A stretch of DNA of 36,899 nt from a virus. The notes under the pieces are model-generated. The model saw nothing but the letters and a program-made list of their open reading frames with translations. It was not told where the DNA came from and made no database searches. The DNA is taken from positions 1 to 36,899 of the IMG/VR virus record IMGVR_UViG_3300003267_000017. One strand, 5' to 3'. Shown piece by piece: positions 1 through 36,899 of this stretch (its first letter is position 1; the number at the start of each line of letters is the position of its first letter). The position numbers and the translations under genes are program-made.

Positions 1-54
1 TTGAGGCTCCTGCCGTACAAGCCGATATTGGCGGGTATCAGTCTCCTATCGACG
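1..54. repeat. Terminal direct repeat, left copy
   Basis: The first 54 bases are identical to the last 54 bases of the window (36846-36899). One reading frame runs through the junction and gives a sensible protein, so the repeat is the overlap of a circular assembly and not a gene boundary. True phage terminal repeats are possible but are usually longer. Confidence 0.95.
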
Positions 55-266
55 GTCGATGGATTGAAGGGCGCGTTGCGAGAAACGAGGATTTGCGCAG
101 AAATAACTGCCGTCCTTGGGAAGGGATGGAATCCGAAAAAAAAGCAGCGATGGAGCGCGCTAAAGAAGCCGATAAGGTTTATGAGAAAGGTGTAGAAGCA
201 GCGGTATATAATACGTTTAACAATATGAGCGCAGAGAAACAGCGCGCCTTGTCCCAAGGAGTTTAA
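3..266 (+). CDS. FmdB-type zinc-ribbon protein, C-terminal part (gene split by window ends)
   Basis: This is the downstream part of the gene that begins at 36698. Joined through the 54-bp overlap, the product is 137 residues. The part here is the charged, helical tail (many Lys, Glu and Arg, ending SAEKQRALSQGV), while the Cys pairs lie in the other piece. The TTG at position 1 starts a different frame and is not the real start. The stop is two bases before the scaffold ATG, so the gene sits in the portal-scaffold-coat run. FmdB-like ribbons are common next to phage portal genes. Their role is not settled. Confidence 0.85.
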   Translation, partial: EAPAVQADIGGYQSPIDGRWIEGRVARNEDLRRNNCRPWEGMESEKKAAMERAKEADKVYEKGVEAAVYNTFNNMSAEKQRALSQGV

Positions 267-268
267 GA

Positions 269-1351
269 ATGTCCAGCGTTATCGGCGGTATGGAAGATAC
301 GATTGCCAAGACTATGGCGGAAATCGGTTGGCCAGGTGCGGATCAGGTAAATGAGCCGGAGATCGAAGATGAAGTCCCAGACGAAGAAACGCCGCAATCC
401 GATGCTTCTACTGAGACGGACATCGAGCAGCCTAACGAAAATGAGGTTGAAACTACTGAAGTTTCAGAGGAACAAGCATCGGAAAGCCCTGCCGAAGATG
501 TACCTAATACAGAGGCCGCGTATCGTCCAAAATGGAAGAAAGCCGCACTTGCCGAACTAGATAAGCTCCCGCCTGAAGTCCAAGCCGCGTTTATTGCTGA
601 AGACAAGCGCCGGGAAGAAAACTTTCATAAGGGCATTGAGCAATACCGCACTGGGCATCAAGAATCCAAGGAATGGGCCGATACCATCGCGCCTTATCGT
701 GCGACGATTGACCGCTTCCAAGTAAAGCCGCAAGAGGCTGTCCGTACTCTACTAGCTACCGACAATACCTTGCGTTATGGCCAACGGCATGAGAAAGTCG
801 GCCTGATGTTCCAGGTAATGCAGAATTATGGGATTGATCCGGCTGATATTGTCGGCGTCTATAATAACGTGCATAATCAGCAGCAGAATGGCGAGCCGCT
901 TGATCCTCGCATCCAACAGATGCAGCAGCGTCTTAGTCAGTTCGAGCAGCAGCAAATGTCTGCGCAACAGGCAGCCAAAGCAGAACAGCAACGGCAACTG
1001 GAAGCGCAGAATAAAGGGATTCAGGAGGCTATTCAAAAGTTCTCCGAAGATCCCGACCATGAGTATTTTGACCTTTTGAAACCCGCAATGGGATCACTCC
1101 TGCAAAGCGGCGTGGCAAAAGACCTGGATGAAGCCTACGACATGGCGATGAAGGCTCATCCGCAAACGGCGCAAATCTGGATTGCTCAACAGCAGAAACA
1201 GTGGGCCGATTCTAGGAAGGCTGCGGCGGCTAAAGCCAAGACCGTGACCAATGTGCGTTCTAACGGGCGTGCAAGTCAGTCTGTGGCAACCAAGGCGGCA
1301 ACAATGGATGAAACCATTAAGGCGACGGCTGAAAAGCTGGGCCTCATTTGA
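269..1351 (+). CDS. Probable capsid scaffolding protein
   Basis: This 360-residue, strongly charged protein lies between the portal/FmdB genes and the coat gene, the usual place for a podovirus scaffold. Residues 20-85 are very acidic (Glu/Asp with Ser/Thr). Residues 85-160 are helical and basic/acidic. Residues 205-260 are a Gln-rich probable coiled coil. The C-terminus is again helical, with a Lys/Ala-rich stretch, as expected for coat binding. Scaffolds guide procapsid assembly and leave before or during packaging. The start has a good AAGGAG-like site (CCAAGGAG) 7-8 bases upstream. Assignment rests on position and composition, because scaffold sequences are poorly conserved. Confidence 0.75.
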   Translation: MSSVIGGMEDTIAKTMAEIGWPGADQVNEPEIEDEVPDEETPQSDASTETDIEQPNENEVETTEVSEEQASESPAEDVPNTEAAYRPKWKKAALAELDKLPPEVQAAFIAEDKRREENFHKGIEQYRTGHQESKEWADTIAPYRATIDRFQVKPQEAVRTLLATDNTLRYGQRHEKVGLMFQVMQNYGIDPADIVGVYNNVHNQQQNGEPLDPRIQQMQQRLSQFEQQQMSAQQAAKAEQQRQLEAQNKGIQEAIQKFSEDPDHEYFDLLKPAMGSLLQSGVAKDLDEAYDMAMKAHPQTAQIWIAQQQKQWADSRKAAAAKAKTVTNVRSNGRASQSVATKAATMDETIKATAEKLGLI

Positions 1352-1369
1352 AACTGTTAAGGAGCAATC

Positions 1370-2356
1370 ATGGCATCTCCCGGCCAAAGTAACCTGTTTA
1401 ATGCATTCACGGAACTGGTATCGACCACGTACCGTAACCACGCCTCGACCGTTGCAGACAACGTGTCGAAGCACAACGCTCTGTTCCGTCGCCTGACCGA
1501 AAAGGGCCGTGTCCGCATCGAAGATGGCGGCCTGTCCATCGTTCAACCGCTGGACTACGCCAACAACTCGACGTACCAACGCTACTCGGGCTATGACGTG
1601 CTGAACGTCAACGCCGTAGACGTGCTGACGGCTGCCGAGTATCCGTGGCGTCAAATTGCTGTCAACGTGGCGGCAAGCGGCCTGGAAATGCGTACCAACG
1701 CTGGCCCGCAACGAATCATTAACTTCGTGAAAGCGAAGATCACCAACGCCCAACGCTCGCTGGCTAACGGCATGTCGGTCGATATCTACTCGGACGGCAC
1801 CGCTGCTAACCAGATCAACGGTCTGCAAGCTCTGGTTTCGGATTCGGGCACTGGCACGGTGGGTGGTATCAATGCATCGACCTGGGCCTTCTGGCAAAAC
1901 CCGGTGCAATCGGCTGCGGCTCCCCTGCAAGGCGGTGGCGCCATTGTTCCGAGTGCAACCACGATTGAAAGCCTGATGCTGCCGCTGTGGATCAAGCTGA
2001 CTCGCGGTAACGACATGCCCGACATGATCGTGATGTCGGATGATTACTTCAGCTTCTTCGAGCAATCGCAGACCAGCCTGAAGCGTTACGCTCCGGAAGA
2101 TGATGGCCAGGGCGGTATGATCCGCATGAAGTACAAGACGGCTGATGTGTTCTTCGATTCGTCGGGTGGTATCCCGGCCCAGCACGCCTACTTCCTGAAC
2201 ACGGATTATCTGGAACTGGTTGCGCATCGCGATGCCAACATGACCATGATGGATGAGCTGCGTTCGGTGAATCAGGATGCGGTGGTTATTCCCATCCTTT
2301 TTCAAGGAAATCTCACGGCGAGCGCCCGATTCCTGCAGGGCGTTCTCAAAGCGTGA
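1370..2356 (+). CDS. Major capsid protein
   Basis: This 328-residue protein has the look of a podovirus coat: an N-terminus with TTYRNHASTVADNVSKHNAL, a central region with repeated references to QINGLQALVSDSGTGTVGGI, and a C-terminus ending in a hydrophobic FQGNLTASARFLQGVLKA. It follows the scaffold by 18 bases with a strong AAGGAG site. Codon choice is visibly tighter than in neighbours (CTG for Leu, GGC/GGT for Gly, AAC for Asn), as expected for the most highly expressed gene. An HK97 fold is expected for such coats but is inferred. It forms the icosahedral shell. Confidence 0.85.
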   Translation: MASPGQSNLFNAFTELVSTTYRNHASTVADNVSKHNALFRRLTEKGRVRIEDGGLSIVQPLDYANNSTYQRYSGYDVLNVNAVDVLTAAEYPWRQIAVNVAASGLEMRTNAGPQRIINFVKAKITNAQRSLANGMSVDIYSDGTAANQINGLQALVSDSGTGTVGGINASTWAFWQNPVQSAAAPLQGGGAIVPSATTIESLMLPLWIKLTRGNDMPDMIVMSDDYFSFFEQSQTSLKRYAPEDDGQGGMIRMKYKTADVFFDSSGGIPAQHAYFLNTDYLELVAHRDANMTMMDELRSVNQDAVVIPILFQGNLTASARFLQGVLKA

Positions 2357-2383
2357 TCTAGCTACATAACTCTCAGGAACGTG

Positions 2384-2424
2384 TATAATTTCCTCGCCGT
2401 CGGCAAAACTGAGAGGAAATTATG
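2384..2424 (+). promoter_or_regulatory. Hairpin over the endonuclease start with embedded -10 box
   Basis: Arms 2385-2395 (ATAATTTCCTC) and 2413-2423 (GAGGAAATTAT) are a perfect 11-bp inverted repeat. The right arm contains the Shine-Dalgarno GAGGAAA and the first two bases of the ATG at 2422, so RNA read through from the coat gene would hide the start. A perfect -10 hexamer, TATAAT, lies at 2384-2389 over the left arm. A transcript begun about seven bases later would start near 2396, just past the left arm, and leave the start free. The -35 region is weak. Confidence 0.65.
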
Positions 2425-3804
2425 CGATTGATTGACTTGGCAGGACAGAAGTTCGAGCGCGTGCAAGTGGTAAGCCGCGCGCCCAATATGAGCGAGACAG
2501 ACACGAACGCTCGATGGAATTGCAAGTGTGACTGCGGGAAGGATTTCATTGCCTATGGGCAAGATATCCGCAGAGGCAAGACTAAGAGTTGTGGGTGCCT
2601 GACTCGCTCTACGATGGGTGAGCGGTCTAAACATTTCAACACAAGGCACGGTTTGTCCAACACTAGGATTCACCGTATTTGGACTGGAATGTTGAATAGG
2701 TGCGGAAACCCTAACGACATGCGGTATAGGTATTACGGCGGTCGAGGAATCAAAGTTGCAGAAAGTTGGAAGACGTTCGAAAACTTTCTTTCCGATATGG
2801 GTGTTCCTCCTGATGATTTGAGCTTGGATCGGATTGATTCTGATGGCGACTACTGCAAGGAAAATTGCAGATGGGCGACAAGTAAGGAGCAATCTGTTAA
2901 TCGTCGCAGCAGTGTGATGCTCACGCATAATGGCATTACAATGACAGCGACCGACTGGGCTAGGGCATTGGGGATTTCCGCACCTGCCATGTATGGACGT
3001 GTGGCAGCCGGTTGGCCGCCTGAAAAGATGTTTGCCAAGAACCTGAAAAAGCATCCAATTAAGGAGTCTAAATTGACTACAGCCGCTTCCTCCTGGCCCC
3101 AGCTGGGCACTATGCCCGTTGGCAACTTCTTCCAACCTGATAATGTCCAGCGTCATAAACTGGGCGCGACCCTGGCCGTTGTAGACCCGTACTATGGTGG
3201 TCAGGAACTGATCTATCTTCAGATCGCTGCTTCGACGGCTCTGAACGTTGGTCATGCCGTGACGTGGGACGTCAATAACCAAATCGTGGCGCTGCCGAAT
3301 ACGGCGAACCAAGGCGTCCCGGTTGCTCTGGCGCTCAATGCCGTTGCATCGTCTACCAGTGTGCAATATGGCTGGTTCCTGATCGAAGGCCAAGCTCTGG
3401 CATGGTCATCGGCTTCGGTGGCTGCTGCGGCTGCTATCGGCATCGTGGCTGCTGGCCAACTGGGGGCAAACTCGGCTGGTAAGCAGATTCTGAATGCTCG
3501 TGTGGCTGCTGCTGCAACGACCACGGTCGCAAAGACCAATACCCAAACCACCAACGGCTCGCCGACCATTCGCACCACGCAAGGCGGCACGGATGGCTGG
3601 TTTGTTGGTATGGCGCTGTCGGGTACGGGTATCCCGGCCTCGACCGTGATTACCGCAATCGACCCCGATAACCGTACTGTGACGATGAACAACAACGCCA
3701 CGGCAACGGGCTCGGTGACGGTGACGGGTACTCGGAATGACGGCACCAATTTCTGGAACCTGGTTGTGATTGATCGTCCGTTCGCTCAGGGCGCAATTAC
3801 GTGA
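2422..3804 (+). CDS. Homing-type endonuclease fused in frame to a virion structural protein
   Basis: This 460-residue reading frame has two unrelated halves. Residues 1-217 resemble free-standing phage endonucleases: Cys-rich N-terminus (C34, C36, C38, C58, C60), then the YYGGRGIKV...W..F..F..DMG...LDRIDSDGDY...NCRWAT...NRR signature at about 105-162 and a helix-turn-helix at 172-205. This half is clearly related to the minus-strand gene at 13745-14365. Residues 218-460 are Ala/Thr/Gly-rich and beta-type, with a repeat-like segment (TTQGGTDGWFVGMALSGTGI) typical of head decoration or other virion proteins, and this half sits directly after the coat gene. A strong ribosome-binding site and TTG at 3073 suggest the structural half can also be made alone. 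Confidence 0.8.
   Translation: MRLIDLAGQKFERVQVVSRAPNMSETDTNARWNCKCDCGKDFIAYGQDIRRGKTKSCGCLTRSTMGERSKHFNTRHGLSNTRIHRIWTGMLNRCGNPNDMRYRYYGGRGIKVAESWKTFENFLSDMGVPPDDLSLDRIDSDGDYCKENCRWATSKEQSVNRRSSVMLTHNGITMTATDWARALGISAPAMYGRVAAGWPPEKMFAKNLKKHPIKESKLTTAASSWPQLGTMPVGNFFQPDNVQRHKLGATLAVVDPYYGGQELIYLQIAASTALNVGHAVTWDVNNQIVALPNTANQGVPVALALNAVASSTSVQYGWFLIEGQALAWSSASVAAAAAIGIVAAGQLGANSAGKQILNARVAAAATTTVAKTNTQTTNGSPTIRTTQGGTDGWFVGMALSGTGIPASTVITAIDPDNRTVTMNNNATATGSVTVTGTRNDGTNFWNLVVIDRPFAQGAIT
3061..3075 (+). promoter_or_regulatory. Internal ribosome-binding site and TTG start for the structural half
   Basis: AAGGAG at 3061-3066 is followed by a six-base spacer and TTG at 3073, in frame with the long ORF (codon 218). 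The sequence after it (LTTAASSWPQLGTMPVGNFF) reads like the natural N-terminus of a phage head protein. Starting here gives a 243-residue product, 3073-3804. The site would let the structural protein be made at high level regardless of the endonuclease. Confidence 0.65.
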
Positions 3805-3817
3805 TGGAGCAGTAACG

Positions 3818-3842
3818 GAAGCCCCTTCGGGGGCTTTCTCTC
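3818..3842 (+). terminator. Rho-independent terminator
   Basis: AAGCCCC, a TTCG tetraloop and GGGGCTT form a perfect 7-bp stem at 3819-3836, followed by a T/C-rich run (TTCTCTCTT). It lies 14 bases past the stop of the head protein and would limit coat/head-protein transcription relative to the genes downstream. The T run is interrupted, so termination may be partial. Confidence 0.8.
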
Positions 3843-3932
3843 TTGGGACTTGGAGGCTAAACACCTCCCTTTTTCCCGCGAAAGAAGCATAAGACTGAAT
3901 AAGATCAACATAAACATCCCAAGGAATCAATC

Positions 3933-4568
3933 ATGTACGGTGGCGTAGGCGTAATGAGCAAGGAAGTTCTTCCGCATATCCGCTTTGAAACGCGGACTGA
4001 GGAAGACCGTAATGCGAGCATCGAGGCTGGGCGGATCGTCTATAAGGACGTGGATTGGATCATTGTTACGCCCCACGGCGCACGTGATTCCAACGAGGAC
4101 CGGGCTGTAGACTGGATCGAAAAGAAGGCAAATGCTTCGCGGCAAGGCGCTTTTGACGTGGAAGTTGTCTCGCAGATCCGTAAGGCTTACCAAGCCTATA
4201 AGGAAGGCAAGGAGCTCCCGGTAGAAGGCACGCCGCTTGCCATGCTGCCGCATCTCTTTACGCCGGCTGAAATCGCCAATTGCAAAAGCCTGAATATCCT
4301 TAGCCTGGAAGTCCTTGCGCAAGCAAATGAAGAAACGATCGCCCGTCTTGGCATGGGTGGCCGTGAAATCAAGCATCGCGCGCAGGAAGCCGTGAAGCTG
4401 GCTAATACCGGCACTGGTGAAGCACTGAAGATTTCCGCGCTGCAACAGCAGAATGAAGATCTGCAAGAGCGCGTCAAGGATTTGGAGTCTGTGATTATGG
4501 ACTTGCAACGCCAAATCAAGGATGATTCTATCGGTGCGCCGCGCCGTGGACGCCCGCCTAAAGAGTAA
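3933..4568 (+). CDS. Phage protein with C-terminal coiled coil and basic tail
   Basis: This 211-residue protein is of unknown function. Residues 1-60 look like a small folded domain (RIVYKDVDWIIVTPHGARDS). Residues 108-150 resemble a helix-hairpin-helix (LNILSLEVLAQANEETIARLGMGGREI). Residues 160-200 are a heptad-rich coiled coil, and the protein ends in APRRGRPPKE, which resembles an AT-hook. It lies between the head protein and the adaptor and is probably a virion or assembly factor. The ATG chosen has an AAGGAA site; an ATG seven codons later (MSKEV) is possible. The leader 3843-3932 has no convincing promoter. Confidence 0.75.
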   Translation: MYGGVGVMSKEVLPHIRFETRTEEDRNASIEAGRIVYKDVDWIIVTPHGARDSNEDRAVDWIEKKANASRQGAFDVEVVSQIRKAYQAYKEGKELPVEGTPLAMLPHLFTPAEIANCKSLNILSLEVLAQANEETIARLGMGGREIKHRAQEAVKLANTGTGEALKISALQQQNEDLQERVKDLESVIMDLQRQIKDDSIGAPRRGRPPKE

Positions 4569-4573
4569 AGAAT

Positions 4574-5275
4574 ATGACCTGCCTGACCATTATTCAGGAT
4601 GTGGCCCAGCGTGTTAATTTGCCTACGCCCAGCGCAGCGGCACAATCAACCGATCCGGCCATTACGCAGCTAGTCGCTCTCGCCAATAAGGAGGGTGAAT
4701 GGCTATCCAATAAGGACTGGCAGGTCCTGACGAAAGAAGCGACATTCTTGACGACTGCGGTGCAGCTTCAGGGGCTGGTTTCGACTATCGCGCCGGGGAT
4801 GAAAAACATCCTCAATGATACGATCTGGAACCGCGATCTTCGCCGCCCTGTGTATGGCCCGATGACGCCTCAGCGTTATCAGCAGGTTCAGGCTGCTGTA
4901 TTCGCCGGCCCATGGAATCAGTTCATTATCCAGGGCGACCAGATCCTATTCTTTCCGGTGCCTGCTGTCGGTCAACATTGCTGGTTCCAATACACCACGC
5001 AAAACTGGTGTCAGTCTTCTGGTGGAGTGGGTCAAAGCCGCTTCATCATGGATAGCGATACGATCCTTCTGCGAGAGGATCTATTCAAGCTCGGGCTTGA
5101 ATGGCGCTGGAAGAAGGCGAAAGGACTGGAATACGCGCAGGAATTCGCAGACTATGAGGACTTCCTGGCGGATTGCTATGCACGTGACGGAACCCGTGAC
5201 ATCATAAATATGGGCTCTGCACGCTACGATATTTTTCCTGGAGTCTTGGTGCCATCGGGGTCTTGGCCTATCTAA
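4574..5275 (+). CDS. Head-tail adaptor / tail-tube connector protein
   Basis: This 233-residue protein resembles the family found after the coat gene in many P22-like podoviruses. It begins with a helical TIIQDVAQRVNLPTP.A..STDP...QL.ALANKEGEWL segment, followed by the NDTIWNRDLRRPVYGPMTPQ.Y segment, and then a beta-rich core (WNQFIIQGDQILFFPVPA). Such proteins bind beneath the portal and continue the DNA channel. The start is five bases after the upstream stop, with AAAGAAT as a weak ribosome-binding site. Function is inferred from family resemblance and position just upstream of the tail protein. Confidence 0.75.
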   Translation: MTCLTIIQDVAQRVNLPTPSAAAQSTDPAITQLVALANKEGEWLSNKDWQVLTKEATFLTTAVQLQGLVSTIAPGMKNILNDTIWNRDLRRPVYGPMTPQRYQQVQAAVFAGPWNQFIIQGDQILFFPVPAVGQHCWFQYTTQNWCQSSGGVGQSRFIMDSDTILLREDLFKLGLEWRWKKAKGLEYAQEFADYEDFLADCYARDGTRDIINMGSARYDIFPGVLVPSGSWPI

Positions 5276-5284
5276 ACAATATGT

Positions 5285-5319
5285 TAAAATGGCGGTGCAT
5301 ATATCAAGGAGCCGCCATG
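5285..5319 (+). promoter_or_regulatory. Hairpin over the HNH endonuclease start with overlapping -10 box
   Basis: ATGGCGG (5289-5295) and CCGCCAT (5312-5318) are a perfect 7-bp inverted repeat. The right arm contains the first two bases of the ATG at 5317, and the Shine-Dalgarno AAGGAG (5306-5311) is in the loop. An extended -10 box, TGTTAAAAT, lies at 5282-5290, with TTGGCC at 5263-5268 as a weak -35 (16-bp spacing). A transcript from it would begin near 5297, after the left arm. This is the same design as at 2384-2424. Confidence 0.55.
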
Positions 5320-5781
5320 CCTCGTTGGACAAAGACACCGAAAGAACGCTTACTTAGCCGAATTGAAAAGCAGGATTCAGGCTGCTGGAAATGGATTGGT
5401 ACTAAAAACAAGAAAGGATATGGGATGATGGTCTACAAAGGCAGAATCCACGCATCTCATCGCGTTTCGTGGCAAGAGTTCTATGGAGAGATTCCTGAAG
5501 GGATGCTGATCTGCCACAAATGTGATAATCCATCTTGCGTGAATCCAGATCATCTATTTGTCGGGTCAAACCAAGACAATATGGATGATATGAAGGCAAA
5601 AGGTCGGCACTGGCATAAAACGCCACGCGGCGAGCGCAACAAGAACTCTAAATTGACATACGATGCTGTAAGAGATATCCGAACATCTAATTTGTCCGTT
5701 AGGGAACTTGCCAAAAAATATGGGGTGTCTGATGTGGCGATTTACTATGCGCGCGATAAAGGCTGGAAGGAAGTGACCTAA
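5317..5781 (+). CDS. HNH homing endonuclease
   Basis: This 154-residue HNH enzyme is expected to cut phage DNA that lacks the gene. Visible elements are the entry motif CWKWIGTKNKKGYG (23-36), the core histidine in ASHRVSW (H48), the zinc/HNH segment CHKCDNPSCVNPDHLFVGSNQDNMDD (66-91) and a C-terminal helix-turn-helix (KLTYDAVRDIRTSNLSVRELAKKYGVS, 112-138). The ATG at 5317 is preferred because it follows AAGGAG; the frame is open 18 codons further upstream. The stop overlaps the next start (TAATG), and the next gene's AAGGAAG site lies inside this gene, so the insert is neatly placed between two structural genes. Confidence 0.85.
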   Translation: MPRWTKTPKERLLSRIEKQDSGCWKWIGTKNKKGYGMMVYKGRIHASHRVSWQEFYGEIPEGMLICHKCDNPSCVNPDHLFVGSNQDNMDDMKAKGRHWHKTPRGERNKNSKLTYDAVRDIRTSNLSVRELAKKYGVSDVAIYYARDKGWKEVT

Positions 5782-7325
5782 TGGTACGCAAAGCCCAAAG
5801 CCAAATTGCGCGCCAGCAAGTCTCGCGCACTACGTCTATTCCGGCTCCGACTGGTGGATGGAATGCGCGTGACAATATCGCCAATATGGACCCGCAGGAC
5901 GCTGTAATCCTGCAAAACTTCTTCCCGGCAACGACCAGCGTTCAGCTTCGTCATGGCTCAACCAATTGGGCGACAGGCCTAGGCAATCAGGTGAATAGCC
6001 TGATGGTCTACAACCCAACGGCCAGCACAAATAAAATGTTTGCGGCGGCTGGCGGAAATGTCTACGACGTTACTTCACCTGGTGCTGTCGGCGCTCCTGT
6101 CCTGACCAGTCAGACCAACGACAAATGGCAGTACATCAACTTCGCCAACTCTGGCGGAGTGAAGCTGCTGATGGTAAATGGGGCGGATTCTGGCCGGATC
6201 TATGATGGGGCTACGTGGTCTGCGATGGCTCTCACAGGGGCTAATTCGCAGGACATGATCCATATCGACCGATATGCCAATCGGGTATGGATGATCCAAA
6301 AGCAGTCTCTGACGGCTTGGTATCTTGCCGTAGGAGCGATCCAAGGGGCCGCCACATCGTTTGATCTGACGCCTGTATTCCAGCGCGGCTCCTATCTGGT
6401 GGCCCTTGGCGTCTGGACGGTGGATGCCGGTGATTCGTCTGGCATGACGGATTACCTATGCTTCGTTACTAATCAGGGCGAAGTGGCGATCTATCAAGGA
6501 TCAGATCCTAGCCAAGATACGACATTTAGCAAGAAAGGCGTCTGGAAGCTAGGCGCGCCGATGGCGACTCGTTGCCTGATGAAGATGGGTGGTGATCTTG
6601 TCTATATCGGGCGCGATGGATTGGCTCCATTCACAAAGGCTCTTGCGTCGTCCCGCGTGAATACGCAGGTGAATCTGACTGGTAAGATCGATGGTCAGAT
6701 CAATATCGCGACAAGTCTGTATGCTGGCATCTTTGGCTGGCAGACGATGCTGTTCCCGACGAATAATATGCTGTTCCTGAATATTCCTGTATCTGTAGGG
6801 AATCAGGAGCAATATGTGATGAATACCATCACAGGTGCATGGTGTCGCTTTACTGGATGGGCCGCAAATTGCTGGGATCTGTTTAACGAGCAACCATTCT
6901 ATGGTGGTAACGGTGTTGTCGTCCGTGCATGGGATGGCTCCTATGATGACAACGGGTCGGCTATCGTAGGGGAAGCCTTGCAGGCGTTCTCTTATATGGG
7001 TTCGTCGCAACTGAAACAATGGGTCATGGCCCGCCCTATCATCCAGACCAATGGAGCGCCAGGTATCCAGATGGGTCTCAATGTCGATTATGACACGACA
7101 CCTCCTGTCGGCACTCCTGGGTTCTCTCAGCCGACCTATGGAATTTGGGATGCTGGGCTATGGGATAACGCCATTTGGGGGACGGATTCGCTAGTCCGCA
7201 AGGATTGGCAGTACATCTCTGGCGTAGGCTATTCTGCTGCTATTCACTTCCGCATCGGTTCTCTCGATGCTTCTGTGAACTGGGCGAGTACGGATTATCT
7301 TATGAGAGATGGCGGCGTCATATAG
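5781..7325 (+). CDS. Tail protein, beta-propeller-like (P22 gp10-type packaged-DNA stabilisation/tail hub)
   Basis: This 514-residue protein matches the large tail protein that follows the adaptor in P22-like podoviruses. It opens with IPAPTGGWNARDNIANMDPQDAVILQNFFP, a hallmark start. The body is made of repeated beta-strand blades (for example GSYLVALGVWTVDAG, LCFVTNQGEVAIYQGSDP, GDLVYIGRDGLAPF). The C-terminus has YGIWDAGLWDNAIWG. Such proteins close the portal channel and form the tail hub to which fibres attach. P22 gp10 is 472 residues, so the length fits. The start overlaps the HNH stop, with AAGGAAG upstream. Confidence 0.75.
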   Translation: MVRKAQSQIARQQVSRTTSIPAPTGGWNARDNIANMDPQDAVILQNFFPATTSVQLRHGSTNWATGLGNQVNSLMVYNPTASTNKMFAAAGGNVYDVTSPGAVGAPVLTSQTNDKWQYINFANSGGVKLLMVNGADSGRIYDGATWSAMALTGANSQDMIHIDRYANRVWMIQKQSLTAWYLAVGAIQGAATSFDLTPVFQRGSYLVALGVWTVDAGDSSGMTDYLCFVTNQGEVAIYQGSDPSQDTTFSKKGVWKLGAPMATRCLMKMGGDLVYIGRDGLAPFTKALASSRVNTQVNLTGKIDGQINIATSLYAGIFGWQTMLFPTNNMLFLNIPVSVGNQEQYVMNTITGAWCRFTGWAANCWDLFNEQPFYGGNGVVVRAWDGSYDDNGSAIVGEALQAFSYMGSSQLKQWVMARPIIQTNGAPGIQMGLNVDYDTTPPVGTPGFSQPTYGIWDAGLWDNAIWGTDSLVRKDWQYISGVGYSAAIHFRIGSLDASVNWASTDYLMRDGGVI

Positions 7326-7330
7326 GATCA

Positions 7331-7342
7331 TTGTATAGTCGT
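7331..7342 (+). promoter_or_regulatory. TATA-TCGT promoter-like motif, copy near the acetyltransferase gene
   Basis: TTGTATAGTCGT lies 8 bases before the ATG at 7350. It resembles the TATATAATCGT motif seen at 28849 and 31006. Used as a -10 box (TATAGT, 7334-7339), it would place the RNA start only about 3 bases before the ATG. No -35 is evident. Confidence 0.35.
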
Positions 7343-7349
7343 AATAGGC

Positions 7350-7853
7350 ATGAAGCGCATTGTTCTCTACAACTCGGATGAGGTCATTCATTGGGTCGCT
7401 GAAAAGCTCAATGAAAAGCCATTTGAGCGCGCAATAGGTATTGGTCTGGAGAGTGACAATCGGCTGATTGCAGGAGTCGTTTTTTCGGACCATGAAGGCC
7501 ACAACGTGATGATGCATGTGGCATCTGATGGCTCTCGCCAATGGATGACGCCAGCATATCTTTCATTTTGTTTCCGATATCCGTTTATTCAGCTAAAATG
7601 CAACCGGATAACCGGATTAGTCCGGGCAGACAATGAGGATGCTCAACGATTTGACGAGCATCTAGGCTTCAAGCAGGAGGGACGACTCCGCGCCGCTTGT
7701 GCCGATGGAACAGACATGATTATTTACGGCATGCTAAAAGACGAATGCCGGTTCCTGACAGGCAAATACCATGCGGCATTACTTGACTTCCTTGGAGTAT
7801 CCGGATCTCCCGATCAAAGCCTTCCGCAAGGCGCTGGGGAAGAATCGCCCTGA
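7350..7853 (+). CDS. GNAT-family acetyltransferase-like protein
   Basis: This 167-residue protein is similar to the GNAT-like proteins often found between the tail protein and ejection-protein genes of podoviruses. Residues 27-60 contain strands IGIGLESDNRLIAGVVFSDHEGHNVMMHVA. Residues 104-135 carry the typical GNAT end motif, ADNEDAQRFDEHLGFKQEGRLR followed by IIYGML. The substrate is unknown. There is no clear Shine-Dalgarno, and a promoter-like TATAGTCGT motif lies just before the ATG. The last 83 bases overlap the next gene in another frame, and the tail after residue 140 may be non-essential. Confidence 0.75.
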   Translation: MKRIVLYNSDEVIHWVAEKLNEKPFERAIGIGLESDNRLIAGVVFSDHEGHNVMMHVASDGSRQWMTPAYLSFCFRYPFIQLKCNRITGLVRADNEDAQRFDEHLGFKQEGRLRAACADGTDMIIYGMLKDECRFLTGKYHAALLDFLGVSGSPDQSLPQGAGEESP

Positions 7854-8988
7854 AACGCTGGAGGGCATTGGAGGAGGAAAAGGCGGTGGCGGATCTTCGC
7901 CATCCGCGCCAGATCCTTATGTTGTAGCTGACGCTGCGACGAAAATGAATCAGCAGACCGGCGCTTATAATAAAGCGCTGAATCTGAACAACTACACTAA
8001 TCCGTTTGGGTCGCAAACCAGTTCTATTACTGGTTATGACCAGCAAACCGGTGCACCGATCTATGGCACGAATGTAAGTGCAAATCCTCAGCTTCAAGGG
8101 ATACTAAATCAGCAACTTTCAAACGTATTAAATAGCTCTGGCTCACAGAGTGATATTTATCATGCATTGAATTCAAATGGTAACGAGTTTTATGATCTAA
8201 ATACTAAATTAGGATCTCTTGGTAATCAACTATCTGGATTGAATGCATCTGATGCAATGAAGGCTGGGCAGGACGCCTATTATCGTCAGGCATCCTCATA
8301 TCTTGACCCTCAATATGCTCAACAGCAAGAATCATTGGAGGCTAAACTTGCCGCCCAAGGTCTTGCGCCAGGTTCCCAAGCTTATAATAATGCTATGGGG
8401 AATTTCCAGCGGGACAAGGATTTTGCATATAACCAGGCTGCAAACTCAGCAATTACACAAGGTCAGCAACTTGGATTAAACCAAATGCAGGCGCAGCAGG
8501 GACTGATTGGCCAGCAGGCAGGGCTTATTGGTCAACAAGCTGGGAATGTTGGTCAGGCAAATACTACGCTGGGGCAAATGCTGGGGGTTTCGCAGCTACC
8601 TTATCAAAACCTTGGCTATATTGCTCAAATGATCCCTGGGTATTCTGGCCCTGCAACTAGCAGCGTTAATCCAGCTGATATTGGAAGTTATATTAATAAC
8701 CAGTATCAAGGACAACTTGGGCAATATAATGCACGCCAACAAGGGTCAAACCAATTTACTAGCGGGCTGATGGGGCTTGGTGGTACGCTTGGTGCTGCTT
8801 ATCTCATGTCTGATTCTAGAGTCAAGCGTGATATCAAGCTAATTGGTGACTGGAACGGAACGCCTGTTTATTCGTATCGATATGTGTTCGAGCAAAAGCG
8901 ACGGATTGGCGTACTTGCGCAGGAGGCCCCCAGCGAAGCAATAACGGATGCATGCGGCCTGTTGATGGTTGATTACCGGAGCCTCTAA
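7771..8988 (+). CDS. Virion/ejection-type protein with C-terminal S74-like intramolecular chaperone motif
   Basis: This 405-residue protein has a Gly/Ser-rich start (GGGKGGGGSSPSAPDP) and a long Gln/Asn-rich middle with a short repeat, LIGQQAGLIGQQAGNVGQ. A hydrophobic segment follows (GLMGLGGTLGAAYLM), and the last 59 residues begin SDSRVKRDIK. The Ser347-Asp...Lys352 spacing matches the start of peptidase S74 (tail-spike chaperone) domains, which cut just before that Ser. The domain here is short. The gene lies first in the row of ejection-type genes. The middle is more AT-rich than its neighbours. The start is uncertain: the ATG lacks a Shine-Dalgarno site, and no better one is in frame before residue 30. 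Confidence 0.7.
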   Translation: MRHYLTSLEYPDLPIKAFRKALGKNRPETLEGIGGGKGGGGSSPSAPDPYVVADAATKMNQQTGAYNKALNLNNYTNPFGSQTSSITGYDQQTGAPIYGTNVSANPQLQGILNQQLSNVLNSSGSQSDIYHALNSNGNEFYDLNTKLGSLGNQLSGLNASDAMKAGQDAYYRQASSYLDPQYAQQQESLEAKLAAQGLAPGSQAYNNAMGNFQRDKDFAYNQAANSAITQGQQLGLNQMQAQQGLIGQQAGLIGQQAGNVGQANTTLGQMLGVSQLPYQNLGYIAQMIPGYSGPATSSVNPADIGSYINNQYQGQLGQYNARQQGSNQFTSGLMGLGGTLGAAYLMSDSRVKRDIKLIGDWNGTPVYSYRYVFEQKRRIGVLAQEAPSEAITDACGLLMVDYRSL

Positions 8989-9773
8989 TGTTTGGGCTTG
9001 GCGATATCTTCGCATCTGGAAACCACGATTCTCTGCTTGGGAATGTTGGTAAGCAGTTCCAGAAATATACCGATCCGCTTGCATGGATTGGCGGTGACAA
9101 GTATGTAAATCTCACATCTGTTGAGATTCCACGTCTTGTCAATACCGGTCTGTCGAAAGTCATGCAGCCTTTCGAGAAGGTTGACAAAACGATCAATCCG
9201 GTTCGGCGATACGTTCCTGGCGTCGATCAAATCTCGAATGTCATTGCTGATAAGCCTGGTAGCGCAATTGGCACGGTAGTCGGGGGCATGTTCGCGGCGC
9301 CAGCCATTGGTGGAGCACTTGGCGCCGGTGGCGCTGGCGGCGGTGGGGCGGCAGTGGGTGGGGCTGGTGGCGGTGAGGCCGCGCTAGGTAGCGCAGCAGG
9401 TTATGGCAGTGGTATTGGCAGTTCGGTTCTCCCCGGCATTTTTGAAGGCGGATCGGTTGCACCGACTTTTGGTGGTGGTGGGTTCTTTGGTGGAAGTGCC
9501 GCGGGTGGCTCGCTGACTGGAACTAGCGCGCCATTATTTAGCAGTGGTGGTCTACTCGGTTCAGGTGGGGCGGGCCTCTTTGGTGGCAATGGTCTGTCGC
9601 AACAGCAGTATGGGCAGCTAATCAACCAAGGGATTCGCCAGCTTCAGCCAGATCAGAACCAAGGCACGATCCAGACGAATCAACAATATCAGCAGACCCA
9701 GCGCCCTACCGCTACGGTCACGCCGAATAGTTCATATAACGCCGCATTGGCACGTTATCTCATGGGGCAATAA
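8988..9773 (+). CDS. Glycine-rich probable ejection / internal virion protein
   Basis: This 261-residue protein starts at a TAATG overlap with the upstream gene. Residues 1-80 look folded (LAWIGGDKYVNLTSVEIPRLVNTGLSKVMQPFEKV). Residues 81-205 are almost wholly Gly/Ala/Ser and hydrophobic, able to insert in a membrane, and the end (206-261) is Gln-rich. Podovirus ejection proteins, which enter the cell envelope ahead of the DNA, commonly have such composition and this location between the tail protein and the transglycosylase protein. No specific family is recognised. Confidence 0.65.
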   Translation: MFGLGDIFASGNHDSLLGNVGKQFQKYTDPLAWIGGDKYVNLTSVEIPRLVNTGLSKVMQPFEKVDKTINPVRRYVPGVDQISNVIADKPGSAIGTVVGGMFAAPAIGGALGAGGAGGGGAAVGGAGGGEAALGSAAGYGSGIGSSVLPGIFEGGSVAPTFGGGGFFGGSAAGGSLTGTSAPLFSSGGLLGSGGAGLFGGNGLSQQQYGQLINQGIRQLQPDQNQGTIQTNQQYQQTQRPTATVTPNSSYNAALARYLMGQ

Positions 9774-9776
9774 GTC

Positions 9777-11411
9777 ATGGCGGCAAATTCAGCTAACGTC
9801 GCAGCCATCGTTTCTCCCTACCAAGGGAATATTTATGATGTCCAGACGAAACAGGCTCTAGCTCAGGCTTTGATGAAGCAGGGTATGACTGGGGGCGTGG
9901 AAAACTATCGTCCTGCTGGCGGTGGCTATCAGTATGTCCCGACTTATGGTGTCGGGGCTGGGCTGACGCAACTAGCCTCTATGCTGGGTGGCGCCCTTCT
10001 GCAAAAACAGGCCAGTCAAGAACTGTCTGATATCAGCGCACGGCAATATGCTGCTCTGACTGGCGAAGGTCTTCCGCAGGCCCAATCGGGGCCTACCGCC
10101 GAACAGCTCGCTACTGCTATGGGCGGTGGTGGCGGCCCAACGAACGCTAATGCGCAACAACTGGCGCAGGCGATGACGCCGCAAGCCAGCGTTCAGCGGC
10201 AACCGGCGCCTTTGGCCCCTGGCGGCACGCTGAACCCTAGTGGCGCGCCTACTGCATTGGCATATCAGGCGTATCAACTCGATCCGGCTGCTTACACTGC
10301 CAAGGCGATGGAGTATTACAAGCCTGCCGATATCGTTGCGAAACTGCGTGCCGCAGGGATTGACCCGAGTAGCACTATCGGGCAACAGCTCGTGCAGCAA
10401 AACATTGCGAAAGAAAACTATATTCCTCAGCAGGCTTTCTCGCCGGGACAGACTGTTTTCAACCCTGCGACCGGAAAATCCGAAGTCATCCCGAACGTTG
10501 GCGAAGGCATGGAGGTAGTCACGCGCTCGGATGGCACTAAGATGGTTGTTGGCATTCCCAACTACAACGAAACTCTCCAAGGAAGGGAGCGCGCTAAAGC
10601 TCTTGGTACGGCTGGTGCAGAGCCTATGGTTGGGGTTGATGCTGCTGGGAACCCTGTATTTAGTAACAAAGCTGCCGTGGCTACTGGACAGGCATCCGGC
10701 CCGCAAAATATCAACGCCGGTCGGTTTAATGGCTATCAAGCACCTGGGTCTGGTTTCCGTCCTGCTCTTTCTGCTGGTGAGCAAACCGCTGCCGGAAAGA
10801 TGGGTGAGCAAAATCAGCAGCGTTATACGGATATCCAGAATCAAGCGGCAGGGGCTGCTGATCGCCAAAACATGCTTTCTGCGATTGAAGCATATGCTGC
10901 GGGGCCAACTAAATTCGGTCCTGGCTGGGAAAAGCGTATCGAAAACATTGCGGCACTGAATTCAAAACTCCCTAGTGACTTTCAGTTCAGCAGTGATGCC
11001 GCTGCTAATGCCCAGGCTGTCCAGAAATATGCTTCGACTCTAATTCAGAGCGCCCAACGCTCTGGCGGAAGTGGCATGACTGACAAGCAGATGGAAATGA
11101 TTCAGCATGGCACTCCCGGCACCGAAATGTATAACAAGACGATTCTTGAAATCGCACCTAAACTTCGTGCGCTTGAAGCCGCTAATCAAGCAAAGGCTAA
11201 TGCCGCTGATGCTTTTGTTGCCGCAAACAACAATAGCACTGCTAAACTCAATCAGTTTGAATCGATGTGGCGTCAGAATTACGATCCTCGCATCTATCAG
11301 CTTGCTGTGCTTACTCCAAAAGAGCGCGATGCGAAGCTTACTGAATGGGGCAACCCTAAAGATTTGATCAACAAGCTTATTATCGCCAAAAATAACGGTT
11401 GGATTAAATAA
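9777..11411 (+). CDS. Probable ejection / internal virion protein
   Basis: This 544-residue, Ala/Gln/Asn-rich protein is of the ejection type. Residues 1-110 have helices and a small hydrophobic stretch (GLTQLASMLGGALL). Residues 110-180 are low-complexity Ala/Gln/Pro. Residues 340-540 are mostly helical (GKMGEQNQQRYTDIQNQAAGAADRQNML... and the FVAANNNSTAKLNQFESMW end), a pattern common in phage internal proteins. It starts 4 bases after the upstream stop and overlaps the transglycosylase gene at TAATG. It is probably co-assembled with its neighbours into the ejection machine. Confidence 0.7.
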   Translation: MAANSANVAAIVSPYQGNIYDVQTKQALAQALMKQGMTGGVENYRPAGGGYQYVPTYGVGAGLTQLASMLGGALLQKQASQELSDISARQYAALTGEGLPQAQSGPTAEQLATAMGGGGGPTNANAQQLAQAMTPQASVQRQPAPLAPGGTLNPSGAPTALAYQAYQLDPAAYTAKAMEYYKPADIVAKLRAAGIDPSSTIGQQLVQQNIAKENYIPQQAFSPGQTVFNPATGKSEVIPNVGEGMEVVTRSDGTKMVVGIPNYNETLQGRERAKALGTAGAEPMVGVDAAGNPVFSNKAAVATGQASGPQNINAGRFNGYQAPGSGFRPALSAGEQTAAGKMGEQNQQRYTDIQNQAAGAADRQNMLSAIEAYAAGPTKFGPGWEKRIENIAALNSKLPSDFQFSSDAAANAQAVQKYASTLIQSAQRSGGSGMTDKQMEMIQHGTPGTEMYNKTILEIAPKLRALEAANQAKANAADAFVAANNNSTAKLNQFESMWRQNYDPRIYQLAVLTPKERDAKLTEWGNPKDLINKLIIAKNNGWIK

Positions 11412-13582
11412 TGGCCTACGACGACATCATTAACGCAGCCGGTCAACAATATGGGGTTGATCCTGATTTGTTGCGCGCTCAAATGATGCAGGAAAGCGGA
11501 GGCAATCCTAATGCCGTATCGAAGCGTGGGGCGATGGGGCTTATGCAACTTATGCCCGGCACCGCGTCAGATATGGGCGTATCCAATATTAAAGACCCTA
11601 GCCAAAATATCATGGGCGGCGCCAAATATATGCGCCAACTTATTGATAAATATGGCGATATTGATAAAGCAGTGCAAGCCTACAATGTAGGCCCTAATGC
11701 ATTTGATGAAATTCAATCTGGAAAGCGTAAACTACCTCAAGAAACATCTGAATATCTTGACCGCGTATCAACTAATTTTGGAAATCTAAAAAAAGGTATC
11801 ACGCAGCAGCCCGCCAAAAATCCTACGGCTGATCTCGATGAATGGCTTGGTCGCTCTAGGGCGCAAGATAATGGCGGCGCATCTACACTGGATGAATGGC
11901 TTGGCCGTGGTCAGAAAGCGCCTCCGCCGATCACATCAAATAGCGTCCCCGGCGCTGCAATGGCTCAAACGCAACAAGCGCCTCAGCAGGCTGGCGGTAC
12001 AAGCCCATTGACTATGGGTGTTGGGGATGTTGTTCGCGGCGGAGTGCAAAGCCTAGTACATGGCATCGGGGCTCTCGCAGAACGCTATCCCAACGCGGCT
12101 AAGGCGCTTAACTTCCTGACTGGCGGCGATATCAATGCGGATGTTGCTGGAGATTTCCGGCGTGGAGTGCCACAGGTTGATGCGCAGATTGCACAGCAGG
12201 AACGCGATTATGCAGCACAGCGCGCCGCCCAAGGTGAAACAGGGATCGACTGGAAGCGTCTTGGCGGAAACCTGATCGGTGGCGCTCCATTGGCTGCGGC
12301 TGTTCCCACTGGAGCATCTACGCTTACTGGGCGTGCTGCTCTTGGCGCTGCTGGCGGAGCTGTGGGAGCGCTAATGGCACCCGTGACCGAAGAAGGATCT
12401 TTTGCAGAACAAAAGGCCAAGCAAGCGGCGCTTGGTGCTGCTCTCGGCGGTGCGGCCCCTGTGGTGACTAATGCCGTCGGTGCAGCGGTTCGCGGCGTTA
12501 CAAATCCTGTGCGTCAACGTCTTGCTGAGGCTGGCGTGAATATGACTCCTGGCCAGATCCTGGGCGGAGCATTGCAGCGCGCAGAGGATAAGCTCACTAG
12601 CGTCCCGGTGCTTGGCGATTTCATCAAGAACGCCCAAGGCCGCTCGCTAGATAGTTTCAACCGTTCTACGTATAACAATGCCCTCGGTGAAATCGGTCAG
12701 ACTATTCCTGATAACGTAGGGACTGGATCTACGGCGGTCAACTACGTCAAGAACAAGATCGGAGACGTCTACAAGAGTATTCAGCCGCAGGCTACCTTTG
12801 TAGCGGATAAAGCGTTTCAAGGTGAACTTTCTTCTATTCGAAGTGAGTTGGCGCAAAATGCGCCGTCCGCCTTGGCTCAATTTGACAACATAGTTGAGAA
12901 CCAAATCACAAAGAAACTCGGCAATGGGTTTCATATGACTGGCGATCAGTGGGGAAACACGCGGTCTTCCATCGCACGAATCGCGCGGGATCGAGTAGTC
13001 GGGAATGCTACTCCCGATGATCGAATCTTGTCTAATGCTCTGGATGATCTTGGCGATGCTGTCAATAACGCGGTAGGACGTGCCAGTCCGCCTGACGTGC
13101 TTCCGACTCTGGCCAACGCAAATTCTGCATGGGCGCGCTACAAGCAGATCGAGCGCGCAGCCGGGTCGGTGGGTGCCTCGAACAATGAAAATATGTTCAC
13201 GGCGGCACAGTTTGCCAATGCAGTCCGTAAGCAGGCTACTGCATCCCAAAAAGCAACGAACACTGGTCTTAGCGGGCAACTGGCAAGCGATGCAACGGCG
13301 GTACTTGGCTCTAAATACCCGGATAGCGGGACAATTGGTCGCGGTCTTTTGACAGGGACTTTGGCGGCTGGCGCAGGCCAAACCCTGGCTCCAGGCGTGG
13401 CAATTCCAGCGGCGGCGGCTGTTGGCCTTGGTTCGCTGCCTTATACGGCTACAGGCCAAAAACTTGCCCAAGCGTTGCTGATGAATCGTCCGCAAGGCGC
13501 CGGTGCAGCAGCAGATGTGATTCAACAAATGGGGCCGCGTCTAGGTGCGTTGCTTGCGCCTGCCGCACTCAATAACCGTTGA
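11411..13582 (+). CDS. Ejection protein with N-terminal lytic transglycosylase (SLT) domain
   Basis: This 723-residue protein has an SLT domain at residues 1-130. Catalytic Glu28 is in MMQESGGNP, followed by GAMGLMQLMPGTA (about 41-53), NIMGGAKYMRQLIDKYGD and AVQAYNVGPNAF. It should cut peptidoglycan locally so that phage DNA can cross the wall. Two short repeats, LDEWLGRSRAQ and LDEWLGRGQKA, lie at about 140-170. The middle has long Ala/Gly-rich helices that could cross membranes (ALGAAGGAVGALMA; AALGAALGGAAPVVTNAVGAA), and another such segment is near the end (about 650-690). It is the third of three ejection-type genes. Confidence 0.85.
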   Translation: MAYDDIINAAGQQYGVDPDLLRAQMMQESGGNPNAVSKRGAMGLMQLMPGTASDMGVSNIKDPSQNIMGGAKYMRQLIDKYGDIDKAVQAYNVGPNAFDEIQSGKRKLPQETSEYLDRVSTNFGNLKKGITQQPAKNPTADLDEWLGRSRAQDNGGASTLDEWLGRGQKAPPPITSNSVPGAAMAQTQQAPQQAGGTSPLTMGVGDVVRGGVQSLVHGIGALAERYPNAAKALNFLTGGDINADVAGDFRRGVPQVDAQIAQQERDYAAQRAAQGETGIDWKRLGGNLIGGAPLAAAVPTGASTLTGRAALGAAGGAVGALMAPVTEEGSFAEQKAKQAALGAALGGAAPVVTNAVGAAVRGVTNPVRQRLAEAGVNMTPGQILGGALQRAEDKLTSVPVLGDFIKNAQGRSLDSFNRSTYNNALGEIGQTIPDNVGTGSTAVNYVKNKIGDVYKSIQPQATFVADKAFQGELSSIRSELAQNAPSALAQFDNIVENQITKKLGNGFHMTGDQWGNTRSSIARIARDRVVGNATPDDRILSNALDDLGDAVNNAVGRASPPDVLPTLANANSAWARYKQIERAAGSVGASNNENMFTAAQFANAVRKQATASQKATNTGLSGQLASDATAVLGSKYPDSGTIGRGLLTGTLAAGAGQTLAPGVAIPAAAAVGLGSLPYTATGQKLAQALLMNRPQGAGAAADVIQQMGPRLGALLAPAALNNR

Positions 13583-13748
13583 TGCGAGCATGTAGCGCAT
13601 CAATTTCAGCATCGCGCGCCTCTTTGGCTGTCTTCACGGCGTGATTGTGATAGGTCCAAAGGGCCAGAAAGATCAAGGCGCCATATGGTACGAAGGTTCC
13701 GATGAGGTAGGCACTGATGATTAGGAAGATGTAAGTGATGACTTTCAT
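13569..13748 (-). CDS. Small membrane protein
   Basis: This 59-residue protein has one long hydrophobic segment (about 4-31, VITYIFLIISAYLIGTFVPY...) followed by a charged helix (HAVKTAKEARDAEIDALHARINGY). The ATG at 13748 is preceded by AAGGAG and overlaps the stop of the endonuclease gene upstream on this strand (ATGA), so the two are translationally coupled. The 3' end overlaps the 3' end of the transglycosylase gene by 14 bases, tail to tail. Function is unknown. The size and topology would suit a lysis or exclusion peptide, but nothing shows it. Confidence 0.65.
   Translation of the reverse strand: MKVITYIFLIISAYLIGTFVPYGALIFLALWTYHNHAVKTAKEARDAEIDALHARINGY
13578..13606 (+). terminator. 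Hairpin at the end of the ejection-protein run (weak terminator)
   Basis: TTGATGCG (13579-13586) and CGCATCAA (13596-13603) form a perfect 8-bp stem with a 9-nt loop, beginning inside the stop codon of the transglycosylase gene and followed by only three T residues. It also lies within the minus-strand membrane-protein gene. Termination is probably partial at best. Confidence 0.4.
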
Positions 13749-14365
13749 GATTTCTCCTTGGCTTTTTGTCGGTATTCTTGTGATTTGATGCGCTTGCAAG
13801 CCCTGCAAACTCGTATTTTCCCGTTTTGCAGGAAAAGGTTATCTCCACTAAGTGGATGTCCGCGCTTGCAATGTGTCATTGCTCTTTTTTTCTCAGCGGC
13901 AGCATTAATTCTAGGTAGAGCAGATTCAGGAGATGCTTTTACTCTCTTTGAGGTCAATGCAATCTCCAATGGAACGCCATTAGCGATTCGTCTTGTAATA
14001 ATGTCTCCGCCTCGGAGTCCTAAAGAATGAGCCCATTCAGTAGCCGTCTTAGTGATTCCGTCTAGTGTTATCCTTACGTTATTTCGGCGGTTATTACTCT
14101 GAGCCTTACGTGTCGCCCATATACAATTTGAAGGTGAATAGTTTCCGTTTACATCAACTCTTTCCAAAGTATGCTTTGGCGGCCGAACGCCCATGTCAGA
14201 GATGAAATTTCTAAAACCTTCTCCTTTTGGCATGAGCCAACGTTCGCAAACCCTGATTCCACGACCGCCATAATGCTCGTATGCATTTGCAGTTTGGCAG
14301 TAGCATCGTTTTTTCATCGAATGAAACAGCCAATAATCAGGATGTTTCTGAAGCTTAGAGTACAT
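13745..14365 (-). CDS. Homing-type HNH endonuclease, opposite strand to the late genes
   Basis: This 206-residue protein is related to the first half of the fused ORF at 2422. Both share YGGRGI+V...W...F.NF.SDMG...P....L.R+D.+G.Y...NC.WAT...Q..NRR and a following DGIT.TATEWA..LG helix-turn-helix. A C-terminal extra HNH-type zinc knuckle is present: CKRGHPLSGDN...GKIRVCRACKR (about 164-192). The gene lies between the transglycosylase and tail-fibre genes, against late transcription. The ATG at 14365 has AAGGA eight bases upstream, but that site is buried in a hairpin (14370-14404). The stop overlaps the next minus-strand start. Confidence 0.85.
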   Translation of the reverse strand: MYSKLQKHPDYWLFHSMKKRCYCQTANAYEHYGGRGIRVCERWLMPKGEGFRNFISDMGVRPPKHTLERVDVNGNYSPSNCIWATRKAQSNNRRNNVRITLDGITKTATEWAHSLGLRGGDIITRRIANGVPLEIALTSKRVKASPESALPRINAAAEKKRAMTHCKRGHPLSGDNLFLQNGKIRVCRACKRIKSQEYRQKAKEKS

Positions 14366-14369
14366 AGAT

Positions 14370-14404
14370 TACTTCCTTCGTGTAGTGGTACATAAAGGAT
14401 AGTA
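14370..14404 (-). promoter_or_regulatory. Hairpin hiding the endonuclease ribosome-binding site
   Basis: On the minus strand, TACTATCCTTTATGTA can pair with TACACGAAGGAAGTA around a CCAC loop, giving 13 Watson-Crick pairs with one bulged A, one G-U and one mismatch. The right arm holds the only Shine-Dalgarno (AAGGA, 14374-14378). TACTAT at the left arm could act as a -10 box, but the RNA start would fall within the arm, so the promoter part is weaker than for the other two endonucleases. Confidence 0.5.
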
Positions 14405-14435
14405 GATAGCAGCTATATCGTCAAGAGGTGAACAA

Positions 14436-15743
14436 ATGCCACGTAACGGTTCAGGCACATATACGCTACCTAGCGGGAATCCAACTATTCCAGGAACGGT
14501 CATTTCATCTAGTGGATGGTGGAATCCAACAGGAAGTGACTTGGCTTCCGCTATTACACAATCACTAGCAAGTGATGGTCAGACCGTGCCAGTTGCCAAT
14601 TTGCCGATGGGCAATTTCAGGCACGTGAACGTCGCCAACGCGCTGAACCGTAACGAGTATGCCACGTACGGCCAAGTCCAAGACGGCCAGCCGCAGTGGA
14701 TGACTGTCACTGGGACCGACACAATCCTTGGGACGATTGCGCCAGGTCCTACTGGCTATGTGGCAGGTCAAGCATTTCGTTTCGTTGCTGCTGGCGCAAA
14801 CACTACAACCGCCGTAACTCTTAATATCAATAGCCTTGGTGCAAAGAGCATCACCAAGAATGGCGCAACAGCCCTTGCTGCCGGAGATATTCCGGCTGGA
14901 TCTGTTGTAAATGTTGTGTATGACGGGACTCAGTTCCAATTTATTGGTGTTTCATTTCCAAACGCTGCAATTGGAAACTCCCCATTCGGGTTTAGGAATA
15001 AACTTATTAATGCAAAAGGAACAATTAACCAACGCGCATACGTATCTGGAACTGCGACGACAATCGCAAACCAATATACGCTTGATATGTGGAAGGTAGT
15101 TGTCTCCGGGCAAAGTCTATCATTTGTAACTTCTGGAAATGCAGTTAATATGACAGCGCCTGCTGGCGGTGTTGAGCAGGTAATAGAAGGGACCAATATA
15201 GAAGGCGGAAACTATTTCCTGAATTGGACTGGCACAGCCACCGCAACTGTAAATGGCAGTGCTGTAACAAAAGGGGTCGCGTTTTCGCTTCCCTCCAATA
15301 CTAATGCCACAATTAGATTTATTGGGGGGACTTTCCTAAAGCCACAACTTGAAATTGGAGGCGTAACTCCGTTTGATGACCGTTCAATAGGATTTGAAAC
15401 GGCCGAATGCACGAGGCATCTTCAAGTGCTTTCCTCGGCTGGAAGCGGTGACATTTTTGCTAATGGTCAATGCATTAGTACAACTCAGGCTATTGTTTTC
15501 GTCCCTCTATTGAATGGCCCAATGAGAGTTGCCCCATCTATTTCCATTACAGCTGCAAGTGATTTTTCGTTGCTGAATTCTACAGGATCAAATGTATCTG
15601 TCATTGGCATATCCACTCAGGGATCTTCTGCTACTCATATTTCCTTGTTAATTAGCGTGGCATCTGGAATAGCTGCCGGCAATGCTACTATGTTGTCTGC
15701 AAATAATTCAAATGCAAAATTGTTTTTGAATAGCGCACTATAA
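14436..15743 (+). CDS. Tail fibre / receptor-binding protein
   Basis: This 435-residue protein has the layout of a phage fibre. The N-terminal part carries virion-attachment features (SSGWWNPTGSDLASAITQSLASDGQTVPVANLPMGNFRHVNVANA, about 24-70). A beta domain with AFRFVAAGANTTTAVTLNINSLGAKSITKNG (about 110-140) is common in tail fibres. The segment from residue 183 on (FGFRNKLINAKGTINQRAYVSG...YTLDMWKV) is a typical start of a receptor-binding head. The 3' half is more AT-rich and uses different codons, as host-range modules often do. AAGAGGTG precedes the ATG, and a TATATCGT motif lies at 14414-14421. Confidence 0.8.
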   Translation: MPRNGSGTYTLPSGNPTIPGTVISSSGWWNPTGSDLASAITQSLASDGQTVPVANLPMGNFRHVNVANALNRNEYATYGQVQDGQPQWMTVTGTDTILGTIAPGPTGYVAGQAFRFVAAGANTTTAVTLNINSLGAKSITKNGATALAAGDIPAGSVVNVVYDGTQFQFIGVSFPNAAIGNSPFGFRNKLINAKGTINQRAYVSGTATTIANQYTLDMWKVVVSGQSLSFVTSGNAVNMTAPAGGVEQVIEGTNIEGGNYFLNWTGTATATVNGSAVTKGVAFSLPSNTNATIRFIGGTFLKPQLEIGGVTPFDDRSIGFETAECTRHLQVLSSAGSGDIFANGQCISTTQAIVFVPLLNGPMRVAPSISITAASDFSLLNSTGSNVSVIGISTQGSSATHISLLISVASGIAAGNATMLSANNSNAKLFLNSAL

Positions 15744-15763
15744 TTTATTACCCGGGGTCAAGA

Positions 15764-16153
15764 ATGAGTGAATTTATGGACCAAGAGTTAAGGGAAAAAT
15801 TCGCCCGTTTGGAGGCCCAGGTGGAAGCATTGCAGGGTATCCCGGCGAAACTGGACTCCATGATCCAGCTACAGGTAACAATGGCATCTGTCCAGGAAAG
15901 TGCTAGAGGACAGACTGAACGGCTTACGGCCATTGTTTCGGAAGTGGCGAAGCATGGAGATCGCTTAGACGAAGTATCGAAGCAGGTAAGTGGATTGAAG
16001 AACAAGATCGTCGGCGGTACTCTTGTCATGTCGATTATTGTGATTCCAACTTCTGCATATCTGTTTAGAGAAGCACGAGACCAGATGACGCAGATTGAAC
16101 GCCGAGTGACGGGGCTTGAGTTTCAGATTCAACGTGCGAGTGACCAGCGATGA
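15764..16153 (+). CDS. Coiled-coil membrane protein in the lysis cluster
   Basis: This 129-residue protein has a helical coiled coil at 8-80 (LREKFARLEAQVEAL...RLTAIVSEVAKHGDRLDEVSKQ), a transmembrane segment at about 82-101 (IVGGTLVMSIIVIPTSAYLF) and a second short coiled coil after it. It overlaps the endolysin gene by 4 bases (ATGA). Proteins of this shape just before the lysozyme gene are often annotated as holin-like or spanin-like. The role is inferred from position. The ATG at 15764 has GGGGTCAAGA upstream. Confidence 0.7.
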   Translation: MSEFMDQELREKFARLEAQVEALQGIPAKLDSMIQLQVTMASVQESARGQTERLTAIVSEVAKHGDRLDEVSKQVSGLKNKIVGGTLVMSIIVIPTSAYLFREARDQMTQIERRVTGLEFQIQRASDQR

Positions 16154-16629
16154 ACTTTGATGAGGCATTTACGGCGCTGATTGGCAATGAAGGGGGTTAC
16201 GTCAATCATCCTGAAGATCCAGGCGGTGAGACTAACTGGGGTATCACTGCACGTGTTGCTCGCCAAGCAGGGTATGTGGGGAATATGCGAGATCTTCCCA
16301 AGAATGCAGCCAAGCAAATTGCTCGCAATCAATATTGGAACGCCGTGCGAGCAGATGAACTTCCTGCTGTTCTAAGGTTTGATGTATTCGATGCATCCTA
16401 TAACAGTGGGCCAAAACAAGCGATCAAATGGCTTCAGCAGGCTGTAGGTGCTACATCAGATGGAATCTTCGGCCCTGGCACTATGATGGCTGTTGATAAG
16501 ACAGATCCTGATGTGGCTTATCGAAAGTTCAACGGCTATCGCCTCCGTTTTTATACGTCACTGCCTACCTGGCAAACTTTCGGCAAAGGCTGGGCAAATC
16601 GTATCGCTGAAAACCTGATGAGAGTTTGA
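16150..16629 (+). CDS. Endolysin, glycoside hydrolase family 108 (N-acetylmuramidase)
   Basis: This 159-residue enzyme matches GH108 lysozymes in length and motifs. The catalytic Glu is E14 in the segment GNEGGYVNHPEDPGGETNWGIT, and the C-terminal part (about 60-150) is the small peptidoglycan-binding domain (YWNAVRADELP...FDASYNSGPKQAIKWLQQAVG..DGIFGPGT). It cleaves the glycan backbone of the cell wall to release progeny. There is no signal peptide, so it needs the holin encoded next. It is flanked by a membrane protein and the holin in one overlapping cluster. Confidence 0.9.
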   Translation: MNFDEAFTALIGNEGGYVNHPEDPGGETNWGITARVARQAGYVGNMRDLPKNAAKQIARNQYWNAVRADELPAVLRFDVFDASYNSGPKQAIKWLQQAVGATSDGIFGPGTMMAVDKTDPDVAYRKFNGYRLRFYTSLPTWQTFGKGWANRIAENLMRV

Positions 16630-16630
16630 C

Positions 16631-17149
16631 ATGCCTATCGTCCCAATCGCAATGGCGCTCGCCAATTTCGTTCCAGGTATTCTGAAGCTCCTGACTGGTA
16701 GCGATAAGGTTGAAGAAGTAGCCGGTAAGGTCGTAGATATTGCACAGACTGTAACAGGAACCTCCGATGGTGAAGCAGCCCTAGCAGCGATCAAGGCAGA
16801 TCCGAACAAAGTGCTAGAGTTTCAGCAGGCCATGGCAGCGCAGCAAACAGATCTCGAAAAGGCTTATCTTCTGGATGTTCAAGGCGCCAGGCAGATGCAA
16901 ATTGCAGCTCTCGCGCAAGATGATCTGTTCAGCAAGCGGTTTGTCTACTATTTCGCAATCTTCTGGTCAATCTTCGCGATGGCGTTTTTTACTGCCGTCA
17001 CGTTCCTGCCAATCCAGGGATTCGGCCAGCGGATCGCAGACACCATTCTTGGTGTTCTGGTGTCCACGATCATCACTGGCATCTTTCACTATATGTATGG
17101 ATCAACCAGGGGCTCTGCTGCAAAAACCGAGTTGATCGCACGCAAGTAA
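16631..17149 (+). CDS. Holin (3TM-holin-like family)
   Basis: This 172-residue protein resembles the holins related to those of gene-transfer agents. The N-terminal helix is IVPIAMALANFVPGILKLLTG. A soluble helical region follows (VEEVAGKVVDIAQTVTG...AALAAIKADPNKVLEFQQAMA). Two clear transmembrane segments lie at about 104-127 and 136-155, and the tail is basic. It would form the membrane lesion that lets the endolysin out. The start is 2 bases after the endolysin stop. The gene ends tail to tail with the minus-strand secreted protein, one base apart. Confidence 0.8.
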   Translation: MPIVPIAMALANFVPGILKLLTGSDKVEEVAGKVVDIAQTVTGTSDGEAALAAIKADPNKVLEFQQAMAAQQTDLEKAYLLDVQGARQMQIAALAQDDLFSKRFVYYFAIFWSIFAMAFFTAVTFLPIQGFGQRIADTILGVLVSTIITGIFHYMYGSTRGSAAKTELIARK

Positions 17150-17150
17150 T

Positions 17151-18023
17151 TTACTTCAGCGGCGGCAGTCCAACGCGAGCGCGAGCAATCGCATCAGGTG
17201 TTTCGCCACGTGCCACGGCTGCCGCGATCAGTTCTTGCTCTGCTGAAACGCTGACAACCTTCGCTTCTGCCTTGGCGCATGGGGTGCCTGCGACTTCCAT
17301 TGCAGCGGCGATATCAGCATCCTGACATAGCAGCGCAACAGCAGCCTTTGCTTGACCTACAGCGGCAAGAGCCTGGGCGTTATATCGACGGTCACAGCCC
17401 GTATCCTTCCAGGTGGTACCAAAAGATAGGCCCAGCGACATGCCCTGACCTCCAATGCTGGACGAACCCATACAAGTCCCGTTACTAGCAGTCAGACCAG
17501 CGGCATAAGCAGTCGCTACAGGGATCTTAGGAGCTTGGTAAGTCACCGTGTCCCCCTGAACTGAAACGCTAGTTTGGGCATTGTTGCCGCTGTTCGCGTT
17601 ACTGTTCTGATTGCTTGCGCTTGAACGATTGTCATTGCGCGACGACTGCGACTGACCCTGGTTCGCATTGCCGCCCTTTGCAATTTGGCTTTGCCCCTGA
17701 TTCTGACCCTGTTGCTGACCCTGCGTCGAATTGCCCGAGCCTACGACAGCGCCGCCCGTAGCCGACGAGTTACCGGAGCCGACAACCGAACCACCAGCGC
17801 CGCCGGCGCCACCAGCGCCACCGCTACCGCCAGCGCCACCACCAGCGATAGCAACACCCACAGCGCCAGCAGTCGCATTACCCCCATTGCCACCATAACC
17901 TACCCCTCCTTGATTCGTAATGGAATCACCCGTTGGGCAATTGCCTTGGCAACCCGTATTGGTTTGCGCGGCAAATGCTCCCGTCGAAAACACCAGTGCT
18001 GCGATTGCAAACGTCTTCTTCAT
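17151..18023 (-). CDS. Secreted Gly/Gln/Asn-rich protein with Sec signal peptide
   Basis: This 290-residue protein has a textbook signal peptide (MKKTFAIAALVFSTGAFA, cleavage after residue 18). Then comes a Gly-rich region (about 38-90, with GGAGGAGGAGG), a Gln/Asn/Ser-rich region (about 100-150) and a folded C-terminal half with Cys residues (TCMGSSSIGGQGMSLGLSFGTTWKDTGCDRRYNAQAL...). The last part is similar to exported phage proteins of unknown role. It should be exported to the periplasm. It lies at the far end of the minus-strand early arm, against the lysis genes. It could act on the envelope of the infected cell, for example in superinfection exclusion, but that is speculation. Confidence 0.75.
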   Translation of the reverse strand: MKKTFAIAALVFSTGAFAAQTNTGCQGNCPTGDSITNQGGVGYGGNGGNATAGAVGVAIAGGGAGGSGGAGGAGGAGGSVVGSGNSSATGGAVVGSGNSTQGQQQGQNQGQSQIAKGGNANQGQSQSSRNDNRSSASNQNSNANSGNNAQTSVSVQGDTVTYQAPKIPVATAYAAGLTASNGTCMGSSSIGGQGMSLGLSFGTTWKDTGCDRRYNAQALAAVGQAKAAVALLCQDADIAAAMEVAGTPCAKAEAKVVSVSAEQELIAAAVARGETPDAIARARVGLPPLK

Positions 18024-18113
18024 TTTGTTCCCCGGTTATTAGGGCATCCGGCCCTAGCGGAATATTCCACGCTTTGACAGTCGTGGTAATAATTTGTTTC
18101 AACTGCTTGTGCA
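18024..18113 (-). promoter_or_regulatory. Leader of the secreted-protein gene with a short hairpin
   Basis: The 90 bases before the gene contain a 6-bp hairpin (TAGGGC / GCCCTA, 18040-18056, 5-nt loop) and a 5-bp inverted repeat, CCACG / CGTGG, further upstream. No promoter with good spacing is seen. An A/T-rich TTGAAACAAATTATTA stretch could hold a weak one. The ribosome-binding site is CGGGGAAC. Confidence 0.3.
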
Positions 18114-18668
18114 TTAATTAAACATCCAGGCTGCCGCAGGGTCAGGTCTAATCAATTTCCCGGATTCCTCTGCTTGCTTTAGCCGTTTCCGTGCATTGAT
18201 ACGGTCAAATCTTTCCGGATTTCTCTCCATTGCGCGCTTTAGATACTTCTGCTGCTTTTCCTTTGCGCTTGCCTTCTTTGGCCATTTCTTGCTTCTTCCT
18301 TCTCCGCTAGCCCACACTGCTGCATATGTGCAATATTCCTGCACAAAATCAACGATATAGACACCTTTGTCTTTATGTTCCTTTAGCACGTAATTAATAC
18401 GGCTCTCTGAATATCCGGTCATTACTGACAGCTTGTATGCTGTTTGATGAGTTTTCTTTTCCAATGCTATCTTTACAGCCATCCAACACCCATTTTCTCG
18501 CTTACGGCTTACATAAGGACGCTTCCCTAGCCCAATGTCCCTGCCACGCTGGTAAATCCCGCCAGATGTTCTCAATGGAAGAAGATATGCCCATGATTCG
18601 ATAGTTTCTGGCACATCCCAATACATGCGGATAAGTGCATCCTCATCATCCGTCCACATCACATTCAT
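18114..18668 (-). CDS. Probable DNA-binding regulatory protein
   Basis: This 184-residue basic protein starts MNVMWTDDEDALIRMYW, like a Myb/SANT-type or similar helix-turn-helix opening. A second HTH-like segment follows (HQTAYKLSVMTGYSESRINYVLKEHKDKG, about 73-102), and the Lys/Arg-rich C-terminus is of the nucleic-acid-binding kind. It follows another HTH gene by four bases. A late-gene activator or other regulator at the end of the early operon would fit, but no family is recognised. The ATG at 18668 is chosen because AAGGAG lies upstream; the frame is open 16 codons further back. Confidence 0.7.
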   Translation of the reverse strand: MNVMWTDDEDALIRMYWDVPETIESWAYLLPLRTSGGIYQRGRDIGLGKRPYVSRKRENGCWMAVKIALEKKTHQTAYKLSVMTGYSESRINYVLKEHKDKGVYIVDFVQEYCTYAAVWASGEGRSKKWPKKASAKEKQQKYLKRAMERNPERFDRINARKRLKQAEESGKLIRPDPAAAWMFN

Positions 18669-18672
18669 CACT

Positions 18673-18837
18673 TCACTTCTCCTTGCCGCACATCGGGCAA
18701 TGCTTAGGCACTGCAAGCTTATGTTTCTTGATGTAGACGTATAGCGTAGTTGGCGCTAACTTAAAGTGCTTGGCTGCTGCATATACTGTGGTTTTGTTCT
18801 CGGCCATCCAGGCTAGTGCTTCTTTAGTCCGACTCAT
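18673..18837 (-). CDS. Small helix-turn-helix protein with zinc knuckle remnant
   Basis: This 54-residue protein has MSRTKEALAWMAENKTTVYAAAKHFKLAPTTLYVYIKKHK, a Psq/HTH-type DNA-binding helix pair, and ends HCPMCGKEK. The single Cys pair may bind metal with the preceding His. The ATG at 18837 follows GGGAGAG; an ATG seven codons upstream is less well placed. It overlaps the upstream gene by 14 bases. Probably a regulator or terminase-like small DNA-binding protein; not assigned. Confidence 0.65.
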   Translation of the reverse strand: MSRTKEALAWMAENKTTVYAAAKHFKLAPTTLYVYIKKHKLAVPKHCPMCGKEK

Positions 18838-19159
18838 GGCTCTCCCCATTCCCCGCACCCGTTGCGGCGACGGCGGCGATCATCTGTCGGTAGATGGTGG
18901 CGTGGCGTTTCTTCTGCCAGTTGTTCCACGTACCTGGTGAGCAGTTCTTTCCTCGCGTTGCGTTTAGCATTTCCTCTGTTGCCTCTTTCGGCACTAGAAC
19001 CGTCTCCCCGCCCCCAGGCTGGCTGGCGCTCTCCAATTCGCGGATGCGGGCGATCAGGGCGCCGATCTCAGAAATAGGCATGTCGATGCTGTCCTTTCCG
19101 ATGCCGTGCGCGCCAGTCATGCGCCACATCAACTCATCCAAATCCAGCTTCTCGCTCAT
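18824..19159 (-). CDS. Early phage protein of unknown function
   Basis: This 111-residue acidic helical protein starts MSEKLDLDELMWRMTGAHGIGKDSIDMPISEIGALIARIRELE. The ATG at 19159 is chosen because GAGGGAG lies upstream. Its start region, including the ribosome-binding site and MSEKL, is identical at the DNA level to that of the otherwise unrelated gene at 22132-22317. The start overlaps the upstream stop by 4 bases. No function is recognised. A segment near the end (EEMLNATRGKNCSPGTWNNWQKKRHATIYRQMIAA) is similar to common prophage early proteins. Confidence 0.65.
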   Translation of the reverse strand: MSEKLDLDELMWRMTGAHGIGKDSIDMPISEIGALIARIRELESASQPGGGETVLVPKEATEEMLNATRGKNCSPGTWNNWQKKRHATIYRQMIAAVAATGAGNGESHESD

Positions 19160-19170
19160 TCTGTTTCTCC
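19145..19170. repeat. 26-bp gene-junction repeat, copy A
   Basis: This 26-bp sequence spans the ribosome-binding site and first codons (MSEKL) of the gene ending at 18824. It is identical to 22303-22328, at the start of a different gene. Copies are 3.2 kb apart, in the same orientation. Confidence 0.9.
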
Positions 19171-19482
19171 CTCTGTGGCGCGGGCGCGCTCCATGCCGAT
19201 CTTCCTCAGATAGAACGGAGACAGGCTTTGCCAATCGAACTCGTCTTTAAAGTCGCCGCAGTGGTGTTCTCGTGTCGTCAGAACATGGCCCGCTTCGAGT
19301 GGCCGATTCACACGCATGCCGAGCATGGCGTACCTCTCTGCCCCTGATACCGGCGCACTCTTGTGACATTGGCCGACGAGCGTATTGACCCGATGCCACC
19401 AATCACAGCCGGCGCAGCAAGGCCCATGCTTCGCATAGAAGCGGTCGGCCAGCTCCTGCTCTTGGTCGGGAATATCAGCCAC
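19156..19482 (-). CDS. Cys/His-rich early protein
   Basis: This 108-residue protein has a likely zinc site made from CCAGCDWWHRV (about 22-32), GQCHKS and a late HHCGDF. Similar short proteins of prophages carry C..C..W....GQC......CGDF patterns. The start is GTG at 19482, preceded by GGAGG and overlapping the upstream gene by 8 bases. The end (RARATEGETE) resembles the end of the small gene at 22314, which is also followed by a MSEKL gene. Function unknown. Confidence 0.65.
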   Translation of the reverse strand: MADIPDQEQELADRFYAKHGPCCAGCDWWHRVNTLVGQCHKSAPVSGAERYAMLGMRVNRPLEAGHVLTTREHHCGDFKDEFDWQSLSPFYLRKIGMERARATEGETE

Positions 19483-20476
19483 GCTCGCCTCCGTTCTCTT
19501 GCTGCTCGCGGGACATGGCGGCGCGTTTGGTAATCTCGGCGTCGATCATGTCGTCGAACTTGTCTGGACGGCGCGGTGTAATGCGGTCGGCCATCAGGAC
19601 AAGCGGCAGCGTACGGGCCAGTCGATACCGCGCCGCGTCCCGCGCATCGCTATCTTGTGCCGGGGCGGAGAGAATGGCGGCAACCGCCTGCACTATTTCA
19701 ATGGCAGAAACACAGTCCCAGGCTTGACGATCCATGCCTATACGGCATTCAACTTGCTGTGTTAGTTTCTCCCACTCATCATCCTCATCCGTCACCGCCC
19801 CCTGTGCCCGCGTCGCTGCTGGGGCGGTGTATAGTTTCGTTCCGGCATCCACGTCCCGAAGCCAGTGGACTTTGTAGTTACGGCTATAGCTCCCGTTTGT
19901 CCATGACTCAATTTCTGCCACAGGCTCTTGATGTTCCTGCGCGGAATCAAACAGCGGTTTCCAGCCTTCCCCATACGGGCGTTCTGGATAGCCATGTATG
20001 CGGCGGAATGGGACATAGTTCGGCGGCAACCCTTGGCTATCTTCGCGCGTGTCGATTGTCTCGTCCCGATACCATGCGATCACGCCGGCCGGCCCGCGCG
20101 TCTCTGCGCTGTCGGAGGGGGCGGCGAGAGCGCTTTCCGCTTGCACCTTCATGCGATCAAGCACACCCATTTCATGCGTCCAATAGTCGGCAGAAGCCTT
20201 GTCGCCTTCCTTCGTGAACTTCGCCCATCGCGTCTGGCAGGCCATGCGCAACGAATTGTGATGCGACACAACATCCTGCAGGCATTCGCGGGCGTCCTCC
20301 GTCAGCCCCGCCACCGTGGGCGATGGCGTGGAGGGCGGGGTGGCGAGGATGTCAGCGGCCCATGCGGAAACATGCGCAGCCAAGGCGCTGGTGTTGAACG
20401 TGGTCAGCCTCACAAGCTTTTCCAGTTCCTCGACTGGAACCACGAGCGCCGCGCGCGTTTGTTTGTCGGTCGTCAT
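19475..20476 (-). CDS. Modular early protein of unknown function
   Basis: This 333-residue protein is built from short modules known from prophage early regions. They are a helical region (about 50-120), AGVIAWYRDETIDTRED (about 130-146), PVAEIESWTNGSYSRNYKVHWLRDVDAGTKLYTAP (about 185-220), SDARDAARYRLARTLPLVL (about 278-296) and the end AAMSREQQENGGERG. The final segment is shared, DNA included, with the protein ending at 22514. It lies directly downstream of a good minus-strand promoter (20514-20542). There is no enzyme motif. Such proteins seem to grow and shrink by exchange of modules. Confidence 0.7.
   Translation of the reverse strand: MTTDKQTRAALVVPVEELEKLVRLTTFNTSALAAHVSAWAADILATPPSTPSPTVAGLTEDARECLQDVVSHHNSLRMACQTRWAKFTKEGDKASADYWTHEMGVLDRMKVQAESALAAPSDSAETRGPAGVIAWYRDETIDTREDSQGLPPNYVPFRRIHGYPERPYGEGWKPLFDSAQEHQEPVAEIESWTNGSYSRNYKVHWLRDVDAGTKLYTAPAATRAQGAVTDEDDEWEKLTQQVECRIGMDRQAWDCVSAIEIVQAVAAILSAPAQDSDARDAARYRLARTLPLVLMADRITPRRPDKFDDMIDAEITKRAAMSREQQENGGERG
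19502..19525. repeat. 24-bp repeat coding for AAMSREQ, copy A
   Basis: This 24-bp sequence codes, on the minus strand, the tail (RAAMSREQ) of the protein at 19475-20476. It is identical to 22529-22552 in the tail of the protein at 22514-23107. Confidence 0.9.
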
Positions 20477-20513
20477 GTTCTCTCACTAGCGTTATGTGTT
20501 GCTCGATGACTGA

Positions 20514-20542
20514 ATCATAATCCACTGATATACATATAGCAA
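20514..20542 (-). promoter_or_regulatory. Sigma-70-type promoter on the minus strand
   Basis: On the minus strand, TTGCTA (20542-20537), a 17-bp spacer and TATGAT (20519-20514) make a good promoter, with RNA expected to begin near 20507. It lies between the stop of the 20546-20896 gene and the start of the 19475-20476 gene, giving the distal early genes their own start. Confidence 0.6.
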
Positions 20543-20545
20543 GCA

Positions 20546-20896
20546 CTATTTGATCTGGTTCGCCTCAAATCTCCGGCTCGTCTCAAGGGACCGCCAGCAC
20601 TCAATCCTGACGCGCGCCGACTCGATTAGCCATCGCAGCTTTTCTTCTTCCTCTGTCGCCACACGAAGGCCGTCCAGCAGTTGGATGTACTCAGGATCTG
20701 CCAAGGCTTCGCGCTCTTGTGCGGCGGCGCTAGGATGCTCTTTGGCGTATTGCTTCATCAGGATAGCTTTCTTCGATTTCAAGAAAGATTCCAGATAGAC
20801 ACGATCCGCTTTGGCCTTGGCATACTTCGGCGCTGAATCTCGCATGAAGTCCAGCGCACGGAAAATCGAGATCTCGCCTTCTTCGCTCAGGGCCAT
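20546..20896 (-). CDS. Early coiled-coil protein
   Basis: This 116-residue helical protein begins MALSEEGEISIFRALDFMRDSAPKYAKAKADRVYLESFLKSKKAILM. Related proteins sit next to ERF and SSB genes in Burkholderiales phages. Its strongly charged helices (AAAQEREALADPEYIQLLDGLRVATEEEEKLRWLIESARVRIECW) suggest a role in the recombination set, but the function is unknown. The start overlaps the upstream gene by 10 bases. The stop is followed at once by the internal promoter. Confidence 0.65.
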   Translation of the reverse strand: MALSEEGEISIFRALDFMRDSAPKYAKAKADRVYLESFLKSKKAILMKQYAKEHPSAAAQEREALADPEYIQLLDGLRVATEEEEKLRWLIESARVRIECWRSLETSRRFEANQIK

Positions 20897-21159
20897 GCCG
20901 TCACCTTGATTTCAGCCGCTTCCTTTGCCAGCGCCGCGATATGTGCGGCCATCGATTCCAGGTAAGCGATATCCTCGCGCATTTCCTGGAAGACGCCGTT
21001 ATCCAATGTTCCCTCCTGGATCGCCTTCAGCGCGTAGGCATGGCGGTTGCGTAGCGTTTCGCATGTCTTGGCGAAATCTACTAGCAGGGATTTATATTCG
21101 GCCCGGATCGTAGCGTAAGCTCCCCGGGCCAAGAGGATTTCTTGAGGCGTATCCTGCAT
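20887..21159 (-). CDS. Early helical protein of unknown function
   Basis: This 90-residue, mostly helical protein (ILLARGAYATIRAEYKSLLVDFAKTCETLRNRHAYALKAIQ...DIAYLESMAAHIAALAKEA) starts at an ATG with AGGAGATGGG upstream. It sits between the SSB-like gene and the coiled-coil gene and overlaps the latter. No motif is recognised. Confidence 0.6.
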   Translation of the reverse strand: MQDTPQEILLARGAYATIRAEYKSLLVDFAKTCETLRNRHAYALKAIQEGTLDNGVFQEMREDIAYLESMAAHIAALAKEAAEIKVTAWP

Positions 21160-21183
21160 GGCCCATCTCCTTTATTCTGTAAG

Positions 21184-21471
21184 TCAGAATGGGATATCGT
21201 CGTCAATATCCTCAAAGCGTGGTTCTTGCATAGCGGCTGGCCTACCACGCCCACGCGAAGTCTGCGTCTGCTGCGTCGGATGCTCATCTACCCGCTTGCC
21301 CAGCGCCAGAGAAAGAATCTCGCCTTTAGCTGTCTGCTTCCACCATCCCGACAAATAGTAATCAACGCCGTCTACGTTGATCTTGCCTTGCATGTCGGGA
21401 TGCTTGTCCGATTGCTTTCGGTCATTGACGAACAATGCGCCACGGTTCGAATTATCGTATTGCTGGCTCAT
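21184..21471 (-). CDS. SSB-like protein with acidic C-terminal tip
   Basis: This 95-residue protein has a small beta domain (NRGALFVNDRKQSDKHPDMQGKINVDGVDYYLSGWWKQTAKGEILSLALG, 9-58), a Gln/Arg-rich linker and the tail EPRFEDIDDDIPF. The last residues match the acidic D-D-D-I-P-F tip by which bacterial SSB calls in replication and repair partners. The domain is shorter than a full OB fold and resembles small phage proteins that pair with annealing proteins. It overlaps the ERF gene by 4 bases (ATGA), which supports joint work on single-stranded DNA. Confidence 0.75.
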   Translation of the reverse strand: MSQQYDNSNRGALFVNDRKQSDKHPDMQGKINVDGVDYYLSGWWKQTAKGEILSLALGKRVDEHPTQQTQTSRGRGRPAAMQEPRFEDIDDDIPF

Positions 21472-22130
21472 GCTTGGCTCCCAAGAAGTACGGCCTTTCG
21501 GTCAGCGCATGCCATAGTGACTTTTTCCATCTGTTGTTCGTTTGCTCCTGCGTTCTGTGCTTGCCGCCACAGGTTTTGGAGCGCCTTCTCTGCCGTAGCT
21601 ACGCCGATGTAATCCAGGATCGTCCGGATTTCTTCTTCTGAGGCGCCTTTCTTCTTCGACTCAGCTTTAGGGGCTGGCTGATGCTCGTAGCTATCTCGCT
21701 CAGGATCGTCACCAGTTTCGAGGCAGAACAACTTCAGCATGGCGTACTTGAATGCGTAGCTGATCGCCTTACCTGGCCCCTTATCCTGTGGGTCAATGCC
21801 ATATCCAAACGACTCAATCTGCACAAAGTCGTTTGGATTATCGATATTGACCAGCTTGACGCAGATAGTCGCCTCCGTCCGGTTTCCATCCTGCGAGTGC
21901 TCTTTGACGGTCACAACTGGCATGATTCCAGCCTCAAGCAATGCAGGGCGAATCTTTGCCGTCACTGCGTCATGGCTTACAAAGGTGTACTGATTGTTGA
22001 CGCGCTTATCCTCTTTCTGCACGTATGAAACTGACTGCATGACTTTCGCCATACGCTGGTAAATGTTATCCATGCTTTCCTCCATCTCCTGTTCTCTCTG
22101 AACTGTCTCGTAAAACTCTTGCCCGTCCAT
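21468..22130 (-). CDS. erf: ERF-family single-strand annealing recombinase
   Basis: This 220-residue protein has the ERF signature. It includes NIYQRMAKVMQSVSYVQKEDKRVNNQYTFVSHDAVTAKIRPALLEAGIMPVVTV, then TEATICVKLVNIDNPNDFVQIESFGYGIDPQDKGPGKAISYAFKYAMLKLFCLETGDDPE. The C-terminal part is a linker plus a helical end (SEEEIRTILDYIGVATAEKALQNLW). ERF proteins anneal complementary strands and circularise or recombine phage DNA. An internal ATG at 22073 (MDNIYQRM), with a strong AGGAG-type site, matches the usual ERF start and may be the real one. Confidence 0.85.
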   Translation of the reverse strand: MDGQEFYETVQREQEMEESMDNIYQRMAKVMQSVSYVQKEDKRVNNQYTFVSHDAVTAKIRPALLEAGIMPVVTVKEHSQDGNRTEATICVKLVNIDNPNDFVQIESFGYGIDPQDKGPGKAISYAFKYAMLKLFCLETGDDPERDSYEHQPAPKAESKKKGASEEEIRTILDYIGVATAEKALQNLWRQAQNAGANEQQMEKVTMACADRKAVLLGSQA

Positions 22131-22131
22131 A

Positions 22132-22317
22132 TCATCCCTTCCAAGCGAACATCAGGCCCAGCGCCACCATAACCGCTACAGCACCAACGTAAGCCCATGC
22201 AGACTCACGTTTGGCCGTATCCAGCTTGGCATATGGGCCGTACTTGCTGGTATCCAGGGTACGTGGCGTGCGGTAATCACTGGGCCGATAGTTTGTGAAG
22301 TTCAGCTTCTCGCTCAT
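22132..22317 (-). CDS. Small tail-anchored membrane protein
   Basis: This 61-residue protein has a polar first half (MSEKLNFTNYRPSDYRTPRTLDTSKYGPYAK) and one C-terminal transmembrane segment (about 41-59, WAYVGAVAVMVALGLMFAW). The start region is the second copy of the 26-bp junction repeat, so the MSEKL leader was probably acquired or exchanged as a unit. The start overlaps the upstream stop by 4 bases. Function unknown. Confidence 0.65.
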   Translation of the reverse strand: MSEKLNFTNYRPSDYRTPRTLDTSKYGPYAKLDTAKRESAWAYVGAVAVMVALGLMFAWKG

Positions 22318-22328
22318 TCTGTTTCTCC
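22303..22328. repeat. 26-bp gene-junction repeat, copy B
   Basis: Identical to 19145-19170. It covers the ribosome-binding site and the MSEKL codons of the membrane-protein gene. Confidence 0.9.
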
Positions 22329-22514
22329 TGGGGTGCGGGCGCGCAGAAATTCGACGCCGACCAGTTGTGCCATGTCATAACCACTCTCGCCATAGCCGCC
22401 AATCGACAGTGCGTCTTGCAGTTCCGGGACGTCAACGTCGAGTGTCTTGAAGTGTTCGCCCTCTGCGCCACTGATCCCGTCACGCCATTTCGTCCTAATG
22501 ATGAATCGCAGCAT
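22314..22514 (-). CDS. Small early protein of unknown function
   Basis: This 66-residue protein (MLRFIIRTKWRDGISGAEGEHFKTLDVDVPELQDALSIGGYGESGYDMAQLVGVEF, then RARTPGETE) looks like a small alpha/beta domain. The ATG at 22514 overlaps the upstream stop (TGATG); a GTG one codon earlier is possible. The end is similar to that of the gene at 19156, and both are followed by a MSEKL gene. No family is recognised. Confidence 0.6.
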   Translation of the reverse strand: MLRFIIRTKWRDGISGAEGEHFKTLDVDVPELQDALSIGGYGESGYDMAQLVGVEFLRARTPGETE

Positions 22515-23107
22515 CACTGTCCTCCCGACTGCTCGCGGGACATGGCGGCGCGGATAGCGTCACGGTCGCAGCCTGCCGAAGTGATGACGCCAATTGCGCG
22601 AAGTGCGCTTCCGCCGATGTTGTGCATCAGCCAATCCAGCAACGCTGCATCGTTGCTCTTGTCGCTCTCTGCCGCAGGGCGCGAGTGGACGGCAAGGGCT
22701 TCGCGAACATTCTCGATGCGCTTCTTTGTGTGGCCGTCGCCCGCGTGCCAGCGATGACAGGCGCGAAGTAAATCATCGGCCTCCGCCACCGCCACCGCCA
22801 CCGCGTCGGCCTGTACCTGCTGGGCCCGCGATTTCAGGTCTTCTATTGCCTGCACGATGGGGGCAGCGCCGCCATATGAATCCGGATTCATACCAAGCGC
22901 GGCGATGATTTCACCCATGTCGGCGTTCAAGTCATCCCACTGTGCGGCGGTAGGCCCCGCATCGGCCTGTACCTGCTGGGCTCGTGCTTGCCATGCCTTC
23001 CACATGAGATTGGCGAATTGCCCAGCAAACGGATGCCCCTCGCAGCCACGAATCCATGCCTCAAACGCCTCGCGCTCATCCTGCTGCGCCGATGTCTTAT
23101 AGCTCAT
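22514..23107 (-). CDS. Modular early protein with internal repeat
   Basis: This 197-residue protein starts with DEREAFEAWIRGCEGHPFAGQFANLMWKAWQARAQQ, a segment found in many phage early proteins. It carries RAQQVQADA twice (about 42-50 and 93-101); the DNA of these copies is nearly identical. The end (LLDWLMHNIGGSALRAIGVI...IRAAMSREQSGGQ) shares its last module with the protein at 19475. No enzymatic motif is visible. It overlaps the neighbours by 3-4 bases on both sides. Confidence 0.65.
   Translation of the reverse strand: MSYKTSAQQDEREAFEAWIRGCEGHPFAGQFANLMWKAWQARAQQVQADAGPTAAQWDDLNADMGEIIAALGMNPDSYGGAAPIVQAIEDLKSRAQQVQADAVAVAVAEADDLLRACHRWHAGDGHTKKRIENVREALAVHSRPAAESDKSNDAALLDWLMHNIGGSALRAIGVITSAGCDRDAIRAAMSREQSGGQ
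22529..22552. repeat. 24-bp repeat coding for AAMSREQ, copy B
   Basis: Identical to 19502-19525, in the same relative position at the end of a different modular early gene. Confidence 0.9.
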
Positions 23108-23295
23108 TCAATCCTCCAAATGTAGTTAAAGTAAGCCGGGTCGCAGAAACCATCATGGCTAAAGTGGCAAGCCTGATACATAGGATCATCAAACCCTTTG
23201 CCAGGCAGCATGTTTAGCTCTATCTTGCGCCCGAAGTCGTCAATGACATCCAGGATCTGCGGAGCACTAAAGCTGAAAAAGTGGCTGAGTACCAT
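23104..23295 (-). CDS. Small early protein of unknown function
   Basis: This 63-residue protein (MVLSHFFSFSAPQILDVIDDFGRKIELNMLPGKGFDDP, then a Tyr/Cys/His-rich end) begins at the ATG at 23295, which shares one base with the upstream stop (TGATG) and has GGGAGG before it. The frame is open further upstream, but no better start is present. Function unknown. Confidence 0.6.
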   Translation of the reverse strand: MVLSHFFSFSAPQILDVIDDFGRKIELNMLPGKGFDDPMYQACHFSHDGFCDPAYFNYIWRIE

Positions 23296-23561
23296 CAGTA
23301 ATCCTCCCGGTACGTCGCCGCTTCGATCACTTCGTCGCGGTACATTTCTTCCATTGCCTCGACCCACTTCGTAGGCCAGAGGCTAATGTCATACGATCCG
23401 CCAATCAAGCCCACGCTGGTAAGACTTACTTCGTCAGGCTCCCCCGGATATCCAGGATCGCCATTGCTCAGGTAGCGAACTTCCTGATAGCCCCTCGTGT
23501 ACTCAAAGGTAAGTTGCAGCATCAGTCCGTCATCGCATTCATGCTCAATCTTTACCAGCAT
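23295..23561 (-). CDS. First gene of the minus-strand early operon, unknown function
   Basis: This 88-residue acidic protein (MLVKIEHECDDGLMLQLTFEYTRGYQEVRYLSNGDPGYPGEPDEVSL...) ends in a helix, WVEAMEEMYRDEVIEAATYREDY. The ATG at 23561 is chosen for its AGGAGATGGG site. As the promoter-proximal gene it would be made first and may act on the host, but this is inferred from position only. Confidence 0.65.
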   Translation of the reverse strand: MLVKIEHECDDGLMLQLTFEYTRGYQEVRYLSNGDPGYPGEPDEVSLTSVGLIGGSYDISLWPTKWVEAMEEMYRDEVIEAATYREDY

Positions 23562-23597
23562 TTCCCATCTCCTAAAGTGTTGCTGCGATGTACGTAC

Positions 23598-23624
23598 TGT
23601 ATAGCATCGAAACGTAAGATGCAA
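23598..23624 (-). promoter_or_regulatory. Promoter for the minus-strand early operon
   Basis: On the minus strand, an extended -10 box, TGCTATACA (23606-23598), has TTGCAT at 23624-23619 (15-bp spacing) or TTGCTT at 23628-23623 (19-bp). RNA would begin near 23591, 30 bases before the first gene's ATG. The TG extension compensates for the poor -35 spacing. Confidence 0.5.
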
Positions 23625-23639
23625 GCAACTTTTTGCTTG
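23622..23639. promoter_or_regulatory. Operator-like palindrome between divergent promoters
   Basis: CAAGCA, six bases and TGCTTG form an 18-bp inverted repeat lying on the -35 regions of both divergent promoters. A second imperfect repeat, GCATC / GATGC (23604-23622), abuts it and covers the minus -10 to -35 spacer. They are plausible binding sites for the HTH protein encoded at 23696. Confidence 0.5.
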
Positions 23640-23665
23640 TGCGCAGGAAATCTTTTGCCTATACT
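23637..23665 (+). promoter_or_regulatory. Promoter for the plus-strand early arm
   Basis: TTGTGC (23637-23642), a 17-bp spacer and TATACT (23660-23665), with RNA expected near 23672, lie 30 bases before the ATG of the HTH gene. The -10 box is good and the -35 weak. It shares the operator-like palindrome with the minus promoter. Confidence 0.5.
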
Positions 23666-23695
23666 TAATCCATCGACAAACACATGGAGAGATCG

Positions 23696-23875
23696 ATGCG
23701 AGACGTAGAGAACATCAAGGCGTGGCTACAGAAGAACAAAGGGCATTGGTCTTACATTGCAAAGGAAGCGGGGATTAGCGCCAGAACTATCTACAACATC
23801 ATGAACGCAGAAACGCCAACTGTTACGACGCGGATTCTTCGCAAGTTGATGGAGGTAAAAAAAGAATGGAAATGA
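23696..23875 (+). CDS. Small Cro-like helix-turn-helix regulator
   Basis: This 59-residue protein has a compact HTH: NIKAWLQKNKGHWSYIAKEAGISARTIYNIMNAETPTVTTRILRKLMEV. Residues 18-40 form the helix-turn-helix (WSYIAKEAGISARTIYNIMN). It is first in the plus-strand early arm, directly beyond divergent promoters with a palindrome between them, which is where lambdoid-type phages place a Cro or CI gene. The ATG at 23696 is used because GGAGAG precedes it; an ATG at 23684 is also in frame. Self-regulation is likely. Confidence 0.75.
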   Translation: MRDVENIKAWLQKNKGHWSYIAKEAGISARTIYNIMNAETPTVTTRILRKLMEVKKEWK

Positions 23876-24213
23876 CCCGAATGGACATTGAACTCAAGGG
23901 CGCTGAATATGAGCGCGCCCGCAAATGGCGTGAAATCTGGCGCGATATGCCTTTTATCCAGTTCCCGACAGACTGGCAGGTGGCCATCTGTCCGCCGTTT
24001 GGGGGCGCCACAGCACGATTCCGTGTGAAGTTGCCTGATGGTCGAACCAAATCAATCTATGCGGATCATTACGGGCGCCTAGGGTGCTATGGGCATCCGG
24101 AAGAAGTGCCTTATTGGGAGGTCTACCCATGTGGCGATGATGTTGGTCGATGTGATCTTGCGGATATTCCACAACTTTTGAAGTTGATCGAGTCAGACGG
24201 AGATCTCGAATGA
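23866..24213 (+). CDS. Early protein of unknown function
   Basis: This 115-residue protein has a helical start (GAEYERARKWREIWRDMPFIQFP), a beta core (WQVAICPPFGGATARFRVKLPDGRTKSIYADHYGRLGCYG) and an acidic end. It overlaps the HTH gene by 10 bases and the next small gene by 4, so it is part of the same transcript. GGAGG lies 11 bases before the ATG. No family is recognised. Confidence 0.65.
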   Translation: MEMTRMDIELKGAEYERARKWREIWRDMPFIQFPTDWQVAICPPFGGATARFRVKLPDGRTKSIYADHYGRLGCYGHPEEVPYWEVYPCGDDVGRCDLADIPQLLKLIESDGDLE

Positions 24214-24284
24214 CCAACCGTGAGCTACAAGTAGTAGCAGTCCTTCTGGCGCTGTCTGCGCTGTGCTTTTACTGGGGTGTGTGA
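24210..24284 (+). CDS. 24-residue membrane peptide
   Basis: MTNRELQVVAVLLALSALCFYWGV is a charged start followed by one hydrophobic helix. Its ATG overlaps the upstream stop (ATGA), and its stop overlaps the next ATG (TGATG). Such tight coupling on both sides supports a real gene despite the size. Function unknown. Confidence 0.5.
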   Translation: MTNRELQVVAVLLALSALCFYWGV

Positions 24285-24484
24285 TGACCAAAAATCAGCA
24301 AGAAGCAATAGAGCGTGCCTGCGGGCATGAGAACCTTTTGGTGGAGTTGGTTGCCGCATTGCGCGCTTATACCGACTATACGCAAGCAGGGATTGAGATG
24401 GGAGAAGCATCGCTAACAGAGCGAGCGATCATGCACGAGGCCATCGCAGTCCTCGCACGCGCCACATCTCAGGATGTCAAGTAG
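24284..24484 (+). CDS. Small early helical protein
   Basis: This 66-residue helical protein (MTKNQQEAIERACGHENLLVELVAALRAYTDYTQAGIEMGEASLTERAIMHEAIAVLARA) is coupled to the peptide gene upstream by a one-base overlap. The frame is open seven codons further, from a GTG, but the ATG is better placed. Similar short proteins occur in prophage early regions. No role is known. Confidence 0.55.
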   Translation: MTKNQQEAIERACGHENLLVELVAALRAYTDYTQAGIEMGEASLTERAIMHEAIAVLARATSQDVK

Positions 24485-24729
24485 GGAAAGAATTTGTTGC
24501 ATGCGGCGATCTGGCGCTGCACATGAAGGGGAAATTAAGTAAAATGTGCTCTGTGTACTTGCAAGAAGTACATGCCGTAGAGCCCCAGGTGGTTTGGTCG
24601 CCGCTTGGATAACGCTAAACCTAAGTGCATCCAAAGAGGGGAGCTGACGCCGCAAGGCCCAGCGCCCTGAACTCAGGCAGGGAGACCAGCCCCTCTCTTT
24701 GGATGCCGGGATCGTAGGGAAAAATCAAA
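24485..24729 (+). ncRNA. Non-coding stretch with structured RNA candidate
   Basis: These 245 bases hold no convincing gene but several inverted repeats. They are GCACAT / ATGTGC (24519-24524, 24544-24549); TGTACTT / AAGTACA (24554-24572, 5-nt loop); and a long stem of 24627-24646 with 24687-24706 (18 of 20 pairs, outer 12 perfect). Inside the long stem are a GCC-GCAA-GGC tetraloop hairpin and CCTGA / TCAGG. TGCACA-16-TAAAAT (24518-24545) is a possible promoter. GTAGGGAAA occurs at both edges (24481-24489 and 24714-24722). It could be a small RNA, a leader of the next gene or an inserted element. Confidence 0.45.
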
Positions 24730-25053
24730 ATGAGTAGTAACCCGGGATACGTGTATGTAGCCATCAATGGCTATATGCCCGATCTAGTAAAGATCGGCTG
24801 CACTTCAAAAAATCCACATGTTCGTGCTTCTGAACTGAGTACACCGACTGGTGTGCCAGGTGGGTATGACATTGTTGGCTATCTTTTCTCTCCGCATTAC
24901 AAAGAGATCGAAAAGCTACTTCACCTACAACTAATGGATGATTGGTGGGTTGGGAAAGAGTTTTTCGGCATGTCTCCGTATGAGGCTCTAAGTGCTCTTG
25001 CCAACTACGGGTTTGTTTGCTCGCTATTGGCTAACGGGGTATTTAAGAAATGA
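24730..25053 (+). CDS. T5orf172 / GIY-YIG-like domain protein
   Basis: This 107-residue protein consists of a T5orf172-type domain, which is related to GIY-YIG nucleases. It shows GYVYVAINGYMPDLVKIGCTSKNPHVRASELSTPTGVPGGYDIVGYLF, with the usual Y-V-Y start, K-I-G...R centre and a following K-x-x-E (KEIEKLLH) motif. The role in phages is not established; DNA cleavage is possible. The ribosome-binding site is AGGGAAA. It overlaps the initiator gene by 4 bases and lies directly after a structured non-coding stretch. Confidence 0.75.
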   Translation: MSSNPGYVYVAINGYMPDLVKIGCTSKNPHVRASELSTPTGVPGGYDIVGYLFSPHYKEIEKLLHLQLMDDWWVGKEFFGMSPYEALSALANYGFVCSLLANGVFKK

Positions 25054-25844
25054 GCCATCTACTGATCAATGAGCCGCCCCTCATGATCTTGCCTCAACTT
25101 GCTGTACGGATTGGTCTGAACGAAGCAATCATCCTGCAGCAAATCCACTACTGGACTCGGGATAACAGGCATGTAATCGATGGGCTGTCGTGGACGTACA
25201 ACACGGTGGAGGAATGGAATGCTCAATTTCCGTTCTGGTCTAGTTCCACCATCCGCCGAACGGTTGATTCTCTTATAGATCAAGGATTTGTAGTCAAAAG
25301 GAAGCTTTCGCAGAACAAGTTTGATGCGACACTTTGGTATGCGATTGACCGTGGTTCGTTGGCGTCTACTGGTGAGCAAATCGATCTGCTCAATTTGAGC
25401 AAATCGGATAGTCAAAATGAGCAAATCAGATCTGCTCAGAATGAGCAAATCACTAGTACTAAGACTACAACTAAGACTACAACTAAGACTGACAAGGGGA
25501 CCCACCTACCAGAAGACTGGATTCCTTCGGATGAAGATATTGAATTCTGCAAGCAAGAGAGGCCCGATCTAGACCCTGAGAAGGTGTCAGAAGAATTCCG
25601 GGATTACTGGATTGCAAAGCCAGGTAAGGAAGGTCGTAAGACCAACTGGTCGGCAACGTGGCGAAACTGGGTGAGGCGGCAACGTCAACAAGACGTGAAG
25701 CCTGAAATCAAACCGAAGGAGCAAGCATGGTGGGCATCGGATCAAGGAATTTTGGCAAAGGCAGCGCAGATCGGTCTGACGCCCCGAAGCGGGGAATCCT
25801 GGCACGCCCTGAAAGGGCGGATCAATCAGCGGCTGGGCCAGTGA
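25050..25844 (+). CDS. Replication initiator (phage O-like, winged helix N-terminus)
   Basis: This 264-residue protein has an N-terminal winged-helix domain (about 1-110) typical of phage replication proteins (LQQIHYWTRDNRHVIDGLSWTYNTVEEWNAQFPFWSSSTIRRTVDSLIDQGFVVKRKLSQNKFD). A low-complexity hinge follows (about 112-150, with NEQI repeats and TKTTTKTTTKTDK). The C-terminal part (about 155-264) includes WIPSDEDIEFCKQERPDLDPEKVSEEFRDYWIAKPGK....NWSATWRNWVRR. The gene carries four iterons in the hinge-coding part, exactly where lambdoid O genes hold the origin. It should bind the origin and recruit host helicase; no helicase gene was seen in this genome. Confidence 0.8.
   Translation: MSHLLINEPPLMILPQLAVRIGLNEAIILQQIHYWTRDNRHVIDGLSWTYNTVEEWNAQFPFWSSSTIRRTVDSLIDQGFVVKRKLSQNKFDATLWYAIDRGSLASTGEQIDLLNLSKSDSQNEQIRSAQNEQITSTKTTTKTTTKTDKGTHLPEDWIPSDEDIEFCKQERPDLDPEKVSEEFRDYWIAKPGKEGRKTNWSATWRNWVRRQRQQDVKPEIKPKEQAWWASDQGILAKAAQIGLTPRSGESWHALKGRINQRLGQ
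25373..25451. other. Probable replication origin: four iterons inside the initiator gene
   Basis: TGAGCAAATC occurs four times in direct orientation at 25373, 25396, 25418 and 25442, with spacings of 23, 22 and 24 bp. TGCTCA, its partial inverse, precedes copies 2 and 4 by three bases, forming the palindromes TGCTCA-3-TGAGCA. A tandem 12-bp repeat (ACTAAGACTACA, about 25459-25482) follows, A-rich on one strand. This matches the lambda-type origin plan of iterons plus an asymmetric-composition stretch within O. Confidence 0.75.
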
Positions 25845-26341
25845 CTGACCAGAAGACGCAATGGACCTGCTATGCCTATGGTTGCCCAATGCATGCAAGC
25901 GTCAAAATCGGTGGCGACGAATGGACGTGCGCTATTCATGGCATGGCTGGTGTTGCAGACTGGCAGGAGATTACTGCGAAGCTGAATGAACGAAAGGCTA
26001 TCGTCCGGTATTTCCAGCATGCTTTGAAGATGGACCCGTTCAAGTTCTCTCACGAAGGGTCTGCCGATAGGGCTGCGGAGGCTTTAAACCGCATTGGGAG
26101 GCCCGATCTCGCCCCGCGAGCCATCACCCTACATCACAAGACCCGCGACAAGGTCACAGGGGCGGAAATCGTCCTGGAGGTGCAGAAGGATGAAAGGCAA
26201 TCCTTGCCGCTTTGGATTGCACGCCTCCATGCGACTCTTGCGCGGGAATGCGCGGGGTCGGGGCGGAAGGATGAGGCAAAGAAAGGCGATACTTGGGCTA
26301 ATGCTGCTGGATTAGTGGGGTATGGAAATGACAGCCGGTGA
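25841..26341 (+). CDS. Zinc-finger early protein, unknown function
   Basis: This 166-residue protein opens with a likely zinc site, WTCYAYGCPMHASVKIGGDEWTCAIHG (C, C-P, H; C, H). A helical region follows (EITAKLNERKAIVRYFQHALKMDPFKFSHEGSADRAAEALNRIGRPDL) with a charged end. The GTG at 25841 is chosen because it overlaps the initiator stop (GTGA) and puts the zinc motif at the N-terminus. An ATG at 25727 has a strong AAGGAG site but would overlap the initiator by 118 bases. It may be a replication partner, judged by position only. Confidence 0.6.
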   Translation: MTDQKTQWTCYAYGCPMHASVKIGGDEWTCAIHGMAGVADWQEITAKLNERKAIVRYFQHALKMDPFKFSHEGSADRAAEALNRIGRPDLAPRAITLHHKTRDKVTGAEIVLEVQKDERQSLPLWIARLHATLARECAGSGRKDEAKKGDTWANAAGLVGYGNDSR

Positions 26342-26543
26342 CTATCTGCAAGAGCTATACGAGCGCCGTCAGCAAGCATTCAGCCTGGTAACGAGAGACA
26401 TGACAGTTCGCGAGGCTGCGACGCTAACGAACCTATCTATCGCTCAGGTGTTGCGTATCCGCAACGGCTGGCCGATGTGTGAGCGTAGGGCTCGACAGAT
26501 TGAAAGCGCGTTCGGGTTGAAATATGGGAGTCTCGATGCGTAG
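26322..26543 (+). CDS. Small helix-turn-helix protein
   Basis: This 73-residue protein contains MTVREAATLTNLSIAQVLRIRNGWPMCERRARQIESAFGL (about 27-66), an HTH resembling Cro/XRE-type DNA-binding domains. It overlaps the upstream gene by 20 bases and the nuclease gene by 8. The ATG two codons later is an alternative start. Likely a regulator of the replication arm, unproven. Confidence 0.6.
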   Translation: MEMTAGDYLQELYERRQQAFSLVTRDMTVREAATLTNLSIAQVLRIRNGWPMCERRARQIESAFGLKYGSLDA

Positions 26544-26817
26544 AGCGGCAAAAGTAGATCGCAACCAAAATGAGATTGTCGATGCGCTCCGAAAGATCGG
26601 AGCTTCGGTCCAGCCTTTACATGCCGTGGGCCAAGGTTGCCCGGACATTCTTGTCGGGTGGCGCGGAATGAACACAGTGCTGGAGATTAAGGACGGTTCC
26701 AAGCCGCCTAGCGCCCGCAAGCTGACGCCGGATCAGGTTGAATGGCATGAGGCGTGGCGTGGCCAGGTAACGGTGGTTGAGACTGTGGAACAGGCCATAG
26801 AGGCCGTAACAAGGTAA
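26536..26817 (+). CDS. VRR-NUC-type nuclease / resolvase-like enzyme
   Basis: This 93-residue enzyme has the PD-(D/E)xK core of phage VRR-NUC proteins: N-terminal helix KVDRNQNEIVDALRKIGASV, then GQGCPDILVG with Asp37, then VLEIKDG with Glu50 and Lys52, and LTPDQVEWHEAW. Such small nucleases act on branched or flapped DNA. Its company (ERF, SSB-like, Ref-like nuclease) points to recombination-linked replication. The ATG at 26536 is chosen because GGGAG lies before it; the ATG at 26524 is in frame. Confidence 0.8.
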   Translation: MRRAAKVDRNQNEIVDALRKIGASVQPLHAVGQGCPDILVGWRGMNTVLEIKDGSKPPSARKLTPDQVEWHEAWRGQVTVVETVEQAIEAVTR

Positions 26818-26827
26818 GGAGCGGGAA

Positions 26828-27019
26828 ATGACACAAGCAGATGCAATCCAAATGCTTGACCAGCTTGACGCTAAACAGCGGTCTTTCCGGGCGCTGTCAG
26901 ACGATGTGCATGAAGAGGCGGATCGTATTCTTCTTGATTTTCTGCGGGCAAACTTTGCGGGAAAGGTAGCAGAAGCATACGAAGCTGCGCGGGATCGGGT
27001 AGGGTTCTGGTACGCCTAG
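26828..27019 (+). CDS. Small early protein of unknown function
   Basis: This 63-residue helical protein (MTQADAIQMLDQLDAKQRSFRALSDDVHEEADRILLDFLRANFAGKVAEAYEAARDRVGFWYA) starts after a strong AAGGAG site. It lies between the nuclease and the DUF551 gene. No motif is recognised. Confidence 0.6.
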   Translation: MTQADAIQMLDQLDAKQRSFRALSDDVHEEADRILLDFLRANFAGKVAEAYEAARDRVGFWYA

Positions 27020-27027
27020 GAGGGGAT

Positions 27028-27246
27028 ATGTGGATTAGCACGAAAGATCGATTGCCAAAAGATGGGCAAGAAGTATGGATATGCATCGAAACGCACTATG
27101 TAAATGCGCCTGTCATGAAAAATGTAATGGAATCTGTTTACAACGGGCACACCTTTACTGATCCAACTAGTGGATGGCCACCACAAACTTTCCACTGGCC
27201 CACTCACTGGATGCTGAAAAGTAGTAAACCGAGGGCGCCGAAGTGA
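27028..27246 (+). CDS. DUF551-like protein
   Basis: This 72-residue protein resembles DUF551 proteins of phages and prophages: MWISTKDRLPKDGQEVWICIE at the start, a central V....YNGHTF and the end FHWPTHWMLKSSKPRAPK (compare the usual VTHWMPLPEPP). The function of the family is unknown. AGGAGGGG lies before the ATG. It overlaps the next membrane-peptide gene by 4 bases. Confidence 0.7.
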   Translation: MWISTKDRLPKDGQEVWICIETHYVNAPVMKNVMESVYNGHTFTDPTSGWPPQTFHWPTHWMLKSSKPRAPK

Positions 27247-27329
27247 ACGCCGAAACCTGGATGATCGCTTACACCTGCGCACTGTTTGTAGTGGTGGCGG
27301 CGATCACTTACTTATTTTTCTGGAGATGA
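27243..27329 (+). CDS. 28-residue membrane peptide
   Basis: The peptide (M)NAETWMIAYTCALFVVVAAITYLFFWR starts at a GTG that overlaps the DUF551 stop (GTGA) and has one transmembrane helix. The next gene starts 3 bases after its stop. The tight packing supports it, but it is short. Function unknown. Confidence 0.45.
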   Translation: MNAETWMIAYTCALFVVVAAITYLFFWR

Positions 27330-27332
27330 GGG

Positions 27333-27506
27333 ATGGAACAAACGCTACAAGAACGCCTGATGGAAACCTACAACTGGCTCTGCGCGACCAGGGGCGTAAA
27401 GAAAGCCAGCGTAAAGCTAGACCAGGATGAGATGCTAGACATCCTCTGCGCGCTGAACTACGTCAAGGCAACGAAATTTGTTGAGAAACTAGTTGACGAA
27501 GCATAA
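27333..27506 (+). CDS. Small early protein of unknown function
   Basis: This 57-residue helical protein (MEQTLQERLMETYNWLCATRGVKKASVKLDQDEMLDILCALNYVKATKFVEKLVDEA) has GGAGATGAGGG before its ATG. It is the last gene before a 450-base non-coding region, and the promoter of that region begins inside its end. No family is recognised. Confidence 0.55.
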   Translation: MEQTLQERLMETYNWLCATRGVKKASVKLDQDEMLDILCALNYVKATKFVEKLVDEA

Positions 27507-27521
27507 TCGATAGTAAATAAT
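27493..27521 (+). promoter_or_regulatory. Strong sigma-70-type promoter for a structured RNA
   Basis: TTGACG (27493-27498), a 17-bp spacer and AATAAT (27516-27521) give 5 of 6 matches to both consensus boxes. This is the best promoter in the window. RNA would start near 27528. No gene follows for 430 bases; a folded RNA does. Confidence 0.7.
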
Positions 27522-27527
27522 ATATTC

Positions 27528-27682
27528 GTCTGGTGTGGCAGCCAGGTGAAGTATTAATGGGATAGGCGAGACTAAAGCTCGCAGTGTTTAGAGAAAGTGG
27601 AAGTGCATCGTGGACTACTATCCCGGAAAACGATGCCCGTCCCGCCAGACGGCCACTTTCCCTACGCATTGCGAGCTTTTTT
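27528..27682 (+). ncRNA. Structured non-coding RNA with three-way junction
   Basis: A 13-bp stem (27574-27586 with 27667-27679, one G-U) encloses a 6x6 internal loop and an 8-bp stem (GAAAGTGG 27593-27600 / CCACTTTC 27653-27660). Inside are two more hairpins: GCATCG / CGATGC (27605-27610, 27631-27636, 20-nt loop) and CCGTC / GACGG (27637-27641, 27648-27652). These make a three-way junction. Six T residues follow the outer stem, as in an intrinsic terminator. GCGAG at 27566-27570 could compete for the outer left arm. With the promoter at 27493 this defines an RNA of about 155 nt. No known family was recognised. Confidence 0.65.
27667..27682 (+). terminator. Terminator arm and T run of the structured RNA
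   Basis: The right arm of the 13-bp outer stem (CATTGCGAGCTTT) runs directly into TTTTTT. The long distance to its partner arm is unusual for a terminator, because the whole junction lies in the loop, so termination may depend on folding of the RNA. Confidence 0.5.
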
Positions 27683-27963
27683 GCATTCTGGCTGCCCACT
27701 AAATCGTGACCTTCGCGTAAGTAGTGAGCTTGCATCGGCTGCCAAGGAGAAAAGACCGGCCCTGTTACACCACAGGCGACGCCGATCCAGACTTGGCGTA
27801 GGTATTGGATGTAGCTATCAGATTCATGGGTGAGACAAGCCTGGTAGCGAAGTGAATACGCCCCTCTTGGGCACTTGGTTTCTTACTGGCAGTACAGGTA
27901 GGAAATGGAGAATGGGTGAAGGCTTATCACCCTTGGGCAGGGTATCGACTAAGGAGATGGGAT
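27683..27963 (+). other. Second folded non-coding stretch / leader before 27964
   Basis: No credible gene is present. Pairings seen are CTGGCTGCC (27688-27696) with GGCAGCCAG (27537-27545) back in the first RNA; CACTA / TAGTG (27697-27726); ATCGGC / GCCGAT (27734-27739, 27781-27786); GCCAAG / CTTGGC (27741-27746, 27792-27797), which crosses the previous pair and so could form a pseudoknot; CCTGT / ACAGG (27761-27776); GCCC / GGGC (27860-27872); and GGGTGA / TCACCC (27914-27932). It may be a long regulated leader or the 3' part of a larger RNA. Confidence 0.45.
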
Positions 27964-28179
27964 ATGGACAAGAAAACCGCTTTTGAAGCTTGGTATTTCA
28001 AAGAAATGGGCATCGAACCAACTTATGAACGCGGATCTCTTTCAGAAGAACAGTTCGATGTTTGGCGAACAGCATGGGATTTGTCCAGGAAAAAGGCATT
28101 GGAAGATGCACTTCTAGTGGCTGAACATGCAGAAAGTTCCAGAGACATCATGGACCATCTGAAGGATATGAAAGCATGA
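27964..28179 (+). CDS. Small early protein of unknown function
   Basis: This 71-residue protein (MDKKTAFEAWYFKEMGIEPTYERGSLSEEQFDVWRTAWDLSRKKALEDALLVAEHAESSRDIMDHLKDMKA) has the E-A-W...W..AW pattern of many small phage early proteins. The ATG at 27964 follows AAGGAGATGGG. The open frame upstream from a GTG runs into the structured leader and is unlikely to be used. It overlaps the next tiny ORF by 4 bases. Confidence 0.65.
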   Translation: MDKKTAFEAWYFKEMGIEPTYERGSLSEEQFDVWRTAWDLSRKKALEDALLVAEHAESSRDIMDHLKDMKA

Positions 28180-28229
28180 TTCTGCTGATCTGGTGGATGC
28201 CGTACTACATATGGTTTAGGGGGATTTGA
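28176..28229 (+). CDS. 17-residue hydrophobic peptide (tentative)
   Basis: MILLIWWMPYYIWFRGI starts at an ATGA overlap with the upstream stop and ends one base before the next ATG. It is nearly all hydrophobic. The position and coupling match the other small membrane peptides of this arm, but the length makes it uncertain. Confidence 0.3.
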   Translation: MILLIWWMPYYIWFRGI

Positions 28230-28230
28230 G

Positions 28231-28605
28231 ATGGAAGAACTAAAACTGATCATGCAGACGCTAGCAGGGCTGGGTGAGACTGCTAAAGAGGGATTCATTT
28301 GGTGGCTGGTGATCGATAAGCTGGTGCCATCTGTGGTTTTGCTGACATTCATCGGATCTCTTGTGGGGTTGCTGGCTTATATTGCGCGGCGTGCATTTGG
28401 AGGCGCTCAGTCTGATCGAGAGCTGGAGCGCGAGAAAAACGATGCGATTATGGCTATTCGAACAATTCGTGGGATTCTCGGAGTCTATGCATATCCAAGC
28501 CAGCTCATGGATTGCAATGTCTATGACAGCAATGATATGAAGACGACTATCGATGCTGTGCGAACCGTAAAAAGCGCCGCAAATGCAAAGCAAGAACAAG
28601 CCTAA
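28231..28605 (+). CDS. Membrane protein of unknown function
   Basis: This 124-residue protein has an amphipathic N-terminus (MEELKLIMQTLAGLGETAKEGFIWWLVIDKL) and a transmembrane segment at about 31-52 (VPSVVLLTFIGSLVGLLAYIA). A cytoplasmic helix with charged residues (SDRELEREKNDAIMAIRTIRGILG) and a soluble end follow. It overlaps the next gene by 23 bases. No family is recognised. Confidence 0.65.
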   Translation: MEELKLIMQTLAGLGETAKEGFIWWLVIDKLVPSVVLLTFIGSLVGLLAYIARRAFGGAQSDRELEREKNDAIMAIRTIRGILGVYAYPSQLMDCNVYDSNDMKTTIDAVRTVKSAANAKQEQA

Positions 28606-28858
28606 GCCGACCGTGGCAGAACAAGCCCATATCCTGCGCATCAAGGAAATGGATTGCGGCTGCTGCGGGGCTTCTGGACCGTCTGACGCGCATGAGCTAA
28701 ACCAGGGCCAGTGGTTTACGTCCATTCCGCTCTGCAAGGACTGCCATCAAGGGAGTTTCAACGGAGTCCACGGCCAGCAGCGCATGTGGAAGGTTTTGAA
28801 AAAGGATGAGTTGTCAGTTCTAAATGACACTATCCGGATATTGATGGCTAGTATATAA
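28583..28858 (+). CDS. Ref-like HNH nuclease (RecA-dependent nuclease family)
   Basis: This 91-residue protein matches the small Ref/HNH proteins of phages. It has AHILRIKEMDCGCCGASGPSDAHEL (zinc Cys at about 25, 27-28 and the D-A-H motif), then FTSIPLCKDCHQGSFNGVHGQQRMW (second C..CH and the G-x-H-G segment). P1 Ref cuts DNA at RecA-made D-loops. The same may hold here, next to VRR-NUC and ERF functions. Its stop codon lies within the promoter-like motif of the H-NS gene. Confidence 0.75.
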   Translation: MQSKNKPKPTVAEQAHILRIKEMDCGCCGASGPSDAHELNQGQWFTSIPLCKDCHQGSFNGVHGQQRMWKVLKKDELSVLNDTIRILMASI

Positions 28859-28862
28859 TCGT
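28849..28862 (+). promoter_or_regulatory. TAGTATATAATCGT motif before the H-NS gene
   Basis: This 14-base sequence is identical to 31006-31019. It contains TATAAT (28854-28859), and RNA started from it would begin at about 28866, next to or on the ATG at 28867. No -35 box is seen. It overlaps the stop of the upstream gene. Confidence 0.45.
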
Positions 28863-28866
28863 TAGC

Positions 28867-29145
28867 ATGACGACATATGCAGACATCATGATCCAGATTA
28901 AGGACTTGGAAGATCAAGCGGCGGTTGCTTGGAAGACTGAGCGGACATCGGCTCTGGAACGAGCTAAGAGCTTGGTCGCGGAGTTCAGGCTGACGCCGAA
29001 AGAGCTATTTCCAGGTGCCAAGCGATATGTAATCCCGGTGAAATATCGAGATGGCCAGAATACATGGACTGGTCGCGGGAAAATGCCATTGTGGCTTCGT
29101 TCCAAGGTAGAATCGGGTATTGCGCTAGATACTTTCAAGGTCTGA
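28867..29145 (+). CDS. H-NS family nucleoid-associated protein
   Basis: This 92-residue protein has both H-NS parts: an N-terminal helical oligomerisation region (about 1-45, YADIMIQIKDLEDQAAVAWKTERTSALERAKSLVAEF) and the C-terminal AT-hook-like DNA-binding loop KYRDGQNTWTGRGKMPLWL, with TWTGRGKMP at 66-74. The loop is of the betaproteobacterial H-NS type. Phage H-NS copies can silence or reset host and phage AT-rich promoters. There is no Shine-Dalgarno, and a -10-like box ends 7 bases before the ATG, so the mRNA may be leaderless or translation may be coupled to the Ref-like gene. Confidence 0.85.
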   Translation: MTTYADIMIQIKDLEDQAAVAWKTERTSALERAKSLVAEFRLTPKELFPGAKRYVIPVKYRDGQNTWTGRGKMPLWLRSKVESGIALDTFKV

Positions 29146-29146
29146 C

Positions 29147-29332
29147 ATGCAAACCGTAGCCTCGCTGGAACTTCCGACCGATAGCACGCTCACAGTCACG
29201 ATGACTATGACTGTAGACGAATGGTCCAAAATGAGGGACGACATTCAAAGTCTATTGACGGTATCTATCCCTCTGGCGGAAATGGCCCTACAATTGGACG
29301 GGATCATTCAGAAAGCACAAGCGAGGCTGTGA
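29147..29332 (+). CDS. Small protein of unknown function
   Basis: This 61-residue protein (MQTVASLELPTDSTLTVTMTMTVDEWSKMRDDIQSLLTVSIPLAEMALQLDGIIQKAQARL) has a beta start and a helical end. It begins 1 base after the H-NS stop and overlaps the next gene (TGATG), so it is probably co-expressed with H-NS. No motif is recognised. Confidence 0.6.
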   Translation: MQTVASLELPTDSTLTVTMTMTVDEWSKMRDDIQSLLTVSIPLAEMALQLDGIIQKAQARL

Positions 29333-29496
29333 TGGGTGTATATGATGAAGCAAAAAAAGCAGTGAATCAGCTTAACAAGCAGGTAGAAGATGCTGAATGG
29401 CTGAAGAGAGCAGAAGAAGCAAAAGAAGAAGGCTACGCAAATGAGAGTGAGGTAGCGGAGCTTTTTGAAAAGCTTGAGCGCCTACCTCTGGCATAG
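29332..29496 (+). CDS. Small charged helical protein
   Basis: This 54-residue protein (MGVYDEAKKAVNQLNKQVEDAEWLKRAEEAKEEGYANESEVAELFEKLERLPLA) is almost wholly helical, with heptad spacing. The ATG at 29332 shares a base with the upstream stop. The open frame further upstream lies inside the previous gene. Function unknown. Confidence 0.6.
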   Translation: MGVYDEAKKAVNQLNKQVEDAEWLKRAEEAKEEGYANESEVAELFEKLERLPLA

Positions 29497-29504
29497 GAGC
29501 AATC

Positions 29505-29702
29505 ATGGCGACTAAAGACGTAGCGGAAATGACGGCCCAGGTGCTGGCGCATCTGAAGACTGGCCATCAGTGCAATTCGTATCCGATGCCTGGCACGAAC
29601 TTCACCAAGGAAAAGATGGATGCCAGCAAGGCGGCGGGTGTTGGCAAAGAGCCGCGCAAATTCACGCAAGGTCGCGGTACATATCGTGGGCTGGTGAAAT
29701 AA
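29505..29702 (+). CDS. Small basic protein of unknown function
   Basis: This 65-residue protein (MATKDVAEMTAQVLAHLKTGHQCNSYPMPGTNFTKEKMDASKAAGVGKEPRKFTQGRGTYRGLVK) has a basic C-terminus. The translation start region (AGGAGCAATCATGGC) is identical over 15 bases to that of the major capsid gene, suggesting high expression. It overlaps the next gene at TAATG. No family is recognised. Confidence 0.6.
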   Translation: MATKDVAEMTAQVLAHLKTGHQCNSYPMPGTNFTKEKMDASKAAGVGKEPRKFTQGRGTYRGLVK

Positions 29703-29899
29703 TGCCGCTCAAGTCCGGATCTAGCGAGAAAGTAGTCTCGGAGAACATTAAGACCGAGATGAAAGAGGGAAAAAAACCTCAGAAGCAAGCCGTGGCCATC
29801 GCATTGAGTAAGGCGCGAGAATCGAAAGGTGGGAAGAAGAAATACCCTCTCCCACCTAGCCGCTTCCAGAAAGATACTGACGGCAACGGGGACAAATAA
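29702..29899 (+). CDS. DUF6496-like small basic protein
   Basis: This 65-residue protein has the pattern MPLKSGSSEKVVSENIKTEMKEGKKPQKQAVAIALSKARESKGGKK, typical of the DUF6496 group found in many phages (S-G-S-S...I..E...GK.QKQAVAIAL..A..S). The function of the family is unknown; the small size and high charge suggest binding to DNA or protein. The start overlaps the upstream stop. Confidence 0.7.
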   Translation: MPLKSGSSEKVVSENIKTEMKEGKKPQKQAVAIALSKARESKGGKKKYPLPPSRFQKDTDGNGDK

Positions 29900-29907
29900 G
29901 GACAAAC

Positions 29908-30117
29908 ATGCCTGCACAAGACCCTAGCGTATATACGGACTGCGGAATCTCTGGCCTTCTGGCAATCGAGCTTGCAGCGCAAGTAACGGCAGGCGTGGGA
30001 AACGCGCCGCGTCTTCTTGGTGCTGGCGTTCCGGCAATCAACGCAAATGCAACGGCCGCCCTAATTACTGGCGGGACGTATGATCCGCTAACGCTGGTAA
30101 CGGCAACGAATCAGTAA
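29908..30117 (+). CDS. Small Ala/Thr-rich protein, possibly structural
   Basis: This 69-residue protein (MPAQDPSVYTDCGISGLLAIELAAQVTAGVGNAPRLLGAGVPAINANATAALITGGTYDPLTLVTATNQ) is hydrophobic but lacks a charged soluble domain or a clear membrane helix. The Ala/Thr/Asn-rich beta style is that of virion proteins. It is the last gene before a strong terminator, at the border of the early and late arms. Confidence 0.6.
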   Translation: MPAQDPSVYTDCGISGLLAIELAAQVTAGVGNAPRLLGAGVPAINANATAALITGGTYDPLTLVTATNQ

Positions 30118-30137
30118 GGCAGTGCCATCCCCCTCTT

Positions 30138-30161
30138 AGCCACCTTCGGGTGGCTTTTTTA
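30138..30161 (+). terminator. Rho-independent terminator at the early/late border
   Basis: AGCCACC, TTCG tetraloop and GGTGGCT form a perfect 7-bp stem (30138-30155) followed by six T residues. It would end transcripts of the plus-strand early arm before the late genes. Confidence 0.9.
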
Positions 30162-30220
30162 TTAGGAGTGAAAACTTTACAAAGTGGCCTCCATCTAATC
30201 CAAAACAACAAGGACGAGCC

Positions 30221-30421
30221 ATGCTAGAAGCATTCGATGTCGTTGCAGACAACCAGGGCGTTTTATTTTCGCCAGCGTCATGTACGCACACATACTCATA
30301 CACCAGCGATGGAAATTTGCAGACAGACACATGCATTGATTTATATAGCAGGACGCGAGTGCAAACATACACATACACGAATGGAAGACTAACGGCGGTC
30401 AGCGCCTGGGTGCAGCAATGA
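30221..30421 (+). CDS. First late-arm gene, small beta-rich protein
   Basis: This 66-residue protein (MLEAFDVVADNQGVLFSPASCTHTYSYTSDGNLQTDTCIDLYSRTRVQTYTYTNGRLTAVSAWVQQ) is Thr/Tyr-rich, with alternating strands like a structural or decoration protein. AAGGA precedes the ATG, and it overlaps the next gene by 4 bases (ATGA). It follows the terminator by 60 bases; that gap holds no clear promoter apart from a TTTACA box without a good -10. Confidence 0.65.
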   Translation: MLEAFDVVADNQGVLFSPASCTHTYSYTSDGNLQTDTCIDLYSRTRVQTYTYTNGRLTAVSAWVQQ

Positions 30422-31005
30422 GCATGCTTACTGATGCATTGATTACGCGGGTATTTAGCCGGCTGATGACCGATAAGAACGGCGCATCGGCGAGGCTTAG
30501 GGTAGATCCTGGTCAGACGGGATTTTTTGCGGGGAAGATGTTTCGAAGCTACATCGAATCCGTAATCCCTGTAGCTGGGCCAAGCATTCAGTTTAAGTTT
30601 GTCAGCCCGATAGATTTTATTCTTTGGGAGCAACGCCTAACCCTGACCCAAGGCGCGCTGAGATTTGAGATTTACACTGGAGCTACGGATTCAGGAGGCT
30701 GGACAACGAATCTTCCGATCATCGGTGTCAATCGCATGTCTGAGCGGCCAACGCCTTTTTATGCATCCCAAATAACGATCCAAACAGGCGGAAATTTCAC
30801 AGGCGGAACGCAAGTCGATGAAATGATTGTCCGATGCGGGACAAATCAAGGAAATCAGTCCAGCACAAACGCAGGAGCGGAAAGCTCTGAGCGTGGCCTA
30901 CCAGCGGGGACATATTTTGGCAGATTCAGCACGCTAACAGGCGGGGTAACACCTGTGGATGCCGCGCAAATGCTTTACACGCTCTTGTGGGAAGAACGTG
31001 CGTAA
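30418..31005 (+). CDS. Probable virion structural protein
   Basis: This 195-residue protein has beta-rich segments (IQFKFVSPIDFILWEQRLTLTQGALRFEIYTGATDSGGW, about 60-100) and a Gly/Thr/Asn-rich part (SQITIQTGGNFTGGTQVDEMIVRCGTNQGNQSSTNAG), in the manner of phage head or tail decoration proteins. Coupled to the small beta-rich gene upstream, it may form a complex with it. No family is recognised with certainty. The promoter-like motif for the next gene overlaps its stop region. Confidence 0.65.
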   Translation: MSMLTDALITRVFSRLMTDKNGASARLRVDPGQTGFFAGKMFRSYIESVIPVAGPSIQFKFVSPIDFILWEQRLTLTQGALRFEIYTGATDSGGWTTNLPIIGVNRMSERPTPFYASQITIQTGGNFTGGTQVDEMIVRCGTNQGNQSSTNAGAESSERGLPAGTYFGRFSTLTGGVTPVDAAQMLYTLLWEERA

Positions 31006-31019
31006 TAGTATATAATCGT
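31006..31019 (+). promoter_or_regulatory. TAGTATATAATCGT motif, late-arm copy
   Basis: Identical over 14 bases to 28849-28862. TATAAT at 31011-31016 would start RNA near 31023, 25 bases before the ATG at 31048, leaving a normal leader with a GGGA site. No -35 consensus is present at 16-18 bases. Confidence 0.5.
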
Positions 31020-31047
31020 AGTTACTCGAAAACTCGGGATTACGAAA

Positions 31048-31458
31048 ATGGTAATGTTCATTGGTGGATTAGTAGAAGTGGCTGCACATCCATGCCGTCA
31101 GCAAGAAGAAAAGAAGGTGCAAGATGCAAAGGAAGCCCCTCATATTCAGCCAATTCATACAAAAGTCGGGATGTCGCCAGAAGAGCAGGACAAATTCCAA
31201 CTTTCTCAGCATGAAGACCGCATCCATATATTAGAAGCGAAGGTTCGAATGCTGCAATCGCTGGTAGATCAACTACGCGGAATCCCAGGAGCAGGCGGCC
31301 CCATCACGCACAACTACAGCGTTCTCCCTACATACGATAGGGGCTACCACTCGCAAGTGGTAGGCCAGCAACAAGACCGCAACGCCCAGTCTGAAGATAT
31401 GCAGCAGCCCATGGGATGGAGTGGCTATTTCGGCGATGCTGGCGCGCCTCTCAAGTAA
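31048..31458 (+). CDS. Coiled-coil protein of unknown function
   Basis: This 136-residue protein has a short hydrophobic start (MVMFIGGLVEVAAHPC), a charged linker and a coiled coil at about 50-82 (FQLSQHEDRIHILEAKVRMLQSLVDQLRG). The end is Gly/Tyr/Gln-rich (HNYSVLPTYDRGYHSQVVGQQQD). The start could be a lipid-modified or membrane-touching segment, but it is not a standard signal peptide. It is the first gene after the late TATATAATCGT motif and sits just before the terminase genes. Confidence 0.6.
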   Translation: MVMFIGGLVEVAAHPCRQQEEKKVQDAKEAPHIQPIHTKVGMSPEEQDKFQLSQHEDRIHILEAKVRMLQSLVDQLRGIPGAGGPITHNYSVLPTYDRGYHSQVVGQQQDRNAQSEDMQQPMGWSGYFGDAGAPLK

Positions 31459-31498
31459 ATTATTAGCCACAATCTATCTAAAGTAGAGGGTAATAGAC

Positions 31499-31756
31499 AT
31501 GGCTAATGGCATCAAGACTGGCGGACGAAAGAAGGGTACGCCAAACAAGACCACAGCACAGGTAAAGCAGGCGCTGCTAGAAGCTTTTGAAGAGCTTGGT
31601 GGCGTTCCGTCGCTTGTCACGTGGGGCATGGATAATCCGACCGCGTTTTATCAGCTATGGGCCAAGCTGGCGCCAATTGAGGCAAAGATTGAGGCGGAGC
31701 ATTCGGGCGAAGTAGGGCTAACCGTGCAGATTCTTAGGTTGGGAGATGGGGAATGA
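31499..31756 (+). CDS. Candidate terminase small subunit
   Basis: This 85-residue protein starts MANGIKTGGRKKGTPNKTTAQVKQALLEAFEELGG. The GGRKKGTPNKTT motif marks a family of small DNA-binding phage proteins often located before the large terminase. The rest is helical (LVTWGMDNPTAFYQLWAKLAPIEAKIEAEHSG). Small terminases recognise the packaging site and load the motor. This one is at the lower end of size for the role, and five small genes separate it from the large subunit, so the call is moderate. Confidence 0.6.
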   Translation: MANGIKTGGRKKGTPNKTTAQVKQALLEAFEELGGVPSLVTWGMDNPTAFYQLWAKLAPIEAKIEAEHSGEVGLTVQILRLGDGE

Positions 31757-31965
31757 TGGTGCTATTTGGCTGGACTGGGGATCAGTTCATAAAAGCTGCC
31801 GGGTACTATAACCAATGCAACAAGACAGATCTGGATGGCCTGAAGGCATTTGAATCGGCCCTAATCAGCAATGGCAGTGATATGGAGGATGCAAAATCGA
31901 TTTTTGCATTCTGGAGGTCGAGACGCGCTGACAATCCCGGCGAGATTTCGATTGTAATTCCATGA
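31753..31965 (+). CDS. Small protein of unknown function
   Basis: This 70-residue protein (MMVLFGWTGDQFIKAAGYYNQCNKTDLDGLKAFESALISNGSDMEDAKSIFAFWRSRRADNPGEISIVIP) is helical, with aromatic residues. It overlaps the genes on both sides by 4 bases. No motif is recognised. Confidence 0.6.
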   Translation: MMVLFGWTGDQFIKAAGYYNQCNKTDLDGLKAFESALISNGSDMEDAKSIFAFWRSRRADNPGEISIVIP

Positions 31966-32183
31966 CCTACACCGAGATCATACACAAATACGGCCAGCAC
32001 GCATGCGGCAAGCCTGCGTTCCTAGTGCGCAAGGACAAGCTGATGCGCGGCGAGCCATTGTTATCGCTGCATGCGCTGACGCTTGAGGGTGAGGCTATCG
32101 AGCCAGGATCGGCTTGTGTGTGTGGGTCGTGCGGGTATGCAATGCATCCATGGTTGGTAGCTGGGGTGGATAGGGAGATTTGA
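31962..32183 (+). CDS. Small protein with Cys-rich zinc-ribbon-like end
   Basis: This 73-residue protein (MTYTEIIHKYGQHACGKPAFLVRKDKLMRGEPLLSLHALTLEGEAIEPGSACVCGSCGYAMHPWLV) has a possible metal site made of C-V-C-G-S-C-G near the end with nearby His residues. It is coupled on both sides by short overlaps (ATGA, TGATG). The role in the packaging cluster is unknown. Confidence 0.6.
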   Translation: MTYTEIIHKYGQHACGKPAFLVRKDKLMRGEPLLSLHALTLEGEAIEPGSACVCGSCGYAMHPWLVAGVDREI

Positions 32184-32377
32184 TGATTGATTGGCACAGC
32201 AAGGAAATGGCCGCTTTGAGTGAGTGGCGCGAACTTAAGATGTCGTCAAAACGGTTCTATGATTTCATGTATTCAATCCATTGCTTCTATCCTTTGCCAA
32301 AAGATCATCCGCTCGCGCAACAAAATGAAGAAGCTGCGCGGGTCGGCGAGCAACAAAATTGCGGGGAGAGGGAATGA
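32183..32377 (+). CDS. Small protein of unknown function
   Basis: This 64-residue protein (MIDWHSKEMAALSEWRELKMSSKRFYDFMYSIHCFYPLPKDHPLAQQNEEAARVGEQQNCGERE) starts at the ATG that shares a base with the upstream stop and has AGGGAG before it. A TTG one codon earlier is also in frame. It overlaps the next ATG by 4 bases. No family is recognised. Confidence 0.6.
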   Translation: MIDWHSKEMAALSEWRELKMSSKRFYDFMYSIHCFYPLPKDHPLAQQNEEAARVGEQQNCGERE

Positions 32378-32631
32378 ACTCATATGAAATGATTGCCGAT
32401 CACTATCTTGTAGTCGGTGGCCCATCGCTGATTGCATTTCAAGGTACGCCCGAAGATGTTGACCACAAGCGATTCCTGATGGGCAGACGTGACGTGACAA
32501 CGGATGATTACGGAAATCTCCATGTCATCGCTTCTCATCAGCCTAGGATCTTCGGCAAATGGCATTACTGGATGTCTGGCATTGATGAAATGGAATCTGG
32601 TCCATTCACCTGGTATCCGGAGTTCCACTAA
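32374..32631 (+). CDS. Small protein of unknown function
   Basis: This 85-residue protein has an alpha/beta look (MNSYEMIADHYLVVGGPSLIAFQGTPEDVDHKRFLMGRRDVTTDDYGNLHVIASHQPRIFGKWHYWMSG...). The ATG at 32374 has GGGGAGAGGGA upstream, so the TTG start five codons earlier is unlikely. The stop shares a base with the next ATG (TAATG). It lies within the packaging cluster; role unknown. Confidence 0.6.
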   Translation: MNSYEMIADHYLVVGGPSLIAFQGTPEDVDHKRFLMGRRDVTTDDYGNLHVIASHQPRIFGKWHYWMSGIDEMESGPFTWYPEFH

Positions 32632-32789
32632 TGAAGCCACATATCACGCGGTTGTCTCCTTATTGCTGGCGCATGAGTAATTGGCTAGATCGTGAGACTG
32701 GCGATCCAATGATTGCTCAATACAATGGCATCTGGCCGATGGCGCGTCGTTACTTCCGACATATTTGGCACGAAAGGGCGATGCGTTGA
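32631..32789 (+). CDS. Small basic protein before the terminase
   Basis: This 52-residue basic and aromatic protein (MKPHITRLSPYCWRMSNWLDRETGDPMIAQYNGIWPMARRYFRHIWHERAMR) starts at a one-base overlap with the upstream stop. Its own stop overlaps the terminase TTG start (TTGA). The packing on both sides supports it. Function unknown. Confidence 0.55.
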   Translation: MKPHITRLSPYCWRMSNWLDRETGDPMIAQYNGIWPMARRYFRHIWHERAMR

Positions 32790-34168
32790 CGGTAATTCAG
32801 CTCCCGAACAACTGGCGTCCGCGCCCATACCAGCGCAAGGTCTGGAAGTATTGGGAGGATGGTGGCAAGCAGGCAAACCTAATCTGGCATCGCCGCGCGG
32901 GCAAGGACGAAATCTGCCTCCACCGCACCGCTGTCGCGATGTTTGAGCGCCCAGGTACGTACTGGCATATGCTTCCAGAAGCGGCCCATGCGCGCAAGGC
33001 AATCTGGACGGCTGTTAATCCTCATACTGGCAAAAGGCGAATCGATGAAGCGTTTCCGATGGCTCTGCGCAAGACTACTCGTGAGCAGGAAATGTTTATC
33101 GAGATGGTTAATGGATCGACATGGCAGGTGGGTGGTTCTGACCGCTATAACAGCCTTGTTGGCTCATCTCCTGCTGGTGTGGTTTTCTCTGAGTGGGCAC
33201 TAGCTAATCCTGCTGCATGGGGTTACGTGCGGCCAATGCTCCTGGAAAACGGTGGCTGGTCCATTTTCATTACTACGCCGCGAGGGCATAATCACGCCGA
33301 GACAATGCATAAGGTGGCCAAGCAAACGCCTGGTGCATTTGCGCAGATCCTGACAGCAGACAAGACCGGCGTATTTACGCCTGAGCAACTACAGCAAGAG
33401 CGTGCGGCCCTGATTGGTGAGCATGGCGAAGATTTCGGCCAATCTCTGTTCGATCAAGAATATTTCTGCTCATTCGATGCTGCAATTCTCGGCTCATACT
33501 ATGGAGCATGGATCACCAAGCTAAAGGCTGAAGGGAGATTCCGGAATGTACCTATCGACCACAACTTGCCTGTGCATACTGCTTGGGATTTGGGCCACAC
33601 GGACGACACTTCCATCTGGTTCTATCAAGTCCCTTATGGTGAAGTGCATTTCGTGGATTGTTATTCTGCTAGTGGCTTTGGTATCGACCATTATCTTGAT
33701 TATGTGGATAGCTGGCGACAGAGGACAGGCGCAAAGCTCGGCCACTTCTATCTCCCGCACGATGCCAAAGCCAAAACCTTCGCCTCCGGTGGGAAATCAA
33801 CGGAAGAGCAATTCGCTAAAGCTTACGGGTGGGGAAACATAAGGATCGTGCCTTCACTATCGATACAGGATGGTATTCAGGCAACCCGTGAAATGCTCAC
33901 TAGGTCGTATTTTGATCTAGAATGCGAAGATGGATTAGAGGCTGTTGCGCAATATTGTCGGGAATGGGACGATAATAAGAAGTGCTTTCGTGAATCTCCT
34001 TTGCATAACTGGACTAGCCATTACGCAGACGGGCTTCGTATGGCAGCAGTAGCGTACCGGGAAGAAGCCAAGACACAGCCTAAGCCAGATCCTAAATTCC
34101 CGATGCAGCAGTCGATTAACGATCTGATTGCGGCGCAACGAAAGAAGCGGCTATCTTTGGAATCGTAA
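32786..34168 (+). CDS. terL: Terminase large subunit
   Basis: This 460-residue motor protein has a degenerate Walker A, WHRRAGKDE (34-42), and a Walker B-like GVVFSEW (131-137). A coupling motif, ITTPRG (162-167), follows. The C-terminal nuclease has Asp268 in AWDLGHTDDTS, Asp325 or so in LPHDAKAK and a late DG motif in YADGLRM. It cuts concatemers and pumps DNA through the portal with ATP. The TTG at 32786 is chosen because it overlaps the upstream stop (TTGA) and has AAAGGG upstream; the TTG at 32765 lacks a site. The rare start codon may limit its level. Confidence 0.9.
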   Translation: MTVIQLPNNWRPRPYQRKVWKYWEDGGKQANLIWHRRAGKDEICLHRTAVAMFERPGTYWHMLPEAAHARKAIWTAVNPHTGKRRIDEAFPMALRKTTREQEMFIEMVNGSTWQVGGSDRYNSLVGSSPAGVVFSEWALANPAAWGYVRPMLLENGGWSIFITTPRGHNHAETMHKVAKQTPGAFAQILTADKTGVFTPEQLQQERAALIGEHGEDFGQSLFDQEYFCSFDAAILGSYYGAWITKLKAEGRFRNVPIDHNLPVHTAWDLGHTDDTSIWFYQVPYGEVHFVDCYSASGFGIDHYLDYVDSWRQRTGAKLGHFYLPHDAKAKTFASGGKSTEEQFAKAYGWGNIRIVPSLSIQDGIQATREMLTRSYFDLECEDGLEAVAQYCREWDDNKKCFRESPLHNWTSHYADGLRMAAVAYREEAKTQPKPDPKFPMQQSINDLIAAQRKKRLSLES

Positions 34169-34392
34169 TGCCTACGCTGACAGAGCAGGTACAGACTAAT
34201 ATCAGGGCGCTAACCAGTACCACAGGAATGTGGGTGGAAGACTGGCATGCGCTATTTGATTTGCGGGCAATTCTGAAGGGGCAGTTTTCGGAACGTCTGA
34301 TCGCATACTACATTGCAAATAATCCAGGGCAGAATCCAAACGCTGCGGCTGCTTTGAATTATTATCTGCTCAATCCTAGCGCCATCGTGTGA
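34168..34392 (+). CDS. Small protein between terminase and portal
   Basis: This 74-residue protein (MPTLTEQVQTNIRALTSTTGMWVEDWHALFDLRAILKGQFSERLIAYYIANNPGQNPNAAAALNYYLL) is related in style to the small proteins found before podovirus portals. It may assist portal or packaging assembly. The start shares a base with the terminase stop (TAATG), and it ends 5 bases before the portal ATG. Function unknown. Confidence 0.65.
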   Translation: MPTLTEQVQTNIRALTSTTGMWVEDWHALFDLRAILKGQFSERLIAYYIANNPGQNPNAAAALNYYLLNPSAIV

Positions 34393-34397
34393 AATAA

Positions 34398-36695
34398 ATG
34401 ACAACCACTGACGCAACTGTAAATAGCGCCACGTCTCCCCTAGACTTTGGCCGTGGCCCTGTCGGTGAAGTCCGGCGTTGGGCGACCGAGATTCAACTAG
34501 CTGAAAGCCAGTTCAAGAAATGGCGCGATCAGTCAAAGAAGAACTGGGATCGATATCGGGCGCGAGACAAGCGAAAGAACAGCTATAATAGTCTCTACGC
34601 AAACACATCTATTATCTTCCCGGCTGTCTATAACACGCCGCCCGTCCCTGACGTTCGCAAGCGTTGGGATAAGAAGGATGATCTCGGCAAATGTGTATCT
34701 GAGGTTCTATCCCGCGCGATTGAGTTCAATCTAGATACTACGAACTTTGACCGGCAAATCCGTATGGATGTGCTGGATATGCTCATTTGTGCGCGTGGCG
34801 TATCTCGTATTCGGTATATCCCGAATATGGTCCAGGTTGGCGATATTCAGGAAATCGGGGATGACGATGACGAAACTGAACTGACGCATGAGGCGCAGCA
34901 GGGAGAATCTTTCGAAGAACTGGAATGGGAAACCGCGCCTGCCGAGCATGTCCAATGGGATGAATGGCTGCATGGCCCTGGTAAAACCTGGGATTCGATT
35001 CCTTGGGTCGCGTTCATGCATCGTCTTACCCGAGCTGAATTGGTGGATCGTTTTGGCGAGGAAATCGGTTCGCAGGTGCCGCTTGATTCTGGCCCTCCTG
35101 CTGATGACGCCAAAAAGAGCCCTGACGACCAGTCCTATGATCTATTCCGTACTGCGATGGTATGGGAGATTTGGGACAAGGAAGAGCGCAAGGTCAAATG
35201 GATCAACCTGCAATATCGGTTTGGCCCGCTGAAAACGGAAGACGATCCTTACGGATTCGACAACTTTTTCCCGATTCCTGAGCCGCTTATTGCGATTGTT
35301 GATAGTGATATCCAGTCGCCGCCCAGCCTGTTTGAGCAATACCAGGAGCAGGCGGACGAACTGGACCGGATCTCGGGCCGGATTAATCGCATCGTCAACG
35401 CTATCAAGGCTCGTGCTGTCTATGACCCGGCGCTAGGCACGGTTATCTCTGAACTGTTCCGGGGCGAAGATAACGACCTGATCCCTGCGGCTGATAGTAT
35501 TCGTCAGCTTCAGGAGCAAGGTGGTTTAGCTAATGCCATCTGGTTCCCGCCGATTCAACAGATGGTTGCGACGGTTTCCGGGCTGTATGAGGCGCGGGAA
35601 CAGTGCAAGGCAGTCATCTACGAACTGTCCGGCATCTCCGACATCATGCGCGGCTCTACGGATGCTTCGGAGACGCTTGGTGCGCAGAACCTGAAAGTTG
35701 CCTTTGGCAAGGGTCGTGTGTCGGATATGCAGCGCAATGTGCAGCGTTATATCCGCGACCTGATCCGCATGCAGGCTTTGGTGATTGGTAAGAAGTTCGA
35801 GATTTCGACGCTGCGGGAGATGACGCAATACCAGGCGCCGACGAATGCAGAATATCAGGCGTCTGTCGCGCCGATGATCGCCCAATACCAGCAGCAAGCC
35901 ATGATGGCCATGATGCAAGGCCAGCCATCCCCGCCGCCTCCGCAACTTCCCCCGAAGCCTACGACATGGGAAGACATCGATGCTGTGCTGAAGTCGGATC
36001 AGACTCGCACTTTCCGTATCGATATTGAAACCGATTCGACTATTGCCGCAACGCAGCAAGAGGACGTGGAGCAACTGACGCAGGGTATGGCGGCTGTGAC
36101 GGCGATTATCGAAAAGCTCTGGCCGATGGTACAGCAGGGCGTTTTGCCGTTCGACGCCGCCAAAGAAATCGCCATGACCACGGCCCGCAAGTTCAAGCTT
36201 GGTGCAGGCCTAGAGGATGCTCTGGAGCAGATGAAGGCTCCAGAGCCGCCACAAGACCCGAATGCAGGAAAGATTCAAGGCGAGATTCAAAAGGCACAGA
36301 TGAGCGCGCAAGTGGATCTGCAAAAGCACCAGCAGACATTGCAAGCCAATGCACAAGCGCATCAGCAAGATATCCAAGCTGATATGCAAATGGCGCAATT
36401 CCAGGCGCAGATGGATCAGCAGACCGAAGCCTGGCGGCAGGAAGTTCAGGCTCGTGAGAACGCCCATCAGCAACAATTGGAGATCCAGCGGGACGCATAT
36501 CAGCAACAGATGGATATGCAACTGCAAGCCTTCAAGGAACAGGCAGCCGCCGACCGTGAAGCCATGAAGGGTGAATTGCAGGTTCTGCTGACAGCCATGA
36601 ATAACGCTCGTGCTGTGGAAGTCGCGGAAATCAGAGCGGACACCACATTGCAAGCATCTCAAATCAGCGCAGCAAATCAAGCTTCGGAGCCTTAA
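34398..36695 (+). CDS. Portal protein (P22-like, with long C-terminal coiled barrel)
   Basis: This 765-residue protein fits the large portals of P22-like podoviruses (P22 portal is 725). The N-terminal core has QLAESQFKKWRDQSKKNWDRYRARDKRKNSYNSLYANTSIIFPAVYNTPPVPDVRKRW, then a stem/clip region with YQEQADELDRISGRINRIVNAIKARAVYD and SGISDIMRGSTDASETLGAQNLKVAFG (a typical portal motif). A Pro/Gln-rich hinge (about 500-525) follows, and the last 130 residues are Gln-rich heptads (QANAQAHQQDIQADMQMAQFQAQMDQQ...), as expected for a helical barrel reaching into the head. Twelve copies would form the DNA gate. Confidence 0.85.
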   Translation: MTTTDATVNSATSPLDFGRGPVGEVRRWATEIQLAESQFKKWRDQSKKNWDRYRARDKRKNSYNSLYANTSIIFPAVYNTPPVPDVRKRWDKKDDLGKCVSEVLSRAIEFNLDTTNFDRQIRMDVLDMLICARGVSRIRYIPNMVQVGDIQEIGDDDDETELTHEAQQGESFEELEWETAPAEHVQWDEWLHGPGKTWDSIPWVAFMHRLTRAELVDRFGEEIGSQVPLDSGPPADDAKKSPDDQSYDLFRTAMVWEIWDKEERKVKWINLQYRFGPLKTEDDPYGFDNFFPIPEPLIAIVDSDIQSPPSLFEQYQEQADELDRISGRINRIVNAIKARAVYDPALGTVISELFRGEDNDLIPAADSIRQLQEQGGLANAIWFPPIQQMVATVSGLYEAREQCKAVIYELSGISDIMRGSTDASETLGAQNLKVAFGKGRVSDMQRNVQRYIRDLIRMQALVIGKKFEISTLREMTQYQAPTNAEYQASVAPMIAQYQQQAMMAMMQGQPSPPPPQLPPKPTTWEDIDAVLKSDQTRTFRIDIETDSTIAATQQEDVEQLTQGMAAVTAIIEKLWPMVQQGVLPFDAAKEIAMTTARKFKLGAGLEDALEQMKAPEPPQDPNAGKIQGEIQKAQMSAQVDLQKHQQTLQANAQAHQQDIQADMQMAQFQAQMDQQTEAWRQEVQARENAHQQQLEIQRDAYQQQMDMQLQAFKEQAAADREAMKGELQVLLTAMNNARAVEVAEIRADTTLQASQISAANQASEP

Positions 36696-36697
36696 TA

Positions 36698-36899
36698 ATG
36701 CCTCTATATACTTTTCAATGCCCTTGTTGCGGAAAGTTTGAAAGCGTTTTTCGGAAAATTGAAGATCGCTTTGATAGGCCGAATTGCCCGAAGGGATGCA
36801 TGGTCATCGGGGATAATCCGCATCCTGTTGAAATGCGCCGATGCATTGAGGCTCCTGCCGTACAAGCCGATATTGGCGGGTATCAGTCTCCTATCGACG
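36698..36899 (+). CDS. FmdB-type zinc-ribbon protein, N-terminal part (gene split by window ends)
   Basis: The frame starts MPLYTFQCPCCGKFESVFRKIEDRFDRPNCPKGC: a Tyr-x-Phe-x-Cys-x-x-Cys ribbon with a second Cys pair (NCPKGC) and a following MRRCIEAP, the layout of FmdB-like zinc ribbons. It begins 2 bases after the portal stop. The gene continues at position 3 of the window after closing the 54-bp overlap, for a total of 137 residues, longer than the usual 70-90 because of a charged helical tail. Confidence 0.85.
   Translation, partial: MPLYTFQCPCCGKFESVFRKIEDRFDRPNCPKGCMVIGDNPHPVEMRRCIEAPAVQADIGGYQSPID
36846..36899. repeat. Terminal direct repeat, right copy
   Basis: Identical to bases 1-54. 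One copy should be removed to obtain the 36,845-bp unit. Confidence 0.95.

Follow-up and report, generated by a model that had tools for sequence, protein, structure and literature searches.

A candidate structured non-coding RNA with a promoter-like start and a terminator-like end in a tailed-phage operon

A gene-free stretch within a compact phage operon very probably gives rise to a non-coding RNA that folds strongly and, according to consensus matches and folding models, has a promoter-like start and a terminator-like end. The window, by which we mean the whole stretch of DNA analyzed, is an IMG/VR virus record of 36,899 bases with a tailed phage gene set. It encodes a portal protein, a large terminase, and lysis-type and replication proteins, with an ERF recombinase on the minus strand. 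From about 24.7 kb on there is a plus-strand operon with hardly any gaps between genes; the exception is a gene-free gap of 457 nt (27507-27963) whose 5' part is filled by the structured element. From TTGACG to TTTTTT, this element spans 27493-27682. We tentatively favor, at somewhat under even chances, the reading that it is a discrete plus-strand phage RNA of about 155 nt that has its own promoter, is released at U6, and acts in trans as a small RNA (sRNA). The features of the region, all on the plus strand, are:

27333-27506, plus: upstream gene of 57 aa (translation, sequence); its last codons contain the -35 hexamer
27493-27521, plus: sigma-70-type promoter match TTGACG-17-AATAAT (consensus match)
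27507-27963, plus: gene-free interval, the whole candidate non-coding cassette; no ORF with a family match, close flanking genes
27528-27682, plus: predicted 155-nt RNA ending in U6; fold -64 kcal/mol, end placed by the T run
27533-27699, plus: predicted 12-bp outer helix 27533-27545/27688-27699; p 0.0024 for its 9-bp core
27559-27565, plus: GGGATAG, complementary to loop CTATCCC at 27618-27624 (7 Watson-Crick pairs); possible cotranscriptional intermediate or pseudoknot
27566-27582, plus: GCGAG/CTCGC, predicted alternative hairpin competing with the outer stem (prefix folds)
27574-27679, plus: long stem closing a three-way junction, core and terminator-like base (folding, inverted repeat)
27605-27636, plus: junction hairpin A, 7-bp stem (27605-27611/27630-27636) with an 18-nt loop that holds CUAUCCC 27618-27624 (folding)
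27637-27652, plus: junction hairpin B, 5-bp stem (27637-27641/27648-27652) with loop CCGCCA (folding)
27677-27682, plus: TTTTTT directly 3' of a GC-rich stem, intrinsic-terminator-like (sequence)
27700-27963, plus: rest of the interval, 264 nt, folding no better than shuffles (z -1.0)
27964-28179, plus: downstream gene of 71 aa in the operon, tightly flanking the gap

The promoter match consists of a -35 element (TTGACG, 27493-27498), a 17-nt spacer, and a -10 element (AATAAT, 27516-27521). It overlaps the 3' end of the upstream gene, which stops at 27506, and places the predicted start of transcription near 27528. On the plus strand of the 36.9 kb it is the sole match of at least 10/12 at 16-18 nt spacing. 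A contig-wide scan gave three minus-strand sites with an equal score; the claim in the earlier note that this is the best promoter in the window is right for the plus strand. Promoter-like matches of such kind are not rare in general, and the evidence for a promoter of its own, one of the marks of an sRNA gene, is a 10/12 consensus match with a 17-nt spacer, which is a match in sequence only. As the note also observed, the promoter leads into no gene, the 27507-27963 interval downstream being gene-free.

The fold that follows is exceptional. Region 27566-27684 has a predicted energy of -55.5 kcal/mol compared with -29.5 +/- 3.5 for shuffled sequences (z about -7.5), and none of 1000 dinucleotide shuffles fell under -40.9. 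When corrected for GC content, it is the most stable 119-nt segment of the 36.9-kb contig, with a residual of -21.9 (next best -15.5 and -14.9). The longer region 27493-27690 has a z of -4.84. An inverted repeat with 27-nt arms that are 85% complementary (27574-27600/27653-27679) contains a 13- to 14-bp outer stem plus an 8-bp stem formed by GAAAGTGG (27593-27600) and CCACTTTC (27653-27660). The architecture proposed earlier, in which a stem encloses both an 8-bp stem and two hairpins, was recovered with all of its parts in place.

The fold is near-equal on both strands (z -6.5 and -6.0). Because it does not discriminate between them, assignment of the RNA to the plus strand comes from the promoter and the T run only. 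This near-symmetry and the strength of the fold as DNA (z -6.2) speak for a DNA-level element, either a replication or priming signal or the relic of an inverted-repeat insertion, with no functional RNA made. An AT-rich stretch adjoins the element and replication genes lie 2 kb upstream. However, there is no GC-skew switch at this position (its turning points are near 17 and 24 kb), there are no iterons, the element is present in a single copy, and the promoter and T run would both have to be coincidences. We therefore consider a DNA-level element unlikely, and less likely than the two serious rivals discussed below.

Our main argument for an RNA gene is that the best fold, the only plus-strand promoter match of at least 10/12, and a T run all lie within 190 nt. 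We also count in its favor that an interval of an otherwise compact operon shows no evidence of coding, that it is kept unchanged in two contigs, and that structured cassettes about as large occur elsewhere in the operons of related phage contigs. Two ORFs exist in the region, one of 78 aa (27597-27833, plus strand) and one of 90 aa (27463-27735, minus strand), and either could be an unrecognized small gene, just as the stretch could be chance or degenerate intergenic DNA. However, neither ORF has relatives in Pfam or PHROGs, the 78-aa ORF has none by tblastn, and the fold is far outside the shuffles, making both explanations very improbable. A trans-acting, terminated RNA is ranked first because stand-alone RNA genes are built in this way, with a private promoter and a terminator.

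The predicted terminator is a GC-rich stem (GCTCGCA/TGCGAGC) followed by TTTTTT at 27677-27682, so the T run that the earlier note placed at the end of the structure is there. Seven T runs of at least six occur on the plus strand of the contig and one of them abuts the base of the strongest structure. A simple terminator scan with loops of 3-8 nt did not list this site. The 9 nt at 27537-27545 (GGCAGCCAG) are perfectly complementary to 27688-27696 (CTGGCTGCC; p 0.0024). Since the second segment lies beyond the T run, the outer helix could form only in RNA that reads past it, and this pairing makes a 3' end at 27682 likely rather than certain.

This helix spanning the T run points to a longer RNA. 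It could be a structured RNA of 175 to about 436 nt with the T run inside a helix, comparable to the cassettes of related phages, and the 457-nt interval is near the size of the second cassette of a sibling phage (448 nt) and of the intervals in Lessieviruses (292-485 nt). We regard this larger RNA as doubtful, and yet as a serious rival: the 264 nt at the 3' end are folded no more strongly than shuffled sequence, and U6 placed right after a GC-rich stem has the look of a terminator. Counting against the 155-nt reading are 281 nt of gene-free sequence 3' of the terminator for which it does not account. Of the compact RNA first proposed, the promoter match, stem, and U6 stand, and its extent is called into question by the 457-nt interval and the helix across the T run.

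The 5' part of the predicted RNA contains alternative pairings. GGGATAG can pair with CTATCCC (shuffle p 0.012 for a pairing chosen post hoc), and CTCGC at 27578-27582 offers a partner for GCGAG at 27566-27570. Prefix folding gave an intermediate with both GGGAUAG/CUAUCCC and GCGAG/CUCGC that is later replaced by the full terminator stem. In the final fold CUAUCCC lies in the 18-nt loop and GGGAUAG is weakly paired, which would permit a pseudoknot. A conformational switch, already suggested from the competition of GCGAG with the outer stem, is plausible in light of these models.

From the computed sequence features, the exceptional fold, and the absence of coding and family matches, we infer how a 155-nt RNA would be transcribed, terminated, and act in trans. 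Transcription would begin near 27528, driven by a sigma-70-type promoter that overlaps the 3' end of the upstream gene. The nascent RNA would first make the 5' intermediate and then refold into the long stem capped by the three-way junction, with its base abutting U6. Most transcripts would stop at about 27682, releasing the RNA, which would most likely act in trans as a phage sRNA by means of two parts, its exposed 5' segment and the 18-nt loop at the apex. RNA that reads through could form the outer 12-bp helix. Because the element sits inside an operon, the same terminator would partly insulate the downstream genes.

This last point leads to the main functional rival of a trans-acting RNA, which is also a serious one. 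The element could act in cis as an intrinsic terminator or attenuator, or as an RNase processing site, that lowers downstream transcription, with the short RNA as a by-product; either the alternative pairings of GGGAUAG with CUAUCCC and of GCGAG or an antitermination system of the phage would allow read-through. The position inside a one-direction operon, the terminator-like base with U6, the mutually exclusive folds, and an outer helix found only in read-through RNA all agree with this. By contrast, an attenuator needs no promoter of its own directly upstream, the junction is far more elaborate than a terminator, and no antitermination protein was recognized, the one match being weak (E 0.05). 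We give this explanation a low but appreciable probability.

Comparison with Rfam 15, which the earlier note had proposed, yielded no match at the gathering threshold in the contig and none in 27400-28050 at E up to 5. No GOLLD or ROOL model matched, ARAGORN detected no tRNA or tmRNA, and PHROGs and Pfam gave no match for the segment. This agrees with the earlier failure to assign the RNA to a known family and leaves it an orphan RNA. Three specific candidates were rejected. The window has no full match to a hammerhead descriptor (CUGANGA ... GAAA core, three stems). With 10 GGA in 457 nt against 9.8 expected there is no enrichment as in a CsrA/RsmA sponge. Model R1 of an RNA from a cousin phage and Lessieviruses (described below) scored at best 1.4 bits in the region versus 144-154 bits for its members. 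The suggestion of an antisense RNA gains no support within the phage, since pairing with phage start regions was not significant (p 0.19-0.69; phage messages only).

The phi29 packaging RNA has a three-way junction with interlocking complementary loops in its junction hairpins, and the window RNA shares its size class and three-way junction. However, by inspection the window loops GGACUACUAUCCCGGAAA and CCGCCA are not complementary, and genes for a large terminase and a portal are present in the phage itself, about 5 kb from the RNA, with no evidence of RNA rings. The idea of a packaging RNA is therefore unsupported. The lambda late leader (6S) RNA at pR'/tR' combines a strong promoter, a short untranslated leader, and a terminator in a phage operon. 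The layout predicted for the window RNA is the same, but no Q-type gene was recognized beside the window RNA, and the cassettes of related contigs occur at other operon positions. We take the window RNA to be more branched than typical Hfq-dependent sRNAs.

Structured RNAs encoded by phages are already known, and the window RNA would be one more of that kind. Small regulatory RNAs of phages have been reviewed (PMC12197685) and anti-sRNAs have been described from prophages (PMC4104026). The window RNA is likewise short and intergenic, starts in a promoter-like way, and ends at what resembles an intrinsic terminator, but has no relative among them in sequence or structure. GOLLD and ROOL are large structured non-coding RNAs of unknown function on phages and prophages (PMC12286853); the window RNA is much smaller, has no Rfam match, and has no tRNA genes nearby. 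Annotation of phage genomes deals almost exclusively with proteins; to the extent that the tools can tell, this operon holds an elaborate RNA gene that Rfam lacks.

The only relative found is in a mosaic sibling phage contig, IMGVR_UViG_3300003322_000077. Over 27306-28656 (1351 nt) the window has zero substitutions relative to this otherwise mosaic sibling, suggesting recent common origin or recombination. This block also holds coding genes, making the identity uninformative about constraint or selection, and because the only relative is identical there are no compensatory changes to score. When the entire interval was compared by blastn with phages (E to 10) and with plasmids, nothing credible emerged, and two exact-pattern scans of viral contigs found the sibling alone. 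Two further contigs from the second scan (L057 and L058) were set aside: they share only an 18-nt match that reads DYYPGK in an open frame and looks like chance. A blastn-type search of 399 Burkholderiales genomes and a search with model R2 of 369 genomes of the class found nothing; run without a positive control, these searches (about 770 genomes sampled) speak only weakly for its absence.

Structured RNA cassettes of other types are present in two related contigs. The second gene-free cassette of the sibling (L008 7983-8430, 448 nt, -197 kcal/mol, z -6.0) follows the stop of an H-NS-like gene and precedes the next ATG; at this point the window has a single base (29146). In the window, 28867-29145 encodes a phage protein that has the C-terminal DNA-binding domain of H-NS (Pfam PF00816, E 2.5e-10). 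The closing helix of the window RNA (GGCAGCCAG/CTGGCTGCC) resembles GGCAGGCAG/CTGCCTGCC in the sibling cassette, a likeness that is no more than suggestive (E 2.7 in 206 kb). At about 8041-8082, with CTGATGA at 8046, the sibling cassette has a hammerhead-like core, GUCGC-CUGAUGA-AGCGAAAGCA-GAA-ACCGAGAGGU-C-GCGAC, to which Rfam gave no score. It is the only match to a hammerhead descriptor in 1.11 Mb (both strands), with 0 in 588 kb of shuffled DNA, counts that estimate rarity and are not an independent test because the descriptor was written after the motif had been seen. In natural hammerheads, a stem II of two base pairs and a U-U mismatch at 10.1/11.1 have been reported (PMC3088659); the sibling motif has A-A at these positions instead.

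The second contig is from a cousin phage (L005, IMGVR_UViG_3300024279_000012) whose terminase is 80% identical. Upstream of its Sf6-type small terminase gene is a 631-nt structured gene-free region (6227-6857, -272 kcal/mol). Within it, a 125-nt core (6642-6766) is 87-89% identical to intergenic DNA of the Burkholderia Lessievirus phages BcepMigl and BcepIL02, in which this RNA is unannotated:

candidate RNA between the DUF2303 and SSB genes: L039 2757-3235 and L040 2751-3235 (JX104231.1 9217-9695 and FJ937737.2 8626-9110)

Besides the core, the 19.6 kb of the cousin contig and the first 50 kb of BcepMigl share only one match, of 68 nt. Across the three cores, three base pairs in two hairpins are changed on both sides, which supports a real conserved structure, albeit from three sequences only. 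With one related cassette thus backed by compensatory changes, structured RNAs appear to be real in this kind of phage. Like the window RNA, this one is structured, intergenic, unannotated, and in a phage operon; the two do not match in sequence or structure. In phages CSP3 and DC1 roughly 170 nt at the start of this candidate RNA region are retained and the core is missing, and blastn found no relative of the RNA in seven pattern-matched genome contigs.

Drawing on three contigs plus the Lessieviruses, we can envisage, at a rather low probability, that this phage group carries interchangeable non-coding 'moron' cassettes of ~300-630 nt, inserted after the stop codon of one gene and before the start codon of the next, every cassette encoding an elaborate RNA of its own. 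The RNA of the window would then be one of several unrelated types, beside a hammerhead-containing type and a type shared with Burkholderia Lessieviruses by horizontal transfer. If true, exchange of structured RNA modules between phages would be testable in culturable Burkholderia phages. In the cousin region, 6372-6406 has a sub-threshold match to the Pistol ribozyme (19.1 bits, gathering 34.5, E 0.5). The annotated minus-strand hypothetical protein (gp12) that overlaps the RNA in BcepMigl and BcepIL02 may be spurious.
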